Assembly: GCF_001708405.1 (NCBI RefSeq) | Contig: NZ_CP012418.1 | Span: forward strand, 1,826,501-1,890,500 | Origin: Kangiella sediminilitoris | GTDB lineage: Bacteria; Pseudomonadota; Gammaproteobacteria; Enterobacterales; Kangiellaceae | DNA: 64,000 nt | Reading direction: 5' to 3' | Shown here: positions 1 to 64,000 of the stretch, piece by piece | Numbering within the stretch: position 1 is the first letter of the stretch | Layout of the letters: each line of letters starts with the position of its first letter | Program-made: the position numbers and the translations under genes | The notes under the pieces: model-generated | The model's database searches: none | Seen by the model: the letters and a program-made list of their open reading frames with translations, nothing else | What the model was told of the DNA's origin: nothing

Positions 1-2
1 GT

Positions 3-365
3 CGCCACCACTGGGGAACTGACTTTGATATTTTTGATGCCGCAGCTGTCGATCAAGGCTATGAGGTACAACTTGTTGAAGAGGAGTTTTCGGATAACGG
101 TCCCTGCTCGCGTCTCGACGAATGGCTGGATTATAATTTAAATAAGTTTGATTTCTTCCGTCCATACAGAGAAGATAAGGGAGGGGTTGCCTGCGAACCT
201 TGGCATATTAGCTATCGCCCCATTGCTGACAGGGCATTACAAGAGTTTCCTCTGGAGCTTTTGAAGCAGGTGTTAAGTGAAAAAGATATTGGCGGCAAGG
301 ATGAAATCTGTTCACGGCTTGAAAGTCTGACCAGAAAATATGTTTACACAATTTGCCAAGAATAA
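3..365 (+). CDS. M15 family D-alanyl-D-alanine carboxypeptidase-like peptidase (3' part)
   Basis: The reading frame is open from the window edge to TAA at 363-365, giving about 120 residues of a C-terminal domain. Near its start it reads RHHWGTDFDIFD, which matches the SxHxxGxAxD-type zinc and catalytic motif of M15B (VanY/DacB-like) carboxypeptidases. Further on, EPWHISYRP matches the second conserved block, with the catalytic Glu and a zinc-binding His. Family members trim the terminal D-Ala of peptidoglycan stem peptides in the periplasm. The N-terminus, including any signal peptide, lies outside the window. The small membrane gene starts 14 bp downstream and may be co-transcribed. Confidence 0.85.
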   Translation, partial: RHHWGTDFDIFDAAAVDQGYEVQLVEEEFSDNGPCSRLDEWLDYNLNKFDFFRPYREDKGGVACEPWHISYRPIADRALQEFPLELLKQVLSEKDIGGKDEICSRLESLTRKYVYTICQE

Positions 366-379
366 TTAAGGAGCGATCT

Positions 380-520
380 ATGTGGAAAGCGATATTAGTT
401 ACCCTTCTCATCTTCGCCATCATTGGTGCAACTTTGTTTGTACTTAAAAGGAACAATAAGTTTAAGATTCCAAAGGGTGTTAAGCCTAAACCATATAAAG
501 ACGACGAAGACGATTACTAA
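380..520 (+). CDS. Small single-TM protein, DUF2897-like
   Basis: This is a 46-residue ORF with a good Shine-Dalgarno sequence (AAGGAG at 368-373) before ATG at 380. It has one hydrophobic helix (about residues 4-22) followed by a basic stretch and an acidic tail ending DDEDDY. Size and layout fit the DUF2897 family of short gammaproteobacterial inner-membrane proteins. No function is known to me. It follows the M15 peptidase gene by 14 bp, so they are likely one transcript. The family name rests on recall and resemblance; that it is a real gene is more certain. Confidence 0.7.
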   Translation: MWKAILVTLLIFAIIGATLFVLKRNNKFKIPKGVKPKPYKDDEDDY

Positions 521-521
521 G

Positions 522-1262
522 TTACTTTTCTAAAAACTTCTTAAAAATAGCCTTTGCTTCATCACTACCGAGTAGCTCAGAAAAACTTCTGGCCTCTCTT
601 TCAATCGCTTTACTGACAAACCCAGAGTTCGAACGTATTAATTGACGACTGACTCTTAAAGCATGAACAGGTTTCATAGCCAGTTTCTCGGCCTTTTCCT
701 GGGCAACCTGAATATATTCATCAGGTGAGGCAACATCGTTGATGATACCCAGTTCCTTCGCTCTGTTGCCATCAAAAGGCTCAGCCAATAGTAATAGCTC
801 TGCAGCGCGCACATAGCCCAGCTGACGAGGCAATAGATAACTTGAACCGGCTTCCGGACAAAGCCCCAGATCGACAAAAGGCAGACAGAAATACGTTTTT
901 TCCGTGGCGTAAACCAAATCACAATGCAACAACAAGGTGGTGCCAATTCCAACAGCAGGGCCTGAGGCTGCTGCCACAATGGGTTTATCAAAATTGGCCA
1001 ACTCATGTAAGAAGTTCAAAATTGGTGAGCCTTCATCCAGGACTGGCTGCTCCAAAAAATCAGCGATATCGTTACCAGCACTGAAACAACCTTCACTACC
1101 CTTGAAAAATGCAACTCGTACATCCTCATTACGCTTTGCACTTGCAAGCTCATAACTTAATGCTCGATACATATCGGTAGTTAATGCATTTTTTTTGTCT
1201 TGTCGGTTAAATTCTATATGAAGTACATGGTTAATGACTTCAGTGGTGATGAGCTTGGACAT
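522..1262 (-). CDS. Enoyl-CoA hydratase/isomerase family protein (crotonase)
   Basis: A 246-residue crotonase-fold protein acting on acyl-CoA thioesters. The oxyanion-hole segments are visible: SAGNDIADF around residues 65-73 and GPAVGIGTTLLLHCDLVYA around 105-123. The segment LCPEAGSSYLLPRQLG carries PEAGSS rather than the PDxGG of many hydratases, which is closer to delta3,delta2-enoyl-CoA isomerase-like members, so the exact reaction is left open. I chose ATG at 1262 because the purine-rich GGGGGAGAG lies just upstream and the family N-terminus begins there; the frame is open 30 codons further up. A terminator for the upstream M28 gene lies between the two, so this gene probably has its own promoter. 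Confidence 0.85.
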   Translation of the reverse strand: MSKLITTEVINHVLHIEFNRQDKKNALTTDMYRALSYELASAKRNEDVRVAFFKGSEGCFSAGNDIADFLEQPVLDEGSPILNFLHELANFDKPIVAAASGPAVGIGTTLLLHCDLVYATEKTYFCLPFVDLGLCPEAGSSYLLPRQLGYVRAAELLLLAEPFDGNRAKELGIINDVASPDEYIQVAQEKAEKLAMKPVHALRVSRQLIRSNSGFVSKAIEREARSFSELLGSDEAKAIFKKFLEK

Positions 1263-1322
1263 TTCTCTCCCCCTGGACCGATGAAGTCTAAACGATAACA
1301 CATCCGAGCTGTCAGATTCATC

Positions 1323-1352
1323 AAAAAATTGGGCAGCGTTAGTGCTGCCCAA
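1323..1352 (-). terminator. Intrinsic terminator after the M28 peptidase gene
   Basis: A 9-bp perfect stem (TTGGGCAGC pairing with GCTGCCCAA) closes a 6-nt loop. On the minus strand it is followed by a run of six T. It sits 12 bp after the M28 stop codon. Confidence 0.85.
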
Positions 1353-1363
1353 TAAAGGTTTAT

Positions 1364-2785
1364 TTATTGTTCCTTGGTAAAACCGCCACCAAAATCACCT
1401 TCCATCTGGGCAGCAATGTAGGCTAAGACCACATAGGCCGCGGTATTTTGATCCAGGGCTTCTGGATCTATTTTATCCAATGTATCGTTCGGCGTATGAT
1501 GGTAATCAAAATAATCCATGCCATCTTGACGTAATGAGAAAACTGAAATTCCTAGCTGTCTTAGCGGTATTAAATCGGGGCCACCGCCAGCTTTGTTATT
1601 TCCATACTCAATACCCAGAGGCTTCAACAGGTTAGCTATCTCCATAACCACAGGTAACGCTTCTTTTTTCACCTTTGAATCTATACGCCATATTCTATCG
1701 GCACCAAAATCAGATTCAGCCGCGGTAATAATATTATCAAGCTTATCTTTATGAGCCTTTGCATAAGCCTTACCTCCTAACAGCCCCTGCTCTTCATTGG
1801 CAAACATAATCACTCGGATAGAGCGCTTAGGTCGCTCAGGAAGTCTGCCAATTAGCTCTGCTGCTGCTGTTGTTATTGCTATACCGGCTCCATCATCAAT
1901 TGCTCCGGTGCCTAAATCCCAAGAGTCGAGGTGACCTCCAATAATGACGTATTCTTCCGGCTTCTCGCTTCCTGTAATCTCACCAATAACATTATGACTG
2001 GTATATTCTTTACCTTGTTTCGCGCCAATAGTCATTTTAACGATAACGGGCTTACCACGGCGAAGCATATTCTCTAGAAGATCAGCGTCAGGCGCTGACA
2101 AAGCTGCAGCAGGAATTTTTTTGATTCCTTCCTCATAGTTCATGACTCCAGTATGCGCCATTCGATCACTATCAGTCCCTATTGAACGAATCAGAATTCC
2201 TACAGCGCCTTTTTTAGCAGCTTCTGATGCACCTCGAGTACGGGCAGAGACCGCTGGACCATAACCAGAACCATCTTTAGCGCGCTTCATACGATTTTTA
2301 ATAAAGACAATTTTACCTTTTGCAGAGTCTTCCTCAGATGCTTCCAAAGCAGCCAGATCATCAAACTCAACCAATTCCGCAGTTAATCCATCTTCAGGTG
2401 TACCAACACTAAAACCAAGAGCAGTAATGACCAGGGGTTGAGGATAAGGAGCCACTACTTCCGCAGTCTCAATACCTCTCTTCCAGGTGGGAAAAGTAAC
2501 TGGTTCGGTCCAGACCTTATCGAAACCAAGCTCCTCAAGCTTGGCAACGCCCCACTTTACCGCGGCAGCATCGCCAGGGGTTCCAGCCATTCGCGGCCCA
2601 ACCTCAGTGGTCAGCGACTCAACTATGTCATAGCCCTTTGAGGATTTTAAGGCCTCATCTCGTAGCTCTGCAGCTACTTTAAGAGCATCTTCGCTAATAC
2701 TCGGCACATCATCAGCCAGAGCAGAATAGTTTCCAGATAGCGCGATTACGCTAACCACACCTAATAGGAGTGATTTCAATGTCAT
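1364..2785 (-). CDS. Exported M28 family metallopeptidase with PA domain
   Basis: A 473-residue zinc aminopeptidase/carboxypeptidase of the PGCP-like M28 group, likely periplasmic or secreted. The signal peptide spans residues 1-24, with cleavage expected after ALA. A PA (protease-associated) segment occupies about 125-250. The catalytic domain shows GGHLDSWD (zinc ligand H285), GAIDDGAG (bridging Asp near 297), ANEEQG (catalytic Glu and zinc ligand near 331-332) and a late YHHTPND (final His ligand). All metal ligands appear present, so it should be active. It is monocistronic, with a strong terminator downstream. It is one of several exported peptidases in this window. Confidence 0.92.
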   Translation of the reverse strand: MTLKSLLLGVVSVIALSGNYSALADDVPSISEDALKVAAELRDEALKSSKGYDIVESLTTEVGPRMAGTPGDAAAVKWGVAKLEELGFDKVWTEPVTFPTWKRGIETAEVVAPYPQPLVITALGFSVGTPEDGLTAELVEFDDLAALEASEEDSAKGKIVFIKNRMKRAKDGSGYGPAVSARTRGASEAAKKGAVGILIRSIGTDSDRMAHTGVMNYEEGIKKIPAAALSAPDADLLENMLRRGKPVIVKMTIGAKQGKEYTSHNVIGEITGSEKPEEYVIIGGHLDSWDLGTGAIDDGAGIAITTAAAELIGRLPERPKRSIRVIMFANEEQGLLGGKAYAKAHKDKLDNIITAAESDFGADRIWRIDSKVKKEALPVVMEIANLLKPLGIEYGNNKAGGGPDLIPLRQLGISVFSLRQDGMDYFDYHHTPNDTLDKIDPEALDQNTAAYVVLAYIAAQMEGDFGGGFTKEQ

Positions 2786-2942
2786 AACGACCCCTTATTT
2801 AAAATGAAATTTAATGAGCTTAATCCCGGTGCGTTATTGCTTCCTGATTTGCCTGCTATTTATTGGTACTGATTTACCTTGTGATTGACAGCAATCAACC
2901 GCTAAGGCTAGAGTAAGCCAAAGACCATAGCGAGGAAAATGA

Positions 2943-3422
2943 ATGACTACCTTATACGATTGCTCAGCAGTTTTAAATAATGGAAAAGAGGTTTCCCTCA
3001 GTGATTACGAAGGAAAAGTGTTACTGATTGTTAATACAGCCAGTGCCTGCGGTTTTACACCTCAATATGAAGGCTTAGAGAAGCTTTACCAGGAATTCAA
3101 GGGACAAGGTCTGGAGATATTAGCCTTCCCTTGTAATCAGTTCGGCAAGCAGGAGTCAGGGTCGGATGAGGAAATTAAAGACTTCTGTGATCTAAACTTC
3201 AATATCTCCTTCCCTCTTTTCAAGAAAGTTGAAGTCAATGGTGACAACGCACACCCAATCTTTAAGCGCTTAAAAGATGAAGCCCCTGGCATTTTGGGTT
3301 CGAAGAAAATCAAATGGAACTTTACTAAGTTTCTGGTAGACAAAAACGGTAAAGTTGTTGAGCGCTACGGTTCGGTAACTAAACCGGAAGCGATAAAAGA
3401 AGATATAGAGGAACTACTGTAA
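2943..3422 (+). CDS. Glutathione peroxidase
   Basis: A 159-residue thioredoxin-fold peroxidase reducing hydroperoxides. The peroxidatic residue is cysteine (TASACGFTPQ, codon TGC), not selenocysteine. The other tetrad members are visible as Gln in FPCNQFG and Trp/Asn in KWNFTKFLVD. Length is normal for bacterial BtuE/Gpx proteins, which often use thioredoxin. Its TAA shares one base with the ATG of the following SDR gene, implying translational coupling. An upstream GAGGA serves as ribosome-binding site. Confidence 0.93.
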   Translation: MTTLYDCSAVLNNGKEVSLSDYEGKVLLIVNTASACGFTPQYEGLEKLYQEFKGQGLEILAFPCNQFGKQESGSDEEIKDFCDLNFNISFPLFKKVEVNGDNAHPIFKRLKDEAPGILGSKKIKWNFTKFLVDKNGKVVERYGSVTKPEAIKEDIEELL

Positions 3423-4252
3423 TGCCCGAGCTCAAGGATAAGGTTATTATCATTACAGGAGCCAGTCGCGGTATTGGTCGAGCAATGGCTTTAACTTTCG
3501 CGAAAGAAGGTGCGACAGTTGTGATTGCCGCAAAGTCAGATAAGCCACACCCAAAACTTCCTGGTACGATTCACACAGTAGCAGAAGAAGTTGAGAAAGC
3601 TGGCGGAAAAGCGGTTCCTGTAGCACTGGATGTCCGCAAGGAATTAGCAATTAAACGACTGTGTGATGACATTGGTCAAAAATTTGGACGTATTGATGCC
3701 GTTATAAATAATGCCGGTGCGATAAGCCTGACCACCGTTGAGGAAACATCACCCAAGCGCTATGATTTAATGCAGCAAGTTAATTCTCGAGCTGTATACT
3801 GCTTTGGTCATTATGCGCTTCCATATCTTAAAAAGTCGGATAATCCACATATCTTAAACTTGTCACCGCCAGTTAATCTAAATGAAAAATGGCTTAAAGA
3901 CTATAGCCCCTACACACTCTCTAAGTACGGAATGAGTATATTAAGCAAAGGAATGGCGGCAGAGTTTAAAGAGCACGGAATAGCAGTTAACACACTGTGG
4001 CCCCAAACCTATATTGCAACGGCAGCTATTGAGTTTGCTGTTGGCAACAAAGAAACTTTGAATTATGCCCGAAAGCCACAAATTATGGCTGACGCAGCGA
4101 AGGTAATATTGACTCATCCCAGCCAGAACTACACTGGCCTTTGGTTAATAGATGAGGAGGTTCTTAAGGCCGCCCGGGTGACAGACTTCAGTCAATATGC
4201 CTATTCACCAGAACATGAAGACAAAATTCAAAAAGATTTATTTCTAGATTAA
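3422..4252 (+). CDS. SDR family oxidoreductase (HSDL2-like)
   Basis: A 276-residue short-chain dehydrogenase. The nucleotide-binding motif TGASRGIG is at residues 13-20, the structural NNAG near 98-101, and the catalytic YxxxK is in SPYTLSKYG, with Ser in NLSPP before it. The N-terminal region (KSDKPHPKLPGTIHT) resembles hydroxysteroid dehydrogenase-like 2 proteins, whose substrates in bacteria are uncertain. It overlaps the glutathione peroxidase gene by one base and is followed by a terminator, so the two form a bicistronic unit. The pairing suggests a link to lipid peroxide or lipid aldehyde metabolism, but that is inference. Confidence 0.88.
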   Translation: MPELKDKVIIITGASRGIGRAMALTFAKEGATVVIAAKSDKPHPKLPGTIHTVAEEVEKAGGKAVPVALDVRKELAIKRLCDDIGQKFGRIDAVINNAGAISLTTVEETSPKRYDLMQQVNSRAVYCFGHYALPYLKKSDNPHILNLSPPVNLNEKWLKDYSPYTLSKYGMSILSKGMAAEFKEHGIAVNTLWPQTYIATAAIEFAVGNKETLNYARKPQIMADAAKVILTHPSQNYTGLWLIDEEVLKAARVTDFSQYAYSPEHEDKIQKDLFLD

Positions 4253-4257
4253 TAATC

Positions 4258-4284
4258 AAAAAGCGGGGGCATATCCTCGCTTTT
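4258..4284 (+). terminator. Intrinsic terminator after the gpx-SDR pair
   Basis: AAAGCGGGG pairs imperfectly with CCTCGCTTT around a short loop and ends in TTTT, just after the SDR stop codon. Confidence 0.7.
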
Positions 4285-4405
4285 AACACTTCAAGGCAAG
4301 CTCAGGTTCTAAGTCCTCAGTCTGAGACTACTCCAGATCACTCCATTAACTTTTTTATCCTTATATTGATCCTTTCTGCAATGTTTTTTATTCGTCACTA
4401 TGTGT

Positions 4406-4789
4406 TTATTTTGATTCTGCAACTGCGAAAGCAACAGCAAAGTCACGCTCGTCACTTATCGTAAGGTGAATAGTATTGATATGCTGTTTGGAAGCCCAAT
4501 CTTTAGCAGCTCCATAAAGTTGAACTTCCGGTTTTCCTAACTCGGAACTGACTATTACTAGCTGCTGGAAGTGAATTCCTTTTCTCATACCGGTACCCAA
4601 AGCTTTACTGATAGCCTCTTTTGCAGCAAATCTTTTTGCCAGGTACGCCTGTTTATTCTTTTTCTGCTGATATTCGTTTAATTCAATATCAGATAAAATA
4701 CGCTCGGCAAATTTATCACCATGACGCTGAAAAGAACGTTCGATTCGAGCGAGGCTGACAATATCCGTACCTACTCCGAATATGGCCAC
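4406..4789 (-). CDS. acpS: Holo-[acyl-carrier-protein] synthase
   Basis: A 127-residue phosphopantetheinyl transferase that converts apo-ACP to holo-ACP using CoA. The N-terminal [13 protein letters not shown] (magnesium-binding Asp) and the central [15 protein letters not shown] (Glu ligand) are the two AcpS signatures. The start is GTG at 4789, inside the 3' end of pdxJ, with GGAGG seven bases upstream. This gives a 19-bp overlap and likely translational coupling. It is the last gene of the lepA-to-acpS operon, and pdxJ-acpS adjacency is common in gammaproteobacteria. Confidence 0.95.
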
Positions 4790-5520
4790 TGCCTGGCCTC
4801 CACCATCAGTTTCTTCATATCCAATACAGCCTGCTCTAAACCACTGAATAAGGCTCTTCCAATAATGGCGTGGCCGATATTTAACTCAACAATTTCTTTT
4901 ATTGCTGCTACTGGTTGCACGTTATGGTAGTGAAGCCCATGACCTGCATTTACCTGCAGACCCTGCCCTACTGCGTGAGCAACACCCCGTCTTACTTTCT
5001 CCAGTTCTATTTCCTGCTGAGCCTCACTTTCTGCATCAGCATAATGGCCAGTATGTATTTCAATTAGTGGTGCGCCAACATTGGCTGCAGATTCAATTTG
5101 CTTATAATCAGCATCGATAAACAAGGATACCTGAATTCCTGCTTCTGACATTCGCTGGCAGGCGTCTCTAATTTTACTTTCCTGACCTTTAACATCCAAA
5201 CCGCCCTCTGTCGTGAGTTCCTCACGCTTTTCGGGAACCAAGCAGACATAAGTAGGCTTGATTCTCTCAGCAATCGAGAGCATTTCTTCCGTAACGGCCA
5301 TTTCAAGATTCATTCGAGTTTGAATTGTTCCAGCCAATAACTCGACATCCCTATCAGTGATGTGGCGACGGTCTTCACGTAAGTGAACCGTAATCCCATC
5401 CGCACCATTTTGTTCAGCAGCGAATGCAGCCTGTACAGGGTCCGGGTAATTCGTTCCACGAGCATTACGTACCGTTGCAATATGATCGATATTAACGCCT
5501 AAAAGTATTGGGTTTTTCAT
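4771..5520 (-). CDS. pdxJ: Pyridoxine 5'-phosphate synthase
   Basis: A 249-residue TIM-barrel enzyme that condenses 1-deoxyxylulose 5-phosphate with 3-amino-2-oxopropyl phosphate to make pyridoxine 5'-phosphate. Recognisable blocks are [17 protein letters not shown] (residues 7-23), [23 protein letters not shown] and the C-terminal [10 protein letters not shown]. Length and motifs are complete. It sits between recO and acpS in the same direction. The GTG of acpS lies within its 3' end. Confidence 0.96.
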
Positions 5521-5563
5521 TCGTTTTTCCGTAAAAATTTATCTACTTAAAAGGGTAGGAAAC

Positions 5564-6283
5564 CTAACCTTGAATAGCAAGTGTTTGTTGTAAAAGCTTA
5601 CGACTGTGAAGCTCCTTAAAACCAATAAGTGGATCAATCACAGCTCGAGATATTTTTCTGGCAGTAGATAGACTGCCTGAGGTCTGCCACTGTCTGTTGG
5701 CAACAGCAAGGATATTCTTACCTTTAATTTTCAAAGCGCTTTTGGGCGCCTGCCCAATCAGCACAAATCCCTGCTCTGGTATAAAGCCATAATCCAACTG
5801 TTCATTGATAATGTCCCCTTGGATATCACAGGCCCAGTCTATGCCGTAACCTAGGTCATCTAAAATACCAAGTTCAAACTCTCGTAGGACAACAGCAGGT
5901 GAAGGCTCTGACTGCAATCGATATAAGGCCCTTTGATAAGCATCGTAAATATCGGGGTGAGGGTCCCATTGAATCAGGAGCTTCAACAACAGTTCGTTCA
6001 TATAGAGACCCGATAGGCTTGGTATACCACTGAGAGCTATGCTGGGGCCAAGCGGTTCAACCTGCTTTAAGGTTTTTAAATCACTGCGACCAACCCAGCT
6101 CAGAGCCAAAGGTTGAAAGGGTTGCAGTAAAGCACGCTTGGAACTTTTTTTGGCTCCTCGGACTCCGCGCGCTAGAACGCTACAGCGTCCCTCCTCTAGT
6201 GTAAGCAGCTCAAGGATTAAGCTAGACTCTTTAAACGGTCTGGTATGTAAAACAAAAGATTGAGATAGTGCGGAGTGACTCAT
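5564..6283 (-). CDS. recO: DNA repair protein RecO
   Basis: A 239-residue RecFOR recombination mediator that helps load RecA onto SSB-coated single-stranded DNA. The N-terminal OB-fold begins SFVLHTRPFKESSLILELLT, followed by the RecO helical region with LYMNELLLKLL. I use ATG at 6283, whose A is also the last base of the era TGA; a TTG two codons' distance upstream would also be possible but is a weaker start. The era-recO junction therefore implies translational coupling. Confidence 0.94.
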   Translation of the reverse strand: MSHSALSQSFVLHTRPFKESSLILELLTLEEGRCSVLARGVRGAKKSSKRALLQPFQPLALSWVGRSDLKTLKQVEPLGPSIALSGIPSLSGLYMNELLLKLLIQWDPHPDIYDAYQRALYRLQSEPSPAVVLREFELGILDDLGYGIDWACDIQGDIINEQLDYGFIPEQGFVLIGQAPKSALKIKGKNILAVANRQWQTSGSLSTARKISRAVIDPLIGFKELHSRKLLQQTLAIQG

Positions 6284-7206
6284 CAATAATCATTGTAACC
6301 CAGTGATTTCAAAGCCCGCTCATCATCGGCCCAACCGTCCTTGACCTTGACCCAAAGTTCGAGAAAGACCTTGCAGTCGAACAGTTCTTCCATTTCGAGT
6401 CGCGCATCTCGTCCAATTTGCTTCAGTCTCTGACCTTTTTTGCCAATAATAATGGCTTTTTGTCCAGGACGCTCTACAAGGATGAGTCCACTGATAGTGA
6501 GCACACCTTTGTCATTAAATTTGAACTGCTCTATTTCTACCGTCGATGAGTAAGGAATTTCCTCTCCTAAAGATCGCATTAGCTTTTCACGAATGAGCTC
6601 AGCCGCCATAAAGCGTTCGCTTCGATCCGTAATGTAATCTTCAGGGTAAAATAAATCGCCCTCTGGAAGATAACTTTTCAGCGTCGCCGTCAGCTGTTCC
6701 AGATTCTGGCCCTTTAACGCCGAACCAGGAAAAACAGCGTCAAAGTGACATTTTTCAGTAATTTGAGCTATATGCGGCAGTAGCTCTTCTTTATCCGTTA
6801 ACTTGTCTACCTTATTAACGAAGAGTACCTTTTTTCCTTTTGCTTGAGATACCTTGTTAAGAACCAGCTCATCATCATCAGTCCATTGAGTACCGTCGAC
6901 TACAAAGAGCAAAACATCAACATCAGTCATTGAACTTGTTGCAGCCCGATTCATGTAGCGATTGATACTTCGTTCTTCCTTACTGTGGATGCCGGGAGTA
7001 TCAACAAATAAAATTTGTGCCTCATTATCTGTATAAATGCCTAGCACTCGATGACGAGTGGTTTGGGGTTTACGCGAGGTAATACTCACCTTTTGACCCA
7101 GAATATGGTTCATTAATGTTGATTTACCAACATTAGGGCGACCCAGAACGGCGACGTAACCACAACGAAAAGGTTGCTCAGTGTGGTTTTCAGAAGAATG
7201 ATTCAT
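6283..7206 (-). CDS. era: GTPase Era
   Basis: A 307-residue Ras-like GTPase for 16S rRNA maturation and 30S assembly. The G domain shows GRPNVGKS (G1, about residues 22-29), DTPG (G3) and NKVDKL (G4). The C-terminal KH RNA-binding domain has [17 protein letters not shown]. It lies 13 bp after rnc, and the rnc-era-recO order is classic. It overlaps the recO start by one base. Confidence 0.97.
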
Positions 7207-7219
7207 GAAGACACTCTAT

Positions 7220-7915
7220 TTATGAAGCGAGTAATTGCTGTAATTCGGTTAAAGCTTTTTCAGCAGCTAGCTGTTCTGCATTGCGACGGCTACTGCCGGA
7301 ACCTTTGGTTTGGATTGCCTTTTCAGTAATACAACAGGCCACCTCAAAGGTCTGATCGTGTGGCTCACCTGATACATCAAGTAACTCATACTCAGGCAAG
7401 GACAAACGACGAGATTGTAACAATTCCTGTAGGCGAGTTTTAGCATCTTTTTGTGTGTCAGCAGGGTTAATTTCAGTCAAACGCTGACCATACAGTTCTA
7501 AAATAAGCGTGTTAGTTTTTTCAAACCCAGCATCCAGGTACACGGCACCAATAACCGCCTCAAACGCGTCAGCCAGGATTGATGCTCTGCGAAACCCACC
7601 ACTTTTAAGCTCGCCCTCGCCTAAGTTAATATAGTCGCCTAAGTCAATTTCTTTGGCTATTACTGCCAGGGTTTTACCCTTAACGAGGCTCGAACGCATT
7701 CGACTTAACTGGCCTTCATCAACTTTAGGAAACTGTGTAAACAAGGCTCTCGCAATGACCATGCCAAGTACAGCGTCGCCCAAAAACTCCAGGCGTTCAT
7801 TATGATGATTTGAAGCACTTCTGTGTGTCAGCGCCTTGGTGATAAGCTGTGGGTCTAAGAACTGATAGCCGAGACGTCGGCAAAAACGTTCGATTTGCTG
7901 CTGCTGTTGATTCAT
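7220..7915 (-). CDS. rnc: Ribonuclease III
   Basis: A 231-residue double-strand-specific RNase for rRNA and mRNA processing. The RNase III signature HNERLEFLGDAVLG (about residues 38-51) carries the catalytic Glu and Asp. A second acidic pair is in ADAFEAVIGAVYLD. The C-terminal dsRNA-binding domain contains GSGSSRRNAEQLAAEKAL. It starts at ATG 7915, 15 bp after the DUF4845 gene. Confidence 0.97.
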   Translation of the reverse strand: MNQQQQQIERFCRRLGYQFLDPQLITKALTHRSASNHHNERLEFLGDAVLGMVIARALFTQFPKVDEGQLSRMRSSLVKGKTLAVIAKEIDLGDYINLGEGELKSGGFRRASILADAFEAVIGAVYLDAGFEKTNTLILELYGQRLTEINPADTQKDAKTRLQELLQSRRLSLPEYELLDVSGEPHDQTFEVACCITEKAIQTKGSGSSRRNAEQLAAEKALTELQQLLAS

Positions 7916-7930
7916 CTCGGCTTTATAACA

Positions 7931-8326
7931 CTAATTCAAAGGCTCTTCGTGCTTAAACTCAAGCAACGCACTGACATTACCAAAAAGAGCTATTCTGCTT
8001 TCATACTCAACATAAAGAGCTCGGCCCCCAGTGATTTCTTTTATATCAACATCATCTGCTTTAATAATATCTATGTTGTTGATATTAAATCGACCTGAGA
8101 TAAGACGCTCAATTTCCGACTTGCTGGAACTAGAACTGGTTTCCAGAGCAACCGATTCTATAGAACTTTTAATGCTGAAAAACTCCATATAAGCGGGAAC
8201 AAGCTTTATCGCTAAGTACATGAAAAATAAAACAATACCCATAATGATGAGCCAGCCTGCAGCCGTCATACCACCCTGGTATTGTCTATTCATTATTTTC
8301 TTATTTAGTTTTTCTTGTCCGAACAT
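7931..8326 (-). CDS. DUF4845 domain-containing membrane protein
   Basis: A small protein with one N-terminal transmembrane helix (GWLIIMGIVLFFMYLAIKLVP) and a soluble domain of about 85 residues. It is recognised mainly by position, between lepB and rnc, where DUF4845 proteins are typically encoded in gammaproteobacteria. Function is not established. The start is uncertain. I chose ATG at 8326 (131 aa), with GAGGAG ten bases upstream. An ATG at 8335 sits too close to that site, and ATG at 8293 gives the shorter form MNRQYQGG more usual for the family. Confidence 0.8.
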   Translation of the reverse strand: MFGQEKLNKKIMNRQYQGGMTAAGWLIIMGIVLFFMYLAIKLVPAYMEFFSIKSSIESVALETSSSSSKSEIERLISGRFNINNIDIIKADDVDIKEITGGRALYVEYESRIALFGNVSALLEFKHEEPLN

Positions 8327-8379
8327 ATTCCCCATACTCCTCGAAAATACAATCATCTGTTTTTTCAGGCACTTAACAT

Positions 8380-9282
8380 CTATTCTATAGCACCAGCTCT
8401 ACTAAAGGATATACCTTTTGGTAAATGTTTTCCAAATAAAACAGGATCTTCAGTGAAACTCACAAAAATCCATTTATAAGCCGCTTTACCAATAATCCCT
8501 TCTTCATCAATGAAACGCCAGAACCTTGAATCCAGACTGCCATCACGATTATCACCCATAGCAAAGTATTTTCCTTCAGGTACCACCTCGGTCCAACGCT
8601 CTCTCAAACTGTGGTATCGTCTCGGTTTAGCGTTATCTTCCAGATAGATGAGGTCATGTGATTCACCATTGATGGTTTCACTGTAAGTATCATAATTATT
8701 CCCAGCGGGTACCAAGTCTTCCACCTTATCCGAAACAAACTCTGACTTAATAGTAATTGGGTCACACGATTGACCGTCTACATTCACTGCATTCCGACAC
8801 TGTGGAATAATCGTCAAAGTTCCGCGGTCCCATTCAAGACGATCGCCTGGAATACCGATAAGTCTTTTAATATATGCCTGCTGCGGCTCATGTGGCGGAT
8901 GGAAAACAATGACATCACCCCTTTGAGGCTCACCTACATCAATAATTTTGGTGTTAAATGCCGGTAAACGTATGCCATAGGCAAATTTATTGACTAGTAT
9001 AAAGTCGCCATCATACAGGCCGGGGTTCATGCTTCCTGATGGAATACGGTAAGGCTCATACAAGAAAGAACGTAGTACCAGCACCACAAAGATGATGGGA
9101 AAAAAAGATCGGCAGATGTCTATGAAAGGCGGAAATTTTTCTTCCCCTTTTTCATCCAGTTGAATCTTGCCAGCTTCAGCTCTTTTTTTCTGCCACCAGA
9201 TCTTGTCCAGTAATGTCACAACACCAGTAATTAATGCTGCAACGCCAAGGTAAAAACCAAAATCGTAATAGATACTCGGCAT
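8380..9282 (-). CDS. lepB: Signal peptidase I
   Basis: A 300-residue inner-membrane S26 peptidase that removes signal peptides from exported preproteins. Two N-terminal transmembrane segments are visible (about residues 6-24 and 52-72). The catalytic Ser is in IPSGSMNPGL, the Lys in YIKRLIGIPGD, and the conserved GDNRDGSLDSRFW box is near 230-245. Its ATG shares one base with the lepA stop codon (TAATG), implying translational coupling. Confidence 0.97.
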   Translation of the reverse strand: MPSIYYDFGFYLGVAALITGVVTLLDKIWWQKKRAEAGKIQLDEKGEEKFPPFIDICRSFFPIIFVVLVLRSFLYEPYRIPSGSMNPGLYDGDFILVNKFAYGIRLPAFNTKIIDVGEPQRGDVIVFHPPHEPQQAYIKRLIGIPGDRLEWDRGTLTIIPQCRNAVNVDGQSCDPITIKSEFVSDKVEDLVPAGNNYDTYSETINGESHDLIYLEDNAKPRRYHSLRERWTEVVPEGKYFAMGDNRDGSLDSRFWRFIDEEGIIGKAAYKWIFVSFTEDPVLFGKHLPKGISFSRAGAIE

Positions 9283-11090
9283 TATTTATTATCCTTACCA
9301 ACATTCAACACAGCCAAAAACGCTTCTTGTGGAATTTCAACTTTCCCAACTTGCTTCATGCGTTTTTTACCAGCTTTTTGTTTTTCTAATAGTTTACGTT
9401 TCCGAGAAACATCACCGCCGTAACACTTCGCTAAAACATTTTTACGTAAAGCTTTAACTGTCGACCGTGCGATAACATGGTTACCAATCGCAGCTTGGAT
9501 TGCGACCTCAAACATCTGTCTCGGAATAATCTCTTTCATAGCTTCGACCAGCTCACGCCCACGATATTGGGCTTGCTCTTTATGCACAATTAACGCTAGA
9601 GCATCCACTTTGTCTCCATTGATTAGGATATCCAGGCGCACCAGCTCATCAGCCTGATAACGCTTAAACTGGTAGTCTAATGAAGCGTACCCCCTACTAA
9701 CAGATTTAAGTCTATCAAAGAAGTCCAGCACAACTTCATTCATTGGCATTTCATAGGTAAGCGCTACTTGGTTACCCGCATACTGCATACGAGTTTGTAC
9801 ACCTCTTTTCTCAACGCACAAGGTAATTACACCACCGAGATGCTCCTGGGGTACTAATATATTGGCCTCGCAGATTGGCTCTCTGATCTCAGCGATATTT
9901 GAGAGTGGAGGAAGCTTTGATGGGTTATCAACATAAACCAACTCGTCATCAGTGGTTAAGATTTCATAAATAACCGTTGGCGCAGTGGTTATTAAGTCGA
10001 GATTATACTCTCTCTCTAGGCGTTCCTGGATGATCTCCATGTGTAGCATCCCAAGGAATCCACACCTGAAGCCAAAGCCAAGTGCCGTTGAGTTTTCTGG
10101 CTCGAAGAATAATGATGCATCGTTCAAGCTCAGCTTCGATAATGCATCGCGAAATGATTCATAATCATCAGAGCTTACAGGGAACAATCCAGCATAAACC
10201 TGTGGAGTTACTTTTTTGAATCCTGGTAAAGGACTTTCAGCGGGCGACTTAGCCAGAGTGATAGTATCACCTACAGGAGCGCCCTGAATATCTTTAATAC
10301 CGGCAATAATAAAGCCTACTTCACCGGCTCTCAATGTCCCTGTATCCTCACGTTTCGGTGTAAAGATACCAACGTGATCAACCACATGCGATTTACCGGT
10401 CGACATAATTTGCATTTTATCGCCTGACTTAATCGTGCCCTGCTTTACTCGAACAAGAGAAACCACACCTAAATAATTGTCAAACCAGGAGTCAACGATA
10501 AGAGCCTGCAAAGGCGCGTCAGGATCACCAGAAGCTGGTGGAATATCGCTGACAATTTTTTCCAGCAATTCTTCGATTCCAACGCCTGTTTTAGCACTGC
10601 ATTGGACAGCGTCCATTGCCTCGATGCCGACGATATCTTCAATTTCCTGCATAACACGCAAAGGATCAGCAGCAGGTAAGTCAATCTTATTTAAAACGGG
10701 TACGACTTCGAGATCCTGTTCGATTGCGGTATAACAGTTCGCCAAAGTTTGTGCTTCAACACCCTGTGCAGCATCAACTACTAATAGAGCACCTTCGCAA
10801 GCAGCTAAGGAACGGGATACTTCATAAGAGAAATCCACATGGCCCGGAGTATCAATAAAGTTAAGCTGATATGTGTTTCCGTCTTTAGCTTTATAATTTA
10901 ATGTAACACTCTGAGCTTTAATGGTAATACCGCGCTCACGCTCTAGATCCATGGAGTCCAATACCTGCTCAGCCATTTCACGCTCAGTTAATCCTCCACA
11001 ATGCTGAATCAGTCGATCAGACAAGGTCGACTTACCATGGTCGATATGTGCGATGATTGAGAAGTTACGAATAAAATCGGTATATGCCAT
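9282..11090 (-). CDS. lepA: Elongation factor 4 (LepA)
   Basis: A 602-residue translational GTPase acting on ribosomes. It shows AHIDHGKST (G1), DTPGHVDF (G3), NKIDLP (G4), the EF-G-like domains, and the LepA-specific C-terminal domain ([19 protein letters not shown]). It is the first gene of the lepA-lepB-DUF4845-rnc-era-recO-pdxJ-acpS run. The promoter should lie in the roughly 165 bp between 11091 and the mucD terminator. Confidence 0.98.
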
Positions 11091-11255
11091 ATATGTTCCG
11101 CTAAACCCTTTGTTTCCAACACCAGAGATTTCTTAATCTATTGATTTATAAGTATTAATTTTTTTCTATCAATAATTTTTAAGACAAAGCCGGCCGAAAT
11201 ATGAGTGTAATGATAATAGTTTAAAGACTAAGCGGCCTATTTTAGCTGAATCCAT

Positions 11256-11282
11256 GAAAAAGGCCAGCTAAGTTGCTGGCCC
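11256..11282 (-). terminator. Intrinsic terminator after mucD
   Basis: A 7-bp GC-rich stem (GGCCAGC with GCTGGCC) and 6-nt loop, followed on the minus strand by TTTTTC. It separates the sigma-E cluster from lepA. Confidence 0.85.
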
Positions 11283-11296
11283 CAATTGATGTCATA

Positions 11297-12589
11297 TTAC
11301 TCCAGTTCGATGACCAGGAAGTCACTACCCACACCCTGCCTGACTATTAATATCGCGACCTTTCCTTCATCAGGCAAAGTAGCAAGCGCTGATTGGAAGT
11401 CCTTCATATTTCTAATAGTAGTTCGGTGTAGCTTTTGAATGATATCACCCTGGCGTAAACCAGCTCTGGCTGCCGGGCTATCACGCTCAACCTCACGAAT
11501 TATAACGCCCTTATCAATACTTGTTGCTTCTTTTAGATCAGGCGTTAGCTCCGTTACAGCCAGACCCAGTTCTTTTTTACCTGAATCATTATTTGCAACA
11601 ACCTGCCCATTAGCATCGCTTAAAGTGACCTCAACGGTTTCCTTATCACCGTCACGGACGATGGTTAACTCCACTTCTTTGCCTGCAGGCATTTGCCCAA
11701 TGTAAAATGGTAAATCTTGAGCCTTACGTACTGGCTTTCCATCAACTTCTGTCACCACATCACCGACCTTAATCCCAGCTTTATCGGCTGCCATGTCAGG
11801 GAGCACTCGAGTTACCAGGGCACCACCGATACTGTCCAGACCAAAAGCATCAGCCTTGTCCTGATCAATCGGACCAAAAGTAACACCTAGGAATCCTCTG
11901 TTGACCTTACCATCTTTTAAAAGCTGTTTACGGACATTATCCGCCAGATCGATAGGAATAGAGAATGATAGGCCACTACTAATCATGGGGTTAAAGATCA
12001 TGGAGTTGATACCAACTACTTCACCATCGAGATTAATGAGGGGACCACCCGAGTTACCTCGGTTTATCGCTACATCAGTTTGAACGAACGGGACATACTG
12101 TGATCCCACTTCACCGCGCCCTTTGGCGCTAACTATACCTGCAGTCACGGTTTGTTCCAGGTTAAAGGGCGCACCAAAAGCAAGGACCCACTGCCCAACC
12201 TTCAAATCACGTGTATTGCCGAGTTCAAGAGCTTGTAACTCCAGTCCTTCAGTATCAATTTTAAGAAGTGCTACGTCTGTACTGGCATCACTACCTATAA
12301 CCTCTGCATCGAACTCACGACCATTATACAGTTTGACAACAGGTGTCTCAGCATCAGCTACCACATGATGGTTAGTCAAAATGTATCCATCTTCATCAAC
12401 AATAAAACCTGATCCACCGCCTCGGCCAACTACCCGGCCCCAGCGTTTCACTTCAACTTTAATACTTACAACGCTCGGCTGAACTTTCTCCACTAGCTGA
12501 GTAAAGTCAGGAAATGATTTTGCATCTACACTGGCCACTGACAAAGATAGCCAAGCAATTACAGTTAAGGATAAAAAGCGCTTCAACAT
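11297..12589 (-). CDS. Periplasmic Do-family serine endoprotease (DegP/DegQ/MucD-like)
   Basis: A 430-residue periplasmic chaperone-protease. The signal peptide MLKRFLSLTVIAWLSLSVAS ends near VDA. The trypsin-like triad is visible: His in LTNHHVVADA, Asp in DASTDVALLKI, Ser in NRGNSGGPL. Two PDZ domains follow (about residues 230-320 and 335-430). I chose ATG at 12589 because the signal peptide begins there; the frame is open 32 codons further. It is the last gene of the rpoE cluster, as mucD is in Pseudomonas. A candidate sigma-E promoter lies just upstream. Confidence 0.93.
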   Translation of the reverse strand: MLKRFLSLTVIAWLSLSVASVDAKSFPDFTQLVEKVQPSVVSIKVEVKRWGRVVGRGGGSGFIVDEDGYILTNHHVVADAETPVVKLYNGREFDAEVIGSDASTDVALLKIDTEGLELQALELGNTRDLKVGQWVLAFGAPFNLEQTVTAGIVSAKGRGEVGSQYVPFVQTDVAINRGNSGGPLINLDGEVVGINSMIFNPMISSGLSFSIPIDLADNVRKQLLKDGKVNRGFLGVTFGPIDQDKADAFGLDSIGGALVTRVLPDMAADKAGIKVGDVVTEVDGKPVRKAQDLPFYIGQMPAGKEVELTIVRDGDKETVEVTLSDANGQVVANNDSGKKELGLAVTELTPDLKEATSIDKGVIIREVERDSPAARAGLRQGDIIQKLHRTTIRNMKDFQSALATLPDEGKVAILIVRQGVGSDFLVIELE

Positions 12590-12631
12590 AATGATGTTAT
12601 CTCCAATACGACGATTTTTATAACTATAACC

Positions 12632-12660
12632 TTTTGAAAAAAAACTATCCGTTCGGTTCC
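12632..12660 (-). promoter_or_regulatory. Candidate sigma-E promoter of the mucD-like gene
   Basis: On the minus strand GGAACCG (from 12660) is followed after 16 bases by TCAAAA (12637-12632). The E. coli degP sigma-E promoter has GGAACTT, 16 bases, TCTGAA, so spacing and most core bases agree. The -35 has two mismatches. It ends about 43 bp before the ATG. Confidence 0.4.
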
Positions 12661-12677
12661 CACAAGTTCGACAAGAT

Positions 12678-13154
12678 CTAGTCATCAGATGTTACGATTT
12701 GTGTCACCTCAATCGGTCTCTTTACAATTCTTATCAGTTTAGGCTCGAGTCGAGTTTTGTTCTTTTCACGGTTTAACAGCCATCTAACGAATAGAAAACC
12801 TGTAACAAGTCCAGCAGTAGCACTCAGGATAGAGCCTAACTCTGACAATTGAGGAAATAATATTGAAGATAAACCTAAAGCTAGCATCAGGAAGATAAGA
12901 GGAAGTAAATACACCGCCAAGGAACCTTTCAGCACTAAATCTTCAGGAATACCCACTTCAACCTCATCATTAATATGGGCATTCAAAGTATTTTTTAAAG
13001 GTGTGACGAACACTTTATGAGAAAATGCTTTATTAACAATTCCACTGCCACAGGTCGTGTTGACCTGACAACTGGAGCAGCCAGTCTTAGTAAGGGTCTG
13101 AACCCAGGCCCTGTCACCCTCAACGGCGACTACATGTCCGATTTCTGTAAACAT
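12678..13154 (-). CDS. rseC: SoxR-reducing system / sigma-E regulator RseC family protein
   Basis: A 158-residue RseC/MucC family inner-membrane protein. The N-terminal part carries a cysteine cluster (TGCSSCQVNTTCGSG), possibly binding metal or an Fe-S centre. Two transmembrane helices follow (about residues 78-95 and 106-125) with a short basic cytoplasmic tail. RseC modulates sigma-E activity and takes part in SoxR reduction (RsxC/RseC) in enterobacteria. An intrinsic terminator lies between rseA and this gene, so expression depends on read-through or a local promoter. Confidence 0.9.
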   Translation of the reverse strand: MFTEIGHVVAVEGDRAWVQTLTKTGCSSCQVNTTCGSGIVNKAFSHKVFVTPLKNTLNAHINDEVEVGIPEDLVLKGSLAVYLLPLIFLMLALGLSSILFPQLSELGSILSATAGLVTGFLFVRWLLNREKNKTRLEPKLIRIVKRPIEVTQIVTSDD

Positions 13155-13191
13155 TAATCAATATCTCAGCTCGCTGTATATCAGGCAAAAA

Positions 13192-13217
13192 AAAACCCAC
13201 CTTACGATGGGTTTTAT
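13192..13217 (-). terminator. Intrinsic terminator between rseA and rseC
   Basis: AAAACCCA pairs with TGGGTTTT around an 8-nt loop. On the minus strand the stem runs into nine T. It lies about 90 bp after the rseA stop and 37 bp before the rseC ATG, which would uncouple the two halves of the cluster. Confidence 0.75.
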
Positions 13218-13302
13218 TTTAGCGCAAAATATGGTTATTTGAACTACTCAAAGTAGTCAGCTTGAGTAGAGCGCTTTTAATGACCGCTATTGTCGGCCTG
13301 TT

Positions 13303-13944
13303 TTACTCTTGCGACTCTTCGTACTGCTCCTTTTCATGACCCTTCTGCTCTAAAGCTCTCATTGGAACCTGCACAGGTATAACCTTCTGGTTGCTGACAA
13401 CCGTTACTGTAGGCAAACTGCTCATGCCGGTAATTTGACGCGTTAGAGCCTCATGTTTCAAAAACATATCATGCATTCTTTGCAGCTCTTCACGATTAGC
13501 GTTGGACGCAATAGCAGCAGTAGAAGTATTAGCCGCATTCATCTGCTTATTCTGTGCAGCCAGTTGTTCTGTGGCGAATATATCAGTCTGTGTATTAGAC
13601 ATACTGAATAGAGCGACTAAAGCGACAGAGGCAGCTATTGCCATACCACCAGCCTGTTTCCACAGACGTGACGGGAACGCGATAACGTTACTGTCTGCCG
13701 CCTTTGCCTGGTGAGCAGGTTCATCAGCAATCGCTTGACTGACCTTACCTGAAATGTCTAAGTCTGGACTATGCGTCTCTTCACGCATGATCTGCCCAAT
13801 CATATGATAACGAGCCCACACGGACATCGATTCACTGCCCTGCTCTAAGCTTTCTTCATCCATCAGGCCATTATTATTGGTTGATGTTTGTCCATCCACC
13901 CAAGCAGATAGCAGTTCTTTATCAAAACGCCTTGTATCGCTCAT
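13303..13944 (-). CDS. rseA: Sigma-E anti-sigma factor RseA
   Basis: A 213-residue membrane anti-sigma factor that holds RpoE at the inner membrane until envelope stress triggers its proteolysis. The N-terminal cytoplasmic domain begins RRFDKELLSAWVDGQT and includes SVWARYHMIGQIMRE, both typical of RseA. One transmembrane helix lies near residues 97-116 (GGMAIAASVALVALFSM). The periplasmic C-terminal part is Gln- and Glu-rich. It lies downstream of rpoE with a 226-bp gap. AGAGG upstream of ATG 13944 is the ribosome-binding site. Confidence 0.93.
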   Translation of the reverse strand: MSDTRRFDKELLSAWVDGQTSTNNNGLMDEESLEQGSESMSVWARYHMIGQIMREETHSPDLDISGKVSQAIADEPAHQAKAADSNVIAFPSRLWKQAGGMAIAASVALVALFSMSNTQTDIFATEQLAAQNKQMNAANTSTAAIASNANREELQRMHDMFLKHEALTRQITGMSSLPTVTVVSNQKVIPVQVPMRALEQKGHEKEQYEESQE

Positions 13945-14170
13945 TAACTTATAACCTCTGTTTTACTTTGCAGTTAAAGCCTATGTTTTATCGGCTTTTG
14001 CCATTAACCCTGCAAAGCGTTGCAAGCCATTAACTTTGCATCAGTGTGAAAATTATTTTTGTAAACTCACTTTACATTACTTATACCAATTGACTGGTGT
14101 TCCAATGAAAAGTTCACAGTTTTTGTAAAAAAGTTTGTCTATTCAGCTTACTTTAAGGGAAATATCCCTT

Positions 14171-14761
14171 CTAAGAACGCCACCCCTGTTCCAGTAAAGG
14201 CGCGATCTTTTGGTCTATCGCATCCCGAGCCCTGAAAATTCTGGACCGAACCGTACCCACAGGACAATCCATAGACTCAGCAATTTCCTCATAACTGAGA
14301 CCGTCAATTTCACGTAACATAATGGCTGTCCGCAAATCTTCCGGTAATTCTTCGATAGTTTTAAAAATAAGACTCTTAATTTCATCTCTGAACATCAACC
14401 GCTCGGGACTGCCCCCATCACGGAGAGCATCGCCACCTTCATATTGCTCTGCATCAGCTGAATCAATATCACTTCCCGGCGGGCGCCTACCCTGGGATAC
14501 CAAAAAGTTCTTGGCTGTATTGATTGCAATACGATATAGCCACGTATAAAACGCGCTGTCACCGCGAAAGTTAGGCAAGGCGCGATATGCTTTAATAAAT
14601 GCTTCCTGCGAGATATCCATGACCTCGTCCTGGTCCCGCACAAATCGAGAAATTAAATTCATAATCCTCTGCTGGTATTTAACGACCAGCATATCGAAGG
14701 CTTTCTTATCGCCTTTCTGGACACGCTTAACTAACTCTGAGTCTACGTCAGCCTCAGACAT
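14171..14761 (-). CDS. rpoE: RNA polymerase sigma-E factor
   Basis: A 196-residue group IV (ECF) sigma factor for the envelope stress regulon. Region 2 includes YQQRIMNLISRFVRDQDEVMD and the YTWLYRIAINTAKNFL segment. Region 4 includes LREIDGLSYEEIAESMDCP, GTVRSRIFRARDAI. Sequence and neighbours (rseA, rseC, mucD) identify RpoE/AlgU rather than another ECF factor. The start ATG 14761 follows AGAGGA. It is divergent from nadB across 222 bp. Confidence 0.97.
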   Translation of the reverse strand: MSEADVDSELVKRVQKGDKKAFDMLVVKYQQRIMNLISRFVRDQDEVMDISQEAFIKAYRALPNFRGDSAFYTWLYRIAINTAKNFLVSQGRRPPGSDIDSADAEQYEGGDALRDGGSPERLMFRDEIKSLIFKTIEELPEDLRTAIMLREIDGLSYEEIAESMDCPVGTVRSRIFRARDAIDQKIAPLLEQGWRS

Positions 14762-14983
14762 ACTGTCCTCTACTTAGTTGTCCACTTCTCATCAATGGTC
14801 CCCGTTCTTGTTATATTTGCAGGGCAAATAATCATCATTGTAACTTGTCTTTTAATGCCTTGTTTTATAGAAAAAACTAACCGAAAACAAGTGACTATGG
14901 TAAAGTCCGCATTATGTTATTGGTTATTGTGCTAGGAAACGCAACAAGTTTCCACTAGCTAATGGTAAAGACTGACCTGATTA

Positions 14984-16615
14984 ATGCAGGAAAAGTTCCC
15001 AACATATAAAAATTCCATGCAAGACTCTAAGCAACCACGGATCCACTCAACCGATGTATTAGTGATAGGAAGCGGCGCAGCAGGCCTGTCAGTCGCTCTC
15101 CGCCTTGCTCATAAAGGTAAGGTCACGGTACTCAGTAAAGCAGAAGTTACTGAGGGCTCAACTTTTTATGCTCAGGGCGGTATTGCTGCTGTACTGGATG
15201 AAAATGATTCAGTTGACTCCCATGTAGAAGACACTCTGATTGCTGGTGCTGGGCTGTGTAAAGAAGATGCCGTTCGCTTTACTGTGGAACATTCAAGAGA
15301 AGCCATTGAGTGGTTAATCGAGCGTGGCGTAGCTTTTAGTAAGGAAGATGAAGTATACCACCTGACGCGAGAAGGCGGTCATAGCCAACGACGCATTATC
15401 CATTCCGATGATGCTACTGGTAAGGCTGTATCAACGACTTTAGTGGCAGCTGTCCAGGCTGATCCTAATATTGAAATTCTCGAGAACTATATTGCCGTTG
15501 ATTTAATCACTGGTGACAAGGTAGGTCTTGAGCACAAGCGTTGCCAGGGAGCTTATGTACTTAATTTACAAAAAGATCGAGTAGAAACTATTCAGGCACG
15601 ATTCGTTGTTCTGGCTACAGGTGGAGCGAGTAAGGTCTATCTGTACACATCGAACCCGGATATCGCCAGTGGAGATGGTATCGCCATGGCATGGCGTGCT
15701 GGCTGTAGCGTCGCTAATCTGGAATTTAATCAGTTCCACCCTACCTGCCTATATCACCCTGAGGCTAGAAGTTTTTTGATAACAGAAGCGCTTCGTGGGG
15801 AAGGGGCTGTGCTACGCCGGCCAAACGGCGAACGCTTTATGCCCGAGTATGACGAACGGGCTGAGCTGGCGCCACGCGATATTGTGGCCAGGACAATCGA
15901 TCACGAAGTAAAAAAATATGGTTTTGACTGTGTATATCTGGATATTTCACACAAAGAGCCAGAGTTTATCAAAAGTCACTTCCCCACCATTTACCAGCAA
16001 TGCCTTAAGTTTGGTATTGATATCACAACCGACTCCATCCCTGTGGTGCCAGCGGCTCACTATACCTGTGGCGGTGTCCGGGTGGATACACGCAGTCGTA
16101 CCGACGTCGATGGACTCTATGCCGTTGGTGAAGTAGCCTGCACGGGCTTACACGGTGCTAATCGCATGGCCAGCAACTCACTGCTTGAATGTCTGGTCTA
16201 CGCGCAAGCCGCAGCGCAGGATATTGAATCAATCTGGGATACCATTATAGAACCTGCACCGCTACCTCACTGGGATGAGAGCCAAGTTACAAACTCTGAC
16301 GAAGAAATCGTTCTCAGTCACAACTGGCATGAATTAAGACAATTGATGTGGGACTATGTCGGTATTGTTCGAACGGATAAACGACTTCAACGCGCAATGC
16401 GTCGTATTGAACTGTTGCAGCAGGAAATTCATGAGTATTATTCTAACTTTAAAGTAAGCAATGATCTGATTGAGCTGAGAAACCTGGTTCTGGTAGCCGA
16501 ATTGATTGTAAAGTGCGCCATGCAACGACGAGAAAGCCGGGGTTTACATTTTACGCTCGATTACCCGGAGCAGAAGGAAACCGCAAAGGACTCAGTGCTG
16601 GTACCGCGAGACTAG
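14984..16615 (+). CDS. nadB: L-aspartate oxidase
   Basis: A 543-residue FAD enzyme oxidising L-aspartate to iminoaspartate, the first step of de novo NAD synthesis. The FAD-binding motif [12 protein letters not shown] is near residues 25-36, [16 protein letters not shown] carries active-site residues, and [15 protein letters not shown] and [12 protein letters not shown] are family blocks. The C-terminal helical domain is complete. The start could be ATG 14984 or the in-frame ATG 15017; the first is used. Its stop codon abuts the convergent ygfX-like gene with no gap. nadB next to rpoE is a common gammaproteobacterial arrangement. Confidence 0.96.
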
Positions 16616-17047
16616 TTACTCGGCCTTATAGAACTTGAGAGTTCTCGACAATTTTCGGAAATCTGAATCCTTCATTGCATCTCGAAATAATATCAACTGA
16701 TATGTTTGATTCGGCTTGGACGGATCCAGCTTTCGATACTTCAGTGTTACCCACAGAGGCCATATTACAGACTCTTTCTTAACTTCAATCGCCACTTTTA
16801 ATTCGCGTTCAATAATGAACCAGCGCCCTTCAAAGAAAATCAGCTCGGTCACATCCTTATATAGACCTTCTAGCATTTTCAACTGCCATGCACCAAGAAG
16901 TAATGTCGCAGGTATTCCTACCATCGCATAAATCCACTTCTGCTGGACGAGTCCAGTCACTAAAAACAACAGCAAGAAAGCCAGCCATACACAGGCAAAG
17001 ATTATGCGACTGGTTTTGGCTTTTTTTAATTCGATCCTGAAATTCAT
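16616..17047 (-). CDS. YgfX/CptA-like membrane protein
   Basis: A 143-residue protein with two transmembrane helices near the N-terminus (about residues 16-35 and 40-56) and a cytoplasmic domain of about 85 residues. It is assigned to YgfX by its position directly after sdhE, with which it overlaps by one base, and by this layout. Sequence conservation is weak, so the call is contextual. YgfX and SdhE were once proposed to be a toxin-antitoxin pair (CptA/CptB), but SdhE is established as a flavinylation factor. Confidence 0.65.
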   Translation of the reverse strand: MNFRIELKKAKTSRIIFACVWLAFLLLFLVTGLVQQKWIYAMVGIPATLLLGAWQLKMLEGLYKDVTELIFFEGRWFIIERELKVAIEVKKESVIWPLWVTLKYRKLDPSKPNQTYQLILFRDAMKDSDFRKLSRTLKFYKAE

Positions 17048-17304
17048 TATGTTTTTATCTGCTGGTCCACAAACTCTCTGATAGAACTTACCAAATTCGC
17101 AAACTTTGGTTTGGGTCTTTCAAACCCCATAATCCAAGCGTATAAATCAGGGTCTGTTTCTTCCAGCAATTCGCCATATAGAGCGACATCCTCTTCACTG
17201 AACTGATTCGACCGACTCTCAAGATATGGAATTAATACTACATCCAGCTCTAACATGCCACGTCTGCTGCCCCATTGAAGCTTTTTAAGTTGTTGCTCTT
17301 TCAC
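17047..17304 (-). CDS. sdhE: FAD assembly factor SdhE
   Basis: An 85-residue cytosolic helical protein promoting covalent FAD attachment to SdhA. The diagnostic RRGMLELD motif is at residues 14-21, and the later LLEETDPDLYAWIMG block is also family-typical. It is complete in length. Its stop shares one base with the next gene's ATG (TAATG). nadB, sdhE, ygfX and ygfZ cluster in many gammaproteobacteria. Confidence 0.93.
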   Translation of the reverse strand: MKEQQLKKLQWGSRRGMLELDVVLIPYLESRSNQFSEEDVALYGELLEETDPDLYAWIMGFERPKPKFANLVSSIREFVDQQIKT

Positions 17305-17443
17305 TGCTTGCTCTTTATCACTAAAATAATTTCCGTTAATTATAGCCTTAACACTGCAAAACCGCTAAGTTTAGGAGTAAAATCATCGCAGAAACTGATT
17401 TGGGTTTCGTACTGATAATTCGACGGTAAACAATAAGGGCTTT

Positions 17444-18364
17444 ATGAATTTCACCAATCAAGATGCAACCCAGCATATTCCGCAACTTCAAAATATTGCC
17501 TGCGAGCTTGGTCACTATGGCGTGATTCAGGTCTCTGGCGAAGACAGCTTCAAGCTATTGCAGGGCCAGCTAACCTGCGATATGAAAAACATTACCGATA
17601 CCCAGGCTAGTATTGGTGGTATCTGTAGCGTTAAAGGTCGGTTGCATAGCGTGTTTTATATCATGAAGTTCGAGCAGAGTTATTTGCTGCTCCTTCCAAA
17701 AGATACCCTGCAACATACATTAGATACACTAGCCAAGTACGCTGCGTTTTTCCAAACTGAACTGGTTGATGCCAGTAAAGATTATGAACTCTGGGGCCAT
17801 ACTCAAAAGTCACAGGGTAATGTGTCCACGGATATGGAAGTACTCTCCGTCAGTAACCTCAATGGTATCTACGACCTTCACCTGAACAGCCTATTTAACG
17901 CTTCGATCCTTATAAGTCGGAAAAATCGGGCAGGTGAGCTGATAAAAATGCTAGCGGGTACAACACTTGCAGATAATAACGCATGGGACTACATTGAGCT
18001 TCAGGCACACTTGCCTATATTTGGCTCGGCTGCCATAGAACATCACTTGCCCCATAATATTGGCTTACCCCAGGTTGGTGGAGTCAGCTTTGATAAAGGG
18101 TGTTATACCGGCCAGGAAATTGTCGCGAGAATGCACTACCGAGGAAACTTAAAAACCCATTCGGTTCTGACATCCATCGATGAAGAGGTAAGACTTGCGG
18201 AACTAAGCAAAGTCTTTGACGGCGATGATAAAAAAGTTGGCGAACTTATCCGGACCACCATATTCGATGGGAAAACTTACTGTCTGATAAGCCTCAATGA
18301 CAAAGCCTTAGAGCAGAACCTGTTCATTGGCGATAACAAGGCCAGCCTTCAAATTCTCTCCTGA
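17444..18364 (+). CDS. ygfZ: Folate-binding protein YgfZ
   Basis: A 306-residue GcvT-like protein that uses tetrahydrofolate in the maintenance or repair of certain Fe-S enzymes; E. coli YgfZ also affects tRNA modification. The signature KGCYTGQEIVARMHYRG lies near residues 219-235 and includes the essential Cys. The N-terminal part shows VSGEDSFKLLQGQLTCD. It is divergent from sdhE across 139 bp, which should hold both promoters. Confidence 0.94.
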   Translation: MNFTNQDATQHIPQLQNIACELGHYGVIQVSGEDSFKLLQGQLTCDMKNITDTQASIGGICSVKGRLHSVFYIMKFEQSYLLLLPKDTLQHTLDTLAKYAAFFQTELVDASKDYELWGHTQKSQGNVSTDMEVLSVSNLNGIYDLHLNSLFNASILISRKNRAGELIKMLAGTTLADNNAWDYIELQAHLPIFGSAAIEHHLPHNIGLPQVGGVSFDKGCYTGQEIVARMHYRGNLKTHSVLTSIDEEVRLAELSKVFDGDDKKVGELIRTTIFDGKTYCLISLNDKALEQNLFIGDNKASLQILS

Positions 18365-18377
18365 TACAGTTTATTCG

Positions 18378-18403
18378 TAAGCGCTGCTTTCAAACAGCGC
18401 TTA
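18378..18403. terminator. Stem-loop between convergent ygfZ and peroxiredoxin genes
   Basis: A perfect 9-bp inverted repeat (TAAGCGCTG with CAGCGCTTA) around an 8-nt loop lies in the 50-bp convergent gap. There is no long T run on either side, so termination strength is uncertain; it could serve both directions. Confidence 0.55.
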
Positions 18404-18414
18404 CTTTAAAACAT

Positions 18415-19056
18415 CTACTGCTTTTCCAACGCCAGTTTGGCCGCAGTCAGTAATAATTCCGGTTCGATACGAACCTTATAGTTTGGGTTGGCATATTGGA
18501 ACTGAATGATCCCATCTTTATCGAATACAAATACGGCGGGTACTGGTAAAGTGCTTTTATCATCCCCGGCCAAGCGTACCGTTTTTCCTCCAATCGACTC
18601 AACCTTATCTCTGTAATCATTTGGAATATGGAAAGCCAGACCAAACTGCCTTGTCGCTTTCAGCTGAAAATCTGAAATCAACTGATAATCTAGCTCTCTA
18701 TCTTTACTCGTTTTATTCAACTCGCTGGGTGTATCCGGACTAATTGCCAATAGCTGGTAGCCCAAATCTTTTAGCTCATCTTGGATATCCTGAAGCTGGC
18801 TCAGCTGGGCATTACAAAATGGGCACCAGCCACCCCGATAAAATACAATTATAGTTGGCTGCTTTGATATCTTTTCCAGTAAGCTGAATGGAGCACCTTC
18901 ACTATCAAATAACATAATATCTGGAGCTGCCTGACCTATAAGAAGAGGTGAAACATCATTCGGATCATCAACCACCTGAGTTCTATCAATAGCACTCACC
19001 AGTTTTGCTGATACCAGCATGACAAGCATTAAACAGAGCTTGCTAAATAATTTCAT
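18415..19056 (-). CDS. Exported peroxiredoxin-like (AhpC/TSA) protein
   Basis: A 213-residue thioredoxin-fold peroxidase. The N-terminus is a signal peptide (about residues 1-22). The active-site segment is FYRGGWCPFCNAQL, with a CxxC arrangement (WCPFC) characteristic of this AhpC/TSA subgroup; the first Cys should be peroxidatic. Export implies periplasmic detoxification of peroxides, but the electron donor cannot be told from sequence. GGAG ten bases before ATG 19056 supports the start. No operon partners are visible. Confidence 0.85.
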   Translation of the reverse strand: MKLFSKLCLMLVMLVSAKLVSAIDRTQVVDDPNDVSPLLIGQAAPDIMLFDSEGAPFSLLEKISKQPTIIVFYRGGWCPFCNAQLSQLQDIQDELKDLGYQLLAISPDTPSELNKTSKDRELDYQLISDFQLKATRQFGLAFHIPNDYRDKVESIGGKTVRLAGDDKSTLPVPAVFVFDKDGIIQFQYANPNYKVRIEPELLLTAAKLALEKQ

Positions 19057-19179
19057 AAGAATTTATCTCCTGTCTTAAGATAGGAATTAGAGAGACTATA
19101 GCTTGAAATGTTACAGGAATTTAAATTAATCATAATGTAGAGGACTGATGCGGCCCGGTAATTACAGTATACCAAGCAT

Positions 19180-19205
19180 AAAAAAAGCGGCACAAAGGCC
19201 GCTTC
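19180..19205 (-). terminator. Intrinsic terminator after DUF885 gene 1
   Basis: AAGCGGC pairs with GCCGCTT around a 6-nt loop and is followed by TTTTT on the minus strand, 18 bp after the stop codon. Confidence 0.88.
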
Positions 19206-19223
19206 ATAATTTATCGACTTGCA

Positions 19224-21086
19224 TTAGGCTTTTTGATTTTCAATCCACTTCTTGATTTTATTCTCTAGAATATTTAACGGAAGTGCGCCATCCTTCAGAA
19301 CCTGATAGTGGAACTCACGCACATCAAAGTCTTCACCTAGCTCAGTTTCAGCCAAAGTTCGTAGTTCACGAATTTTTAGCTGACCAATCTTGTAAGCGAG
19401 AGCCTGACTTGGGATCGCCATGAAGCGCTCCGCTTCAGATACACGACGAGCCTTGGCGGCAGCCGAGTTTTTCTCCATATAATCCAGTACTTCTTCACGA
19501 GTCCAGCCCTTAGCATGTAAGCCAGTATCTACCACTAAGCGGATAGCTCGCCATAGTTCTGCGCTTAAAGCACCGTAGTATTGGTATGGATCGGTATAAA
19601 CACCCATCTCTTTACCTAATGACTCAGAGTATAACCCCCACCCTTCAATATAGGCAGTAGTACCACCAAAACGGCGGAAGTCAGGTATGTCTTTTAATTC
19701 TTGCTGGGTTGATATTTGGAAATGATGTCCCGGCACGGCCTCATGCAAGTACAGCGACTCTACCGTCCACGTTGGACGCGCACTCAAATCGTAAGTGTTT
19801 ACATAAAAAATACCAGGGCGAGAGCCGTCTGGGGCAGGTCGTTGATAAGATGCTGCAGATGCAGATTGCTCACGGAAGGCCTCTACCGCACGAATCTCGA
19901 ACTGAGCTTTTGGAATGACCTTGAATAAGTCCGGTGCCGTTTCATCCAGCTTTTCGCGTAAATTTTCATAGGCCTGAAGCATGTCCTCTTTCGTTTCAAA
20001 AATAAACTTTGGATCGTTTTTAGTGAACTCGAAGAACTCCTGTAAAGTTCCTTCAAAACCCACTTCATCCATAACACCTTGCATTTCGCCATGAATTCGA
20101 GCAACTTCATCAAGTCCTATCTGGTGAATTTCATCCGGAGTCAGTTCCGTGCTAGTAGTCTGCTTTACCTTAAATGCATACCACTCCTTACCATTTGGTA
20201 ATGCAATCATGCCCGCTGTTTCTCTCGCAGCTGGGATATACTCATCCTTAATAAAGTCATGCATTTTGGTGTACATAGGTACAACCATGGTCTCAATCAT
20301 TTTGACGTATTCGTCCGTCAAACGCTTTTTATCTTCCTCTGAAAAGTCTTCAGGTATATTTTTGATTGGGGTATAGAATAAGCTTTCTTCAACATCATCA
20401 ACCATGTGCGCTTTTAACTGAGGAACAACCTTAACCATCAACGCTTTTGGCTGAACCACGCCACTTTCCATCCCAGTACGCATGTTCTTGATTATGACAT
20501 CTACGCCAGTGTACGCTTCTTCCATACGACTCAACCAATTCTCATAATCTTTAACCGTATTAAATGGTTGGGCACTCTGACCAGAACCCAGCATCGCGAA
20601 GAAGTTAAATGGATTGTAAAACTGCTGAATTGGCTGCATATAATCAGGGAATTCAGCTCCAGCTATTTCCGCCTGACGATCGTTTTTAAATATCTGGTAA
20701 CTCAGTAAGGCCTGACCTTCCAGTTGAGATTCATCAATTTCCTGTATCTTGCTCAAATACTTTTTGCTGAATGCTAATGCTTCTGCTCGTCCCTTTTCCG
20801 TGCCAAAATCACCCAGACGATCATTAAAGCGATGATCTCCCATAAAGGTGGCCGATAATGGATTCATTTTGAGGTTTTCTTCCCAATAGGCCTCATAGAT
20901 AGCGCTGGCTTTTTCAGCTTCTGTCATCTGCTGCTCTTTACTGTTTTCAGCAGGTTTTTCTTTGGCGGTGGCCTGCTCTACTTTAACAGCCGTGCTTACT
21001 TTTTTCTTATCAGCCTCTTCACCGTTACAAGCGGTCAACAAGACCGCTAAAGCAACCGCAGTGAGTTGAAACTTTGTGGATTTCAT
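19224..21086 (-). CDS. DUF885 family lipoprotein peptidase, paralog 1
   Basis: A 620-residue predicted metallopeptidase-like lipoprotein. The lipobox LLTAC gives a lipidated Cys at about residue 20, followed by a charged linker. The family signature LHEAVPGHHFQI lies near residues 447-458 and resembles an HExxxGHH zinc site. I start at ATG 21086, with GAGGAG five bases upstream, rather than an in-frame GTG five codons earlier. Members are annotated as uncharacterised peptidases; substrate is unknown. A closely related paralog lies at 27256-29103. It is monocistronic with its own terminator. Confidence 0.88.
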   Translation of the reverse strand: MKSTKFQLTAVALAVLLTACNGEEADKKKVSTAVKVEQATAKEKPAENSKEQQMTEAEKASAIYEAYWEENLKMNPLSATFMGDHRFNDRLGDFGTEKGRAEALAFSKKYLSKIQEIDESQLEGQALLSYQIFKNDRQAEIAGAEFPDYMQPIQQFYNPFNFFAMLGSGQSAQPFNTVKDYENWLSRMEEAYTGVDVIIKNMRTGMESGVVQPKALMVKVVPQLKAHMVDDVEESLFYTPIKNIPEDFSEEDKKRLTDEYVKMIETMVVPMYTKMHDFIKDEYIPAARETAGMIALPNGKEWYAFKVKQTTSTELTPDEIHQIGLDEVARIHGEMQGVMDEVGFEGTLQEFFEFTKNDPKFIFETKEDMLQAYENLREKLDETAPDLFKVIPKAQFEIRAVEAFREQSASAASYQRPAPDGSRPGIFYVNTYDLSARPTWTVESLYLHEAVPGHHFQISTQQELKDIPDFRRFGGTTAYIEGWGLYSESLGKEMGVYTDPYQYYGALSAELWRAIRLVVDTGLHAKGWTREEVLDYMEKNSAAAKARRVSEAERFMAIPSQALAYKIGQLKIRELRTLAETELGEDFDVREFHYQVLKDGALPLNILENKIKKWIENQKA

Positions 21087-21416
21087 AGGGACTCCTCTCA
21101 CAACTTAGTATTAATAATAATTGTTAATTGATAAGCCTGTTAGCGACTTACAATGAATCAAAATAAACTATACCGCTGGCCTCACTACAAGACAAAGCAA
21201 ACTCGTAACAAAGTGTTGCACGCAGAAAGCGGTAGATACTTCTAAGCAAAACCATCATGACAAATCTTTACATTAACAAAAAACACTAAATATCAATAAG
21301 TTACTGATAGAATTGTGCAAACATCCCACTGTCCATACCACCTTGTGCTTAGAAAAAAGGCACAATAGAGCTTTATCAAAAACTGCTTATTCAAGCACGC
21401 AAGGCATCTTCACCTT
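21087..21416. other. Divergent intergenic region, DUF885 gene 1 / fabA
   Basis: About 330 bp of AT-rich DNA between divergently transcribed genes. It should hold both promoters. I see no convincing -35/-10 pair, FadR- or FabR-like operator, RNA gene or additional ORF in it. Confidence 0.5.
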
Positions 21417-21929
21417 ATGCAAAAATCTTCATACAGTAAGCAAGATCTGCTGGATTGCGGTCATGGCAAATTATTTGGCGAAGGAAATGCCAAGCTACCT
21501 CTACCTAATATGTTGATGATGGATCGCATCACCAACATTCAGGAAACGGGTGGTGAGTACAATAAAGGGCAAATTGTTGCCGAACTCGATATTAAACCGG
21601 ACCTATGGTTCTTTGATTGCCACTTTGAGGGCGACCCGGTTATGCCCGGTTGCTTAGGCGTAGACGCGCTATGGCAGTTAACCGGCTTTTTCCTACCCTG
21701 GAAAGGATTACCTGGAAAAGGACGAGCGCTGGGTTCGGGAGAAATTAAATTTACAGGGCAAGTTTTGCCGACAGCGAAGCTTGTAACCTATATAATCGAC
21801 ATCAAAAGAGTTATTACTAGAAAACTGAAAATGGTCATTGCTGATGGCAGAATGTTAGTGGATGGCAAAGAAATCTACACAACCAAAGATTTGCGCGTCG
21901 GTTTGTTCGAGTCTACCGACAATTTCTAG
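21417..21929 (+). CDS. fabA: 3-hydroxydecanoyl-ACP dehydratase/isomerase FabA
   Basis: A 170-residue hot-dog enzyme that dehydrates 3-hydroxydecanoyl-ACP and isomerises the product to the cis-3 form, the branch point to unsaturated fatty acids. The active-site His (H69 in [15 protein letters not shown]) and Asp (D83 in GVDALWQL) are both present. Length equals E. coli FabA. It is followed 46 bp later by fabB, the usual partner for anaerobic-type unsaturated fatty acid synthesis. Confidence 0.97.
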
Positions 21930-21975
21930 TAAAAAACTATACAATACAGAAAATTTTCAATAAGCGGGTGTTATT

Positions 21976-23187
21976 GTGAAAAGAGTAGTAGTCACAGGTA
22001 TGGGCATCGTATCCTGCCTCGGAAATAATATCGAAAATGTAAAACAGTCTTTAATCGATGGTAAGTCTGGTATCAAAAAAATCGATGCCTATGAAGAACA
22101 TGGTTTACGTAGTCACCTGGCTGGGAAACCTGATATTGATGTTTCGGAGCATATCGATAGGAAAAAGCTTCGTTTCATGGGTGACGGTGCTGCTTATGCC
22201 TACATCTCAATGCAACAGGCAATTGATGATGCAGGCTTAAGTGATGAGCAAGTTTCCAATATCCGTACAGGCCTAATCATGGGTTCTGGAGGAGGCTCGC
22301 AAAGCACGCAGGTAGAAGCTATAGACATAGCTAAAACTCGAGGCGCAAAAAGAATCGGTCCTTATGCAGTACCCAAAACCATGGGCAGTACCACCTCGGC
22401 CTGTCTAGCTACCCCTTTTAAAATCAAGGGTATCAACTACTCCATCACTTCAGCCTGCGCGACCAGTGCGCACTGTATCGGTAATGCCTACGAGCAAATT
22501 GCTCTAGGTAAGCAAGATATTATGTTTGCCGGTGGCGGTGAGGAAGAAGACTGGCGTTTAACCGTGCTGTTCGATGCTATGGGTGCTCTTTCCAGTAAAT
22601 ATAACGATAGTCCTGAAACTGCATCACGTCCATACGATGCAACACGTGATGGATTTGTCATTTCATCTGGTGGTGGCTGCCTGGTCTTGGAAGAATTCGA
22701 ACATGCTAAAGCTCGTGGCGCTAAAATCTATGCTGAGATTACGGGTTACGGCGCTACATCAGATGGCTACGACATGGTAGCACCTTCGGGTGAAGGTGCC
22801 GTACGTTGCATGCAGCAGGCGCTAGCTAGCACAAAGAATGCTGTGGATTATATTAACACTCACGGTACCAGTACCCCTGTTGGTGACACGGCAGAATTAG
22901 AAGCCATCAAACAGGTCTTCCCTGATAAAGTGCCTTACATAGCCTCAACTAAGTCATTAGCAGGACATTCATTGGGTGCTACAGGGGTCCATGAGGCAAT
23001 TTACTCCCTTATCATGATGGAGAATAACTTCATTGCGGCTTCAGCGAATATCACAGAGCTGGATGAAAAGGCAGAGGGTTTACCCATCGTTCAACAACGT
23101 ATGGATAATACTGAAATAAAAAGCTTTTTGTCTAACAGCTTTGGTTTTGGTGGAACCAACTGCTCGCTGCTGTTTGAAAAGATCTAG
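21976..23187 (+). CDS. fabB: 3-oxoacyl-ACP synthase I FabB
   Basis: A 403-residue thiolase-fold condensing enzyme elongating unsaturated acyl-ACPs. The catalytic Cys is C161 in TSACATSAH; the two His are in [11 protein letters not shown] and AGHSLGATG; the C-terminal SFGFGGTN loop is present. It starts with GTG at 21976 and matches the FabB N-terminus ([10 protein letters not shown]). It pairs with fabA in one transcript that ends at the strong terminator downstream. Confidence 0.97.
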
Positions 23188-23210
23188 CTTTTAAGTAGCC
23201 TATCTTAAAA

Positions 23211-23238
23211 AAAAAGCCCGTTTTACCGGGCTTTTTTT
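23211..23238. terminator. Bidirectional intrinsic terminator, fabB / DUF3081-like gene
   Basis: AAAAAGCCCG pairs with CGGGCTTTTT around a 6-nt loop, with A and T runs on both sides, between convergent genes. Confidence 0.92.
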
Positions 23239-23500
23239 ATTTCAACTTTATTTTGTCGATTTTGGCTAACTTTTCCATAAACTCGTCTTTGTCCAGAACA
23301 CTCTTGTACTCCAGGTTATATTTGCTATGAAAGTTAATGCTTAAAGTTACCTTATCGTCGGTCAGATCAACATTATATCCGTCTAAGTCTGAATAGGCAT
23401 TAATCCCTTTATAAAAGTACTTATTACCACGTTTCTCACCAAGCTCAACGATTTTCTGGTAAGCGCGTAAAGCCATTCGAATATCAATATCAGAAGCCAT
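23237..23500 (-). CDS. DUF3081-like small protein
   Basis: An 87-residue soluble protein of unknown function. Its sequence (ALRAYQKIVELGEKRG near the start, then DLDGYNVDLTDDKVTL) resembles the DUF3081 family found in marine gammaproteobacteria. A GAGG site four bases before ATG 23500 supports the start, and the gene ends at the shared terminator. It lies downstream of lysS but is separated from it by the lysS terminator. Family name is from recall. Confidence 0.7.
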   Translation of the reverse strand: MASDIDIRMALRAYQKIVELGEKRGNKYFYKGINAYSDLDGYNVDLTDDKVTLSINFHSKYNLEYKSVLDKDEFMEKLAKIDKIKLK

Positions 23501-23540
23501 AAAACCTCTTCTCTAACTAGAATCAAAAAATGTTAGTTAC

Positions 23541-23563
23541 AAAAAAGCCCGCAGTAGCGGGCC
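23541..23563 (-). terminator. Intrinsic terminator after lysS
   Basis: GCCCGC pairs with GCGGGC around a 4-nt loop and is followed by TTTTTT on the minus strand, 9 bp after the lysS stop. Confidence 0.9.
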
Positions 23564-23571
23564 CTTAACTG

Positions 23572-25071
23572 TTACTCTGGACGCATGTGAGGGAACAATA
23601 GTACATCACGAATTGATGGGCTGTCGGTTAACAACATCACCAGACGATCAATACCAATACCCTCGCCTGCTGTTGGCGGAAGACCATACTCCAGGGCACG
23701 GATATAATCAGCGTCATAGTGCATCGCTTCATCATCACCAGCGTCTTTCGCTTCAACCTGAGCTTTAAAGCGCTCTGCCTGATCTTCAGCATCATTTAAC
23801 TCTGAAAATCCATTCGCCAATTCGCGCCCTCCGGCAAAGAACTCAAAACGGTCAGTAACAAATGGGTTTTCATCGTTACGACGAGCCAGAGGCGAGACTT
23901 CTGCTGGATAAGCCGTTATAAACGTTGGTTGGATCAACTTGTGCTCAGCGACTTCTTCGAAGATTTCAATTTGAATCTTGCCCAAGCCCCAGCTATCTTC
24001 AACTTTTACATTACAGGCCTTAGCAACTTTCTTTGCGGATTCCATATCATTCAGCTGGTCAACCGTGACTTCGGGTAAGTACTTAACAATCGCTTCAAGC
24101 ACCGTCATACGCTCAAAAGGTTTACCGAAATCATAAGTCTCACCACTACTTTCAAAAACTGTCGTACCTAATACTGACTCAACTGTATAACGTAGCATTT
24201 CTTCAGTTAAATCCATTAGGTCATTATAATCAGCGTAACCCCAGTAGAATTCCAACATAGTGAATTCAGGGTTATGACGAGTCGATAAGCCTTCATTACG
24301 GAAGTTACGGTTTATCTCATACACCTTCTCAAGACCACCCACGACCAGACGCTTTAAGTATAGCTCAGGTGCAACTCGTAAAAATAATGGCATATCCAAA
24401 GCGTTATGATGCGTTTCGAATGGTTTCGCGGTAGCACCACCAGGAATGACGTGCATCATTGGAGTTTCGACTTCAAGGAAGTCTCGATTTTCTAAAAAGT
24501 CGCGGATCGCTTTCACCACTTTTGAACGAGCTATAAACGTTGCTCTAGAGTCTTCATTCACGATCAGATCGACGTAACGCTGACGATAACGGGTTTCCTG
24601 ATCCGATAAACCACCCCATTTATCAGGTAGTGGACGCAAAGACTTGGTCAAAAGCTTGATGTCAGAAGCTTTGACTGAAAGCTCTCCTTTATTGGTTTTA
24701 AATACCGTACCCTCAATACCAACGATGTCGCCAATGTCCCAAGTCTTAAAGTCATCATATACTTCATCGCCAACCTGATCCTTACGCACGTAAGACTGAA
24801 TTCGGCCTGACATATCTTGAATGGTGATAAAGCTCGCTTTACCCATGTTACGGAATAACATGATACGACCAGCAACCTTTACCTTCTTACCGATTTCCTC
24901 CAGCTCAGGCTTTTCTTTATCGCCGTATTCAGCAGCGATCTCAGCAGCCAGGGAGTCACGACGGAAGTCGTTCGGAAAGGCAATCCCCTGTTTTCGTTTC
25001 TCCGCCAACTTTTCTTTACGCAATGTAATTTGTTCGTTGACGTCGACGACTGGGGTTTCTTGATTGCTCAT
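23572..25071 (-). CDS. lysS: Lysyl-tRNA synthetase (class II)
   Basis: A 499-residue class IIb synthetase charging tRNA-Lys. The N-terminal OB-fold anticodon-binding domain covers about residues 60-170 ([16 protein letters not shown]). Motif 2 is [25 protein letters not shown] and motif 3 [26 protein letters not shown]. It lies downstream of prfB across 209 bp, the classic prfB-lysS order. Confidence 0.98.
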
Positions 25072-25114
25072 TTTTTCTCTTCACCTCAAGTTAATTACTT
25101 AATCATTAAAACAA

Positions 25115-25131
25115 GTACCGATAAACGGTAC
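25115..25131 (-). terminator. Weak stem-loop between prfB and lysS
   Basis: GTACCG pairs with CGGTAC around a 5-nt loop, followed on the minus strand by TTGTTTT. The stem is short, so it may attenuate prfB-lysS read-through rather than stop it. Confidence 0.3.
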
Positions 25132-25280
25132 AAAAACACACATCATTTTTCTGTGAAAATAAATGTCGCTAATCACTCAGTATCGCACCCTTCAGGTTTG
25201 ATTTCCTAGCGTTAGCTAGCGCATAGTCATACGCTCAAAACTTAGCATCATTTTATTATGACCGTTACGAGAGCAGTAAG

Positions 25281-26379
25281 TTACACACCTGCCTTTAAAG
25301 ATGCCTCGATAAAGTCATCTAAATCACCGTCCAATACAGCTTGAGTACTGCTGGACTCATGTCCAGTACGCAGGTCTTTAATTCTCGATTGATCAAGAAC
25401 GTAAGATCGAATCTGACTGCCCCAGCCGATATCCGACTTAGACTCTTCAAGGGCTTGCTGCTCTTCTCGCTGCTTTTGCATCTCAAGCTCATAGAGTTTA
25501 GCTTTCATCATTTTCATCGCTTCAGCACGGTTTTTATGCTGGGAACGATCATTCTGGCATTGAACCACAATACCTGTTGGAACATGAGTCAGTCGAATCG
25601 CGGAATCTGTCTTATTAACGTGCTGGCCACCTGCACCACTGGCTCTGTATGTATCTACCCTCAAATCCGCCGGATTGACCTCAATATCAATATCATCGTC
25701 CACCTCAGGGTAAACAAATACCGAGGCAAAAGATGTATGGCGACGGTTTCCAGAGTCAAAAGGCGACTTTCGTACTAAACGATGGACACCTGTTTCAGTT
25801 CGAAGCCAACCGTACGCATATTCTCCGTCAACTTTGATGGTAGCGCTTTTAATGCCAGCGACATCTCCATCAGATTCTTCCGTGACCTCAACTTTAAAAC
25901 CTCGACTCTCGGCCCAACGCAAATACATTCTTAACAACATACTCGCCCAATCCTGAGCCTCCGTTCCGCCAGAACCGGCCTGTATATCAAGGTAGGCATT
26001 ACTATCGTCCATATCACCAGAGAACATGCGACGAAATTCCAGCTTTGCCAGCATTTTTTCGAGGCCGCTGACTTCGTCTTCTATCATTTCAACGCTATCG
26101 GAATCATCCTCTTCCACAGCGATTTCCAGCAGGTCTAAATGATCGGTTACGCCTTGCTCGAGTTGACTGATAGTTTCAACCACCGCTTCTAGCTTGGCTC
26201 GCTCCTGACCTAAGGCTTGTGCCCGTTCCTGATCATTCCAAACATCAGGCTGCTCTAACTCTCTTGTGACTTCCTCTAGACGCTCTTTCTTAGCATCGAA
26301 GTCAAAGATACCCCCTAAGCGTTTCGACACGCTCAGACATATCTTTTAAATGTTCTCTTATTGGATTAACTTCTAACAT
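25281..26379 (-). CDS. prfB: Peptide chain release factor 2 (programmed +1 frameshift)
   Basis: RF2 recognises UAA and UGA stops. The gene starts at ATG 26379 with [19 protein letters not shown] and reaches an in-frame TGA at 26304-26302 after 25 codons. The slippery context is AGGGGGTATCTTTGAC, with an internal Shine-Dalgarno-like AGGGGG three bases before CTT TGA, as in E. coli. A +1 shift continues into [12 protein letters not shown] and yields 365 residues, the same as E. coli RF2. The SPF tripeptide (RKSPFDSG) and GGQ (GAGGQHVNK) are intact. The 349-codon frame starting at GTG 26330 is not the real N-terminus. The frameshift autoregulates RF2 levels. Confidence 0.97.
26302..26318 (-). 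promoter_or_regulatory. RF2 programmed frameshift site
   Basis: CTTAGGGGGTATCTTTGA on the minus strand combines an SD-like AGGGGG, CUU slippery codon and poorly terminated UGA (26304-26302), the conserved bacterial prfB recoding element. Confidence 0.95.
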
Positions 26380-26592
26380 ACTGCCCCAAATTATTGCCGT
26401 AATATGCGGTATTACCGCTCTTTGTTACGCAAAAGGGGCATATTTTAACCAATCACGGGGCTACTTCATAGCCATAAACCCTGTCATCTGGTCAATTTCA
26501 AAAGAAAAGTTGTATATTTTGATTTTGAGTTGGCTTTAAAGTTGATTGTCTTGATTCAAAGGCGATAAATTAAGCAAACCAAAACTGTTCTT

Positions 26593-27084
26593 TTATGAAC
26601 GTTTTGGTGTCCACGCCCAAATCATCTGACAATTAATAGGCTCTTTCCCTTCCTCATCAGTAACTGATACAGCAACCTCTACTTCCCCTTTCTCTAAAGT
26701 CAAAATACTATTAACTTGCTGTTCAGTAAGATGAGCTTTTGCAACCAGATCCCCTTTAGCACGCTTTAGGAAGTCAACCTTCAGAGTCTTTATGACAGGA
26801 ACCTTATCGTCGGGAACATTCATACCAACAACCATACCAGTGGCTGTTTCAGCAATAAGGGCCATACCGGCTGCGTGAATGGTGCCGATATGATTTTGGA
26901 CTTTAGTCCTATTTTTCAGCCTGAACTCGGAATGTGCTTTAGTCAACATAAGGACTTCAACTTTGGCGGTTCCCACCAGCTTTACGGTTCGACGCAGAGC
27001 AAAGTTAAGAGCTGGTTTTTGTAAAAAACCAGGCAGACTTTCTATCTTTTTTACCAGCCTGGCTAGTCGGTTGTTCTCACTCAT
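26593..27084 (-). CDS. DUF4442/PaaI-like hot-dog thioesterase-type protein
   Basis: A 163-residue hot-dog-fold protein, probably an acyl-CoA thioesterase relative. The segment VQNHIGTIHAAGMALIAETATG matches the helix-containing active-site stretch of PaaI/DUF4442 proteins (HxGxxHxxG pattern). I start at ATG 27084, with AGGGGA about eight bases upstream, instead of the open frame 22 codons further. The substrate is unknown. It stands alone, divergent from DUF885 gene 2 across 171 bp. Confidence 0.75.
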   Translation of the reverse strand: MSENNRLARLVKKIESLPGFLQKPALNFALRRTVKLVGTAKVEVLMLTKAHSEFRLKNRTKVQNHIGTIHAAGMALIAETATGMVVGMNVPDDKVPVIKTLKVDFLKRAKGDLVAKAHLTEQQVNSILTLEKGEVEVAVSVTDEEGKEPINCQMIWAWTPKRS

Positions 27085-27255
27085 TAAACTATCCCCTATG
27101 TAGTTTTGCCTGAAGTACATTTCAATCTGGACTGACCAGTATAATTGCATATCCCATGAGATGTGTAAAAAGATATTTCAAGCCCGCTACGCACTGATTT
27201 TTTGTGGTAATGTTTTTAACAGCACAACAACACGTCACAACAATGGAATTTTATA

Positions 27256-29103
27256 ATGAATAAGAAACTTACATTAATTAGTCTTAGTGTTGCTTTAGCA
27301 CTGGTGGGATGCACGGATGAAGAGGCCAAAACTCTAAACTCCCAACCAATTCAAAAAGCTGAAACTACGGCTGGACAGTCAGAGGCAATGACTGCAGAAG
27401 AAGCTTCCGAAAAATTAAATCAACTTTTTGCTGAAAATTTCGAGCAGAGTTTAAAGCTCAATCCCATTCGAGCTACAGCCATCGGCGACAACCGATATAA
27501 CGACCAGCTACCAAACTTTTTATCCGCAGAGTACAGAATGAAAATGCACAACTTTACAGCCAGCTGGCTGCAAAAAGTCAAGCAAATCGACCGTACCCTG
27601 TTATCTGGACAAGACCGCTTAAGTTATGATGTCTTTGTTTATCAATCCGAATTGGCTCTTGAAGGGGAAAAGTTCCCCGGGCACCTGATTCCGCTTAATC
27701 AGTCTAATAACCTGACCAGCTTTTTTGCCCAACTGGGATCAGGCCAAAGCCTACAGCCATTCAAAACAGTTGAAGATTACGACAACTGGTTAAAGCGTAT
27801 TGATGACGGCGTGAAGATCCTGGATCAGCTTATTGTTAATATGAACCAGGGTATTGAAAAAAATGTCGTGCAGCCTAAAGCCTTAATGGAAAAAGTCTTA
27901 CCTCAGGTTAAGGCCCATATCGTTGATTCACCAACCGACAGTATATTCTTCCAACCTATTGAGAGTTTCCCAGAAGACTTTTCTGAAGAAGATAAAAAAC
28001 GTTTGAAGGAAGCCTACACAAAAGTGATTGCAGAGGACATAGTGCCAGCTTATAAGCGCTTACATGATTTTATTGAAGAGGATTACTTACAACACGCACG
28101 TAATACATTTGGCTTAAGTGAACAACCTAACGGTGAAGCTTGGTACAACTATCAACTTAAAACGTTCACTACTACCGATCTGTCTGCAGAAGAAATACAC
28201 CAGTTTGGCCTAAAGGAAGTCGCAAGAATTAGAGCCGAGATGCAGAATGTCATGAAGCAGGAAAACTTCGAAGGCAGCCTCAGCGACTGGTTCGCTTATG
28301 TACAGTCTAACCCTGAATTTTATTACGATAATGAAGAGGAGCTTTTACAGGGATATCGCGATCTTCAGGCCAAAGTAAATAAGCTATTACCGAAAATGTT
28401 TGATGTTCAACCCAAATCAGATTATGAAGTTAGAGCGGTAGAAGCTTTCCGTGCCGAATCAGCATCAGGTGCGTCTTATATGGCAGGCAGTTCAGATGGC
28501 AGTCGTCCGGGCATATTCTACGTCAACACCTTCAATCTCAAAGGCCAGCCGAAATTTGGAATGGAAACTTTATCTCTGCATGAGGCGGCACCAGGACACC
28601 ACTTTCAGATCTCTCTGCAGCAGGAAGTTGAAGGCTTACCAATGTTCCGACGCTTCGGGGGATTAAGCGTTTTTTCTGAAGGCTGGGCTTTATATGCTGA
28701 GTCAATTGGTAAAGAGATGGGTATGTTTACTGACCCAATGCAGTATTATGGCCGCTTAAGCGATGAAATGCTCCGCGCAATGCGCTTAGTGGTTGATACG
28801 GGTCTGCATGCAAAAGGCTGGTCCCGCCAAAAAGCCATTGATTATATGATGGAAAACTCATCGATGGCCGATACCGATGTTGTCTCAGAAGTTGAGCGCT
28901 ACATAGCATGGCCCGGACAGGCTGTTTCATACAAGGTAGGGCAGCGAGTAATTACTGAATTAAGAGCTGAAGCGGAGAAAAAACTTGGCGAACAATTTGA
29001 TATTAGAGAATTCCACCGCCAAATTTTGATTGACGGAGCATTACCAATGCCGGTTTTGAAAACTAAAATACGGGAATGGATCGCTTCAAAGCAAAGCGCA
29101 TAA
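27256..29103 (+). CDS. DUF885 family lipoprotein peptidase, paralog 2
   Basis: A 615-residue lipoprotein (lipobox LVGC, Cys at about residue 19) related along its full length to the gene at 19224-21086. Both share LGSGQS.QPF, the NMxxG motifs, SFPEDFSEEDKKRL-type segments, and LHEAAPGHHFQISLQQE (about residues 441-457). The HEAxPGHH signature suggests a zinc peptidase. It ends at a bidirectional terminator. Substrate and paralog division of labour are unknown. Confidence 0.88.
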   Translation: MNKKLTLISLSVALALVGCTDEEAKTLNSQPIQKAETTAGQSEAMTAEEASEKLNQLFAENFEQSLKLNPIRATAIGDNRYNDQLPNFLSAEYRMKMHNFTASWLQKVKQIDRTLLSGQDRLSYDVFVYQSELALEGEKFPGHLIPLNQSNNLTSFFAQLGSGQSLQPFKTVEDYDNWLKRIDDGVKILDQLIVNMNQGIEKNVVQPKALMEKVLPQVKAHIVDSPTDSIFFQPIESFPEDFSEEDKKRLKEAYTKVIAEDIVPAYKRLHDFIEEDYLQHARNTFGLSEQPNGEAWYNYQLKTFTTTDLSAEEIHQFGLKEVARIRAEMQNVMKQENFEGSLSDWFAYVQSNPEFYYDNEEELLQGYRDLQAKVNKLLPKMFDVQPKSDYEVRAVEAFRAESASGASYMAGSSDGSRPGIFYVNTFNLKGQPKFGMETLSLHEAAPGHHFQISLQQEVEGLPMFRRFGGLSVFSEGWALYAESIGKEMGMFTDPMQYYGRLSDEMLRAMRLVVDTGLHAKGWSRQKAIDYMMENSSMADTDVVSEVERYIAWPGQAVSYKVGQRVITELRAEAEKKLGEQFDIREFHRQILIDGALPMPVLKTKIREWIASKQSA

Positions 29104-29125
29104 CTCTTGATTCTTTTGAAAAAAC

Positions 29126-29149
29126 AAAGGAGCCAACAGGCTCCTTTTT
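29126..29149. terminator. Bidirectional intrinsic terminator, DUF885 gene 2 / GNAT gene
   Basis: AAAGGAGCC pairs with GGCTCCTTT around AACA, followed by TTTT in the plus direction, between convergent genes. It overlaps the GNAT stop codon region. Confidence 0.88.
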
Positions 29150-29687
29150 AAAGTTTAAGGTTCCGTGTCAGACATCCATATGCCACTTCATCTTGCCAGC
29201 GTCCATCAAATTTAAAGTGTTCTTTGAAATAAGCTTCTCGCACCATCCCGAAATGCTCCATCAGTTTCCATGACGCGATATTTCTAGGTTCACAGTAAGC
29301 AACAATTTTATGGCATGGCCAATCTCTTACTATTATCTTTAACATCGCCTTAGTAGCTTCAGTTCCAAAACCTTTACCATGATAATTCCGATTGAACTTA
29401 TAACCGATTTCAATCTGCTCGTGGTATTTATTAACGTAACGAAACCCAATATCCCCTATCAGCTTAGGCTCCGATTTTAGTACCACGGCTGCTCCCATCC
29501 ATCGTCCTTCTTCACCGGTCCACTCTCCAAAGTGGTTTAGGAATAGCTGGTGGGCATCCTTTTTAGATGAAACCGGCATAATATATTTCATGACTTCAGG
29601 ATCCATCGCATAGTCACAATAATCTTCAAAGTCAGATTCTTTCAAGGGACGTAATAATAGTCGTCCCGTATCAATGACTTCTTTCAT
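29148..29687 (-). CDS. GNAT family N-acetyltransferase (RimJ/RimL type)
   Basis: A 179-residue acetyltransferase. It begins with TGRLLLRPLKESDFEDY, typical of the RimJ/RimL subgroup (Acetyltransf_3). The acetyl-CoA binding segment is NRNYHGKGFGTEATKAML (R/Q-x-x-G-x-G/A motif), followed by EPRNIASWKLMEHFGM. The acceptor (protein N-terminus or small molecule) cannot be told. It starts 11 bp after the AddA-like gene, with GGAG before ATG 29687, so it is the last gene of the alkB-to-GNAT transcript. Confidence 0.87.
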   Translation of the reverse strand: MKEVIDTGRLLLRPLKESDFEDYCDYAMDPEVMKYIMPVSSKKDAHQLFLNHFGEWTGEEGRWMGAAVVLKSEPKLIGDIGFRYVNKYHEQIEIGYKFNRNYHGKGFGTEATKAMLKIIVRDWPCHKIVAYCEPRNIASWKLMEHFGMVREAYFKEHFKFDGRWQDEVAYGCLTRNLKL

Positions 29688-29698
29688 TTTGTTCTCCG

Positions 29699-32600
29699 CT
29701 AACTTAGTAATTCAAAATGCTTTAACATTGGAAAATATAATGCGGTTTTAACCGGTCTATCATCGACTGCCTTAATCAACTCTCTATAATTTTCTAGCTG
29801 GGGCTGATAACGTTCAACTTCAGACCTTATAAAGTTTTCTACGTTATCACCCAGATGAGAACCTGACTTATAATCAATGATCCAGCGCGTACCACCTTCA
29901 TCAACAAATGTCCGGTCGATTACAAAGGTTTTATAGTCACCATCAATATTTCCGGTCAAAGCCAGCTCGCAACGCGCTTCTCGGTGTGGCTGTAATATCC
30001 ACCGCGCGCGATCATCTTCAGAAACATTCAATAAGCCCTCGGTTAAACGCTCCCTGGCATATTGAGCACGACTCTCATCATAACCGCTGGTTTTCAATTG
30101 CTGATAAGCTCTTGTAGCAAATTGCTCTATATTGTCACGCGTTAACTGCCACTGTTTATTGGCTATCAACTCCAACTGCCTATGAATTAAAATACCAATC
30201 GTTTTAGCAACATCAGTTGCCCAGTCAAACTCCAGTTCCTGAACTTCAGTTTTGGCCAATTCAAAGTTCATTTTATGAACTGGCAAATTAATTGCCTGAT
30301 ATTTCCATTCAGGCATGAGTTTTAACCAACCCTGTTCGAATACTTCTTCTTCCTGTTCAGCTGGCTGAATGTCCCGCTCCTGAAACCGCATAAATTCTGC
30401 TTGAATTTGGTTCTCATAAATTGGAGCCAATAAACTCATCAAGGCTGAATTATCAAATTTCGATAAGCCCCACTCTTCTTTCTTTGCATTCCAATTAGAC
30501 TTACCACAACCAGTTAAATAAAGACGCCTCTTAGCTCGTGTAGCAGCAACGTAAAGTAAACGCGCACTTTCAAGTCGATCTTTTTCTTTGGAGAACCGAC
30601 TGACCAATTTATATAGTGACTCTAATTCTCCAGCCTGATCTACGGGAGCCAAAAGATACTGACTGCGATCATCCGATGTTGGGAACTCCTCCCATACCAT
30701 CAATGATTTATCGTTAGCTCCACTCTTTTTGTCCAGCCGAGGTAAAAAAACGGTATCAAACTCCAGGCCCTTAGACTTATGCATGGTCATAATAGACACA
30801 CGGCAATTTTCTGAACGGGTTGGAGGAGAGAACAGCTGGCTTAAAGCATCTTCTATGGTATGGTAGTCACTGATAATCGTCTGTTGCTCAAAGTCTGAAA
30901 TGAAATCCAAAGCTGTATACAGTTGTTCCAATTGATCGTCATCCAGAGCTAATGCTCCACCCAATTGCAACCAAAAACTTTCCAGCTGAATTGCTAGCGG
31001 CTGTTGATAAATAGAACTTAGATGATGTTTCAAAACCGGAACCTGTCTTTCTAGACATGTCCTTGCTTCTTGCGAGAGCCCGGTAACGTTAGCATACTGC
31101 TCGGTTACCAGTGATAAGTCATCTTCGAACTGCTCCACTAAAAGTGTGATATCACTCAAGCTTAGCCCAAACCAGGGGGACTTAAAGAGTGCGATCCAAG
31201 CCACTTTATCCAGAGGATGGAGTAATATTCTTAATAGAGTAAGCAGGTCAAGAACCGGCTGCTTTTGCTCAAGCTGCTCGAACTCTTCAGCAACGTAAGG
31301 AATTCCACGTTCGCGTAGTGACTGTATCACTTCTTCTCCGTGGTTCCTTGCTCTGACAAGTACCGCAATATCCTGTTCAGGATAATTCTTTAGACACCAC
31401 TCTATAGAGCTGGCAATATAATCAGCCTCACGTTCGTGAGCCAGTTTATCGTCATCAAAAAATAGTTTGTATTCGACTTCATCTCCAGATGTTTCATCCT
31501 GAGTGGCATCAGCTTGAGCTAAAGTAACCGCGCCCAGAACGGGGTCGTCATAATTGGGGAAGACCTTTTCAAAACTTTTATTTACCCAATTCACAACCTT
31601 TTCACTCGATCTGAAGTTACTGGTTAGTTGCAGGAAGTCTAGAGATATATCACCAATACCATGCTCTCTTGCCTGTATAAATAAACCCACATTAGCTTCA
31701 CGGAACCGGTAAATCGACTGCATGGGATCACCGACAACAAACAAAGTGCGTCCATCATCTGGCTGCCAGCCAGCGGTCAGCTGTTCGACTAGATTGAACT
31801 GGCTAAAGGAAGTGTCCTGAAACTCATCCACCAGTATGTGGGATATCGAATAGTCCAGCTTCAATGCCAGTTCACTGGGCTGATTAATGTCGCCCAAAGC
31901 TCGGCTCGCTGCCATAGCTATTTCTGTATAATCAACCTCACCACTATTTTTAAACTCAACTTTTAAACTTGCCGCCGCTACCTGCATTAATTCTGTTAAG
32001 GATTCAATAACTTCCCACTCACCTTCTTGAAAATGCAGATCAGGGAAGTTTGCAACCGATGACATTTTTTCATCTAGCGAAGGTTCCTCTTTTAGCTCAT
32101 TGAACAATTCTTTTGACTGTTCTTTGCGAGCTTTTATCAGCTGTTTCTCTTCCTTGGTTTCAGCTACTGTTTGCGGAGGTAGCTGTCCGCTTGCGCGTAG
32201 CTTACCTTGTTTTGTTAAGCAGAAAGAAATGATTAATTTCCATTGCGGCAAGCATTCGACTACCGGCTCCGGCCACTCCGTTAACTGCTTTAGACCAGCA
32301 AGCTCATGGCTTTCATCAAAATAATCAGAGGCAAAAATAATATCTGCTAGCAGCTTATCTTTTTTTTCTTTAGTCAACACGTTATCAAGCTGCTTTAATT
32401 GCACCAATAATAAATCGGAAAAACCCTGCTCTAAAACGGCTCGTTCATTCGCTCCTTCACTCTGCAAACGCAACCACTGATCGCGCTTCGCTAACTGTTG
32501 AGCCAGCAAATCCTGAAGATATTGAACTTTATTGTCAGTATGAGCCAGTACACGATATACATGCTCAGCCCAGGGTTCACTGGTCCTGACTCCGTCTATT

Positions 32601-33061
32601 ACCGTCTTTGCAGCTTGTTGATAGAGCAACATAGGATTGTTTGTTGGGCTTAACTGGCCACCAAAATTTGCCAGCACTGGCATTTGATTGGCCAAAGAAG
32701 CGCACAAGGAGTCGAATGTCTTAATTTGTAATCGTTGGGGGCTACTGAGCAGTCCCCAGCCTAAATAGCGATCTCGCTCTAACACCTGATTGGCTAATTG
32801 CCAGGTTAAAATTTTATGCTCTTCAATGGGCTGCTCTTCTAATGCGGCATACAGTGATTCAATAATCCGGTTTTGCATTTCTCGAGCAGCTTTACGCGTA
32901 AAAGTTATGGCAACGATTTCTTCAGGATTTTCCACAACACTCAGTAGCTTTAACACCCGCTGAGTTAATAACTCTGTTTTACCTGAACCGGCTGGTGCCT
33001 GGACAATAAAGGAGCGTTCATGATTAATCGCGTCTCGTCGCGCTTGCTGATCACGAATCAT
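29699..33061 (-). CDS. AddA-like UvrD/RecB-family helicase-nuclease
   Basis: A 1120-residue SF1A helicase with C-terminal PD-(D/E)XK nuclease. Helicase motifs in order: QAPAGSGKTE (Walker A, residues 21-30), ITFTRKAAREM (Ia), VDEFQDTSFSQF (II), VVGDPMQSIYRFREA (III), LTSNFRS (IV), IMTMHKSKGLEFD (V) and LLYVAATRAKRRLYL (VI). The nuclease carries IDRTFVD and IIDYKSGSH near the C-terminus. I start at ATG 33061, with GGGAGG five bases upstream, overlapping the AddB-like gene by 11 bp. The pair is predicted to process DNA double-strand ends in place of or beside RecBCD. Confidence 0.9.
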   Translation of the reverse strand: MIRDQQARRDAINHERSFIVQAPAGSGKTELLTQRVLKLLSVVENPEEIVAITFTRKAAREMQNRIIESLYAALEEQPIEEHKILTWQLANQVLERDRYLGWGLLSSPQRLQIKTFDSLCASLANQMPVLANFGGQLSPTNNPMLLYQQAAKTVIDGVRTSEPWAEHVYRVLAHTDNKVQYLQDLLAQQLAKRDQWLRLQSEGANERAVLEQGFSDLLLVQLKQLDNVLTKEKKDKLLADIIFASDYFDESHELAGLKQLTEWPEPVVECLPQWKLIISFCLTKQGKLRASGQLPPQTVAETKEEKQLIKARKEQSKELFNELKEEPSLDEKMSSVANFPDLHFQEGEWEVIESLTELMQVAAASLKVEFKNSGEVDYTEIAMAASRALGDINQPSELALKLDYSISHILVDEFQDTSFSQFNLVEQLTAGWQPDDGRTLFVVGDPMQSIYRFREANVGLFIQAREHGIGDISLDFLQLTSNFRSSEKVVNWVNKSFEKVFPNYDDPVLGAVTLAQADATQDETSGDEVEYKLFFDDDKLAHEREADYIASSIEWCLKNYPEQDIAVLVRARNHGEEVIQSLRERGIPYVAEEFEQLEQKQPVLDLLTLLRILLHPLDKVAWIALFKSPWFGLSLSDITLLVEQFEDDLSLVTEQYANVTGLSQEARTCLERQVPVLKHHLSSIYQQPLAIQLESFWLQLGGALALDDDQLEQLYTALDFISDFEQQTIISDYHTIEDALSQLFSPPTRSENCRVSIMTMHKSKGLEFDTVFLPRLDKKSGANDKSLMVWEEFPTSDDRSQYLLAPVDQAGELESLYKLVSRFSKEKDRLESARLLYVAATRAKRRLYLTGCGKSNWNAKKEEWGLSKFDNSALMSLLAPIYENQIQAEFMRFQERDIQPAEQEEEVFEQGWLKLMPEWKYQAINLPVHKMNFELAKTEVQELEFDWATDVAKTIGILIHRQLELIANKQWQLTRDNIEQFATRAYQQLKTSGYDESRAQYARERLTEGLLNVSEDDRARWILQPHREARCELALTGNIDGDYKTFVIDRTFVDEGGTRWIIDYKSGSHLGDNVENFIRSEVERYQPQLENYRELIKAVDDRPVKTALYFPMLKHFELLS

Positions 33062-35717
33062 AAGAACCTCCCTGTTGAACATTATTGAGTGAGCCCTTTC
33101 GTCTCTGATTAATTCGACAAACGGAACTGAAATCACAGTAGTCACAGCTACGCGGATTAACAACAGCCCTACCTTGCTTTATCGCCTGTCCTACTTCTTC
33201 CAGCTGAAGTTTCCAGCCATCGATTAGTTCAGCCACTGGCGTTTTGGTTGCGCTTTGTTTTCCCAGTGCTAAATTTTCAATGGTATCAGCGATACCCTGA
33301 TATCGAACTTCCTTAGCATTTATATTAAAGAAGCTTACACCTGCAACCGGCTCATCATGTTGGTTAATGGCGTATAAAGCCAGCTGGGGCTCTTCAGGTG
33401 GCTCGCTTATTAAAGACTTCCTCTGAGCATTACCTGTTTTATAATCGATAATGAGCAGGCCATCGTCCACCTTATCAATTCGATCCACCTGTAAATTAAA
33501 GACCAAATCCGCCACCTCAATCTGCTGCCTTTGCTCATGATGCAGAGGAACAAACGGTAATCGCTTGCTGTCGACAAATAGTGCCCTGGATAGCTGTTTC
33601 AATAATCGAGATTTTTCGTTGTTATAAAATGAATCCAACTGCAGGTAATACAATTCATCTTTAAATTCTGTAAGCACCTGTTCCAGTAATGGCTCTATCA
33701 TATCCGCTAACTCAGGCTCGTCACGGTTATGAATAATCTCACTGGACGTTTGTTGTTTCCAGAATCGCTCTAGGACTTTATGCACGATCTGACCCCGCTC
33801 CATGGCATTAAGACCCTGCTCTACTTCCTCAAATGCTTTGGTTTTTAAACGATAGGTCAAATAAGCTTTAAACGGACAGTTGATCTGATCCTTAAAGAAA
33901 CCAGTACCACCCTTAATTGCATGTTCGGTCAGTTCTATTCCGCTGTCATCCTCATAGGATTTAACATAACTTTCTTGTTTGCACTGCTCTATATAATCCG
34001 GTGCCAGTAGCGCTCTTGCCGCAACGTCCTGATGCTTATATTTCATCAATAAAGGACTGGGCATTAGCTCACTATCTCCCTCAAATAATGGGTAAGAAAA
34101 AGTAACGCGCGAGCTGGAGTACAACAGACTTTCGATTAGCTGCTGAGCATAATCTAACTCTCTTTGGCTCGAGCTCCCCGGCATTTCATGTTGCTTTAGA
34201 AGCTGCTTTTCAATAAAAGGGTTAGGGTTAGGCTTTGCAGGCAACACCTGATAAGTGGCGCCTGTTAACCATACCTCATCAAACTCTAAACCCAGGGTTT
34301 CCAATATACCCATGATCTGAATGGGAGCCTTTGGCTGCTCCTGATGAAATTCTTTTTCAGCAACCACCGTTTTTAATAACGATAACAACTGCGTAAAGTT
34401 AATAGCGTCCTTATAAAATAACTGATGAGACCGCAGGCTATTAAAACACTCTAAAAAAGTTTGTTTTATCTGGTACTCGCGACTATTTAATGTTCTATAC
34501 CCCGGCCACTGAAGCACTTGAAGTAACTCAGGGAGGACCTGCATCCAGTCGGTAATTTTTCTCTTTTCACGGACCAGCTCACGCCCTGCACCCAAGCATG
34601 CCGCAAGCTCATCAAGCTGCGAACTTTTTTCTAGAGAAGCAAAATTTTCTATAGTGTAACGTTCTTTATGTTGTTCTCTAAGGTTCTTATCTAACTGAGC
34701 CCTGACTTGAATAGTGTTTTTGTTAAGTCCCCAATAGGGGCTCATGAGTATTTGTCTAAATGTTGATTTATCAATACTACCGTTAGCAAAAGACATCAAG
34801 TTCAGTGCTGTTTGTATAATAGGCTGCCTTGTTAATGGCTCCCCCAAGGAAAAGTCATACAAGCCCTGAACCTCGCTGTCGGAAATGCTTAGACAGGGAG
34901 TCATCTCCTGCCATAACAGCCTTTCCAGTAGAGGCTTGTGTTTTTCAAGCTCAGGAACCACGATAGCGAATTTAAAATGAGGGTTGTCTCTAAATTCCGT
35001 TTCAACTGCCTCCCGGGCTCTGATAATGGCTTGTCGAAATTCTTCCCGCAGACTGTTGAAACGAAATACTTGCGGTTTGGCCTGCGAACTATCTCTTTGT
35101 AACCACCGCACCTCCGTCAGATCGCTCATACACTCGAATAAGGCTTTTTGCTGTGGGCTAATTTGCTCAAAACCCGCCAAATAAATTGTTTTGGGAAGCA
35201 TCTTGCCAATCAGTTCAAAATGCTTGATGAGCTTGTTCATGCTTGAGGGGTTGTCCAACCAGCGATTCTGTTCAAGCATATGCGTAAAAGTTTTTCGCCA
35301 CTCAGCAAAAGCCTGCTGGTCTTTATCCCAGGGCACAGAGTCATTCAAATCAAGTTGCCATTGCTGATACTGCTGCCAGGCTTGCCAGGCTTTTTGGGCA
35401 GTAGCTGGGATTTGTAATAGATAATTGTTCCAGTCGGATTGTTCTACGATATCCTGCCATAGATAAGAGCTCTGAGCTTCACTCAGCACATAAGGTAGCG
35501 GCTCCTCATTGGCAGGCCATTGTTCACCCAACCAGGTCCAAAGTAGCGAACTCCAGGCTGACCATGGCATAACTTCCAGGCTCGACCAAACCGTTTTACC
35601 CTTAGCTGCCTGCGATTTATTAAATTCTTCGCGGATATGACGCGATAGACGCTGACTACCAGTGATAACAACACTACGATCAGGATCTATCGCTTCAAGT
35701 TGATAGCTCGATTCCAT
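33051..35717 (-). CDS. AddB-like PD-(D/E)XK nuclease (probable DNA repair protein)
   Basis: An 888-residue partner of the AddA-like helicase. The N-terminal and middle parts look like a degenerate UvrD-like fold without a clear Walker A. The C-terminal nuclease shows NAMERGQIVHKVLERFW, DRIDKVDDGLLIIDYKTG (metal-binding Asp and catalytic DYK) and an AddB-type iron-sulfur staple: Cys 614 (INCPFKAYL) plus Cys 858, 861 and 867 (CDYCDFSSVC). This matches the proteobacterial group annotated as probable DNA repair protein. The 3' end overlaps the helicase start, so the subunits are likely made together. Confidence 0.87.
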   Translation of the reverse strand: MESSYQLEAIDPDRSVVITGSQRLSRHIREEFNKSQAAKGKTVWSSLEVMPWSAWSSLLWTWLGEQWPANEEPLPYVLSEAQSSYLWQDIVEQSDWNNYLLQIPATAQKAWQAWQQYQQWQLDLNDSVPWDKDQQAFAEWRKTFTHMLEQNRWLDNPSSMNKLIKHFELIGKMLPKTIYLAGFEQISPQQKALFECMSDLTEVRWLQRDSSQAKPQVFRFNSLREEFRQAIIRAREAVETEFRDNPHFKFAIVVPELEKHKPLLERLLWQEMTPCLSISDSEVQGLYDFSLGEPLTRQPIIQTALNLMSFANGSIDKSTFRQILMSPYWGLNKNTIQVRAQLDKNLREQHKERYTIENFASLEKSSQLDELAACLGAGRELVREKRKITDWMQVLPELLQVLQWPGYRTLNSREYQIKQTFLECFNSLRSHQLFYKDAINFTQLLSLLKTVVAEKEFHQEQPKAPIQIMGILETLGLEFDEVWLTGATYQVLPAKPNPNPFIEKQLLKQHEMPGSSSQRELDYAQQLIESLLYSSSRVTFSYPLFEGDSELMPSPLLMKYKHQDVAARALLAPDYIEQCKQESYVKSYEDDSGIELTEHAIKGGTGFFKDQINCPFKAYLTYRLKTKAFEEVEQGLNAMERGQIVHKVLERFWKQQTSSEIIHNRDEPELADMIEPLLEQVLTEFKDELYYLQLDSFYNNEKSRLLKQLSRALFVDSKRLPFVPLHHEQRQQIEVADLVFNLQVDRIDKVDDGLLIIDYKTGNAQRKSLISEPPEEPQLALYAINQHDEPVAGVSFFNINAKEVRYQGIADTIENLALGKQSATKTPVAELIDGWKLQLEEVGQAIKQGRAVVNPRSCDYCDFSSVCRINQRRKGSLNNVQQGGSYDS

Positions 35718-35738
35718 TTATTGTTCTTACTGTTATAT

Positions 35739-36722
35739 TTACTGGCAGTTTACAATCAAACGACCATGGTGTTTATTATCAATTAACTCTTCAAAATAAG
35801 GTGAAACATCTTTCAGGGAAATTTCTTTACTTAAAATCTTCCCAAAATCCGGCAATGGATTATCAGCTCCAAACTGATGCCATAACTGTTCCCGTAGCGG
35901 CATCGGGCAATTAGTCGAACTCACTCCGAGCAGGCTCACCCCTCTTAGAATGAGCGGCAGAACAGTTGCCTCCAGCTTCGGACTCTGGGCCAGACCAATG
36001 CAGGCAATATTGCCCCATAAATCTATATTGGCCATTAACTTGCTTAGAGTTTCTCCGCCAATATTATCAATTAACCCGCCATAAACTCCTTTCGACAAAG
36101 GCTTATCACTTAATTCAAAGTCACTGAGGTTTTTAATTTCTGTTGCCCCCAAGTCCTTCAGGTAATCATGCATAGACGATTGGCTCGTTACTGCAATGGT
36201 CTCATAGCCTTTTTTACTTAAAAGGTTTACCGCAAAACTACCCACACCACCACTGGCACCAGTCACTACTATGGGGCCTTTATCAGGAGTCTGCCCATTG
36301 ACCTCCATCCGGTAAATAGCCAGTGCTGCAGTAAAACCGGCTGTGCCAATGATCATGGCATCTCTGCCCGAATATTGCTTTGGCTGTTTCATCACATACT
36401 GACTGTCGACTCTGGCAAACTGCGCCAGGCCACCATCAAAGCTTTCCCCAAGACCACAACCGTTGACGATGACGTCATCGCCTTCTTTGAGTCCCGGGCC
36501 AGTGGTTTCAACCACTTTACCGGCCAGGTCAATGCCAGCATTCAACGGAAATGATTTTAGAATGGCACCACGGCCGCTCGCTGCAAGTGCATCCTTGTAA
36601 TTGATACTGGAGTAATCGACTTGAATTAAGGTATCACCCTCACTCAGTTGTTGCGTCTCCATTTCGACCAGCTCATGATGAATTTCAGGATCTTTAAAAA
36701 CACGACATGCTAAGAATGACAC
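35739..36722 (-). CDS. YhdH/YhfP (AcuI-like) acryloyl-CoA reductase family oxidoreductase
   Basis: A 327-residue zinc-independent medium-chain dehydrogenase. The family opens with FLACRVFKD, shows SSINYKDALAASGRGAI, and has the nucleotide-binding VTGASGGVGSFAVNLL near residues 153-168. AcuI/YhdH reduces acryloyl-CoA to propionyl-CoA with NADPH. The start is GTG at 36722, supported by AAGGAG five bases upstream. It lies between alkB (33 bp) and the addB-like gene (21 bp) in the same direction, although its role differs from its DNA-repair neighbours. Confidence 0.87.
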   Translation of the reverse strand: MSFLACRVFKDPEIHHELVEMETQQLSEGDTLIQVDYSSINYKDALAASGRGAILKSFPLNAGIDLAGKVVETTGPGLKEGDDVIVNGCGLGESFDGGLAQFARVDSQYVMKQPKQYSGRDAMIIGTAGFTAALAIYRMEVNGQTPDKGPIVVTGASGGVGSFAVNLLSKKGYETIAVTSQSSMHDYLKDLGATEIKNLSDFELSDKPLSKGVYGGLIDNIGGETLSKLMANIDLWGNIACIGLAQSPKLEATVLPLILRGVSLLGVSSTNCPMPLREQLWHQFGADNPLPDFGKILSKEISLKDVSPYFEELIDNKHHGRLIVNCQ

Positions 36723-36755
36723 ATTAACTCCTTATGATGACTATTAAGATTTGTT

Positions 36756-37394
36756 TTACAGGATAACCTTTCTGAAAGTAAGATTAATTCTTGCTTCTGT
36801 TATTTTTGGCTCTTTAGGAACCTGGTGTAACCAAAATTTTTGGGTTGCACCCTGCATCACCAATAGACTACCAGAAGTCAGGGACATTTTGTGTCTCAAT
36901 TTGGGATTCTTTTTGTGCTTAAGATGGAATGCTCGTTTAGCTCCCAGACTGACCGATGCAATCACTGGATTGCTACCCAGCTCCCTTTCATCATCTGCAT
37001 GCCAGCCCATACTGTCAGAACCATCACGGTATAAGTTACATAGCACGCTATTGAAGCAACAACCTAGCGTTTGCTCCAGTTGTTCCTTAATATCTTGAAG
37101 TGGCCTTATCCAAGGCAACGGTTTATGCAGCTTACCAGAATATCGATACTCCGCTTCAGGGTCGCCATACCAGGCCACTAAACGCGGGACCAGCCGCTCT
37201 TCACCGAAAATCCATAAGGTTTCCTTTTGCCAATCCACTTGCTTATATAATTTATTATAAAAATCAATGGCTTGCTGCGGGCCTAAATAATCACTCTGAA
37301 ACTTAACAATAGCTCCCTCTTTTCTATGCTCATCATCCACTGGTAGTTCGATCTGCTCAACTCCGGAGGATAAATTTAGGTCAAACTGTTGCAT
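36756..37394 (-). CDS. AlkB-type 2-oxoglutarate-dependent dioxygenase
   Basis: A 212-residue Fe(II)/2OG oxygenase of the AlkB family (closer to ALKBH2/3 size and motifs than to classical E. coli AlkB). Iron ligands: HxD in GWHADDERE (about residues 130-138) and the distal His in WLHQVPK near 190. The 2OG-binding Arg is in ARINLTFRK. Such enzymes reverse alkylation damage on DNA or RNA bases. First gene of the probable DNA-repair operon. Confidence 0.9.
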   Translation of the reverse strand: MQQFDLNLSSGVEQIELPVDDEHRKEGAIVKFQSDYLGPQQAIDFYNKLYKQVDWQKETLWIFGEERLVPRLVAWYGDPEAEYRYSGKLHKPLPWIRPLQDIKEQLEQTLGCCFNSVLCNLYRDGSDSMGWHADDERELGSNPVIASVSLGAKRAFHLKHKKNPKLRHKMSLTSGSLLVMQGATQKFWLHQVPKEPKITEARINLTFRKVIL

Positions 37395-37621
37395 TGCTAA
37401 TACTCCACTATGACTTTGATGACAAATAGAGATGCCTATTTTTTACACAAAACGACACGAAAAAGTCCGATTTTCCTTGCTTTCAGCCGCCTCATCGCTA
37501 AACTAATCGGGTCTGTTTTGGGCTTAAATTTCTTTGAAGGACTGCCCAGAACCTAATAACTATAAGTTCGATAGTTCACAATTTTAGCATTAATTCACAA
37601 ATTCGATAGGAGTCGCCGACA

Positions 37622-39832
37622 ATGACGGCTGAAACTAATATAAGCAATCCTGGGAATGAAAAGACCTTTCTCGGTCATCCGAGAGGCTTAATCATTCTAT
37701 TCTTTACAGAGATGTGGGAGCGTTTCTCATACTATGGTATGCGAGGCCTTTTAATCATCTATTTAACCCAGCATTTCTTATTCTCAGATGAGAAATCTAC
37801 CATCCTTTATGGTGCATACACTGCTCTAGTTTACGTGATGACCATTATCGGTGGCTCACTAGCCGATAGATACCTCGGAACACGAAAAGCAGTGACCTTT
37901 GGCGCCATATTACTGGTAATGGGTCATATCGGGATGGCCTTCGAAGGCAGTGGCTCCAAAGAATTGATGACCTATGCAGATAAAGAGTACCAGCTTACTC
38001 TTGATGGTCGAGGTGGCGATGCACGCCAAATAATTAAAACCGACAAAGGTCAGAGCTATGTTAATTTTGGTAACCAAACGCTAGAAATAGGCAATGCCTC
38101 GGCACTTGGCTTGCCAAGTAAGCTTGGTGGTTTTGACTACTCAATTGAGAATGGTGCAGAAGAAGCTCAGGGCAAAGATAAAACAGTTAAAACTCTAACC
38201 TATAATGGTCAGGAGTATCAGCTGATAGAGCAAGGCGTTGAAGATAAAAAGACTCTGACTATTGAGAAAGATGGAGTTAAAGGCACCGTTAACATGAGCA
38301 AATATCGCGCCATGACATTCGGTACTAACCCAACGTTATACTTGTCAGCCTCTTACCAGCTAGGTCCTCAGGTTCCAACTAAAATCGATGGCTTTGACTA
38401 TGAAGTGCTTAACTCTCAATCAAGCGCCGAGTCTATAACAAAAACTATTCGCTATAGTGGTAATGAGTACACATTGACGCAAACTGGCAGCGGTGAAGAA
38501 GCCGAATACCTATTGACCGGTGATAACGGTAAGTCAGAGGTTAAGCTAAAGGCCCCGCATGACCTGAAGATATCTTCAGCTGAAGCTTTGAATTTGCCAG
38601 CAGTAATTGAAGGCAATGAATATCAAAGCCGTATCGAAAAGCAACCATTGTACGTCAACATTTTGTACTTATCCTTAGCCCTGATTATCGCAGGTGTTGG
38701 CTTTCTGAAAGCGAACATTTCAACAATCGTCGGCTCTCTATATGGATTCGGTGATACACGCCGTGACTCCGGTTTTACATTATTCTATATGGGTATAAAC
38801 CTGGGCTCATTACTATCATCGCTAACCTGCGGTATTATCGGTATCGTCTGGGGCTGGGCGTATGGTTTCGGCCTGGCAGGTATTGGTATGGTGTTCGGTC
38901 TGGTTATTTTTATCTGGAAGAGCGAGTGGCTTGAAGGTAAAGCGGAACCACCAAACCCTGCAAAGTTAAAAGAGAAAGTATTTGCCTTCCTTAATTACGA
39001 GTGGATGTGCTACCTGATTGGTGTCGGCATTATCGCTATTTCAATGTTCTTCGTGATGAACGCAGAAATTATGGGCGATATTTTTGGCTTCCTGGGTATC
39101 GGCATGTTCCTTATCCTGATTGCATATGCCATCATCAAACTTGAAGGTGATGAACGCCACCGTATGTTTGCTGCGATTTACTTCATTCTTGCGCAGATTC
39201 CTTTCTGGGCATTGTTCGAGCAGGCGGGCTCTTCATTGAACCTATTCACAGACCGCCTGGTCGACCGAAGCATGATGGGCTGGGTTGTTCCGGCGCCAGT
39301 GTTCCAGTCGCTGAATGCTGCTTATATCATTATGTTCGCACCGATTCTGGCGTGGTTATGGAGCTTCCTGGCGAAGCGTAAGCTTAACCCACCAACCCCA
39401 GTAAAGTTCGCCATGGGCGTGTTCCTGTGTGGTTTCGGTTTCTTGACCCTGGTTGGCGGTATCGAAGCCTCAGGTGAGGTCGGATATACAGCGGTATACT
39501 TCATCTTCCTGATTTACCTTCTTCATACTCTTGGTGAGCTAATGGTTTCTCCGGTAGGCCTATCTGCGGTAACTAAACTAGCTCCAGCCCAGGCTGTTGG
39601 TATGACCATGGGGGCGTGGTTCCTATACAGTGGTCTGTCGAACTTCCTGGCAGGTGTTATCGCAAAGACAACCGGTGCAGAAACTATCGGTGGTCAATTA
39701 ACTGATGTTGCAGCAGCTAAAGCAACCTATGCTGATGTTTATACAAACGTAAGCTATGTTGCGATGGGTATCGCTGTTTTCATGTTAATTATCTCACCAT
39801 TGATTAAGAAGCTGATGGAAGGCGCAGAATAA
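37622..39832 (+). CDS. POT family peptide transporter with large repeat insertion
   Basis: A 736-residue proton-coupled oligopeptide transporter (MFS/PTR2). The N-terminus has the POT signature FFTEMWERFSYYGMRGLL with the ExxER-like motif, TM2 ends GGSLADRYLG, and later TMs include AGVGFLKANISTIVG and FTLFYMGINLGSL. Typical POT proteins have about 450-520 residues. The excess is a hydrophilic block at about residues 108-338 between TM3 and TM4, on the periplasmic side by topology, built of three similar units beginning at 118, 194 and 278. The start ATG 37622 follows AGGAG. Monocistronic, with a strong terminator. It should import di/tripeptides released by the many peptidases. Confidence 0.92.
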   Translation: MTAETNISNPGNEKTFLGHPRGLIILFFTEMWERFSYYGMRGLLIIYLTQHFLFSDEKSTILYGAYTALVYVMTIIGGSLADRYLGTRKAVTFGAILLVMGHIGMAFEGSGSKELMTYADKEYQLTLDGRGGDARQIIKTDKGQSYVNFGNQTLEIGNASALGLPSKLGGFDYSIENGAEEAQGKDKTVKTLTYNGQEYQLIEQGVEDKKTLTIEKDGVKGTVNMSKYRAMTFGTNPTLYLSASYQLGPQVPTKIDGFDYEVLNSQSSAESITKTIRYSGNEYTLTQTGSGEEAEYLLTGDNGKSEVKLKAPHDLKISSAEALNLPAVIEGNEYQSRIEKQPLYVNILYLSLALIIAGVGFLKANISTIVGSLYGFGDTRRDSGFTLFYMGINLGSLLSSLTCGIIGIVWGWAYGFGLAGIGMVFGLVIFIWKSEWLEGKAEPPNPAKLKEKVFAFLNYEWMCYLIGVGIIAISMFFVMNAEIMGDIFGFLGIGMFLILIAYAIIKLEGDERHRMFAAIYFILAQIPFWALFEQAGSSLNLFTDRLVDRSMMGWVVPAPVFQSLNAAYIIMFAPILAWLWSFLAKRKLNPPTPVKFAMGVFLCGFGFLTLVGGIEASGEVGYTAVYFIFLIYLLHTLGELMVSPVGLSAVTKLAPAQAVGMTMGAWFLYSGLSNFLAGVIAKTTGAETIGGQLTDVAAAKATYADVYTNVSYVAMGIAVFMLIISPLIKKLMEGAE
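38000..38632 (+). repeat. Three divergent repeats coding the POT periplasmic insertion
   Basis: Units begin at protein residues 118 (YADKEYQLTLDG), 194 (YNGQEYQLIEQG) and 278 (YSGNEYTLTQTG), and each ends near a GFDY- or GNEY-type segment (GGFDYSIEN, DGFDYEVLN, EGNEYQSRI). The periods are 76 and 84 residues. Base coordinates are approximate. Confidence 0.75.
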
Positions 39833-39847
39833 TCAATGCTTAAAACA

Positions 39848-39878
39848 AAAAAAACCAGCCCTAGGGCTGGTTTTTTTT
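39848..39878. terminator. Bidirectional intrinsic terminator, POT transporter / queF
   Basis: AAAACCAGCCC pairs with GGGCTGGTTTT around a TA loop, with A and T runs on both sides. Confidence 0.92.
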
Positions 39879-39911
39879 ATACCTGCAATTTTAATACTCA
39901 TTAATGGTTCG

Positions 39912-40733
39912 CTACTGCCTAACTAAGCGAGAGTTCTTACCTGTATGCCCTTTAGCATTACTTCTCCAAGGATTAATATCAAGACCACCTCGGCGCGTAT
40001 AGCGAGCATAAACCGTCAACTCTTCTGGCTGACATAAGTCCATTATGTCGGTAAATATACGCTCCACGCACTGTTCATGGAATTCGTTATGATTACGAAA
40101 AGAAATCAGATAGCGAAGCAATGACTCATGATTAATTTGCTGACCTTTATACTCAATAAAAACCGTCGCCCAATCAGGTTGAGATGTAATAAGGCAGTTA
40201 CTTTTGAGTAAATCACTTTGTAGCATTTCACTGACAACTCCAGTATCAGTTTTCAGCAGGTTCGCGTCATAATCGTAATCTTTTACCTCAATATCCAGTT
40301 CGTCAATTAACATCGCTTCCGGCTGGATTACGGGAAACTTTTGCTGATAGTCACTTAGGCTATACAGAGACACCTGAATCTCACCGTTAGCAGCCTTTGT
40401 AAGATCATGGTGCAACCGCTTCTCCACCTCTTCCCAAGATTGAAAGCGAGCCTGATTAAATGAATTCAAATACAACTTGAAAGACTTTGACTCAACGATA
40501 TTGGCAGTATCATGGGCAAACTCGAAAACACCTATGGCCACCTGTGGCTTCCCTTTTTTATTAAGCCAGGATAGCTCATAGCCATTCCAGAAATCGCTTC
40601 CATGGAATGGTAGTTTCTTATCTAAACCCAGCTCATCACGTTTGACCTGTCTGGCAACAGGAAACAATAAACTGGCATCATACTCCTCAGGGTAAGAAAC
40701 TTCTTTACCTAAAGGGATGGTTTTATCGGTCAC
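39912..40733 (-). CDS. queF: NADPH-dependent 7-cyano-7-deazaguanine reductase
   Basis: A 273-residue bimodular (YqcD-type) T-fold enzyme reducing preQ0 to preQ1 in queuosine synthesis. The catalytic Cys is in LKSNCLITSQPDW. The QueF motif ESKSFKLYLNSFNQARF and the segment YLISFRNHNEFHEQCVERI are present. Length matches the long QueF form. The start is GTG at 40733, with AGGAGA upstream; it is 12 bp downstream of rlmM and likely co-transcribed. Confidence 0.96.
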   Translation of the reverse strand: MTDKTIPLGKEVSYPEEYDASLLFPVARQVKRDELGLDKKLPFHGSDFWNGYELSWLNKKGKPQVAIGVFEFAHDTANIVESKSFKLYLNSFNQARFQSWEEVEKRLHHDLTKAANGEIQVSLYSLSDYQQKFPVIQPEAMLIDELDIEVKDYDYDANLLKTDTGVVSEMLQSDLLKSNCLITSQPDWATVFIEYKGQQINHESLLRYLISFRNHNEFHEQCVERIFTDIMDLCQPEELTVYARYTRRGGLDINPWRSNAKGHTGKNSRLVRQ

Positions 40734-40745
40734 TTCTAAGCTCTC

Positions 40746-41804
40746 CTACTTCACTCTAAAGTACACGGTGATTTCTTCCCGATCATGGTATAGGTGCTTT
40801 GCCTGCCAATGGTAGCTAAGCTCAGCCTCTTCAAGTCGGTCACAGATTAAGCCAATACAATCTGCTACCTCCTGAAAGCGTTTTTTCATCGGGAGCTTCA
40901 AATTAAAGATTGCCTGCTGGGCATGTTGTTCTTCCAGCCATGATGCCATAAGATTTGCCACTAGAGAGGGTTTCTCGACCATATCGCAAACCACCAGGTC
41001 CACTGGCTTTTCAGGAAACCAGTTAAACGCATTGGCTTTAAAGTGCTCAACCTGCTCCGTCGCCATCAGCTTTTTATCCATTGGCCCATTATCGACAGCC
41101 GAAACCTGTAAACCTCGCTCGACCAGCTGGAAAGTCCATCCTCCGGGAGCGGCTCCGAGATCGGCAGCGGTATTTCCCAGGCGGAATACCTGCTTCTGTT
41201 GTTTTTTCGACATTAGAACCTGAATTGCCTCATCAAGTTTTAGGGTCGAACGACTTGGAGCATGTCTGGGTGATTTTAAGCGCAGAATACCGCCTTTAAG
41301 CTCGCTGGAACGCTCAACAGGAGAGTAGCCAACCAGACAGTGGTCATTGGCTAAAAATAATATATGAAGGCGAAACTCGCTGTCTTCATGAATCAGACCC
41401 TGCTTTTCGAGAGCAATAGTCAGCGGTGTCGAAAACTTCTTACAGAATTTAGACAGCTCTCGCCCTTCATCGCTGTCGAGATGTTCGACTAATACACTGT
41501 TCCCGGTTGCCCCCCCAGAGCTCATTTCTATAATCGGACTAATTCGATCCTCCAGCGGTAAATCCTGTAGCTCAGCTTTAGCCCAGAACCACTGTCTGGC
41601 AAATACAATGTCATTGAGATCGAGCATTTCAAAAAACTGTTCGGCACTTTCCTCATCGAATAGGAAAAATCGTACATATCCTGAATCAGTTGGTGCGTTC
41701 GCATAGCCCGCTAACTCATAAGCATTGGCTATCGCCTGAACTTCTGCAGCACAGTCAGACTCAAATCCAGGACGGCAGAAAAAAACAAATGGGGCTTGTT
41801 GCAT
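40746..41804 (-). CDS. rlmM: 23S rRNA 2'-O-ribose C2498 methyltransferase RlmM
   Basis: A 352-residue protein with N-terminal THUMP-like region and C-terminal Rossmann methyltransferase. The SAM site is ADLGAAPGGWTFQLVERG, followed by VDNGP and CDMVEKPS. The catalytic K-D-K-E set includes K in NLKLPMKKR. In E. coli RlmM acts on C2498 of free 23S rRNA. It starts a two-gene unit with queF; ATG 41804 is used. Confidence 0.93.
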   Translation of the reverse strand: MQQAPFVFFCRPGFESDCAAEVQAIANAYELAGYANAPTDSGYVRFFLFDEESAEQFFEMLDLNDIVFARQWFWAKAELQDLPLEDRISPIIEMSSGGATGNSVLVEHLDSDEGRELSKFCKKFSTPLTIALEKQGLIHEDSEFRLHILFLANDHCLVGYSPVERSSELKGGILRLKSPRHAPSRSTLKLDEAIQVLMSKKQQKQVFRLGNTAADLGAAPGGWTFQLVERGLQVSAVDNGPMDKKLMATEQVEHFKANAFNWFPEKPVDLVVCDMVEKPSLVANLMASWLEEQHAQQAIFNLKLPMKKRFQEVADCIGLICDRLEEAELSYHWQAKHLYHDREEITVYFRVK

Positions 41805-41931
41805 ATATTAAGTCATACTGACTAGTCAAAGATGAGCCGATCTTAACACACCCACCTACTGCTTGATTAGGGATTTACTCTTCTCAGTGCTAGAATATGC
41901 CCTCTTTTAACCAGCCCATACTTGTTGCTAC

Positions 41932-42525
41932 ATGGCACACTACAGTAAAGACCAGATTTCCGAACTGAAAAAAGATCTGACCGTTGATACCACACTCAAC
42001 GGCTTTCCTATGAGTTTTGATACAACCTGGGGGATCTTTTCTCCTAAATCCATAGATGATGGCTCAATCATGTTACTAAAGTATCTTGATGTCGAACCTG
42101 GTGACAAATGTCTCGACCTGGGCTGCGGCTACGGAGTATTAGGGTTAACCATGGCCAAAATGGCTCCTCAGGGAGAAGTCATCATGGTGGATAAAGACTA
42201 TGTAGCTGTTGACTACGCACAACGCAACGCTCGAAAAAATCAACTGAGTAACGCCGTTGCTCGTTTAAGTAATGGTTTTTCAGAAGTGAACGAGACTGAC
42301 TTTAATATCATCGTTTCTAATATCCCGGCAAAGGTTGGTAACGAACTTTTATATATATTCCTTCATGACGCATACAAACGCTTAGCACCCGGTGGCCGTT
42401 TCTATGTTGTAACCATAACGGGGCTCAGGGACTTCATGAAAAGAGCTTTTAAAGAAGTATTTGGTAATTATAAAAAGCATAAACAAGGCCCTGCCTATAC
42501 CGTTGCCAGTGCAACTAAAGAGTAG
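41932..42525 (+). CDS. RsmC-like class I SAM methyltransferase
   Basis: A 197-residue small methyltransferase of the MTS/RsmC-like group. SAM motif I is LDLGCGYGVLGLTMAK (about residues 62-77) with VDKD following. At the position of the N6-/N2-methyltransferase motif (N-P-P-I-R-A-G in RsmC/Mj0882-like proteins) it has SNIPAKVGNE, so the first Pro is replaced by Ile. The C-terminal part shows LAPGGRFYVVTITGL. The substrate, probably RNA, is unknown. It is divergent from rlmM across 127 bp. Confidence 0.8.
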   Translation: MAHYSKDQISELKKDLTVDTTLNGFPMSFDTTWGIFSPKSIDDGSIMLLKYLDVEPGDKCLDLGCGYGVLGLTMAKMAPQGEVIMVDKDYVAVDYAQRNARKNQLSNAVARLSNGFSEVNETDFNIIVSNIPAKVGNELLYIFLHDAYKRLAPGGRFYVVTITGLRDFMKRAFKEVFGNYKKHKQGPAYTVASATKE

Positions 42526-42983
42526 TAACTGTCATATAGCCTGTCTAATTTCTGTACAGGCTTATTATTGTCACAATAACGTAAAAAAAATTTACACATT
42601 TCCTGTGGATAACTTTGGGGAAAAATTGCAGAAATACTCACATAGCCCATAAAACATGGCGCCCCCTCTTAAATTGTTCATTTTTTGTACAGATATCGAG
42701 TTTAATCATATTTTTCAATAACTTAGCATCTTATTTATAGGCTAAAAACACCCTGATTAAGTATTAAACAAATCTAAACCCTTATAAATTAAGCGCTATA
42801 CGCTTATTGTGGATTTCTTTTACCTCATTTGTAATATCGCTTATTACAAAATGCGTTTTTTGCAAGTCATTTTTGCATCTTTTTTCACAGGTAAGCGTTC
42901 ACTTACTGGGTAGCTTTTTAATCATTATGAAATACTCTACCAATTAACATCAGTGTCAAAATTATTTACATTTAGTGCACATA
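42526..42983. other. AT-rich convergent intergenic region
   Basis: About 460 bp without a supportable gene. It starts with a weak hairpin (AGCCTGT/ACAGGCT, 42538-42562) that may end the methyltransferase transcript. It contains one perfect DnaA-box 9-mer (TGTGGATAA, 42604-42612), a small inverted repeat (TAAGCG-CTATA-CGCTTA, 42790-42806) and scattered TAAGCG/CGCTTA hexamers. None has an evident role. Confidence 0.45.
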
Positions 42984-43013
42984 AAAAAACTCAGGCCGGA
43001 GCCTGAGTTTTTC
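42984..43013 (-). terminator. Intrinsic terminator after the S8 protease gene
   Basis: ACTCAGGC pairs with GCCTGAGT around CGGA. On the minus strand it runs into TTTTTTT, 21 bp after the stop codon. Confidence 0.9.
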
Positions 43014-43034
43014 TAGATAGGATAGTTTTACAAC

Positions 43035-46000
43035 TTATTTCGTGTAGCGTTTTCTCGCAAACGCACCTAATACAAGAAGCAATAACCAGCCAGCACTACC
43101 ACCACCAGAGCCACCGGAAGTATTTCCACCAGTATCTGGTTTGGCAGCAACGTCTACTTCCACTGTTTTGCTGTCATGAGTAGTGCCATCACTTACTGTC
43201 ACAGTGAAGCTGTATGAGCCCTCAGTTAAACCAGAGACAGTAGTCTTGGCTGCTGATGGGTCAGTAATAGTTACATCACCGCTCCAGTTGAAGCTCAGGT
43301 TATCACCATCAGGGTCATGGCTTGGAGTCGCATCAAGAGTCACAGTATCGCCTTCTGTAATGCTGATACTTTCAGCAACAACTGCCGCTACAGGCGCATC
43401 ATTTACAGGATTTACCGTTACCATAAACTTGGTGCTGGCCTGATCCGTTGCCTGATTATCATCTCTTACCGTTACTGTAACCTCAGTAGTACCACTGAAG
43501 TTTTCATTTGCGATAAGGTCAAACGTTGAACCATTAGTGTGACCATGCACATCGGCTGTAACGCCTTCGCCTGAAACAATAATAGTGTTAGATACGTTGT
43601 TGTTATCCATGTAAGCAACCTGGATGCCTTCAATCGTGCCTTCTTCTTCCATTGTTTGATCATTGATGCTGAAGATAGTGATGTTTGATGGAGCTTTTAA
43701 CGGCGCCGTCAGGATTTTCGTACCCACACCATCAAGCACGAGCTCTGCCAGAATGTCAAAGTTCTGACCAATTGCTTCCGGTAAAACTTTAACCTGGAAC
43801 TCAACTTCAAATGCAGTAACTTCTGGACCGTTGTAGTCAAAACAGATGGCCATCTCGTCACGCAGGAAGTTGTTTAACCCGCCATAACCATTGTTGTCTG
43901 GCATAACACTTTGGTTTATGAAGCCATTAATCGGACCTCCAGCCCAAGGACTCGCACCACCATGGACACCCGCCGTAGCGATATTTTCGACAGTTGCAAA
44001 CTGCTGGAACTGAGAGCCATTGCCGGTATAGTTGCCAAACTGCATATTGTCGTAGGCATACACCATCTCATATGCGCCAGTCGCTGAACTGTAATCACGA
44101 GCAAGGATTAACTGAGCATCAACAGACGTTGTAGAGTTAGTGTTCGGTCCCCAACCAGCACAGCCACGGAAAGTACAAGACTCGCCTGTTACGTGCTGCA
44201 GGTTATCCCACTCGATCAGAACATGAGTACCTTGATTTTGCTGGTTAACCAGCTGTACGAATGTGATACCAGAAGCGTCTGCCTCAACACCCTCGTCAAC
44301 ATAAGGTGCGCCAAACTCCATGCCTTGAGCACCAAAGCCCGCCATACCGTACCAGAAGACACCCATGTTAGCGAAAGATGGTGCCTTGTAGTTCTCATTA
44401 AAGGCGGCGTTCTGATAAGAGCCGAAGAAACCAGGTGCATAGCCATGAAGATCAACCATACCATTACCCCAGATATACAGGCTCTGGCTGTTGAACATAC
44501 CACCTTCATAGTAGTTGTATAACGCATACTTTTCACCGGCAGCTGAACGACCATCCTGGAAGATTTCATTCAGCGTTACCTGTAAACCAGGCTGTCTGTT
44601 ACTTTCTGGAGCACCGTCAACAGGCTTGATACCGTAATCATACAAGTTAACATAGCCACCGTTACCTACTGGTGTACGACAGGTCGCATCGGTAAGGGAG
44701 TTAGTAATAATATACTCACGCTCACGGTCACGACTATCTTCCTGAAGTCCAGAAACGGTAAAAGTATTGCCATTTTCAGTAACATCAGCGTTAGCGAAAC
44801 GATTATCAACCAGTTTGACGCTACCAGGAACCAACTCAAGACCCTCAGGAATTTCTGAAGAGATAGAGAAGTTACGGTCAGCGCCGCTAAGGTTGGCACT
44901 TACTGCCACTTTATAGTCGATGACATCACCAACAACTGCGCCATTTTGACTTGAAGTCAAATTGATACCATTTTGCTGGCGTACGAAGTTCGCTGAAATT
45001 AAACCAATGTTACCTGGGTTATTTGCATCAGTACCAAACTCTACTGCAGTATAATATTTTTCACCTTCTGCGAAGCTTGAGTCGTCCAATGTTAATGTTA
45101 CGTCTGATAATTGATCCAGCTCGCTAGAGACAGGCGCATCAACAACAATGTTAGACGCTTCGTTATCCATCACAACGGCAGTCGCCACTTTGTGTTTAAA
45201 GATAGCATCTTCATACCCTAGGTAACTGCGTGTATTGTAATTATGCTCTTGCCATACCACCCAATACTCACCCGCTTCAGGGTTTGGAATATTACACCAG
45301 TCTTTCAATTCAAAAGAGTTAATAACTGATTTACAGATAGCTTCGCTGTCATAATCTATTACACCGTCTTTATTGGCGTCGATACCAACATAAATACCGG
45401 CATTACCCTGTGGTCGAGTAAATTCATTGGGGTTAATAGCTCCGCCACTTTCAAGAACTTCTGCAACGAAACGCTTAGCACCCTCAGGAACTGACACCCA
45501 TGATACTTTAACTTTATCCAAGTCCTGGGCTACTTCAAACAGATTAGAGCCGTTACCAGAATTACGCTCTACAAGCTCCACTTCTTCGATATTCGCCATT
45601 GCAGGTTCGAATGCTTTAACCGTCAGGTTGGGCGCTTCTCCAAGCTCAATATCATTGATGTTGTGGCTGCTCTTTTCAGAGAAGACGTTGTACTCAACAA
45701 CTTCCGGTAAAGTACCGCTATCCAGTTCCATTTCTACGTTCATGCTGGCAACTGGTACAGCTGGGTTTTCATGAGTGAAATGAACTTGCCCGAAAACAGA
45801 AAGACCGCGTGGAGATGAGTGAACACTTCTTGAGTCAATCCAAGAGCCGTTAATGATAATACGCTGTGTTTCACCCGCTTTCAGGGAGAAAGTACTAGGG
45901 AAAGCTTCCACCTCAACACTGTACTCAGAGGTTTCAGTCGATACGTTCCAGGTACCATCTACAGTCGCTGTCACTTCACGTACCCAGCTACAACTTTGGA

Positions 46001-48314
46001 AACATGCAGAATCCACCATGTTAGGTGTATTCAGAGCACCAATATTACCACCCTGATGTGGGTTAGCGATGCTGTAGTGCTCAACCGGTACATTCATGAT
46101 AAGACCTGAATGAATAGCTTTATCAACCTGAGCAATACCCGAACCATAGAACCATGGGTTTGTTAGCTCTGGACGACCGAAGCGATCACCCACTTCATCA
46201 TTGGCTGTAAGCTGAATCGCCGACATGACTTCCGATGGCGTCCAGTCCGGACGAGCCTGCTTCACTAGCGCCATCGCACCCGCGATATGAGGACTCGACA
46301 TTGAAGTACCGCTGATTGCGTTAAACTCGGTTGGACTAGCATACAGAGTGAACGGCTGATCCGCTGAATAAGCTGAATAAATATCAGAGCCCGGAGCAGT
46401 AATCGAAGGCGCTGTTGATTCGCGGTATTCTTCTAAGTAAGCATAGCCCTTTGAGCTGAAAACTGAGATCGCATCCTCTAGTGAAGGATTTATGTTTCTA
46501 TTAACAACCGTAGCTGGAATGGTTCCATAGTGTGAATCGAGATCATTCAACCATGTCACCATAGCCTGACCGTCATAGCGATCCATCTGAACCGTAGGAA
46601 TCTCATACGGAATGTTAGGATACATATCCGATGAAGAATCCGCAGTATTATAGATTACCGCTGCTGCGGCACCGCCAGCTGCAACGTTAGCAGATTTATC
46701 GACAAGAGGTGTAACACCACGCTCACAGAATACGATTTCGCCATTAGCGAACGTTCCTGCCGCAAATGGTGCAGAACATAGTGAGTCGCCATAGTCCGCA
46801 GCCAACACCATAGGACCAGATACAGCCTCTGTATTGATACCTTGAACGTCTGTACGGTAGCTTGCAGGAAGAGAGGTACCACTGTAACTCAAGTCCTGAA
46901 GACGCTTGCCAGTCTGAACATTAAAACTACGGCCGTGCTGACTTGAAGCTACTGATAATAACCAAGGAGAAACATGGTTAACAGAACGGTATGCACCGGC
47001 GTTACCTGCTGAAGCAGCCACATTGATACCCGCCTCATGAGCAGATAAGAATGCCAGCTCCACAGGGTCGTTGTGCGAGTCATAACCGCCAGAAATAGAG
47101 TAGTTAAGAACATCAACACCATCTAAAATTGCTTGCTCGACAGCCTGCAAAGTTGCAGAGCTAGGACAGCCTACCCACTTATCCGCACCGCCGCTACCCG
47201 GATAGCAAACCTGATACGAAATAATGTTAGCGTGCGGGGCAATTCCCGACATTTCAGGAATAGTGTAGCCTGTATCAATACCTTCGTGTGTCACAGCAAG
47301 AGCTGGTACTTTATAAGGAACATCATACAAAACGTTACCAGCAGCAATACTGGCAGTATGCGAACCATGGCCCTGGTAGTCTTCACCATTAGCTGGACGA
47401 GACTGGGCAAACTCAGGATCGCTGAACGCATCGGTAATAATTGGCGTTGACCATACCCCGATTAATTTATCATTACACATATCAGCAAAGTCAGCGTTCT
47501 GACAGTCATGCAGATAGTTACCTGAACCTAATGGGTTTTGAACCGTATAACCATCACCACCGGTAGCTGCAAATGATGGATGCTGTGAGTTAATACCGGT
47601 ATCAATAACACCCACCAACATGCCTTCACCTTTAATGCCGTTGGCAAAGTCCGGGATACTGGTATCAGCCCAGACATTAGGCACGCCTGTACGCTCAGGT
47701 GCAATATCCATCAACAACTCGTTGTTCACATCACGAGAAATGTAAGCAACATCACCCAGCTTGGATAAACGCTCGGCTTCTTCTTGTGTCATCTCAGCCA
47801 CGATAGCGTTAACTGCAATCTGGTGACTCTGCTTAACGTTTAAACTGACACCGACAGAACTTGCTTTACTGACTAAAGCATCCTGCTTGCTTTTTAGCTT
47901 ACTGGTGTACTCAACCACTGCAGAGTTTGACTTAAGATTGCTTTTACTAGGGCCGAGATTTTTATTTGAGAACAGCTGCTTGGTAGCGCCTTCCCCATTA
48001 GTACCACCAGTGTATAGTGCTGCTGGAGCGTCTTTTAACTGGATGATGTAGTTGTGTACCCCAGAAATACCCTCTTCTGGTTTAAATTTTACCTTTGGGC
48101 TTAGTTTTAGGTTAGCACCGAATCCTTCCAATAACTCACTTTGAGGTTGTTGGCCTGCACTGGATTCAAGTCTGCTCTTGGCAGCCTCGGGACTGATATT
48201 AATCGGTTTTATCTGGTAGGTATCACTGCTACCTACTGCACTTGCAGTTGCGGCTATACCTGCTGAGTAAACAGCGGCTGCGACAACTGAAGCGATGGTC
48301 ATAATTTTCACCAC
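43035..48314 (-). CDS. Large secreted S8 (subtilisin-like) serine protease with GlyGly-CTERM
   Basis: A 1759-residue secreted or surface protease. Order: signal peptide (1-26), I9-like propeptide (about 85-200, NYIIQLKDAPA), S8 catalytic domain with Asp 238 (GVIDTGINSQHPS), His 316 (GHGSHTAS), Asn 438 (SAGNAG) and Ser 671 (GTSMSSPHIAG). A PA domain is inserted at about 495-600. Long beta-rich regions follow, then a PKD/cadherin-like domain (about 1620-1720, NPVNDAPVAA). The C-terminal tail has a Gly-rich GGSGGGSAG, hydrophobic helix and RKR end, i.e. GlyGly-CTERM, processed by rhombosortase in type II secretion bacteria. The start is GTG 48314 or 48311, with AGAGGAG just upstream. It is divergent from the MipA-DUF3019-two-component set. 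Confidence 0.93.
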   Translation of the reverse strand: MVKIMTIASVVAAAVYSAGIAATASAVGSSDTYQIKPINISPEAAKSRLESSAGQQPQSELLEGFGANLKLSPKVKFKPEEGISGVHNYIIQLKDAPAALYTGGTNGEGATKQLFSNKNLGPSKSNLKSNSAVVEYTSKLKSKQDALVSKASSVGVSLNVKQSHQIAVNAIVAEMTQEEAERLSKLGDVAYISRDVNNELLMDIAPERTGVPNVWADTSIPDFANGIKGEGMLVGVIDTGINSQHPSFAATGGDGYTVQNPLGSGNYLHDCQNADFADMCNDKLIGVWSTPIITDAFSDPEFAQSRPANGEDYQGHGSHTASIAAGNVLYDVPYKVPALAVTHEGIDTGYTIPEMSGIAPHANIISYQVCYPGSGGADKWVGCPSSATLQAVEQAILDGVDVLNYSISGGYDSHNDPVELAFLSAHEAGINVAASAGNAGAYRSVNHVSPWLLSVASSQHGRSFNVQTGKRLQDLSYSGTSLPASYRTDVQGINTEAVSGPMVLAADYGDSLCSAPFAAGTFANGEIVFCERGVTPLVDKSANVAAGGAAAAVIYNTADSSSDMYPNIPYEIPTVQMDRYDGQAMVTWLNDLDSHYGTIPATVVNRNINPSLEDAISVFSSKGYAYLEEYRESTAPSITAPGSDIYSAYSADQPFTLYASPTEFNAISGTSMSSPHIAGAMALVKQARPDWTPSEVMSAIQLTANDEVGDRFGRPELTNPWFYGSGIAQVDKAIHSGLIMNVPVEHYSIANPHQGGNIGALNTPNMVDSACFQSCSWVREVTATVDGTWNVSTETSEYSVEVEAFPSTFSLKAGETQRIIINGSWIDSRSVHSSPRGLSVFGQVHFTHENPAVPVASMNVEMELDSGTLPEVVEYNVFSEKSSHNINDIELGEAPNLTVKAFEPAMANIEEVELVERNSGNGSNLFEVAQDLDKVKVSWVSVPEGAKRFVAEVLESGGAINPNEFTRPQGNAGIYVGIDANKDGVIDYDSEAICKSVINSFELKDWCNIPNPEAGEYWVVWQEHNYNTRSYLGYEDAIFKHKVATAVVMDNEASNIVVDAPVSSELDQLSDVTLTLDDSSFAEGEKYYTAVEFGTDANNPGNIGLISANFVRQQNGINLTSSQNGAVVGDVIDYKVAVSANLSGADRNFSISSEIPEGLELVPGSVKLVDNRFANADVTENGNTFTVSGLQEDSRDREREYIITNSLTDATCRTPVGNGGYVNLYDYGIKPVDGAPESNRQPGLQVTLNEIFQDGRSAAGEKYALYNYYEGGMFNSQSLYIWGNGMVDLHGYAPGFFGSYQNAAFNENYKAPSFANMGVFWYGMAGFGAQGMEFGAPYVDEGVEADASGITFVQLVNQQNQGTHVLIEWDNLQHVTGESCTFRGCAGWGPNTNSTTSVDAQLILARDYSSATGAYEMVYAYDNMQFGNYTGNGSQFQQFATVENIATAGVHGGASPWAGGPINGFINQSVMPDNNGYGGLNNFLRDEMAICFDYNGPEVTAFEVEFQVKVLPEAIGQNFDILAELVLDGVGTKILTAPLKAPSNITIFSINDQTMEEEGTIEGIQVAYMDNNNVSNTIIVSGEGVTADVHGHTNGSTFDLIANENFSGTTEVTVTVRDDNQATDQASTKFMVTVNPVNDAPVAAVVAESISITEGDTVTLDATPSHDPDGDNLSFNWSGDVTITDPSAAKTTVSGLTEGSYSFTVTVSDGTTHDSKTVEVDVAAKPDTGGNTSGGSGGGSAGWLLLLVLGAFARKRYTK

Positions 48315-48394
48315 AAAACTCCTCTTTCAATTCAATTACTTTTATTAAGCGAAAGAAGGTATAGCACATAGATAAACTTATTGATGAGGGATGA

Positions 48395-48465
48395 TTTGTA
48401 CGAAATTGTACGAATAACAGACAATCAAATACTTCCATAACTGTTTGTACGAAGTTGTACGAATT
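48395..48465. promoter_or_regulatory. Two 21-bp elements of 10-bp direct repeats (putative response-regulator operator)
   Basis: TTTGTACGAAATTGTACGAA occurs at 48395-48414, and TTTGTACGAAGTTGTACGAA at 48444-48463, differing in one base; both continue with T. Each holds two TTGTACGAA half-sites exactly 10 bp apart, and the two elements start 49 bp apart. This is the layout bound by OmpR/PhoB-type regulators. They lie between the S8 protease (minus) and the MipA-like gene (plus), which leads to an OmpR-type regulator gene. Binding by that regulator is inference. Confidence 0.65.
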
Positions 48466-48560
48466 CAGTTTACTGGTTGGACAACCCTATAAGGCGTTGC
48501 TAGACTAAATTCTGGTACAAACTGATGTGCTTTTAGAGCGCCGCTGATAATATTTTAAGA

Positions 48561-49453
48561 ATGAGAAAACCTTTTTTTATAGCATCTATTTTCTGGCTTT
48601 TGGCAGCCACTGTGCATGCCGAAACGACTGAAATTGAAATCGAGGTCATCGAAAGTGATCCTGATGTTGTTGAGCAAGTTGAAAATGATGATCCCCACAA
48701 TAGCAAAACTAATTCTGGAGAATGGAATATTTCTCTAAGCCTGGGCTATGGGCAAGTAGAAAGTATTATCAGTAATGTAGATGACTTTGATCTCTATCTA
48801 CTTCCAAACATCAGCTATTATGGTGAGAGTTTTTTCCTTGAAAATACCACCATGGGTTACAGCCTGTATGAGGATGAAGATTTTTATCTCGACATTGTAG
48901 GGAAACTCAATGAAGACGGTATTTACTTCAACCTGGATGACTTTGGTGTTTTTTCTGCTTTAGGAACATCACCACCCTTAAGGGACCCAAGAATCCCTCC
49001 CCCCCGGATATCGACAGAGACATCTCCTATCTGGCTGGCCTTGCTCTTAGTTATGAGCTGGCAGGGTTGGATTTAAACGCGGGCTACTATCAGGACATTA
49101 CCGATGTGCATAACGGCTACGAGGTAACTCTGGGTCTCTCTAAGCGCTTTTTGCTAACTGATAACTGGTCACTGTATTTAGGGGCAAATGCAAACCATAA
49201 GAGCAAAAAGTTATTAAAGTATTATTATGGCATTACTCCTGAGGAGGGGCTGCTTCCGGCATTTACTTATCAACCCAATTCCTCAGGCAATAATTATTCT
49301 TTTATTGTAAACTCAGAATATGCGTTTCATGACAACTGGAGCTGGCAGTTATTAATCAAGAGAAACCTACTATCTGATGAAATAACCGACAGCCTTATCG
49401 TAAATACAAAGCACACGGACACTTACTTTTTTGGGATAAAATATACGCTGTAA
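48561..49453 (+). pseudogene. MipA/OmpV family outer-membrane protein, frameshifted at a poly-C run
   Basis: Two overlapping frames (48561-49076 and 49067-49453) form one protein. The first part has a signal peptide (to about residue 20, VHAETTE), an acidic stretch and beta-barrel strands (SLSLGYGQVES, LLPNISYYGESFFLE). The second continues SYELAGLDLNAGYYQDI and has KKLLKYYYGITPEE, typical of MipA/OmpV. The break is at seven C (48999-49005). One more C would restore IPPPPDIDRDISYLAG. MipA proteins are outer-membrane scaffolds linked to peptidoglycan enzymes. It could be a decayed gene, a phase-variable one or a sequencing error. Confidence 0.85.
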
Positions 49454-49454
49454 A

Positions 49455-49913
49455 ATGAAAGCATTAGGGCAAACGTCACAACTATTCATTCTCTATATAA
49501 TAATAGGGATGAGCTTAGTGTTTGCCCAAGAAGCGTTCGCCGGAGAAGAAAACCCCTGGCAAAAGAAATCTAAAATAACTCACCAGAAGAAAGCGGTCTT
49601 AACGATTACCCCATCTGTTTGTGTAATCAAAGTGAAAGGTGAAGTCTGCCAACAGATACTAAAGGTCTCTTACCGAAGTCAGCAACAATATGATGTTTGC
49701 ATTTACTACTCTAGGAGTGAAGAGCCGTTCTGGTGTGAAGAAGATATCAAAAAGGCCGATCTTGAAATAACCGTCAAAGCAAATAGTAGTATTAAGCTTT
49801 TGGCCAAGAATAACGATGACAACAATATTCTGGCAACAGGTCGCTTCATACTCAGTATGTTTCAGCCCGCTAAAGAACGTAAACGTCGACACTATGGCAT
49901 AGGAATTATCTGA
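49455..49913 (+). CDS. DUF3019 domain-containing exported protein
   Basis: A 152-residue protein with a signal peptide (about residues 1-29, cleavage after AFA). The mature part has conserved-looking cysteines (VCVIKVKGEVCQQ, DVCIYYS, FWCEED), consistent with disulfides and the DUF3019 family, which in marine gammaproteobacteria often sits with MipA/OmpV and two-component genes. Function is unknown. It begins one base after the MipA stop and ends two bases before the response regulator gene, so all are one transcript. A periplasmic sensory or accessory role for the kinase is plausible but unproven. Confidence 0.8.
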   Translation: MKALGQTSQLFILYIIIGMSLVFAQEAFAGEENPWQKKSKITHQKKAVLTITPSVCVIKVKGEVCQQILKVSYRSQQQYDVCIYYSRSEEPFWCEEDIKKADLEITVKANSSIKLLAKNNDDNNILATGRFILSMFQPAKERKRRHYGIGII

Positions 49914-49915
49914 AT

Positions 49916-50614
49916 ATGTTAGTTGACTGCAAAATTCTGCTAATTGAAGATGACCTGCCCCTTGCTGAGCTTATTCAAGAATACCTTAGTTCACAAGGCT
50001 TTGAACTGACCCATATTTCTAAAGGCCTTGATGTTCACAATATCAAAGACACAGACAGTTATGATCTTATTGTCTGTGACGTCATGCTGCCCGACATTGA
50101 TGGATTTAACCTGAAAAGCACATTGGAACAGAAGTTTCCGTGTCCTATTATTTTCTTAACCGCATTGAGTGATGACGAAGACCAGATTAGAGGGTTAGAG
50201 CTTGGTGCCATTGATTACATTGTTAAGCCCGTTGAGCCAAATGTTTTATTGGCTCGAATTAAAGCGAACCTTCGAAAAACTCAGGACTTTTCTGCTCAGG
50301 ATAAAATTGTAATTTCTGATTTAGTTTTGGACCAAAATGCCAAAACCGCAACGCTGTCTGATCAGGTATTGGATCTCACCAGTCAGGACTTTGACCTGTT
50401 GTGGGTTTTTGCGCAGAATCAGGGGAAAATTTTATCGCGCGAGCAACTTTTTAAGTTAATTATTGGGAGAGAGTACAATGGACTGGATAGAACGGTGGAT
50501 GCAAGAACCAGTCGCTTAAGAAGCAAGCTTGATAGTCTCGATATACCCGGACTGGTCATTAGAACCGTTTGGGGCAAAGGCTACCTGTTCACCTATACAA
50601 AGTCGGCAGAGTAA
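49916..50614 (+). CDS. OmpR-family response regulator
   Basis: A 232-residue transcription regulator. The receiver domain (about 5-118) has the acidic pair E11/D12, phosphoacceptor D55 (IVCDVMLPD), T82 and K104 (IVKPVEP). The C-terminal winged-helix domain (about 130-228) includes LTSQDFDLLWVFAQNQGKILSREQL-type sequence and RTVDARTSRLRSKL, ending VWGKGYLF. It is followed 3 bp later by the kinase. The direct repeats upstream of the module are a natural candidate for its binding site. Confidence 0.94.
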   Translation: MLVDCKILLIEDDLPLAELIQEYLSSQGFELTHISKGLDVHNIKDTDSYDLIVCDVMLPDIDGFNLKSTLEQKFPCPIIFLTALSDDEDQIRGLELGAIDYIVKPVEPNVLLARIKANLRKTQDFSAQDKIVISDLVLDQNAKTATLSDQVLDLTSQDFDLLWVFAQNQGKILSREQLFKLIIGREYNGLDRTVDARTSRLRSKLDSLDIPGLVIRTVWGKGYLFTYTKSAE

Positions 50615-50617
50615 CTG

Positions 50618-51850
50618 ATGAAGTTTCAGTTTTTTCGCTTTTATGCCTTAGTTGTTTTGGCTGCTGCGCTATTAATCTGGTCATTTAATCAGATTTACAA
50701 TGCAATACAGGAGCCGAATAAAAGCTACCAGGTTGATATCGACTACTTTATTGAACGATACAATCAGCCAGCAACAGAGAGTGGTAACTCAACAGGTCAG
50801 CTTCCCCTTTTTAACACTATATCAGCTGAAAGCTTAGTCTTACCTGAGGACGTAGAACAACTTCTGGACACAGGTAATGTCATCGCCTTATCCGATGATA
50901 ATGGCAATACTTTCTACTACAAAAAAAATCAGTCAGGACAAACATTGACAATGTTTGGGCCATTTCAGGATGTTAAGAAAGATTCGAATATCGAGCCTTA
51001 TATAATCCCGCTATTCTATAGCAGCTTGGCGTGCCTGATACTTTTTTTAATGCGTCCTATCTTCAGAGATCTTCAACAACTACAAAACGAAGCGGCTGAA
51101 TTTGGTCGACACCCGACACCCATGAGTCACTCAATCAAAGAGTCATCCAACATCTTCCCTCTAGCCAAATCATTCTATTCCATGTCAGATAAGATCGTGA
51201 GTTTTATCCAGATGAATAAGGATTTGTCTCGCACCATTTCCCATGAAATTCGAACTCCGTTAGCTCGAATGAAGTTTATGCTGGAAATTATTGCGCCAAA
51301 AATCAAGCGCTCACAGAAAGAGCGAATTCAAAATGATATAGCGGAAATAGAATCATTGGTTAACGACTACCTTTCTTTTGCTAAGGTAGAAAATGAAGCA
51401 GATAGTATCAACCGTGAACGACATTCCATGAAAAATTTCCTGCAGGAAATATACGACAAGTTTTCTATTTATGAGCAGGAAACAGCCATCAAATACCACA
51501 GCGATGATGTTATGGCTTACTTCGACCAGGGGTCTATGTCTATCGCCATACAAAACCTTTTAACCAATGCTTTAAGATTCTCTAAACAAACCATCAGTCT
51601 CGATTTCCGTCTGAAAGACGACACCTGTATTTTATCTGTGGAGGACGACGGCCCTGGAGTTGGTGATAATGCAGACAACCTTATGCAGCCCTTCAGCAGA
51701 AAAAATACCAAAGAGCAAAACCATAAGGGCTTCGGCCTGGGACTTTACATCGTTCGTAAAGTGGCTATTTGGCACGAAGGAGAGTTTTCCATCGCACAGT
51801 CCGATAAGCTAGGCGGAGCAAAAATGCAGATCCGCTGGCCAAATAACTAA
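50618..51850 (+). CDS. Sensor histidine kinase
   Basis: A 410-residue inner-membrane kinase. TM1 is about residues 9-26 and TM2 127-146, enclosing a periplasmic sensor of about 100 residues. The HisKA domain has H209 in RTISHEIRTPLARMKF. The ATPase domain shows the N box IQNLLTNALRF, DDGPGVG and GFGLGLYIVRKVA. It is the partner of the adjacent OmpR-type regulator. The stimulus is unknown, but the MipA and DUF3019 genes point to envelope sensing. The stop lies 11 bp from the convergent SpmAB-like gene. Confidence 0.94.
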   Translation: MKFQFFRFYALVVLAAALLIWSFNQIYNAIQEPNKSYQVDIDYFIERYNQPATESGNSTGQLPLFNTISAESLVLPEDVEQLLDTGNVIALSDDNGNTFYYKKNQSGQTLTMFGPFQDVKKDSNIEPYIIPLFYSSLACLILFLMRPIFRDLQQLQNEAAEFGRHPTPMSHSIKESSNIFPLAKSFYSMSDKIVSFIQMNKDLSRTISHEIRTPLARMKFMLEIIAPKIKRSQKERIQNDIAEIESLVNDYLSFAKVENEADSINRERHSMKNFLQEIYDKFSIYEQETAIKYHSDDVMAYFDQGSMSIAIQNLLTNALRFSKQTISLDFRLKDDTCILSVEDDGPGVGDNADNLMQPFSRKNTKEQNHKGFGLGLYIVRKVAIWHEGEFSIAQSDKLGGAKMQIRWPNN

Positions 51851-51861
51851 AAAGTCACCTA

Positions 51862-53091
51862 TTAAGTAAAGAACCAATACGCCAGTGATATGGCGGCAAC
51901 AATTCCTGCGATATCAGCAATCAATCCACACGCCAATGCATGCCTGACCTTTTTAATGCCCACAGCACCAAAATAAACCGTCAATACATAAAAAGTAGTC
52001 TCTGTGCTGCCCTGAATGGTCGCCACCATGTAACCTGCCAATGAGTCTACCCCTTGTGACTCCATAGTTTCCAACATCATGGCTCTAGCCCCGCTGCCAC
52101 TAAATGGTTTCATCAGTGCCGTTGGAATAGCCTCAACAAAACGAGTATCTAACCCTAAGCCGGAAAAAATCCAGCTGAGCCCGGATGCAAACGCATCCAA
52201 TGCTCCGGATGCTCTTAGAGCTCCAATGGCGGTTAACATCGCTACCAGGTAAGGGATAATGGTTACGGCAACTTTAAACCCCTCCTTGGCCCCTTCAACA
52301 AACTCCTCATACACAGCCAGCTTGCGTCGCCAACCATGAAGCAGTATGAGAACAATTGCCCCCATCAATAAAAAATTACCCAAAGCAGAGCTTACTTCCG
52401 ACATCTGGTCGGCAGGCAACATAAATAAAGCTGTCACTAAGCTACCAATGACGGAGGCAAAAGCAATAAAATATAATCCCACAACCCGGTTAAAAATAGA
52501 TAGTTTCTGTATCCATGCAACAGCGAGAAGGCCAAAAAACGTCGAAGCGCTGGTTGCTAATAAAATGGGCAGGAATATTGCGGCAGGATCGGATGCCCCC
52601 ATCTGAGCCCTATACAGCATGATCGTAATCGGGATAATCGTCACCGCGGATGTGTTTAAGACTAAAAACAAAATCTGAGCGTTGGTTGCAGTCGATTTGT
52701 TAGGATTTAGCTCCTGCAGCTGCTCCATGGCCCGAATACCCATTGGAGTTGCTGCATTATCTAACCCCAACATGTTAGCCGCCATATTCATGCTGATACT
52801 TCCTAGAGCAGGATGCCCTTTTGGCACTTCCGGCATTAACTTGGTGAATAGCGGAGCCAGTAGGCGTGCCAGCTTATTGACCAGACCACTTTTCTCCGCG
52901 ACTCTCAGTAAACCAAGCCAGAAAGCCAAAACGCCTATGAGCCCAATGGCAATAGTCACACTGAGCTTGGCCATATCAAACAGTGACTTTACCAGATCGG
53001 GGAAAGCCGCCTGATTCCCGCCAAACAACCAGTCAAAGGTTGCAAGAGCAAATGCAATAACAAAGAAGAATAACCAGATAATATTCAGCAT
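51862..53091 (-). CDS. SpmA/SpmB-like fused nucleoside-recognition (Gate) membrane protein
   Basis: A 409-residue polytopic membrane protein joining SpmA-like (residues 1-200) and SpmB-like (205-409) halves. Conserved blocks are SMNMAANMLGLDNAATPMGIRAM and, in the second half, KPFSGSGARAMMLE, GSTETTFYVLTVYFGAVGIKK. In Bacillus, SpmA/B affect spore core dehydration. In non-spore-forming proteobacteria fused proteins are common and of unknown, probably transport, function. It has no same-strand partner and no clear terminator before the convergent kinase gene. Confidence 0.87.
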   Translation of the reverse strand: MLNIIWLFFFVIAFALATFDWLFGGNQAAFPDLVKSLFDMAKLSVTIAIGLIGVLAFWLGLLRVAEKSGLVNKLARLLAPLFTKLMPEVPKGHPALGSISMNMAANMLGLDNAATPMGIRAMEQLQELNPNKSTATNAQILFLVLNTSAVTIIPITIMLYRAQMGASDPAAIFLPILLATSASTFFGLLAVAWIQKLSIFNRVVGLYFIAFASVIGSLVTALFMLPADQMSEVSSALGNFLLMGAIVLILLHGWRRKLAVYEEFVEGAKEGFKVAVTIIPYLVAMLTAIGALRASGALDAFASGLSWIFSGLGLDTRFVEAIPTALMKPFSGSGARAMMLETMESQGVDSLAGYMVATIQGSTETTFYVLTVYFGAVGIKKVRHALACGLIADIAGIVAAISLAYWFFT

Positions 53092-53265
53092 GGATGATGG
53101 CTTATACTTTTTATAAATTTCAGGGAATTATTGCATAACCTACTTTAAAAGAAGTCTTCGGGCAATTCCTTAGAGTAGTTCAGGCCTTAAGTTACTTGTT
53201 AATTACTAGTTAGCTAGTGGGACCCGATATTTCAATAAAGAGGCTTAATTCGCACTATCTTCATG

Positions 53266-53271
53266 TATAAT
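53266..53271 (+). promoter_or_regulatory. Probable -10 element of the ttcA promoter
   Basis: A perfect TATAAT, preceded by TG, ends 41 bp before the ttcA ATG. No good -35 is visible at 16-18 bp (only TTAATT-like sequence). Confidence 0.45.
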
Positions 53272-53312
53272 AGCGCCAGTTTTAACTAGTCCAGCAATTT
53301 TAGTGTGTAATC

Positions 53313-54233
53313 ATGACGGATAAACGCAGCAAACTCGAATTTAACAAATTACAGAAACGCCTACGCCGTAATGTGGGTAAGGCAATCATGGACTTTTCCA
53401 TGATCGAGGATGGCGACAAAGTCATGGTCTGCCTGTCAGGAGGAAAAGACTCCTACACCTTGCTGGATATTTTGATGAACCTTCAAAAAAGTGCACCGGT
53501 ATCTTTTGAGCTAATAGCAGTCAACCTAGACCAGAAGCAGCCGGGCTTCCCTGAGGAAATTTTACCTAACTATCTCTCCTCTATAGATGTGCCCTTTGAA
53601 ATTATTGAGGAAGATACCTACAGTGTTGTGAAGCGAGTGATTCCGGAAGGCAAAACGACATGCGGGCTCTGCTCTCGGCTACGACGTGGTGTTATCTATG
53701 GCTGGGCTGAGCGAAACGGTATTACTAAAATCGCGCTGGGGCATCACCGAGATGATATGATTGAGACGCTATTTTTGAATATGTTCTTTGGTGGCTCAAT
53801 GAAGTCCATGCCGCCAAAACTAAAAAGCGATGATGGCAAACATATTGTGATCCGTCCGCTGGCTTACTGCAAAGAGAAAGATATTGCCGAGTTTGCCAAA
53901 GCCAAAGAATTTCCAATTATCCCATGTAACCTGTGTGGGTCGCAGGAGAACCTGCAGCGTCAGAATATAAAGCACATGCTGCAGGATTGGGACCGTAAAT
54001 ACCCGGGGCGGGTCGAAACCATTTTTAAAGCTATGAGCAACGTTGCACCATCGCATCTTTCTGATAAAGAACTCTATGACTTTCAAGGACTTACACAAGA
54101 CGCCATGACCCAAAGAGCCGGCGGCGACACTTTATTCGACACACCCGACTTTCCTCAACAAAAGGGAGAGAACGATGATGAGACATCGGAAAAGTCGAGT
54201 GTAAATAATATCCAGTTCGTCAATATTGGCTAG
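53313..54233 (+). CDS. ttcA: tRNA 2-thiocytidine(32) synthetase TtcA
   Basis: A 306-residue PP-loop ATPase that thiolates C32 of certain tRNAs. The PP-loop is [12 protein letters not shown] (41-52). The CxxC at C117/C120 ([12 protein letters not shown]) and the later [13 protein letters not shown] supply ligands for the iron-sulfur cluster. The [15 protein letters not shown] motif is present. Length is typical. A TATAAT lies upstream; the next gene starts 85 bp later. Confidence 0.96.
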
Positions 54234-54318
54234 CCGAGTAACATAATTTAGAAAAACTATTCGCCAATAAGAGCTTCCTTGTTAAGATGGTCGGATGAGT
54301 TAACAAACAAGTTAGATT

Positions 54319-54777
54319 ATGAAAGCTAATTCAGCCGAAACTTTAGAGCAATTTGAAAAAGATTATCCCGTGGTCTTACCGATTCGCGTCGCCTGGGGAG
54401 AAATGGATGCCTTTCAGCACGTCAATAACGTTAGCTATCTCCGTTATTTTGAAAGCGCACGTATTGCCTACATGGAAGCAATGCAGATGGAAGCGGATAT
54501 AAAGAAGTCACCCGTAGGCCCTATTCTGGGAGATATCTATTGTCGCTATCGACGTCCTGTTTTTTATCCTGACACGCTCCATATTGGTACCAGAATCAGT
54601 GAGTTAGATGAATTTGGTTTCGTCATGGAATACCAGGCATACAGTGAAAAGCAAAATACAGTAACCACGCTAGGCCATTGCAAAATCGTCATGCTGGATT
54701 ACCGAAGCGGTAATAAAGTTGCTATTAAAGGGGAAATCCTAGACAAAATTTTGAAGTTGCAGCCTGAACTGGGCTAG
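54319..54777 (+). CDS. Acyl-CoA thioesterase, 4HBT family
   Basis: A 152-residue hot-dog protein. The 4-hydroxybenzoyl-CoA thioesterase signature RVAWGEMDAFQHVNNVSYLRYFESARIAY includes the catalytic Asp. The rest (DIYCRYRRPVFYPDTL) also fits. Substrate specificity is unknown; relatives include YbgC-like and other long-chain acyl-CoA thioesterases. It is followed by a strong hairpin. Confidence 0.88.
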   Translation: MKANSAETLEQFEKDYPVVLPIRVAWGEMDAFQHVNNVSYLRYFESARIAYMEAMQMEADIKKSPVGPILGDIYCRYRRPVFYPDTLHIGTRISELDEFGFVMEYQAYSEKQNTVTTLGHCKIVMLDYRSGNKVAIKGEILDKILKLQPELG

Positions 54778-54786
54778 CTCCAGGGA

Positions 54787-54814
54787 GACCACTCCCGGAG
54801 CACCGGGAGTGGTC
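54787..54814 (+). terminator. Strong 12-bp hairpin after the 4HBT gene
   Basis: GACCACTCCCGG pairs perfectly with CCGGGAGTGGTC around AGCA. There is no T run after it (AGTAATTAAAG), so it may stabilise the 3' end or act as a rho-dependent or weak terminator. Confidence 0.5.
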
Positions 54815-54962
54815 AGTAATTAAAGCTCTGAAATCTGACCTATCTCTCGAACGAAATATTCTGTAACGTTTCGATAGTACCCACCACTTCCACTCGCCTT
54901 GATTTCTGGTAGTATGTTGCGCTAGAAAAATTCTAATTTCACGATAACGATACAGGTGTCCT

Positions 54963-57074
54963 ATGAAAAAACTGATCATAAGCTCTGTGTGCTTAGCAGT
55001 TTTAGCGGCTTGTAACTCTGATGACAATCAGAAGCAAGCTGAGACTAAAGCAGCGGCCCAAGAAGCTAACCAAGAGCAAGCTGTTAAGGCTGAACCAAAA
55101 GCCGATAAAAAAGAAACAAAACAGCAACTTGTCTCTGGTATTGATATTAAATATTTTGACAACTCCGTTCGTCCCCAAGACGATCTATTCCGCCACGTAA
55201 ACGGTAAATGGCTTAAAGAATTTGAAATTCCGGCGGATAAATCAAACTATGGCTCTTTTACAAAGCTGGCAGAACAAGCTAAAGAAGATGTTCGCGAAAT
55301 CATTGAAGAGGCAGCTCAAACTAAAGCTGAGAAAGGTTCAGAAGAACAGCAGGTTGGCGATCTTTTCGAAAGCTATATGAATACTGCCAAGCTTGAAGAG
55401 CTGGGTACAAAGCCTCTTCAACCAGAACTAGAGCGAATTAACTCTATTGAAAACCTGTCTGATCTTTCAGAATATATTGCCTATGCCCAAATGGTCTCTA
55501 CGTCACCATTCAGTACTTATGTCTACGTAGACGCAAAGCAGCCTGATACTTACATCACGCAGATGAACCAGAGTGGTCTTGGCTTGCCAAGTCGTGATTC
55601 ATACTTAAAAGAAGACGAGAAAAGCCAAAAGATCCGCGACCAGTATGTTGAGCATATCGCTAAAATGTTCGAACTTGCCGGCGTAGAAGGCGGCGAAGAA
55701 AAAGCGGCTACGGTCATGGGGCTGGAAACTAGCATTGCTCAGAAGCATTGGCCAAAGGAAAAACTACGTAACCCAGTAGCTCGCTACAACAAAATGAGTT
55801 TTGCGGATTTGCAAAACACCATGTCTAACATCGACTGGAACCGTTGGCAGGAAAACTCAATGCTAGAAGGCGTTGAGAGCGTCATCGTTGGCCAACCTGA
55901 TTACTTTGCAGCTCTCAATGGCATGCTTAAAGACGTTCCACTTGAAGACTGGAAAACCTACTTCCAATGGCATGCGATCACTAATAGCGCGAGTTTCCTT
56001 AACAAAGCAATGGAACAGGAAAACTTCCGCTTCTATAAAGGTGTTTTGAGTGGCGTTGAAGAACAGGAACCTCGATGGAAGCGTGGCGTTAATGTTATCA
56101 ACGGCACACTGGGTGAAGTTGTTGGTAAAATTTACGTTAAGAAACACTTCAAACCAGAAGCAAAAGAGCGCATGGTTGAGCTAGTAGAAAATCTTCGCCG
56201 CGCTTATGCACAAGGAATTAAAGAACTTGATTGGATGAGTGAAGATACTAAGCAACAGGCACTGGATAAGCTTAGCAAGTTTACTCCAAAAATTGGTTAC
56301 CCTGATAAGTGGAAAGATTACTCTGAACTGGAAATTAAAGAAGATGACCTTTTCGGTAACATGAAGCGTGCTCGCTTAGTTTCAGTAAAGAAAAATCGTG
56401 AAAAACTGGGTCAGCCAATTGATCGCACAGAGTGGTTCATGACACCACAAACGGTTAATGCTTATTACAATCCAGTCATGAACGAAATCGTATTCCCAGC
56501 CGCTATTCTACAGCCGCCTTTCTTTAATATGGAAGCTGATGATGCTGTCAACTATGGTGGTATCGGTGCCGTTATTGGTCACGAAATGGGGCATGGTTTT
56601 GATGATTCCGGTGCCCAATATGATGGTGACGGCAAACTTCGCAACTGGTGGACTGAAGAAGATTTGAAAGAGTTTGAAAAGCGTACAGACAAGTTAGTTG
56701 CCCAATACAATAACTTCACGGTTCTTGATGGCGTACACGTCAATGGTGAGTTTACTCAAGGTGAAAATATTGGTGACCTAGGTGGCTTAACTATCGCTTA
56801 TAAAGCATATCAATTGTCTAAAGAAGGCGAAGAAGCGCCAGTAATCGACGGCTTAACCGGAGATCAGCGTGTATTCTATGGTTGGGCACAGGTATGGCGT
56901 CGTAAATATCGTGATGCAGAGCTTCGCAAGCGAATCGATACTGACCCACACTCTCCAAGTGAATTCCGTGCCAACGGAACAGTGCGTAACATGCCTGAAT
57001 TCTACGAAGCTTTCGACGTAGAACCAACGGATGATATGTATCTTGAGCCTGAAAAGCGCGTTAAAATTTGGTAG
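54963..57074 (+). CDS. M13 family (neprilysin/PepO-like) metallopeptidase lipoprotein
   Basis: A 703-residue peptidase. The lipobox LAAC gives a lipidated Cys at about residue 17, followed by a Lys/Gln/Ala-rich linker. Zinc site: GHEMGHGFDDSGAQ with H540, E541 and H544, then GENIGDLGG with the third ligand Glu near 601. NAYYNP and the C-terminal DVEPTDDMYLEPEKRVKIW (the family ends in a conserved Trp) are intact. It should cleave oligopeptides at the cell envelope. A strong terminator follows. Confidence 0.95.
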   Translation: MKKLIISSVCLAVLAACNSDDNQKQAETKAAAQEANQEQAVKAEPKADKKETKQQLVSGIDIKYFDNSVRPQDDLFRHVNGKWLKEFEIPADKSNYGSFTKLAEQAKEDVREIIEEAAQTKAEKGSEEQQVGDLFESYMNTAKLEELGTKPLQPELERINSIENLSDLSEYIAYAQMVSTSPFSTYVYVDAKQPDTYITQMNQSGLGLPSRDSYLKEDEKSQKIRDQYVEHIAKMFELAGVEGGEEKAATVMGLETSIAQKHWPKEKLRNPVARYNKMSFADLQNTMSNIDWNRWQENSMLEGVESVIVGQPDYFAALNGMLKDVPLEDWKTYFQWHAITNSASFLNKAMEQENFRFYKGVLSGVEEQEPRWKRGVNVINGTLGEVVGKIYVKKHFKPEAKERMVELVENLRRAYAQGIKELDWMSEDTKQQALDKLSKFTPKIGYPDKWKDYSELEIKEDDLFGNMKRARLVSVKKNREKLGQPIDRTEWFMTPQTVNAYYNPVMNEIVFPAAILQPPFFNMEADDAVNYGGIGAVIGHEMGHGFDDSGAQYDGDGKLRNWWTEEDLKEFEKRTDKLVAQYNNFTVLDGVHVNGEFTQGENIGDLGGLTIAYKAYQLSKEGEEAPVIDGLTGDQRVFYGWAQVWRRKYRDAELRKRIDTDPHSPSEFRANGTVRNMPEFYEAFDVEPTDDMYLEPEKRVKIW

Positions 57075-57090
57075 TTTTTTTACTGCCAAC

Positions 57091-57120
57091 AAAAAGCCAG
57101 AGCAATGCTCTGGCTTTTTT
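57091..57120. terminator. Bidirectional intrinsic terminator, M13 peptidase / sugar dehydrogenase
   Basis: AAAAAGCCAGAGC pairs with GCTCTGGCTTTTT across a short loop, between convergent genes, with A and T runs on both sides. Confidence 0.92.
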
Positions 57121-57134
57121 TCATTAGACTGTAA

Positions 57135-58205
57135 CTATTTCTGGTAAGTTACTCGATAAATTTTTCCAAACCCATCATCCGATACCAGCAATGAACCGTC
57201 TGGTAACTGAATAACGTCATTGGGTCGCCCTTTTACTTCACCATCAACCAGCCAGCCGGTTATAAAGTCTTCTTGTGATACAACTTTATTATCTTCAAGT
57301 GTTAATCGCACGACTTTATATCCAACCTTAGTGCTTCGGTTCCATGAACCATGCTGGGTCACAAATATTGAGTTCTTATAAGATGCTGGGAACATCTCAC
57401 CGGTGTAGAAGTGCATTCCTAATGGTGCTACGTGTGCCTGGAACTCCCATTCTGGGGCAGTAAACTCGCGGTCACCCAGCTTTTCACCAAAGGCTGGATC
57501 TGGAAAGTCTTCTCCATGAATATAAGGAAATCCAAAAAACTCGCCACTTTCTGAAACCTTGTTTAATTCACAGGCGGGCTCATCATCCCCTAGCCAGTCA
57601 CGCCCGTTATCCGTAAACCAAAGCTCGCCGGTGACTGGATGCCAATCAAAACCAACACTATTCCGTACTCCGGTCGCAACAAACTCTCTTTCTTTAGTTT
57701 CAAGGTCTACGCTGATAATGGTTCCAAATCGCTTATCCTCTTCATCACATACGTTACAAGGTACGCCAATCGGGATGTATAGGCGGCCATCGGGGCCAAA
57801 CTTGATATACTTCCAACCATGATGACTTTTATCCGGAAGGTTGTCATAAACCACTTCAGGCTCAGGAGTTTCTTTATAATTTTTATCGATATCTTTAAAA
57901 CGAAGGATCTTGTCAACTTCTGCAACGTATAGGTCTCCATCGTGATATGTCACACCACTAGGCATATAGAGATCTTCAATAATCGTGTAGACATTGTCTG
58001 CCTTATAATCGCCATCAGTATCTTCAATTGCATACACTTTACCCGCTTTACGAGTACCAGCATAAATTATCCCGCTATCCGATAAAGCCATTTGCCTGGC
58101 GCCTTCAACATCGGGTGCGAATATTTCAATATTGAAATTCTCTGGTACATCTGCTGCCTGAGCGCTGCCCAACAACAATAAAATTAATACCGCAATGTTT
58201 TTCAT
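57135..58205 (-). CDS. Exported PQQ-dependent sugar dehydrogenase-like protein
   Basis: A 356-residue six-bladed beta-propeller with a signal peptide (residues 1-17, cleavage after AQA). Family features are GRLYIPIGVPCNVC, VATGVRNSVGFDWHPVTGELWFTDNGRD, and VTQHGSWNRSTKVGYKVV. Relatives include soluble aldose sugar dehydrogenases (YliI) and sorbosone dehydrogenases. Substrate and PQQ use are not shown by sequence. It lies downstream of the S9 peptidase gene but is separated by a terminator. Confidence 0.87.
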   Translation of the reverse strand: MKNIAVLILLLLGSAQAADVPENFNIEIFAPDVEGARQMALSDSGIIYAGTRKAGKVYAIEDTDGDYKADNVYTIIEDLYMPSGVTYHDGDLYVAEVDKILRFKDIDKNYKETPEPEVVYDNLPDKSHHGWKYIKFGPDGRLYIPIGVPCNVCDEEDKRFGTIISVDLETKEREFVATGVRNSVGFDWHPVTGELWFTDNGRDWLGDDEPACELNKVSESGEFFGFPYIHGEDFPDPAFGEKLGDREFTAPEWEFQAHVAPLGMHFYTGEMFPASYKNSIFVTQHGSWNRSTKVGYKVVRLTLEDNKVVSQEDFITGWLVDGEVKGRPNDVIQLPDGSLLVSDDGFGKIYRVTYQK

Positions 58206-58290
58206 TTGTCGCTCCGTTAGTTTTTAACTTATTACAGAATAAAGCGTTCGTTAGGAAAATATCAAATCTAACTTCAAACTTACGTTATTA

Positions 58291-58313
58291 AAAAAGCGGC
58301 ATAAGCCGCTTTT
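58291..58313 (-). terminator. Intrinsic terminator after the S9 peptidase gene
   Basis: AAAGCGGC pairs with GCCGCTTT around ATAA. On the minus strand it continues TTTTT, 11 bp after the stop codon. Confidence 0.9.
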
Positions 58314-58323
58314 CTAACAATGA

Positions 58324-60573
58324 TTACTTTAGGTTCTCTTCAAAAAAATCGGTAATTGTATTAAAGACATGGGTTCGTGTTTTCTGACCCCATATAGAGT
58401 GTTTACTTCCCGGATAGTTCATCATATCGAACGGTTTATTGGCATCCTGCAAGGCTTTAAATAACTTAGTACTGTTAGTAAACAAGACGTTATCATCTGC
58501 CATGCCATGTATGATCATCAGGTCACCCTTTAAGCCTTCAAGGTAAGGGAAAACATTACTTGCTTCATAACCTTCCTTATTCTCATCCGGGTGAGCAAGA
58601 TAACGCTCTGTATAGTGTGTATCGTAAAGATACCAGTCTGTCACTGGTGCTACTGAAACACCGACTTTAAATACGTCCGGTTTTTTAAACATACTCATGA
58701 TGGTCATGTAGCCGCCATAGGACCACCCGAACATACCAATTCGCTCAGGATCGACAAACGGTAAGGTCTTTAAGAACTCGACACCTTTTACCTGATCCTT
58801 AACTTCTACTTCACCCAGTTTACGGTAAATGGGATCCTCAAAAGCTTTACCTCGATTCCAGGAGCCACGGTTATCTAACGAGAAGACCACAAAACCCCTA
58901 TCTGCCATCATATGGTGCCAATAGGTGTTACGTGCCCCCCAAACGTTTTGTACTCGCTGCGCATGAGGCCCACCATAAACATCAACAATAACCGGGTACT
59001 GCTTTCCCTTCTTCATTTCAGTTGGCTTATACAGTCGGTAATACATCTGCTGGCCGTCCTCAGCTTTGATAGTACCGAATTCAGGTTGAGGTGCTTTTTG
59101 AAAGTAACTGTAATAAGGATGTTCTTTGTTTAGCTCATTTTTCTCCAGCCAGGTAATTAATGTTCCATCAGCCCTTCGTAAGCTGACCTGTGGTGGCTGC
59201 TTAACCGAGGAAAAGTAATCTACAAATAGCTCCATATTTTTTGAAAAGCTGACAGTGTGAACCCCCTCACCCTCTGTAATCTTTTTGATATCACCATTGC
59301 CATTCACAGGGACAGAATATAAATCTTGTTGCAGTGGACTTTCTTTATTAGCATCAAAGTAAATCAACCCAGATTCTTCATCGACACCGTACACCTCATT
59401 AACAACCCAATCTCCGCTAGTCAGTTGATTGATTAAATTCCCTTTCAGATCATACAGGTAGATATGTCGGAACCCACTTCGCTCTGAAGTCCAGACAAAG
59501 GCTTCGCGCCCTTTTAGGAAATATAGGTCTTTGGTTAGGTTAATCCAGGTATCAGCGGTTTCAGTTATAACCTTATGTGACTTTCCAGTCTCTATATCAG
59601 CAAACATAAGCTTTAACGTTTTTTGATCACGACTTTGCCACTGAAAAGAAACCTGCTGGGAATTTCGTAACCACTTTACACGTGGTATATAGATATCCTG
59701 CTCGTCCCCAGTGTCTATCCAAGTAGTTTCACCACTTTTTAAATCAAGTACCCCCAGCTTTATAGTGACGTTTTTAGTACCTGTGCTCGGATAGCGCTGT
59801 TCGAATACAGTAAAGTCTTCGGCGTTAATTTCATAACGCTTTTCAACATTTACCGGAGACTCATCAACCTTCAAATATGCCAGTTTCTTACTATCCGGTG
59901 ACCACCAATATCCAGTCAGCCTGCCCATTTCTTCCTGTGCTACAAACTCAGCCATACCATTTTTGATGGTACCCTCTCCATCGAAGGTCAACTGGCGTTC
60001 TTTTCCTGTATCTATATCCACCAGAAAGATGTCCTGATCACGGATAAACGAGACGCTTTTACCGTCAGGAGAAAGTTTTACATCGGTTTCATAAGCTTCG
60101 GTCTGGGTCAGCTGTTTGGTCGCATCTTCAGAGGCCTTGTTTAAATCATAAACGAAAATATCGCCACCTAGTGGGAATAACAGAGTTTCGCCATCATCAC
60201 CCCAGTAATAGTTGATGATACCCTTGGCAAATAAACGCATACGCTCACGTCGAGCTTTTTCTTCGTCCGACAGTTTTTCTTCCCCTGGCATTAAATTCGC
60301 AGAATCTACCAACATCCGGGATTGCTTATCTGCCAGATTATATTCCCACAAGTCCAAACGTTCCTGCTCATCTTCTTTTCCCTTCAAGAAGGTCGCACGC
60401 TGCCCATCAGGAGAAAGTTTGACAGAACGTGGTGCTGGGCCCGTTAAAGAAGGATCTGCGTAAATGCGCTCAACCGTTAACATATCTTCACCTGTATCAG
60501 CCTGTACCGACGTAAAACCTGTTCCTACTGTCACTAATAGAGCTCCGTTCAACAAGGTCCTAACATAATTCAT
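58324..60573 (-). CDS. S9 family peptidase (dipeptidyl peptidase IV-like), exported
   Basis: A 749-residue prolyl oligopeptidase-family enzyme with signal peptide (residues 1-26, ending VQA). An N-terminal DPPIV beta-propeller covers about 60-480 (SPDGQRATFLKG). The alpha/beta-hydrolase domain has Ser 618 in GMFGWSYGGYMT, Asp in IIHGMADDNVLF and His in PGSKHSIWG. ATG 60573 is used because the signal peptide begins there; the frame is open 57 more codons but runs into the divergent gene. It releases N-terminal dipeptides, fitting the peptide-import theme. Confidence 0.94.
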   Translation of the reverse strand: MNYVRTLLNGALLVTVGTGFTSVQADTGEDMLTVERIYADPSLTGPAPRSVKLSPDGQRATFLKGKEDEQERLDLWEYNLADKQSRMLVDSANLMPGEEKLSDEEKARRERMRLFAKGIINYYWGDDGETLLFPLGGDIFVYDLNKASEDATKQLTQTEAYETDVKLSPDGKSVSFIRDQDIFLVDIDTGKERQLTFDGEGTIKNGMAEFVAQEEMGRLTGYWWSPDSKKLAYLKVDESPVNVEKRYEINAEDFTVFEQRYPSTGTKNVTIKLGVLDLKSGETTWIDTGDEQDIYIPRVKWLRNSQQVSFQWQSRDQKTLKLMFADIETGKSHKVITETADTWINLTKDLYFLKGREAFVWTSERSGFRHIYLYDLKGNLINQLTSGDWVVNEVYGVDEESGLIYFDANKESPLQQDLYSVPVNGNGDIKKITEGEGVHTVSFSKNMELFVDYFSSVKQPPQVSLRRADGTLITWLEKNELNKEHPYYSYFQKAPQPEFGTIKAEDGQQMYYRLYKPTEMKKGKQYPVIVDVYGGPHAQRVQNVWGARNTYWHHMMADRGFVVFSLDNRGSWNRGKAFEDPIYRKLGEVEVKDQVKGVEFLKTLPFVDPERIGMFGWSYGGYMTIMSMFKKPDVFKVGVSVAPVTDWYLYDTHYTERYLAHPDENKEGYEASNVFPYLEGLKGDLMIIHGMADDNVLFTNSTKLFKALQDANKPFDMMNYPGSKHSIWGQKTRTHVFNTITDFFEENLK

Positions 60574-60717
60574 AACCAATGTTTCCCCGTATTTTTTAGA
60601 TAAAGCATCATAGAATTTAAGGCTAAAACAATCAATCCTGTTATAGTTCCATTGATGGCTAGTATCGACTCTTCTTTTACTGCATAATCGGATTTTTATG
60701 TCAGTTCGAGAGTCACT

Positions 60718-61671
60718 ATGCACACTGTATCCGGTCGCTGGCAATTAGGCCTGATCTTATCCCTGACGACAGTATTTCTTTGGGGTTTACTTCCAATCGC
60801 GCTAAAGGGTGTCCTATTACAGATGGATGCCGTCACCGTTACCTGGTATCGCTTCGCAGTAGCCGGTATTTTCCTATTTTTTTACATGCTGTTCAGAAGA
60901 CGTATCCCAAGCCTGAAAGCTTTAAAAGGATTTGCGGGTCTATTAATGCTTATCGCGGTTCTCGGACTTTGCGCGAACTATGTGTTTTATTTATTTGGTG
61001 TGGACAAGATAACGCCAAGTAGCGCTCAGGTAATGATTCAAACGGCACCAATGTTCATGCTTCTGGGAGGCTTAATTGTTTTTAAAGAGAGCTTCAACAA
61101 ATGGCAGTGGCTAGGATTCTGTAGTTTTGTTATTGGGCTGATATTATTCTTCAATATGCGTTTCGAGGAAATCCTTAACAATATCGACGGAGCCTATACT
61201 GTTGGATTGTTCTGGATGTTCCTGGCAGCGATTACCTGGGCTGGCTATGCTTTGGCACAAAAACAACTGCTGAATACCTATAGCTCTAACCAGATCATGT
61301 TCATTATTTATATTACCTGTGTATTCATCCTATTGCCTTGGAGCGAACCCTCTCAGGTCATGCCATTAAATACACTGGGCTGGGGGTTATTAGTTTTCTG
61401 CTGCCTGAACACTATCGTCGCCTATGGAGCCTTCGCAGAAGCACTGGCCCATTGGGAAGCAACAAGAGTTAGCGCTATTCTCGCTCTAACGCCCCTTGTA
61501 ACCATCCTGGCGATGAAAGTAGTTGCTTACTTTTTCCCAGCATACCTTCCTTCAGAGCCGCTAAATGCACTAAGCATCGTTGGTTCTATTATGGTCGTTC
61601 TAGGTTCGGCAACGACCGCATTGGCAGGCAAGCGAAAATCAAAAATAATTAAAAAGTCGCCCTCTCCTTAA
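60718..61671 (+). CDS. EamA/DMT family transporter
   Basis: A 317-residue inner-membrane protein with ten predicted helices in two EamA repeats, starting LGLILSLTTVFLWGLLPIALK and containing TWYRFAVAG, typical of the drug/metabolite transporter superfamily. Substrate is unknown; relatives export amino acids or metabolites. The extended basic C-terminus is RKSKIIKKS. It is divergent from the S9 peptidase gene (144 bp apart) and ends at a terminator. Confidence 0.9.
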   Translation: MHTVSGRWQLGLILSLTTVFLWGLLPIALKGVLLQMDAVTVTWYRFAVAGIFLFFYMLFRRRIPSLKALKGFAGLLMLIAVLGLCANYVFYLFGVDKITPSSAQVMIQTAPMFMLLGGLIVFKESFNKWQWLGFCSFVIGLILFFNMRFEEILNNIDGAYTVGLFWMFLAAITWAGYALAQKQLLNTYSSNQIMFIIYITCVFILLPWSEPSQVMPLNTLGWGLLVFCCLNTIVAYGAFAEALAHWEATRVSAILALTPLVTILAMKVVAYFFPAYLPSEPLNALSIVGSIMVVLGSATTALAGKRKSKIIKKSPSP

Positions 61672-61687
61672 ACAACTCTAAACATAG

Positions 61688-61714
61688 AAAAAGGCTCCCC
61701 GAGGGAAGCCTTTA
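61688..61714. terminator. Bidirectional terminator, EamA transporter / small lipoprotein
   Basis: AAAAAGGCT-CCC pairs with GGG-AAGCCTTT around a short loop between convergent genes. Confidence 0.8.
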
Positions 61715-61731
61715 AATTCTAGACAGTCTGA

Positions 61732-62118
61732 CTATTTAGTCACAATAAACTCATCAATTTTCGCCTTCAGATTATTGACCCAGCGCGGATAACTGCGATG
61801 AATGTTAGTACCGTCATAATCTAAGTTAACGCTATCCACATAAAGGATGCTATAACTTTCTAAATTATATGGGATATCAACCACAGCAGTGTGAGCTCTT
61901 AAAACAAGAGTTCCCCTTATAAGATTTGGTTTAACCTGCTGCATCTCCCAACCTAAAACCTGACCCGCCTGTAAGATACTCACTCTCACATCATCAAGAG
62001 TTTTATTTTGACCCACTAAGTATTCAATATTGTGATCATTCAGGTTAGTCAATGGACGACTAGTGTTACATGCACTTAAACAACCCGCTAATAGTAGAGA
62101 TAAAATAATTATTCTCAT
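61732..62118 (-). CDS. Small lipoprotein of unknown function
   Basis: A 128-residue predicted lipoprotein: signal peptide MRIIILSLLLAGCLSAC with lipobox LSAC (Cys 17; an earlier LLAGC at 13 is a rival). The mature part has a beta-rich look (LIRGTLVLRAHTAVVDIPY, SYSILYVDSVNLDYDG) and ends with a helix. I do not recognise the family. AGGGGA before ATG 62118 supports the start. It lies downstream of lpd but is separated by a terminator. Confidence 0.75.
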   Translation of the reverse strand: MRIIILSLLLAGCLSACNTSRPLTNLNDHNIEYLVGQNKTLDDVRVSILQAGQVLGWEMQQVKPNLIRGTLVLRAHTAVVDIPYNLESYSILYVDSVNLDYDGTNIHRSYPRWVNNLKAKIDEFIVTK

Positions 62119-62154
62119 ATCACTTCCCCTTTATTGTTTATTATTAACATAATA

Positions 62155-62179
62155 AAAAGCCCCCTTTAAGGGGGCTTTT
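62155..62179 (-). terminator. Intrinsic terminator after lpd
   Basis: AAAAGCCCCC pairs with GGGGGCTTTT around a short AT loop and is followed by T-rich sequence on the minus strand, 23 bp after the lpd stop. Confidence 0.92.
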
Positions 62180-62202
62180 ATAATCACAGAAATAAATATT
62201 TC

Positions 62203-63621
62203 TTATTTCTTTTTTCGTTGAGGTGGAAGGTCAGTACACACGCCTTCATAAACCTCTGCCGCGAAAGTCACAGATTCTGACAATGTTGGGTGCGCATGAA
62301 TCGTTAAACCAATATCTTCAGCATCACAGCCCATTTCAATTGCCAAACCTACTTCTGCAATCAATTCACCAGCATTAACACCAACTATTGCACCACCAAT
62401 TACGCGGTTGTTTTTCTTATCAAACAACAACTTAGTGAAGCCTTCTTTACGGTTAACACCGATAGCACGACCTGATGCAGCCCATGGGAATTTACCCACG
62501 CCGTAATCGATACCTTGTTCTTTCGCTTCTTTCTCAGTCAAGCCAACCCATGCAACTTCAGGATCTGTGTAAGCGACTGATGGAATAGTTAAAGGATCGA
62601 AGTAGTGCTTCTTCCCAGCAATCACTTCGGCCGCCACATGTGACTCAGCTGTCGCTTTGTGTGCCAACATAGGTTGGCCCACAATGTCACCAATAGCGTA
62701 GATGTGCGGTACGTTTGTACGCATCTGCTTGTCGGTGTTGATGAAGCCACGCTCGGTTACTTCAACCCCAGCTTTATCGGCATCAATTAAATCACCATTT
62801 GGACGACGACCAACCGCAGACAGAATCATATCGAATTTCTGTGGTTTTTCTGGTGCATTCTTGCCCTCGAATGTGACATATAAGCCATCTTTCTTAGCTT
62901 CTACTTTTGTCACACTGGTTTCCATCAAGATATTTTCATATTTACCTTTGATGAACTTCTCAAGAACCTTAACCACATCCTTGTCACCAGCAGGAATCAA
63001 CTGATCAGCCATTTCAACCACAGTAATTTTCGCACCTAATGCACGATAAACTGTCGCCATCTCAAGGCCGATGATTCCGCCACCGATCACTAACATATGC
63101 TTTGGAATATCTCTTAGCTCAAGTGCACCCGTTGAATCAACAATACGGTCATCTTCCGGCAGGAATGGAAGATCTACCACACGTGAGCCTGCCGCGATAA
63201 TAGCGTTGTCAAAAGTTACTTTTTGTTTTTTACCGTCATGCTCAACTTCAATTTCGTTAGCACCAGTAAATTTACCGTAACCCTGAACAGTTTTAACCTT
63301 GCGGCCTTTGGCCATTCCAGCTAAACCGCCCGTTAGCTGCTTGATAACACCGTCTTTATACTCACGGATTTTATCGATATCTAGCTTTGGCTTACCGAAG
63401 CTAACACCATGAGCAGACATTTCTTCTGCTTCATCGATAACTTTTGCGGTATGCAACAATGCTTTTGATGGGATACAGCCCACATTCAAGCAGACACCAC
63501 CTAGCGTGTCGTACTTTTCAATCAAAATGACATCCATACCTAAATCAGCAGCACGGAATGCAGCGTTGTAGCCACCTGGGCCACTACCTAAAACGACGAC
63601 TTGAGCGTGTAAATTACTCAT
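62203..63621 (-). CDS. lpdA: Dihydrolipoyl dehydrogenase
   Basis: A 472-residue FAD disulfide oxidoreductase (E3) of pyruvate and 2-oxoglutarate dehydrogenase complexes. FAD motif VLGSGPGGYNAAFRAADLG, redox disulfide GGVCLNVGCIPSKALL, NAD motif VIGGGIIGLEMATVYRALG and catalytic HAHPTLSES are all present. Start ATG 63621 has GAGGA upstream. It lies 122 bp after the aceF fragment, as in ace-lpd operons. Confidence 0.97.
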   Translation of the reverse strand: MSNLHAQVVVLGSGPGGYNAAFRAADLGMDVILIEKYDTLGGVCLNVGCIPSKALLHTAKVIDEAEEMSAHGVSFGKPKLDIDKIREYKDGVIKQLTGGLAGMAKGRKVKTVQGYGKFTGANEIEVEHDGKKQKVTFDNAIIAAGSRVVDLPFLPEDDRIVDSTGALELRDIPKHMLVIGGGIIGLEMATVYRALGAKITVVEMADQLIPAGDKDVVKVLEKFIKGKYENILMETSVTKVEAKKDGLYVTFEGKNAPEKPQKFDMILSAVGRRPNGDLIDADKAGVEVTERGFINTDKQMRTNVPHIYAIGDIVGQPMLAHKATAESHVAAEVIAGKKHYFDPLTIPSVAYTDPEVAWVGLTEKEAKEQGIDYGVGKFPWAASGRAIGVNRKEGFTKLLFDKKNNRVIGGAIVGVNAGELIAEVGLAIEMGCDAEDIGLTIHAHPTLSESVTFAAEVYEGVCTDLPPQRKKK

Positions 63622-63743
63622 GAGTTCCTCTTTTCTATCTGAATTTAGAGTATCAACTCTTAAATCTTAAGCGCTTATTTTGCGCGTATTTTACCTAATT
63701 TGGCCGAAAAATCATCAAACAATTCAATATAACGTTACTGGAC

Positions 63744-64000
63744 CTATAGGATCGTTCGACGAATATCACCTAACATCTTACTCAGATGGACAATAAATCG
63801 AGCTGCAACGGCACCATCGATTACACGATGGTCGTATGACAACGACATTGGTAACATCATTCTTGGTTCAAAATCTTTACCATTCCATACAGGCTTGATC
63901 TGATTACGGGATAAACCAAGGATGGCGACATCAGGCCAATTAACGATAGGTGTAAACGAAGTACCGCCTATACCACCTAACGATGAAATGGTCATCGAGC
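63744..64000 (-). CDS. aceF: Dihydrolipoyllysine acetyltransferase (E2), C-terminal part
   Basis: The last 85 residues of the pyruvate dehydrogenase E2 catalytic domain; the frame runs on past the window edge. It reads [20 protein letters not shown], then [28 protein letters not shown], with the catalytic His and Asp in HxxxDG. It ends at 63744 with the conserved LGDIRRTIL-type C-terminus. Position before lpd supports aceF rather than sucB. Confidence 0.93.

Follow-up and report, generated by a model that had tools for sequence, protein, structure and literature searches.

Introduction

The response regulator RstA binds a tandem of TACA elements spaced 10 bp, as described in the accessible parts of two papers (PMC4117788, PMC5385354), and this RstA box is bound by the two DNA-binding domains of an OmpR-class dimer, with Arg199, Val203 and Arg207 of kpRstA contacting bases (PMC4117788, same parts). 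MipA/OmpV proteins have been tied to polymyxin sensing by ParRS (PMC10936184), are under CarSR control (PMC9178039) and are represented in the regulon of the RstA-like BesRS (PMC9426598), as far as the accessible portions of these papers tell; an OmpV of Vibrio mimicus has also been studied (PMC13413815, available in part). No mention of DUF3019 was found in the literature searched, a scope that left most subscription journals outside, and no literature on the operator described here was found under MipA with both serine peptidase and two-component system, subtilase-OmpR divergent promoters, or Kangiella two-component.

Here we describe a paired direct repeat in a 64-kb stretch of Kangiella DNA, called the window, which was analyzed as a whole. 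Judged from sequence comparison, the two pairs are with high probability the operators of the adjacent RstA-like response regulator (49916-50614), one for each of two divergent promoters, and the regulon would consist of this region.

Results and Discussion

Two near-identical pairs lie between divergent genes

Exact copies of TTGTACGAA start at 48396, 48406, 48445 and 48455 of the window, all on the + strand. The half-sites within each pair have a period of 10 bp, the pairs start 49 bp apart and the two 19-mers are identical except for the central base, A in pair 1 and G in pair 2; the identity runs one further T on either side. Period, pair distance and one-base difference had all been claimed in the sequence-only reading and were borne out by our motif scan. 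Its four copies arranged as two pairs were also found, although the span is slightly shorter than the 71 bp it gave, as the outermost bases of the four half-sites (48396 and 48463) enclose 68 bp. The pairs are located in a 246-bp gap between a divergent S8 subtilase gene and an operon of mipA, DUF3019, response regulator (RR) and histidine kinase (HK) genes:

43035 to 48314, - strand: subtilase, 1759 aa, with I9, S8, PA and PKD-like domains and a GlyGly-CTERM-like tail
48396 to 48414, + strand: putative operator pair 1 on the side of the S8 promoter, TTGTACGAA-A-TTGTACGAA; the 7 species agree in 15 of 19 columns
48445 to 48463, + strand: putative operator pair 2 on the side of the mipA operon promoter, TTGTACGAA-G-TTGTACGAA; the 7 species agree in 18 of 19 columns
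48561 to 49453, + strand: mipA/ompV-family gene, split over two frames (ORFs 48561-49076 and 49067-49453)
49455 to 49913, + strand: DUF3019 protein (PF11456), putative exported accessory protein; beta-rich model with mean pLDDT 70
49916 to 50614, + strand: OmpR-class RR, DNA-binding domain nearest RstA structures
50618 to 51850, + strand: HK, best NCBIfam model RstB (193.8 bits, cut-off 478)

Allowing up to one mismatch, the window holds 14 matches to TTGTACGAA (4 exact, 10 with one mismatch) and shuffled windows average 15, so only the four exact copies are remarkable. The earlier statement that the motif occurs nowhere else in the window is thus true of exact copies, the one-mismatch matches being at shuffle level. 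In the 2,496,140-base genome the 19-mer is found exactly at just these two sites, and at 3 mismatches there are 2 matches elsewhere, compared with 4 for a backwards-pattern control. An exact motif scan of a collection of 84,980 genomes, in which close neighbours of the window's record may be missing, returned 20 stretches. Of these, 4 are Kangiella loci with the motif at this position, and the remaining 16 are single matches from other genera, spread over several phyla. By a hand estimate, random sequence would give about 7.

The pairs follow the adjacent regulator within Kangiella

We analyzed 20 Kangiella genomes, including the window's own. An RR match of at least 75% identity (75-100%) was present in 7 of them, again counting the window's, one of which (G002) is only 55% complete. 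The same seven genomes all carry both pairs at this spot, pair 2 exactly and pair 1 with 0-2 mismatches, and the gene order, a divergent S8 gene followed by mipA-DUF3019-RR-HK, is shared by the window and all six relatives. The distance between the pairs is 48 bp in the six relatives vs. 49 bp in the window. As both pairs are kept in every one of the seven species that have the adjacent RR, they are more than a product of chance. The S8 gene was found in eight of the 20 genomes, namely the seven RR-bearing ones and one further genome, G018.

No further pair match at up to 2 mismatches was seen in the seven RR-bearing genomes, and no pair was found at such a place in the 13 genomes without the RR, among which a single unlinked 2-mismatch match in G018 was the sole one. 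The backwards-pattern control gave 6 matches in the same 20 genomes, and at 3 mismatches nothing more rose above this control. A genome-wide spread of matches, which the sequence-only reading had named as evidence against an operator, was looked for and did not appear. A wider regulon was also looked for and not found at up to 3 mismatches, the other matches in the 20 Kangiella genomes being at control level.

An alignment of the seven intergenic gaps, 57-68% identical to the window, showed where the conservation is placed. Invariant columns made up 33 of 38 in the operator pairs vs. 9 of 30 between them, and the sole variable column of pair 2 is its central base. Elsewhere in the gap the numbers were 0 of 6 right after pair 2 and 7 of 28 from pair 1 to the S8 -10; the two leaders had 11 of 43 (S8) and 4 of 54 (mipA).

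Every one of the 20 genomes contains 7-11 matches to the RR at E ≤1e-20, and the pairs could in principle be operators of another regulator of the cell, a global OmpR-class protein or some other factor, that also controls the region. We regard this as quite unlikely. Among the 20 genomes the paired site occurs only where this RR occurs and only beside it, a global regulator would leave sites elsewhere and the remaining matches at 3 mismatches are at control level, and a tandem of the same kind precedes DUF3019-linked operons across the family but is nearly absent from control windows (see below).

The repeats allow yet another description, because GTAC is self-complementary: GTACGAANTTGTAC could be taken for an imperfect palindrome recognised by a one-component dimer, and GTACGAATTTGTAC, the form of pair 2 in five relatives, is palindromic bar one mismatched pair. 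However, relatives carry TGTAGCATTTTGTAG, TGTATCAGTTTGTATC and TGTAATCTTATGTAATC, which are direct 10-bp tandems lacking that symmetry. We rejected the palindrome on the ground that its symmetry is not kept in relatives, and its probability is very small.

The regulator and its site resemble RstA and the RstA box

Among NCBIfam models the HK scored best with RstB, 63 bits ahead of EnvZ (130.4 bits), although at 193.8 vs. 478 bits it stays below the RstB cut-off. The RR gave VanR 177.9, RstA 169.0 and OmpR 168.6 bits, all far under the cut-offs (330 bits for RstA). The best PDB match of the full-length RR was BaeR, and its DNA-binding domain alone was closest to the RstA domains 2naz, 2mlk and 4nhj. 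For six further RRs of the family, RstA was the best model for L126, L133, L163 and, narrowly, L171; VanR was best and RstA second for L006 (Kangiella), and PhoB was best for L172. By alignment, the equivalents of Arg199, Val203 and Arg207 of kpRstA are Arg192, Ala196 and Arg200 in the window RR (our numbering). An Arg is present at the Arg199 position in 79 of 79 readable family rows and at the Arg207 position in 64 of the 79.

On the reverse strand both pairs read TACA-N6-TACA, which is the tandem of the RstA box (as in TACATNTNGTTACA). Of the other consensus letters of the box, TNTNGT between the TACAs, the window with A-N-TTCG matches one of the four fixed ones. The overall layout is that of OmpR/PhoB-class sites, two direct half-sites about one helical turn apart and upstream of a promoter. 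The Pho box has a period of 11 bp. The regulator class proposed in the sequence-only reading, OmpR/PhoB with a 10-bp tandem, is supported, and the layout can be refined: it is the one of the RstA box and differs from that of the Pho box. To judge by these comparisons, the system appears to act at its box as RstA does, without being a member of RstAB by the curated cut-offs.

A 10-bp tandem is enriched upstream of DUF3019-linked operons

DUF3019 was found in 64 of 295 genomes drawn from the order. A first set comprised 60 DUF3019 loci, 58 from the order and 2 from elsewhere in the class, of which 54 were used, as their DUF3019 gene was directly preceded by an ORF of 180 aa or more and followed by one of 200 aa or more; mipA and RR were assigned here by ORF length and position. 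From a second set of 40 loci 39 were used (L217 has no upstream ORF). Eight of the 40 (L041, L042, L044-L049) had been viewed beforehand, with 10-bp tandems already seen in L044 and L048, and hence this set is not truly held out. G401 C3, with its DUF3019 match at a contig edge, and L043 were left out of the counts. Expected numbers came from first-order resampling shuffles and, since many loci share genera and the shuffles are first-order, serve as guides.

In the first set a period of 10 was an outlier for tandem similarity, with 11 regions at 8/9 matches or better vs. 2.4 expected (n = 54). TGTA-N6-TGTA was present upstream in 17/54 regions (0.8 expected; other spacings 0-4) and in the second set in 13/39 (0.45 expected; other spacings 0-3), with 11/31 for the previously unseen loci alone. 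When both sets were pooled, 30/93 upstream regions had the tandem at exactly 10 bp, and these 30 loci cover 14 genera. Five control windows from the same loci gave 1/93, 0/93, 0/93, 1/91 and 3/93, and any other period from 5 to 30 was found in at most 5/93 regions. An 11-bp period was rejected, with 4/93 regions vs. the 30/93 at period 10. The other 63 of the 93 upstream regions are without the exact tandem; some of them carry TGTG variants, and a cluster of near-identical RRs (L121, L124, L129 and others) belongs to loci with no exact TGTA-N6-TGTA.

As a separate observation, in L163, L168 and L179 the divergent gene upstream of mipA codes not for a subtilase but for a lipoprotein-like protein with a VDESDRFHxNGQQLF-type stretch, which is weaker in L179.

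Putative operators of loci with a divergent subtilase

In G018 (Kangiella) an S8 gene, its product 59% identical to the window's, lies beside a DUF3019 gene. The RR of this genome is about 40% identical to the window RR and falls outside its group in the tree, although the long branch makes its exact place unsure. The gap contains no TTGTACGAA and instead has a 10-bp tandem, GACTTTTGTCGACTTTTGT, repeated at 9 of 9 positions. The same place and period with different letters is what is expected of an operator that follows its regulator.

At about 1777-1996 of this locus (L171) regulator and operator appear to have been exchanged jointly.

Outside Kangiella, at least eight loci have a large S8 gene next to a DUF3019 gene and divergent from it, from a search whose first pass scored up to 3 candidates per genome. 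In a midpoint-rooted RR tree with several long branches, 14 of 15 RRs of S8-divergent loci form part of one 20-row group (support 99/98), the 15th being that of G018. A 16th such RR (L201) and L151, whose ORF is not an RR, were left out of the tree, and 18 of the 39 second-set loci gave no RR by the motif filter.

Two of the eight loci, L150 and L172, have two TGTAGCATTTTGTA pairs each, 58 bp apart, which is one turn more than in Kangiella. L204 also has two such pairs, separated by 340 bp; one is 112 bp away from the S8 start and the other 106 bp away from that of mipA. L194 has one exact pair only, in a gap of 194 bp. The exact pairs of these four loci and the Kangiella pairs all point towards mipA. 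Degenerate TGTG or TGTC tandems only were found in the other four of the eight (L173, L177, L201 and L214).

These arrangements bear on the possibility that the repeats constitute a single four-site operator in which the 49-bp spacing is important, for looping or cooperative assembly. The spacings of 48 bp (six relatives), 49 bp (window) and 58 bp (L150, L172) would fit such an operator, but the wide separation in L204 and the lone exact pair of L194 would not, nor would G018 and L214, each of which shows one tandem (degenerate in L214); we therefore consider it unlikely. As an essential feature the fixed 49-bp spacing was rejected, being kept neither in L204 nor in L150 and L172. Most likely, as far as these arrangements tell, each promoter has its own pair, and a short gap can make do with one.

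L208 (G365) is a second system in which a 66%-identical S8 gene is located downstream of the operon on the same strand and not divergently.

Promoter-like elements around the pairs

Three conserved or promoter-like elements flank the pairs:

48470 to 48483, + strand: invariant block TTACTGGTTGGACA, 14 of 14 columns invariant, holding a -35-like TGGACA (48478-48483)
48498 to 48506, + strand: extended -10 TGC-TAGACT of the presumed mipA operon promoter, from the promoter consensus scan
48358 to 48366, - strand: presumed extended -10 TGC-TATACC of the S8 promoter, from conservation (7 of 9 columns invariant)

TGGACA and TGC-TAGACT are separated by 17 bp, and 9 of 11 columns at 48496-48506 are invariant in the seven species. 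Together they presumably form the mipA operon promoter (48478-48506), which would be sigma-70-like and have an extended -10; the consensus scan gave 2 promoter-like sites vs. 1.0 in shuffles. On the S8 side, the -10-like element reads TG[CA]TATAC across species (48366-48358). The consensus scan does not list this element, and no -35/-10 pair was found there.

In pair 1 the first TGTA is 34 bp away from the presumed S8 -10 hexamer, and in pair 2 it is 55 bp away from the mipA -10 hexamer. The 34-bp offset is common to Kangiella, L150, L172, L194 and L204 and scored 5.34 vs. a mean of 2.33 (sd 0.77) over 60 offsets scanned, having first been spotted by eye and with its four non-Kangiella loci belonging to one genus (g11). 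The 55-bp offset on the mipA side was best but weakly marked (3.71 vs. mean 2.53, sd 0.48). Transcription starts predicted from the -10 elements are near 48513 (+) and 48351 (-), which puts the pair centres near -59 on the mipA side and -54 on the S8 side. Both positions precede the core promoters, where sites of an activator would be expected.

The pairs share one absolute orientation, so that they are oriented oppositely with respect to their promoters. This would not be expected from a simple activation mechanism common to both. The opposite orientation, with the differing offsets (34 bp for S8, 55 bp for mipA), lends some weight to repression by the RR at one promoter or both, or to activation of mipA combined with repression of S8. 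Several points argue the other way. Both pairs are on the upstream side of the presumed core promoters, the usual place of activator sites; the consensus scan gives no -35/-10 pair at the presumed S8 promoter, a frequent trait of promoters under activation; and ParR and CarR activate mipA/ompV genes and the BesRS regulon includes a MipA/OmpV gene, according to the accessible parts of PMC10936184, PMC9178039 and PMC9426598. Repression is rather unlikely. We infer that the RR binds the pairs and that it acts by activation and not by repression.

A model for the locus

The sequence-only reading had pointed to the protein encoded at 49916-50614 as the putative regulator. The co-occurrence of pairs and RR in 7/7 species and the absence of the pairs from this place in the 13 other genomes agree with this, and the changed tandem of G018 and the family-wide excess of TGTA-N6-TGTA at 10 bp add to it. 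According to our model, a dimer of the phosphorylated RR would occupy each pair with its two DNA-binding domains in tandem, each on one TGTA half-site, such that the two bound domains would be one helical turn apart. Pair 2 would serve the promoter of the RR's own mipA-DUF3019-RR-HK operon, and thereby autoregulation, and pair 1 the divergent promoter of the large subtilase. The regulon of the RR would then be essentially this single intergenic region.

The mipA/ompV gene adjoins RR and HK in the window and its relatives. It is split in the window genome and is one unbroken frame in 6/6 relatives; a run of seven C at 48999-49005 lies inside the stretch where the frames change over, and possible explanations of the break are a sequencing error, recent loss of the gene and a phase-variable tract. 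In the subtilase, the C-terminus (43035-43215) consists of a Gly-rich stretch, a hydrophobic segment and a basic tail, kept in 7/7 species. This GlyGly-CTERM-like tail suggests rhombosortase-type surface anchoring of the predicted protease. Four cysteines and a C-terminal RRxYGIGI motif are kept in 5/5 aligned Kangiella DUF3019 proteins. The DUF3019 model, of moderate confidence and from a five-sequence alignment, had no PDB match at E ≤0.001, and no function follows from it.

By analogy with described systems we infer that envelope damage or cationic peptides act as the signal and that MipA and DUF3019 help to sense it. The Kangiella system would accordingly detect damage to the envelope and turn on the subtilase gene along with its own operon. 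More tentatively, and with a rather low probability, the locus may be a self-contained envelope-defence module, where MipA and the uncharacterised DUF3019 protein would sense damage for the RstA-like kinase, the near-identical pairs, alike in absolute orientation and hence opposite relative to the two divergent promoters, would switch on the module's own sensor and a giant surface-anchored subtilase as the whole regulon, and the subtilase would destroy the attacking peptide.

The analysis supplies a well-supported putative operator for the common, apparently unstudied two-component family mipA-DUF3019-RR-HK, and it links this family to the RstA-box mode of recognition. A very small regulon is predicted, with an outer-membrane sensor operon and a large surface protease under joint control. 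The half-site variants TGTAC, TGTAGC, TGTATC and TGTC, with RR sequences known, are material for an RR-DNA recognition code.

Comparison with known systems

In BesRS of Burkholderia thailandensis the RR is 45% identical to RstA and the system responds to polymyxin; a MipA/OmpV protein in the regulon and a direct repeat in a target promoter are features in common with our locus, whereas its regulon is larger and its half-site is TGCG/TGCA (PMC9426598, accessible parts). In Pseudomonas aeruginosa the ParRS two-component system activates the mip operon, with MipA as proposed polymyxin co-sensor. The partner of MipA is however the beta-lactamase-fold lipoprotein MipB and not DUF3019, and polymyxin B does not induce parRS itself (PMC10936184, available sections). 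CarSR (VprAB) of Vibrio cholerae is also called RstAB and its site has been compared with the RstA box. CarSR responds to cationic peptide and binds at ompV, of the MipA family, which falls in a carR mutant. In contrast to the Kangiella system it has several targets, and no DUF3019 or divergent subtilase was found in the accessible part of its description (PMC9178039, for all statements on CarSR).

The likeness to RstAB of E. coli and Klebsiella lies in the tandem TACA, which is TGTA on the other strand, at exactly 10 bp, in a kinase nearest RstB and in the conservation of the base-contacting Arg199 and Arg207 in the window RR. The Kangiella system differs by a half-site extended to TTGTACGAA, by RR and HK scores under the RstA and RstB cut-offs, and by its linkage to mipA-DUF3019 and a subtilase with no second genomic site found. 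As far as such comparison can tell, the operator is very probably a further instance of a well-known type of bacterial switch.
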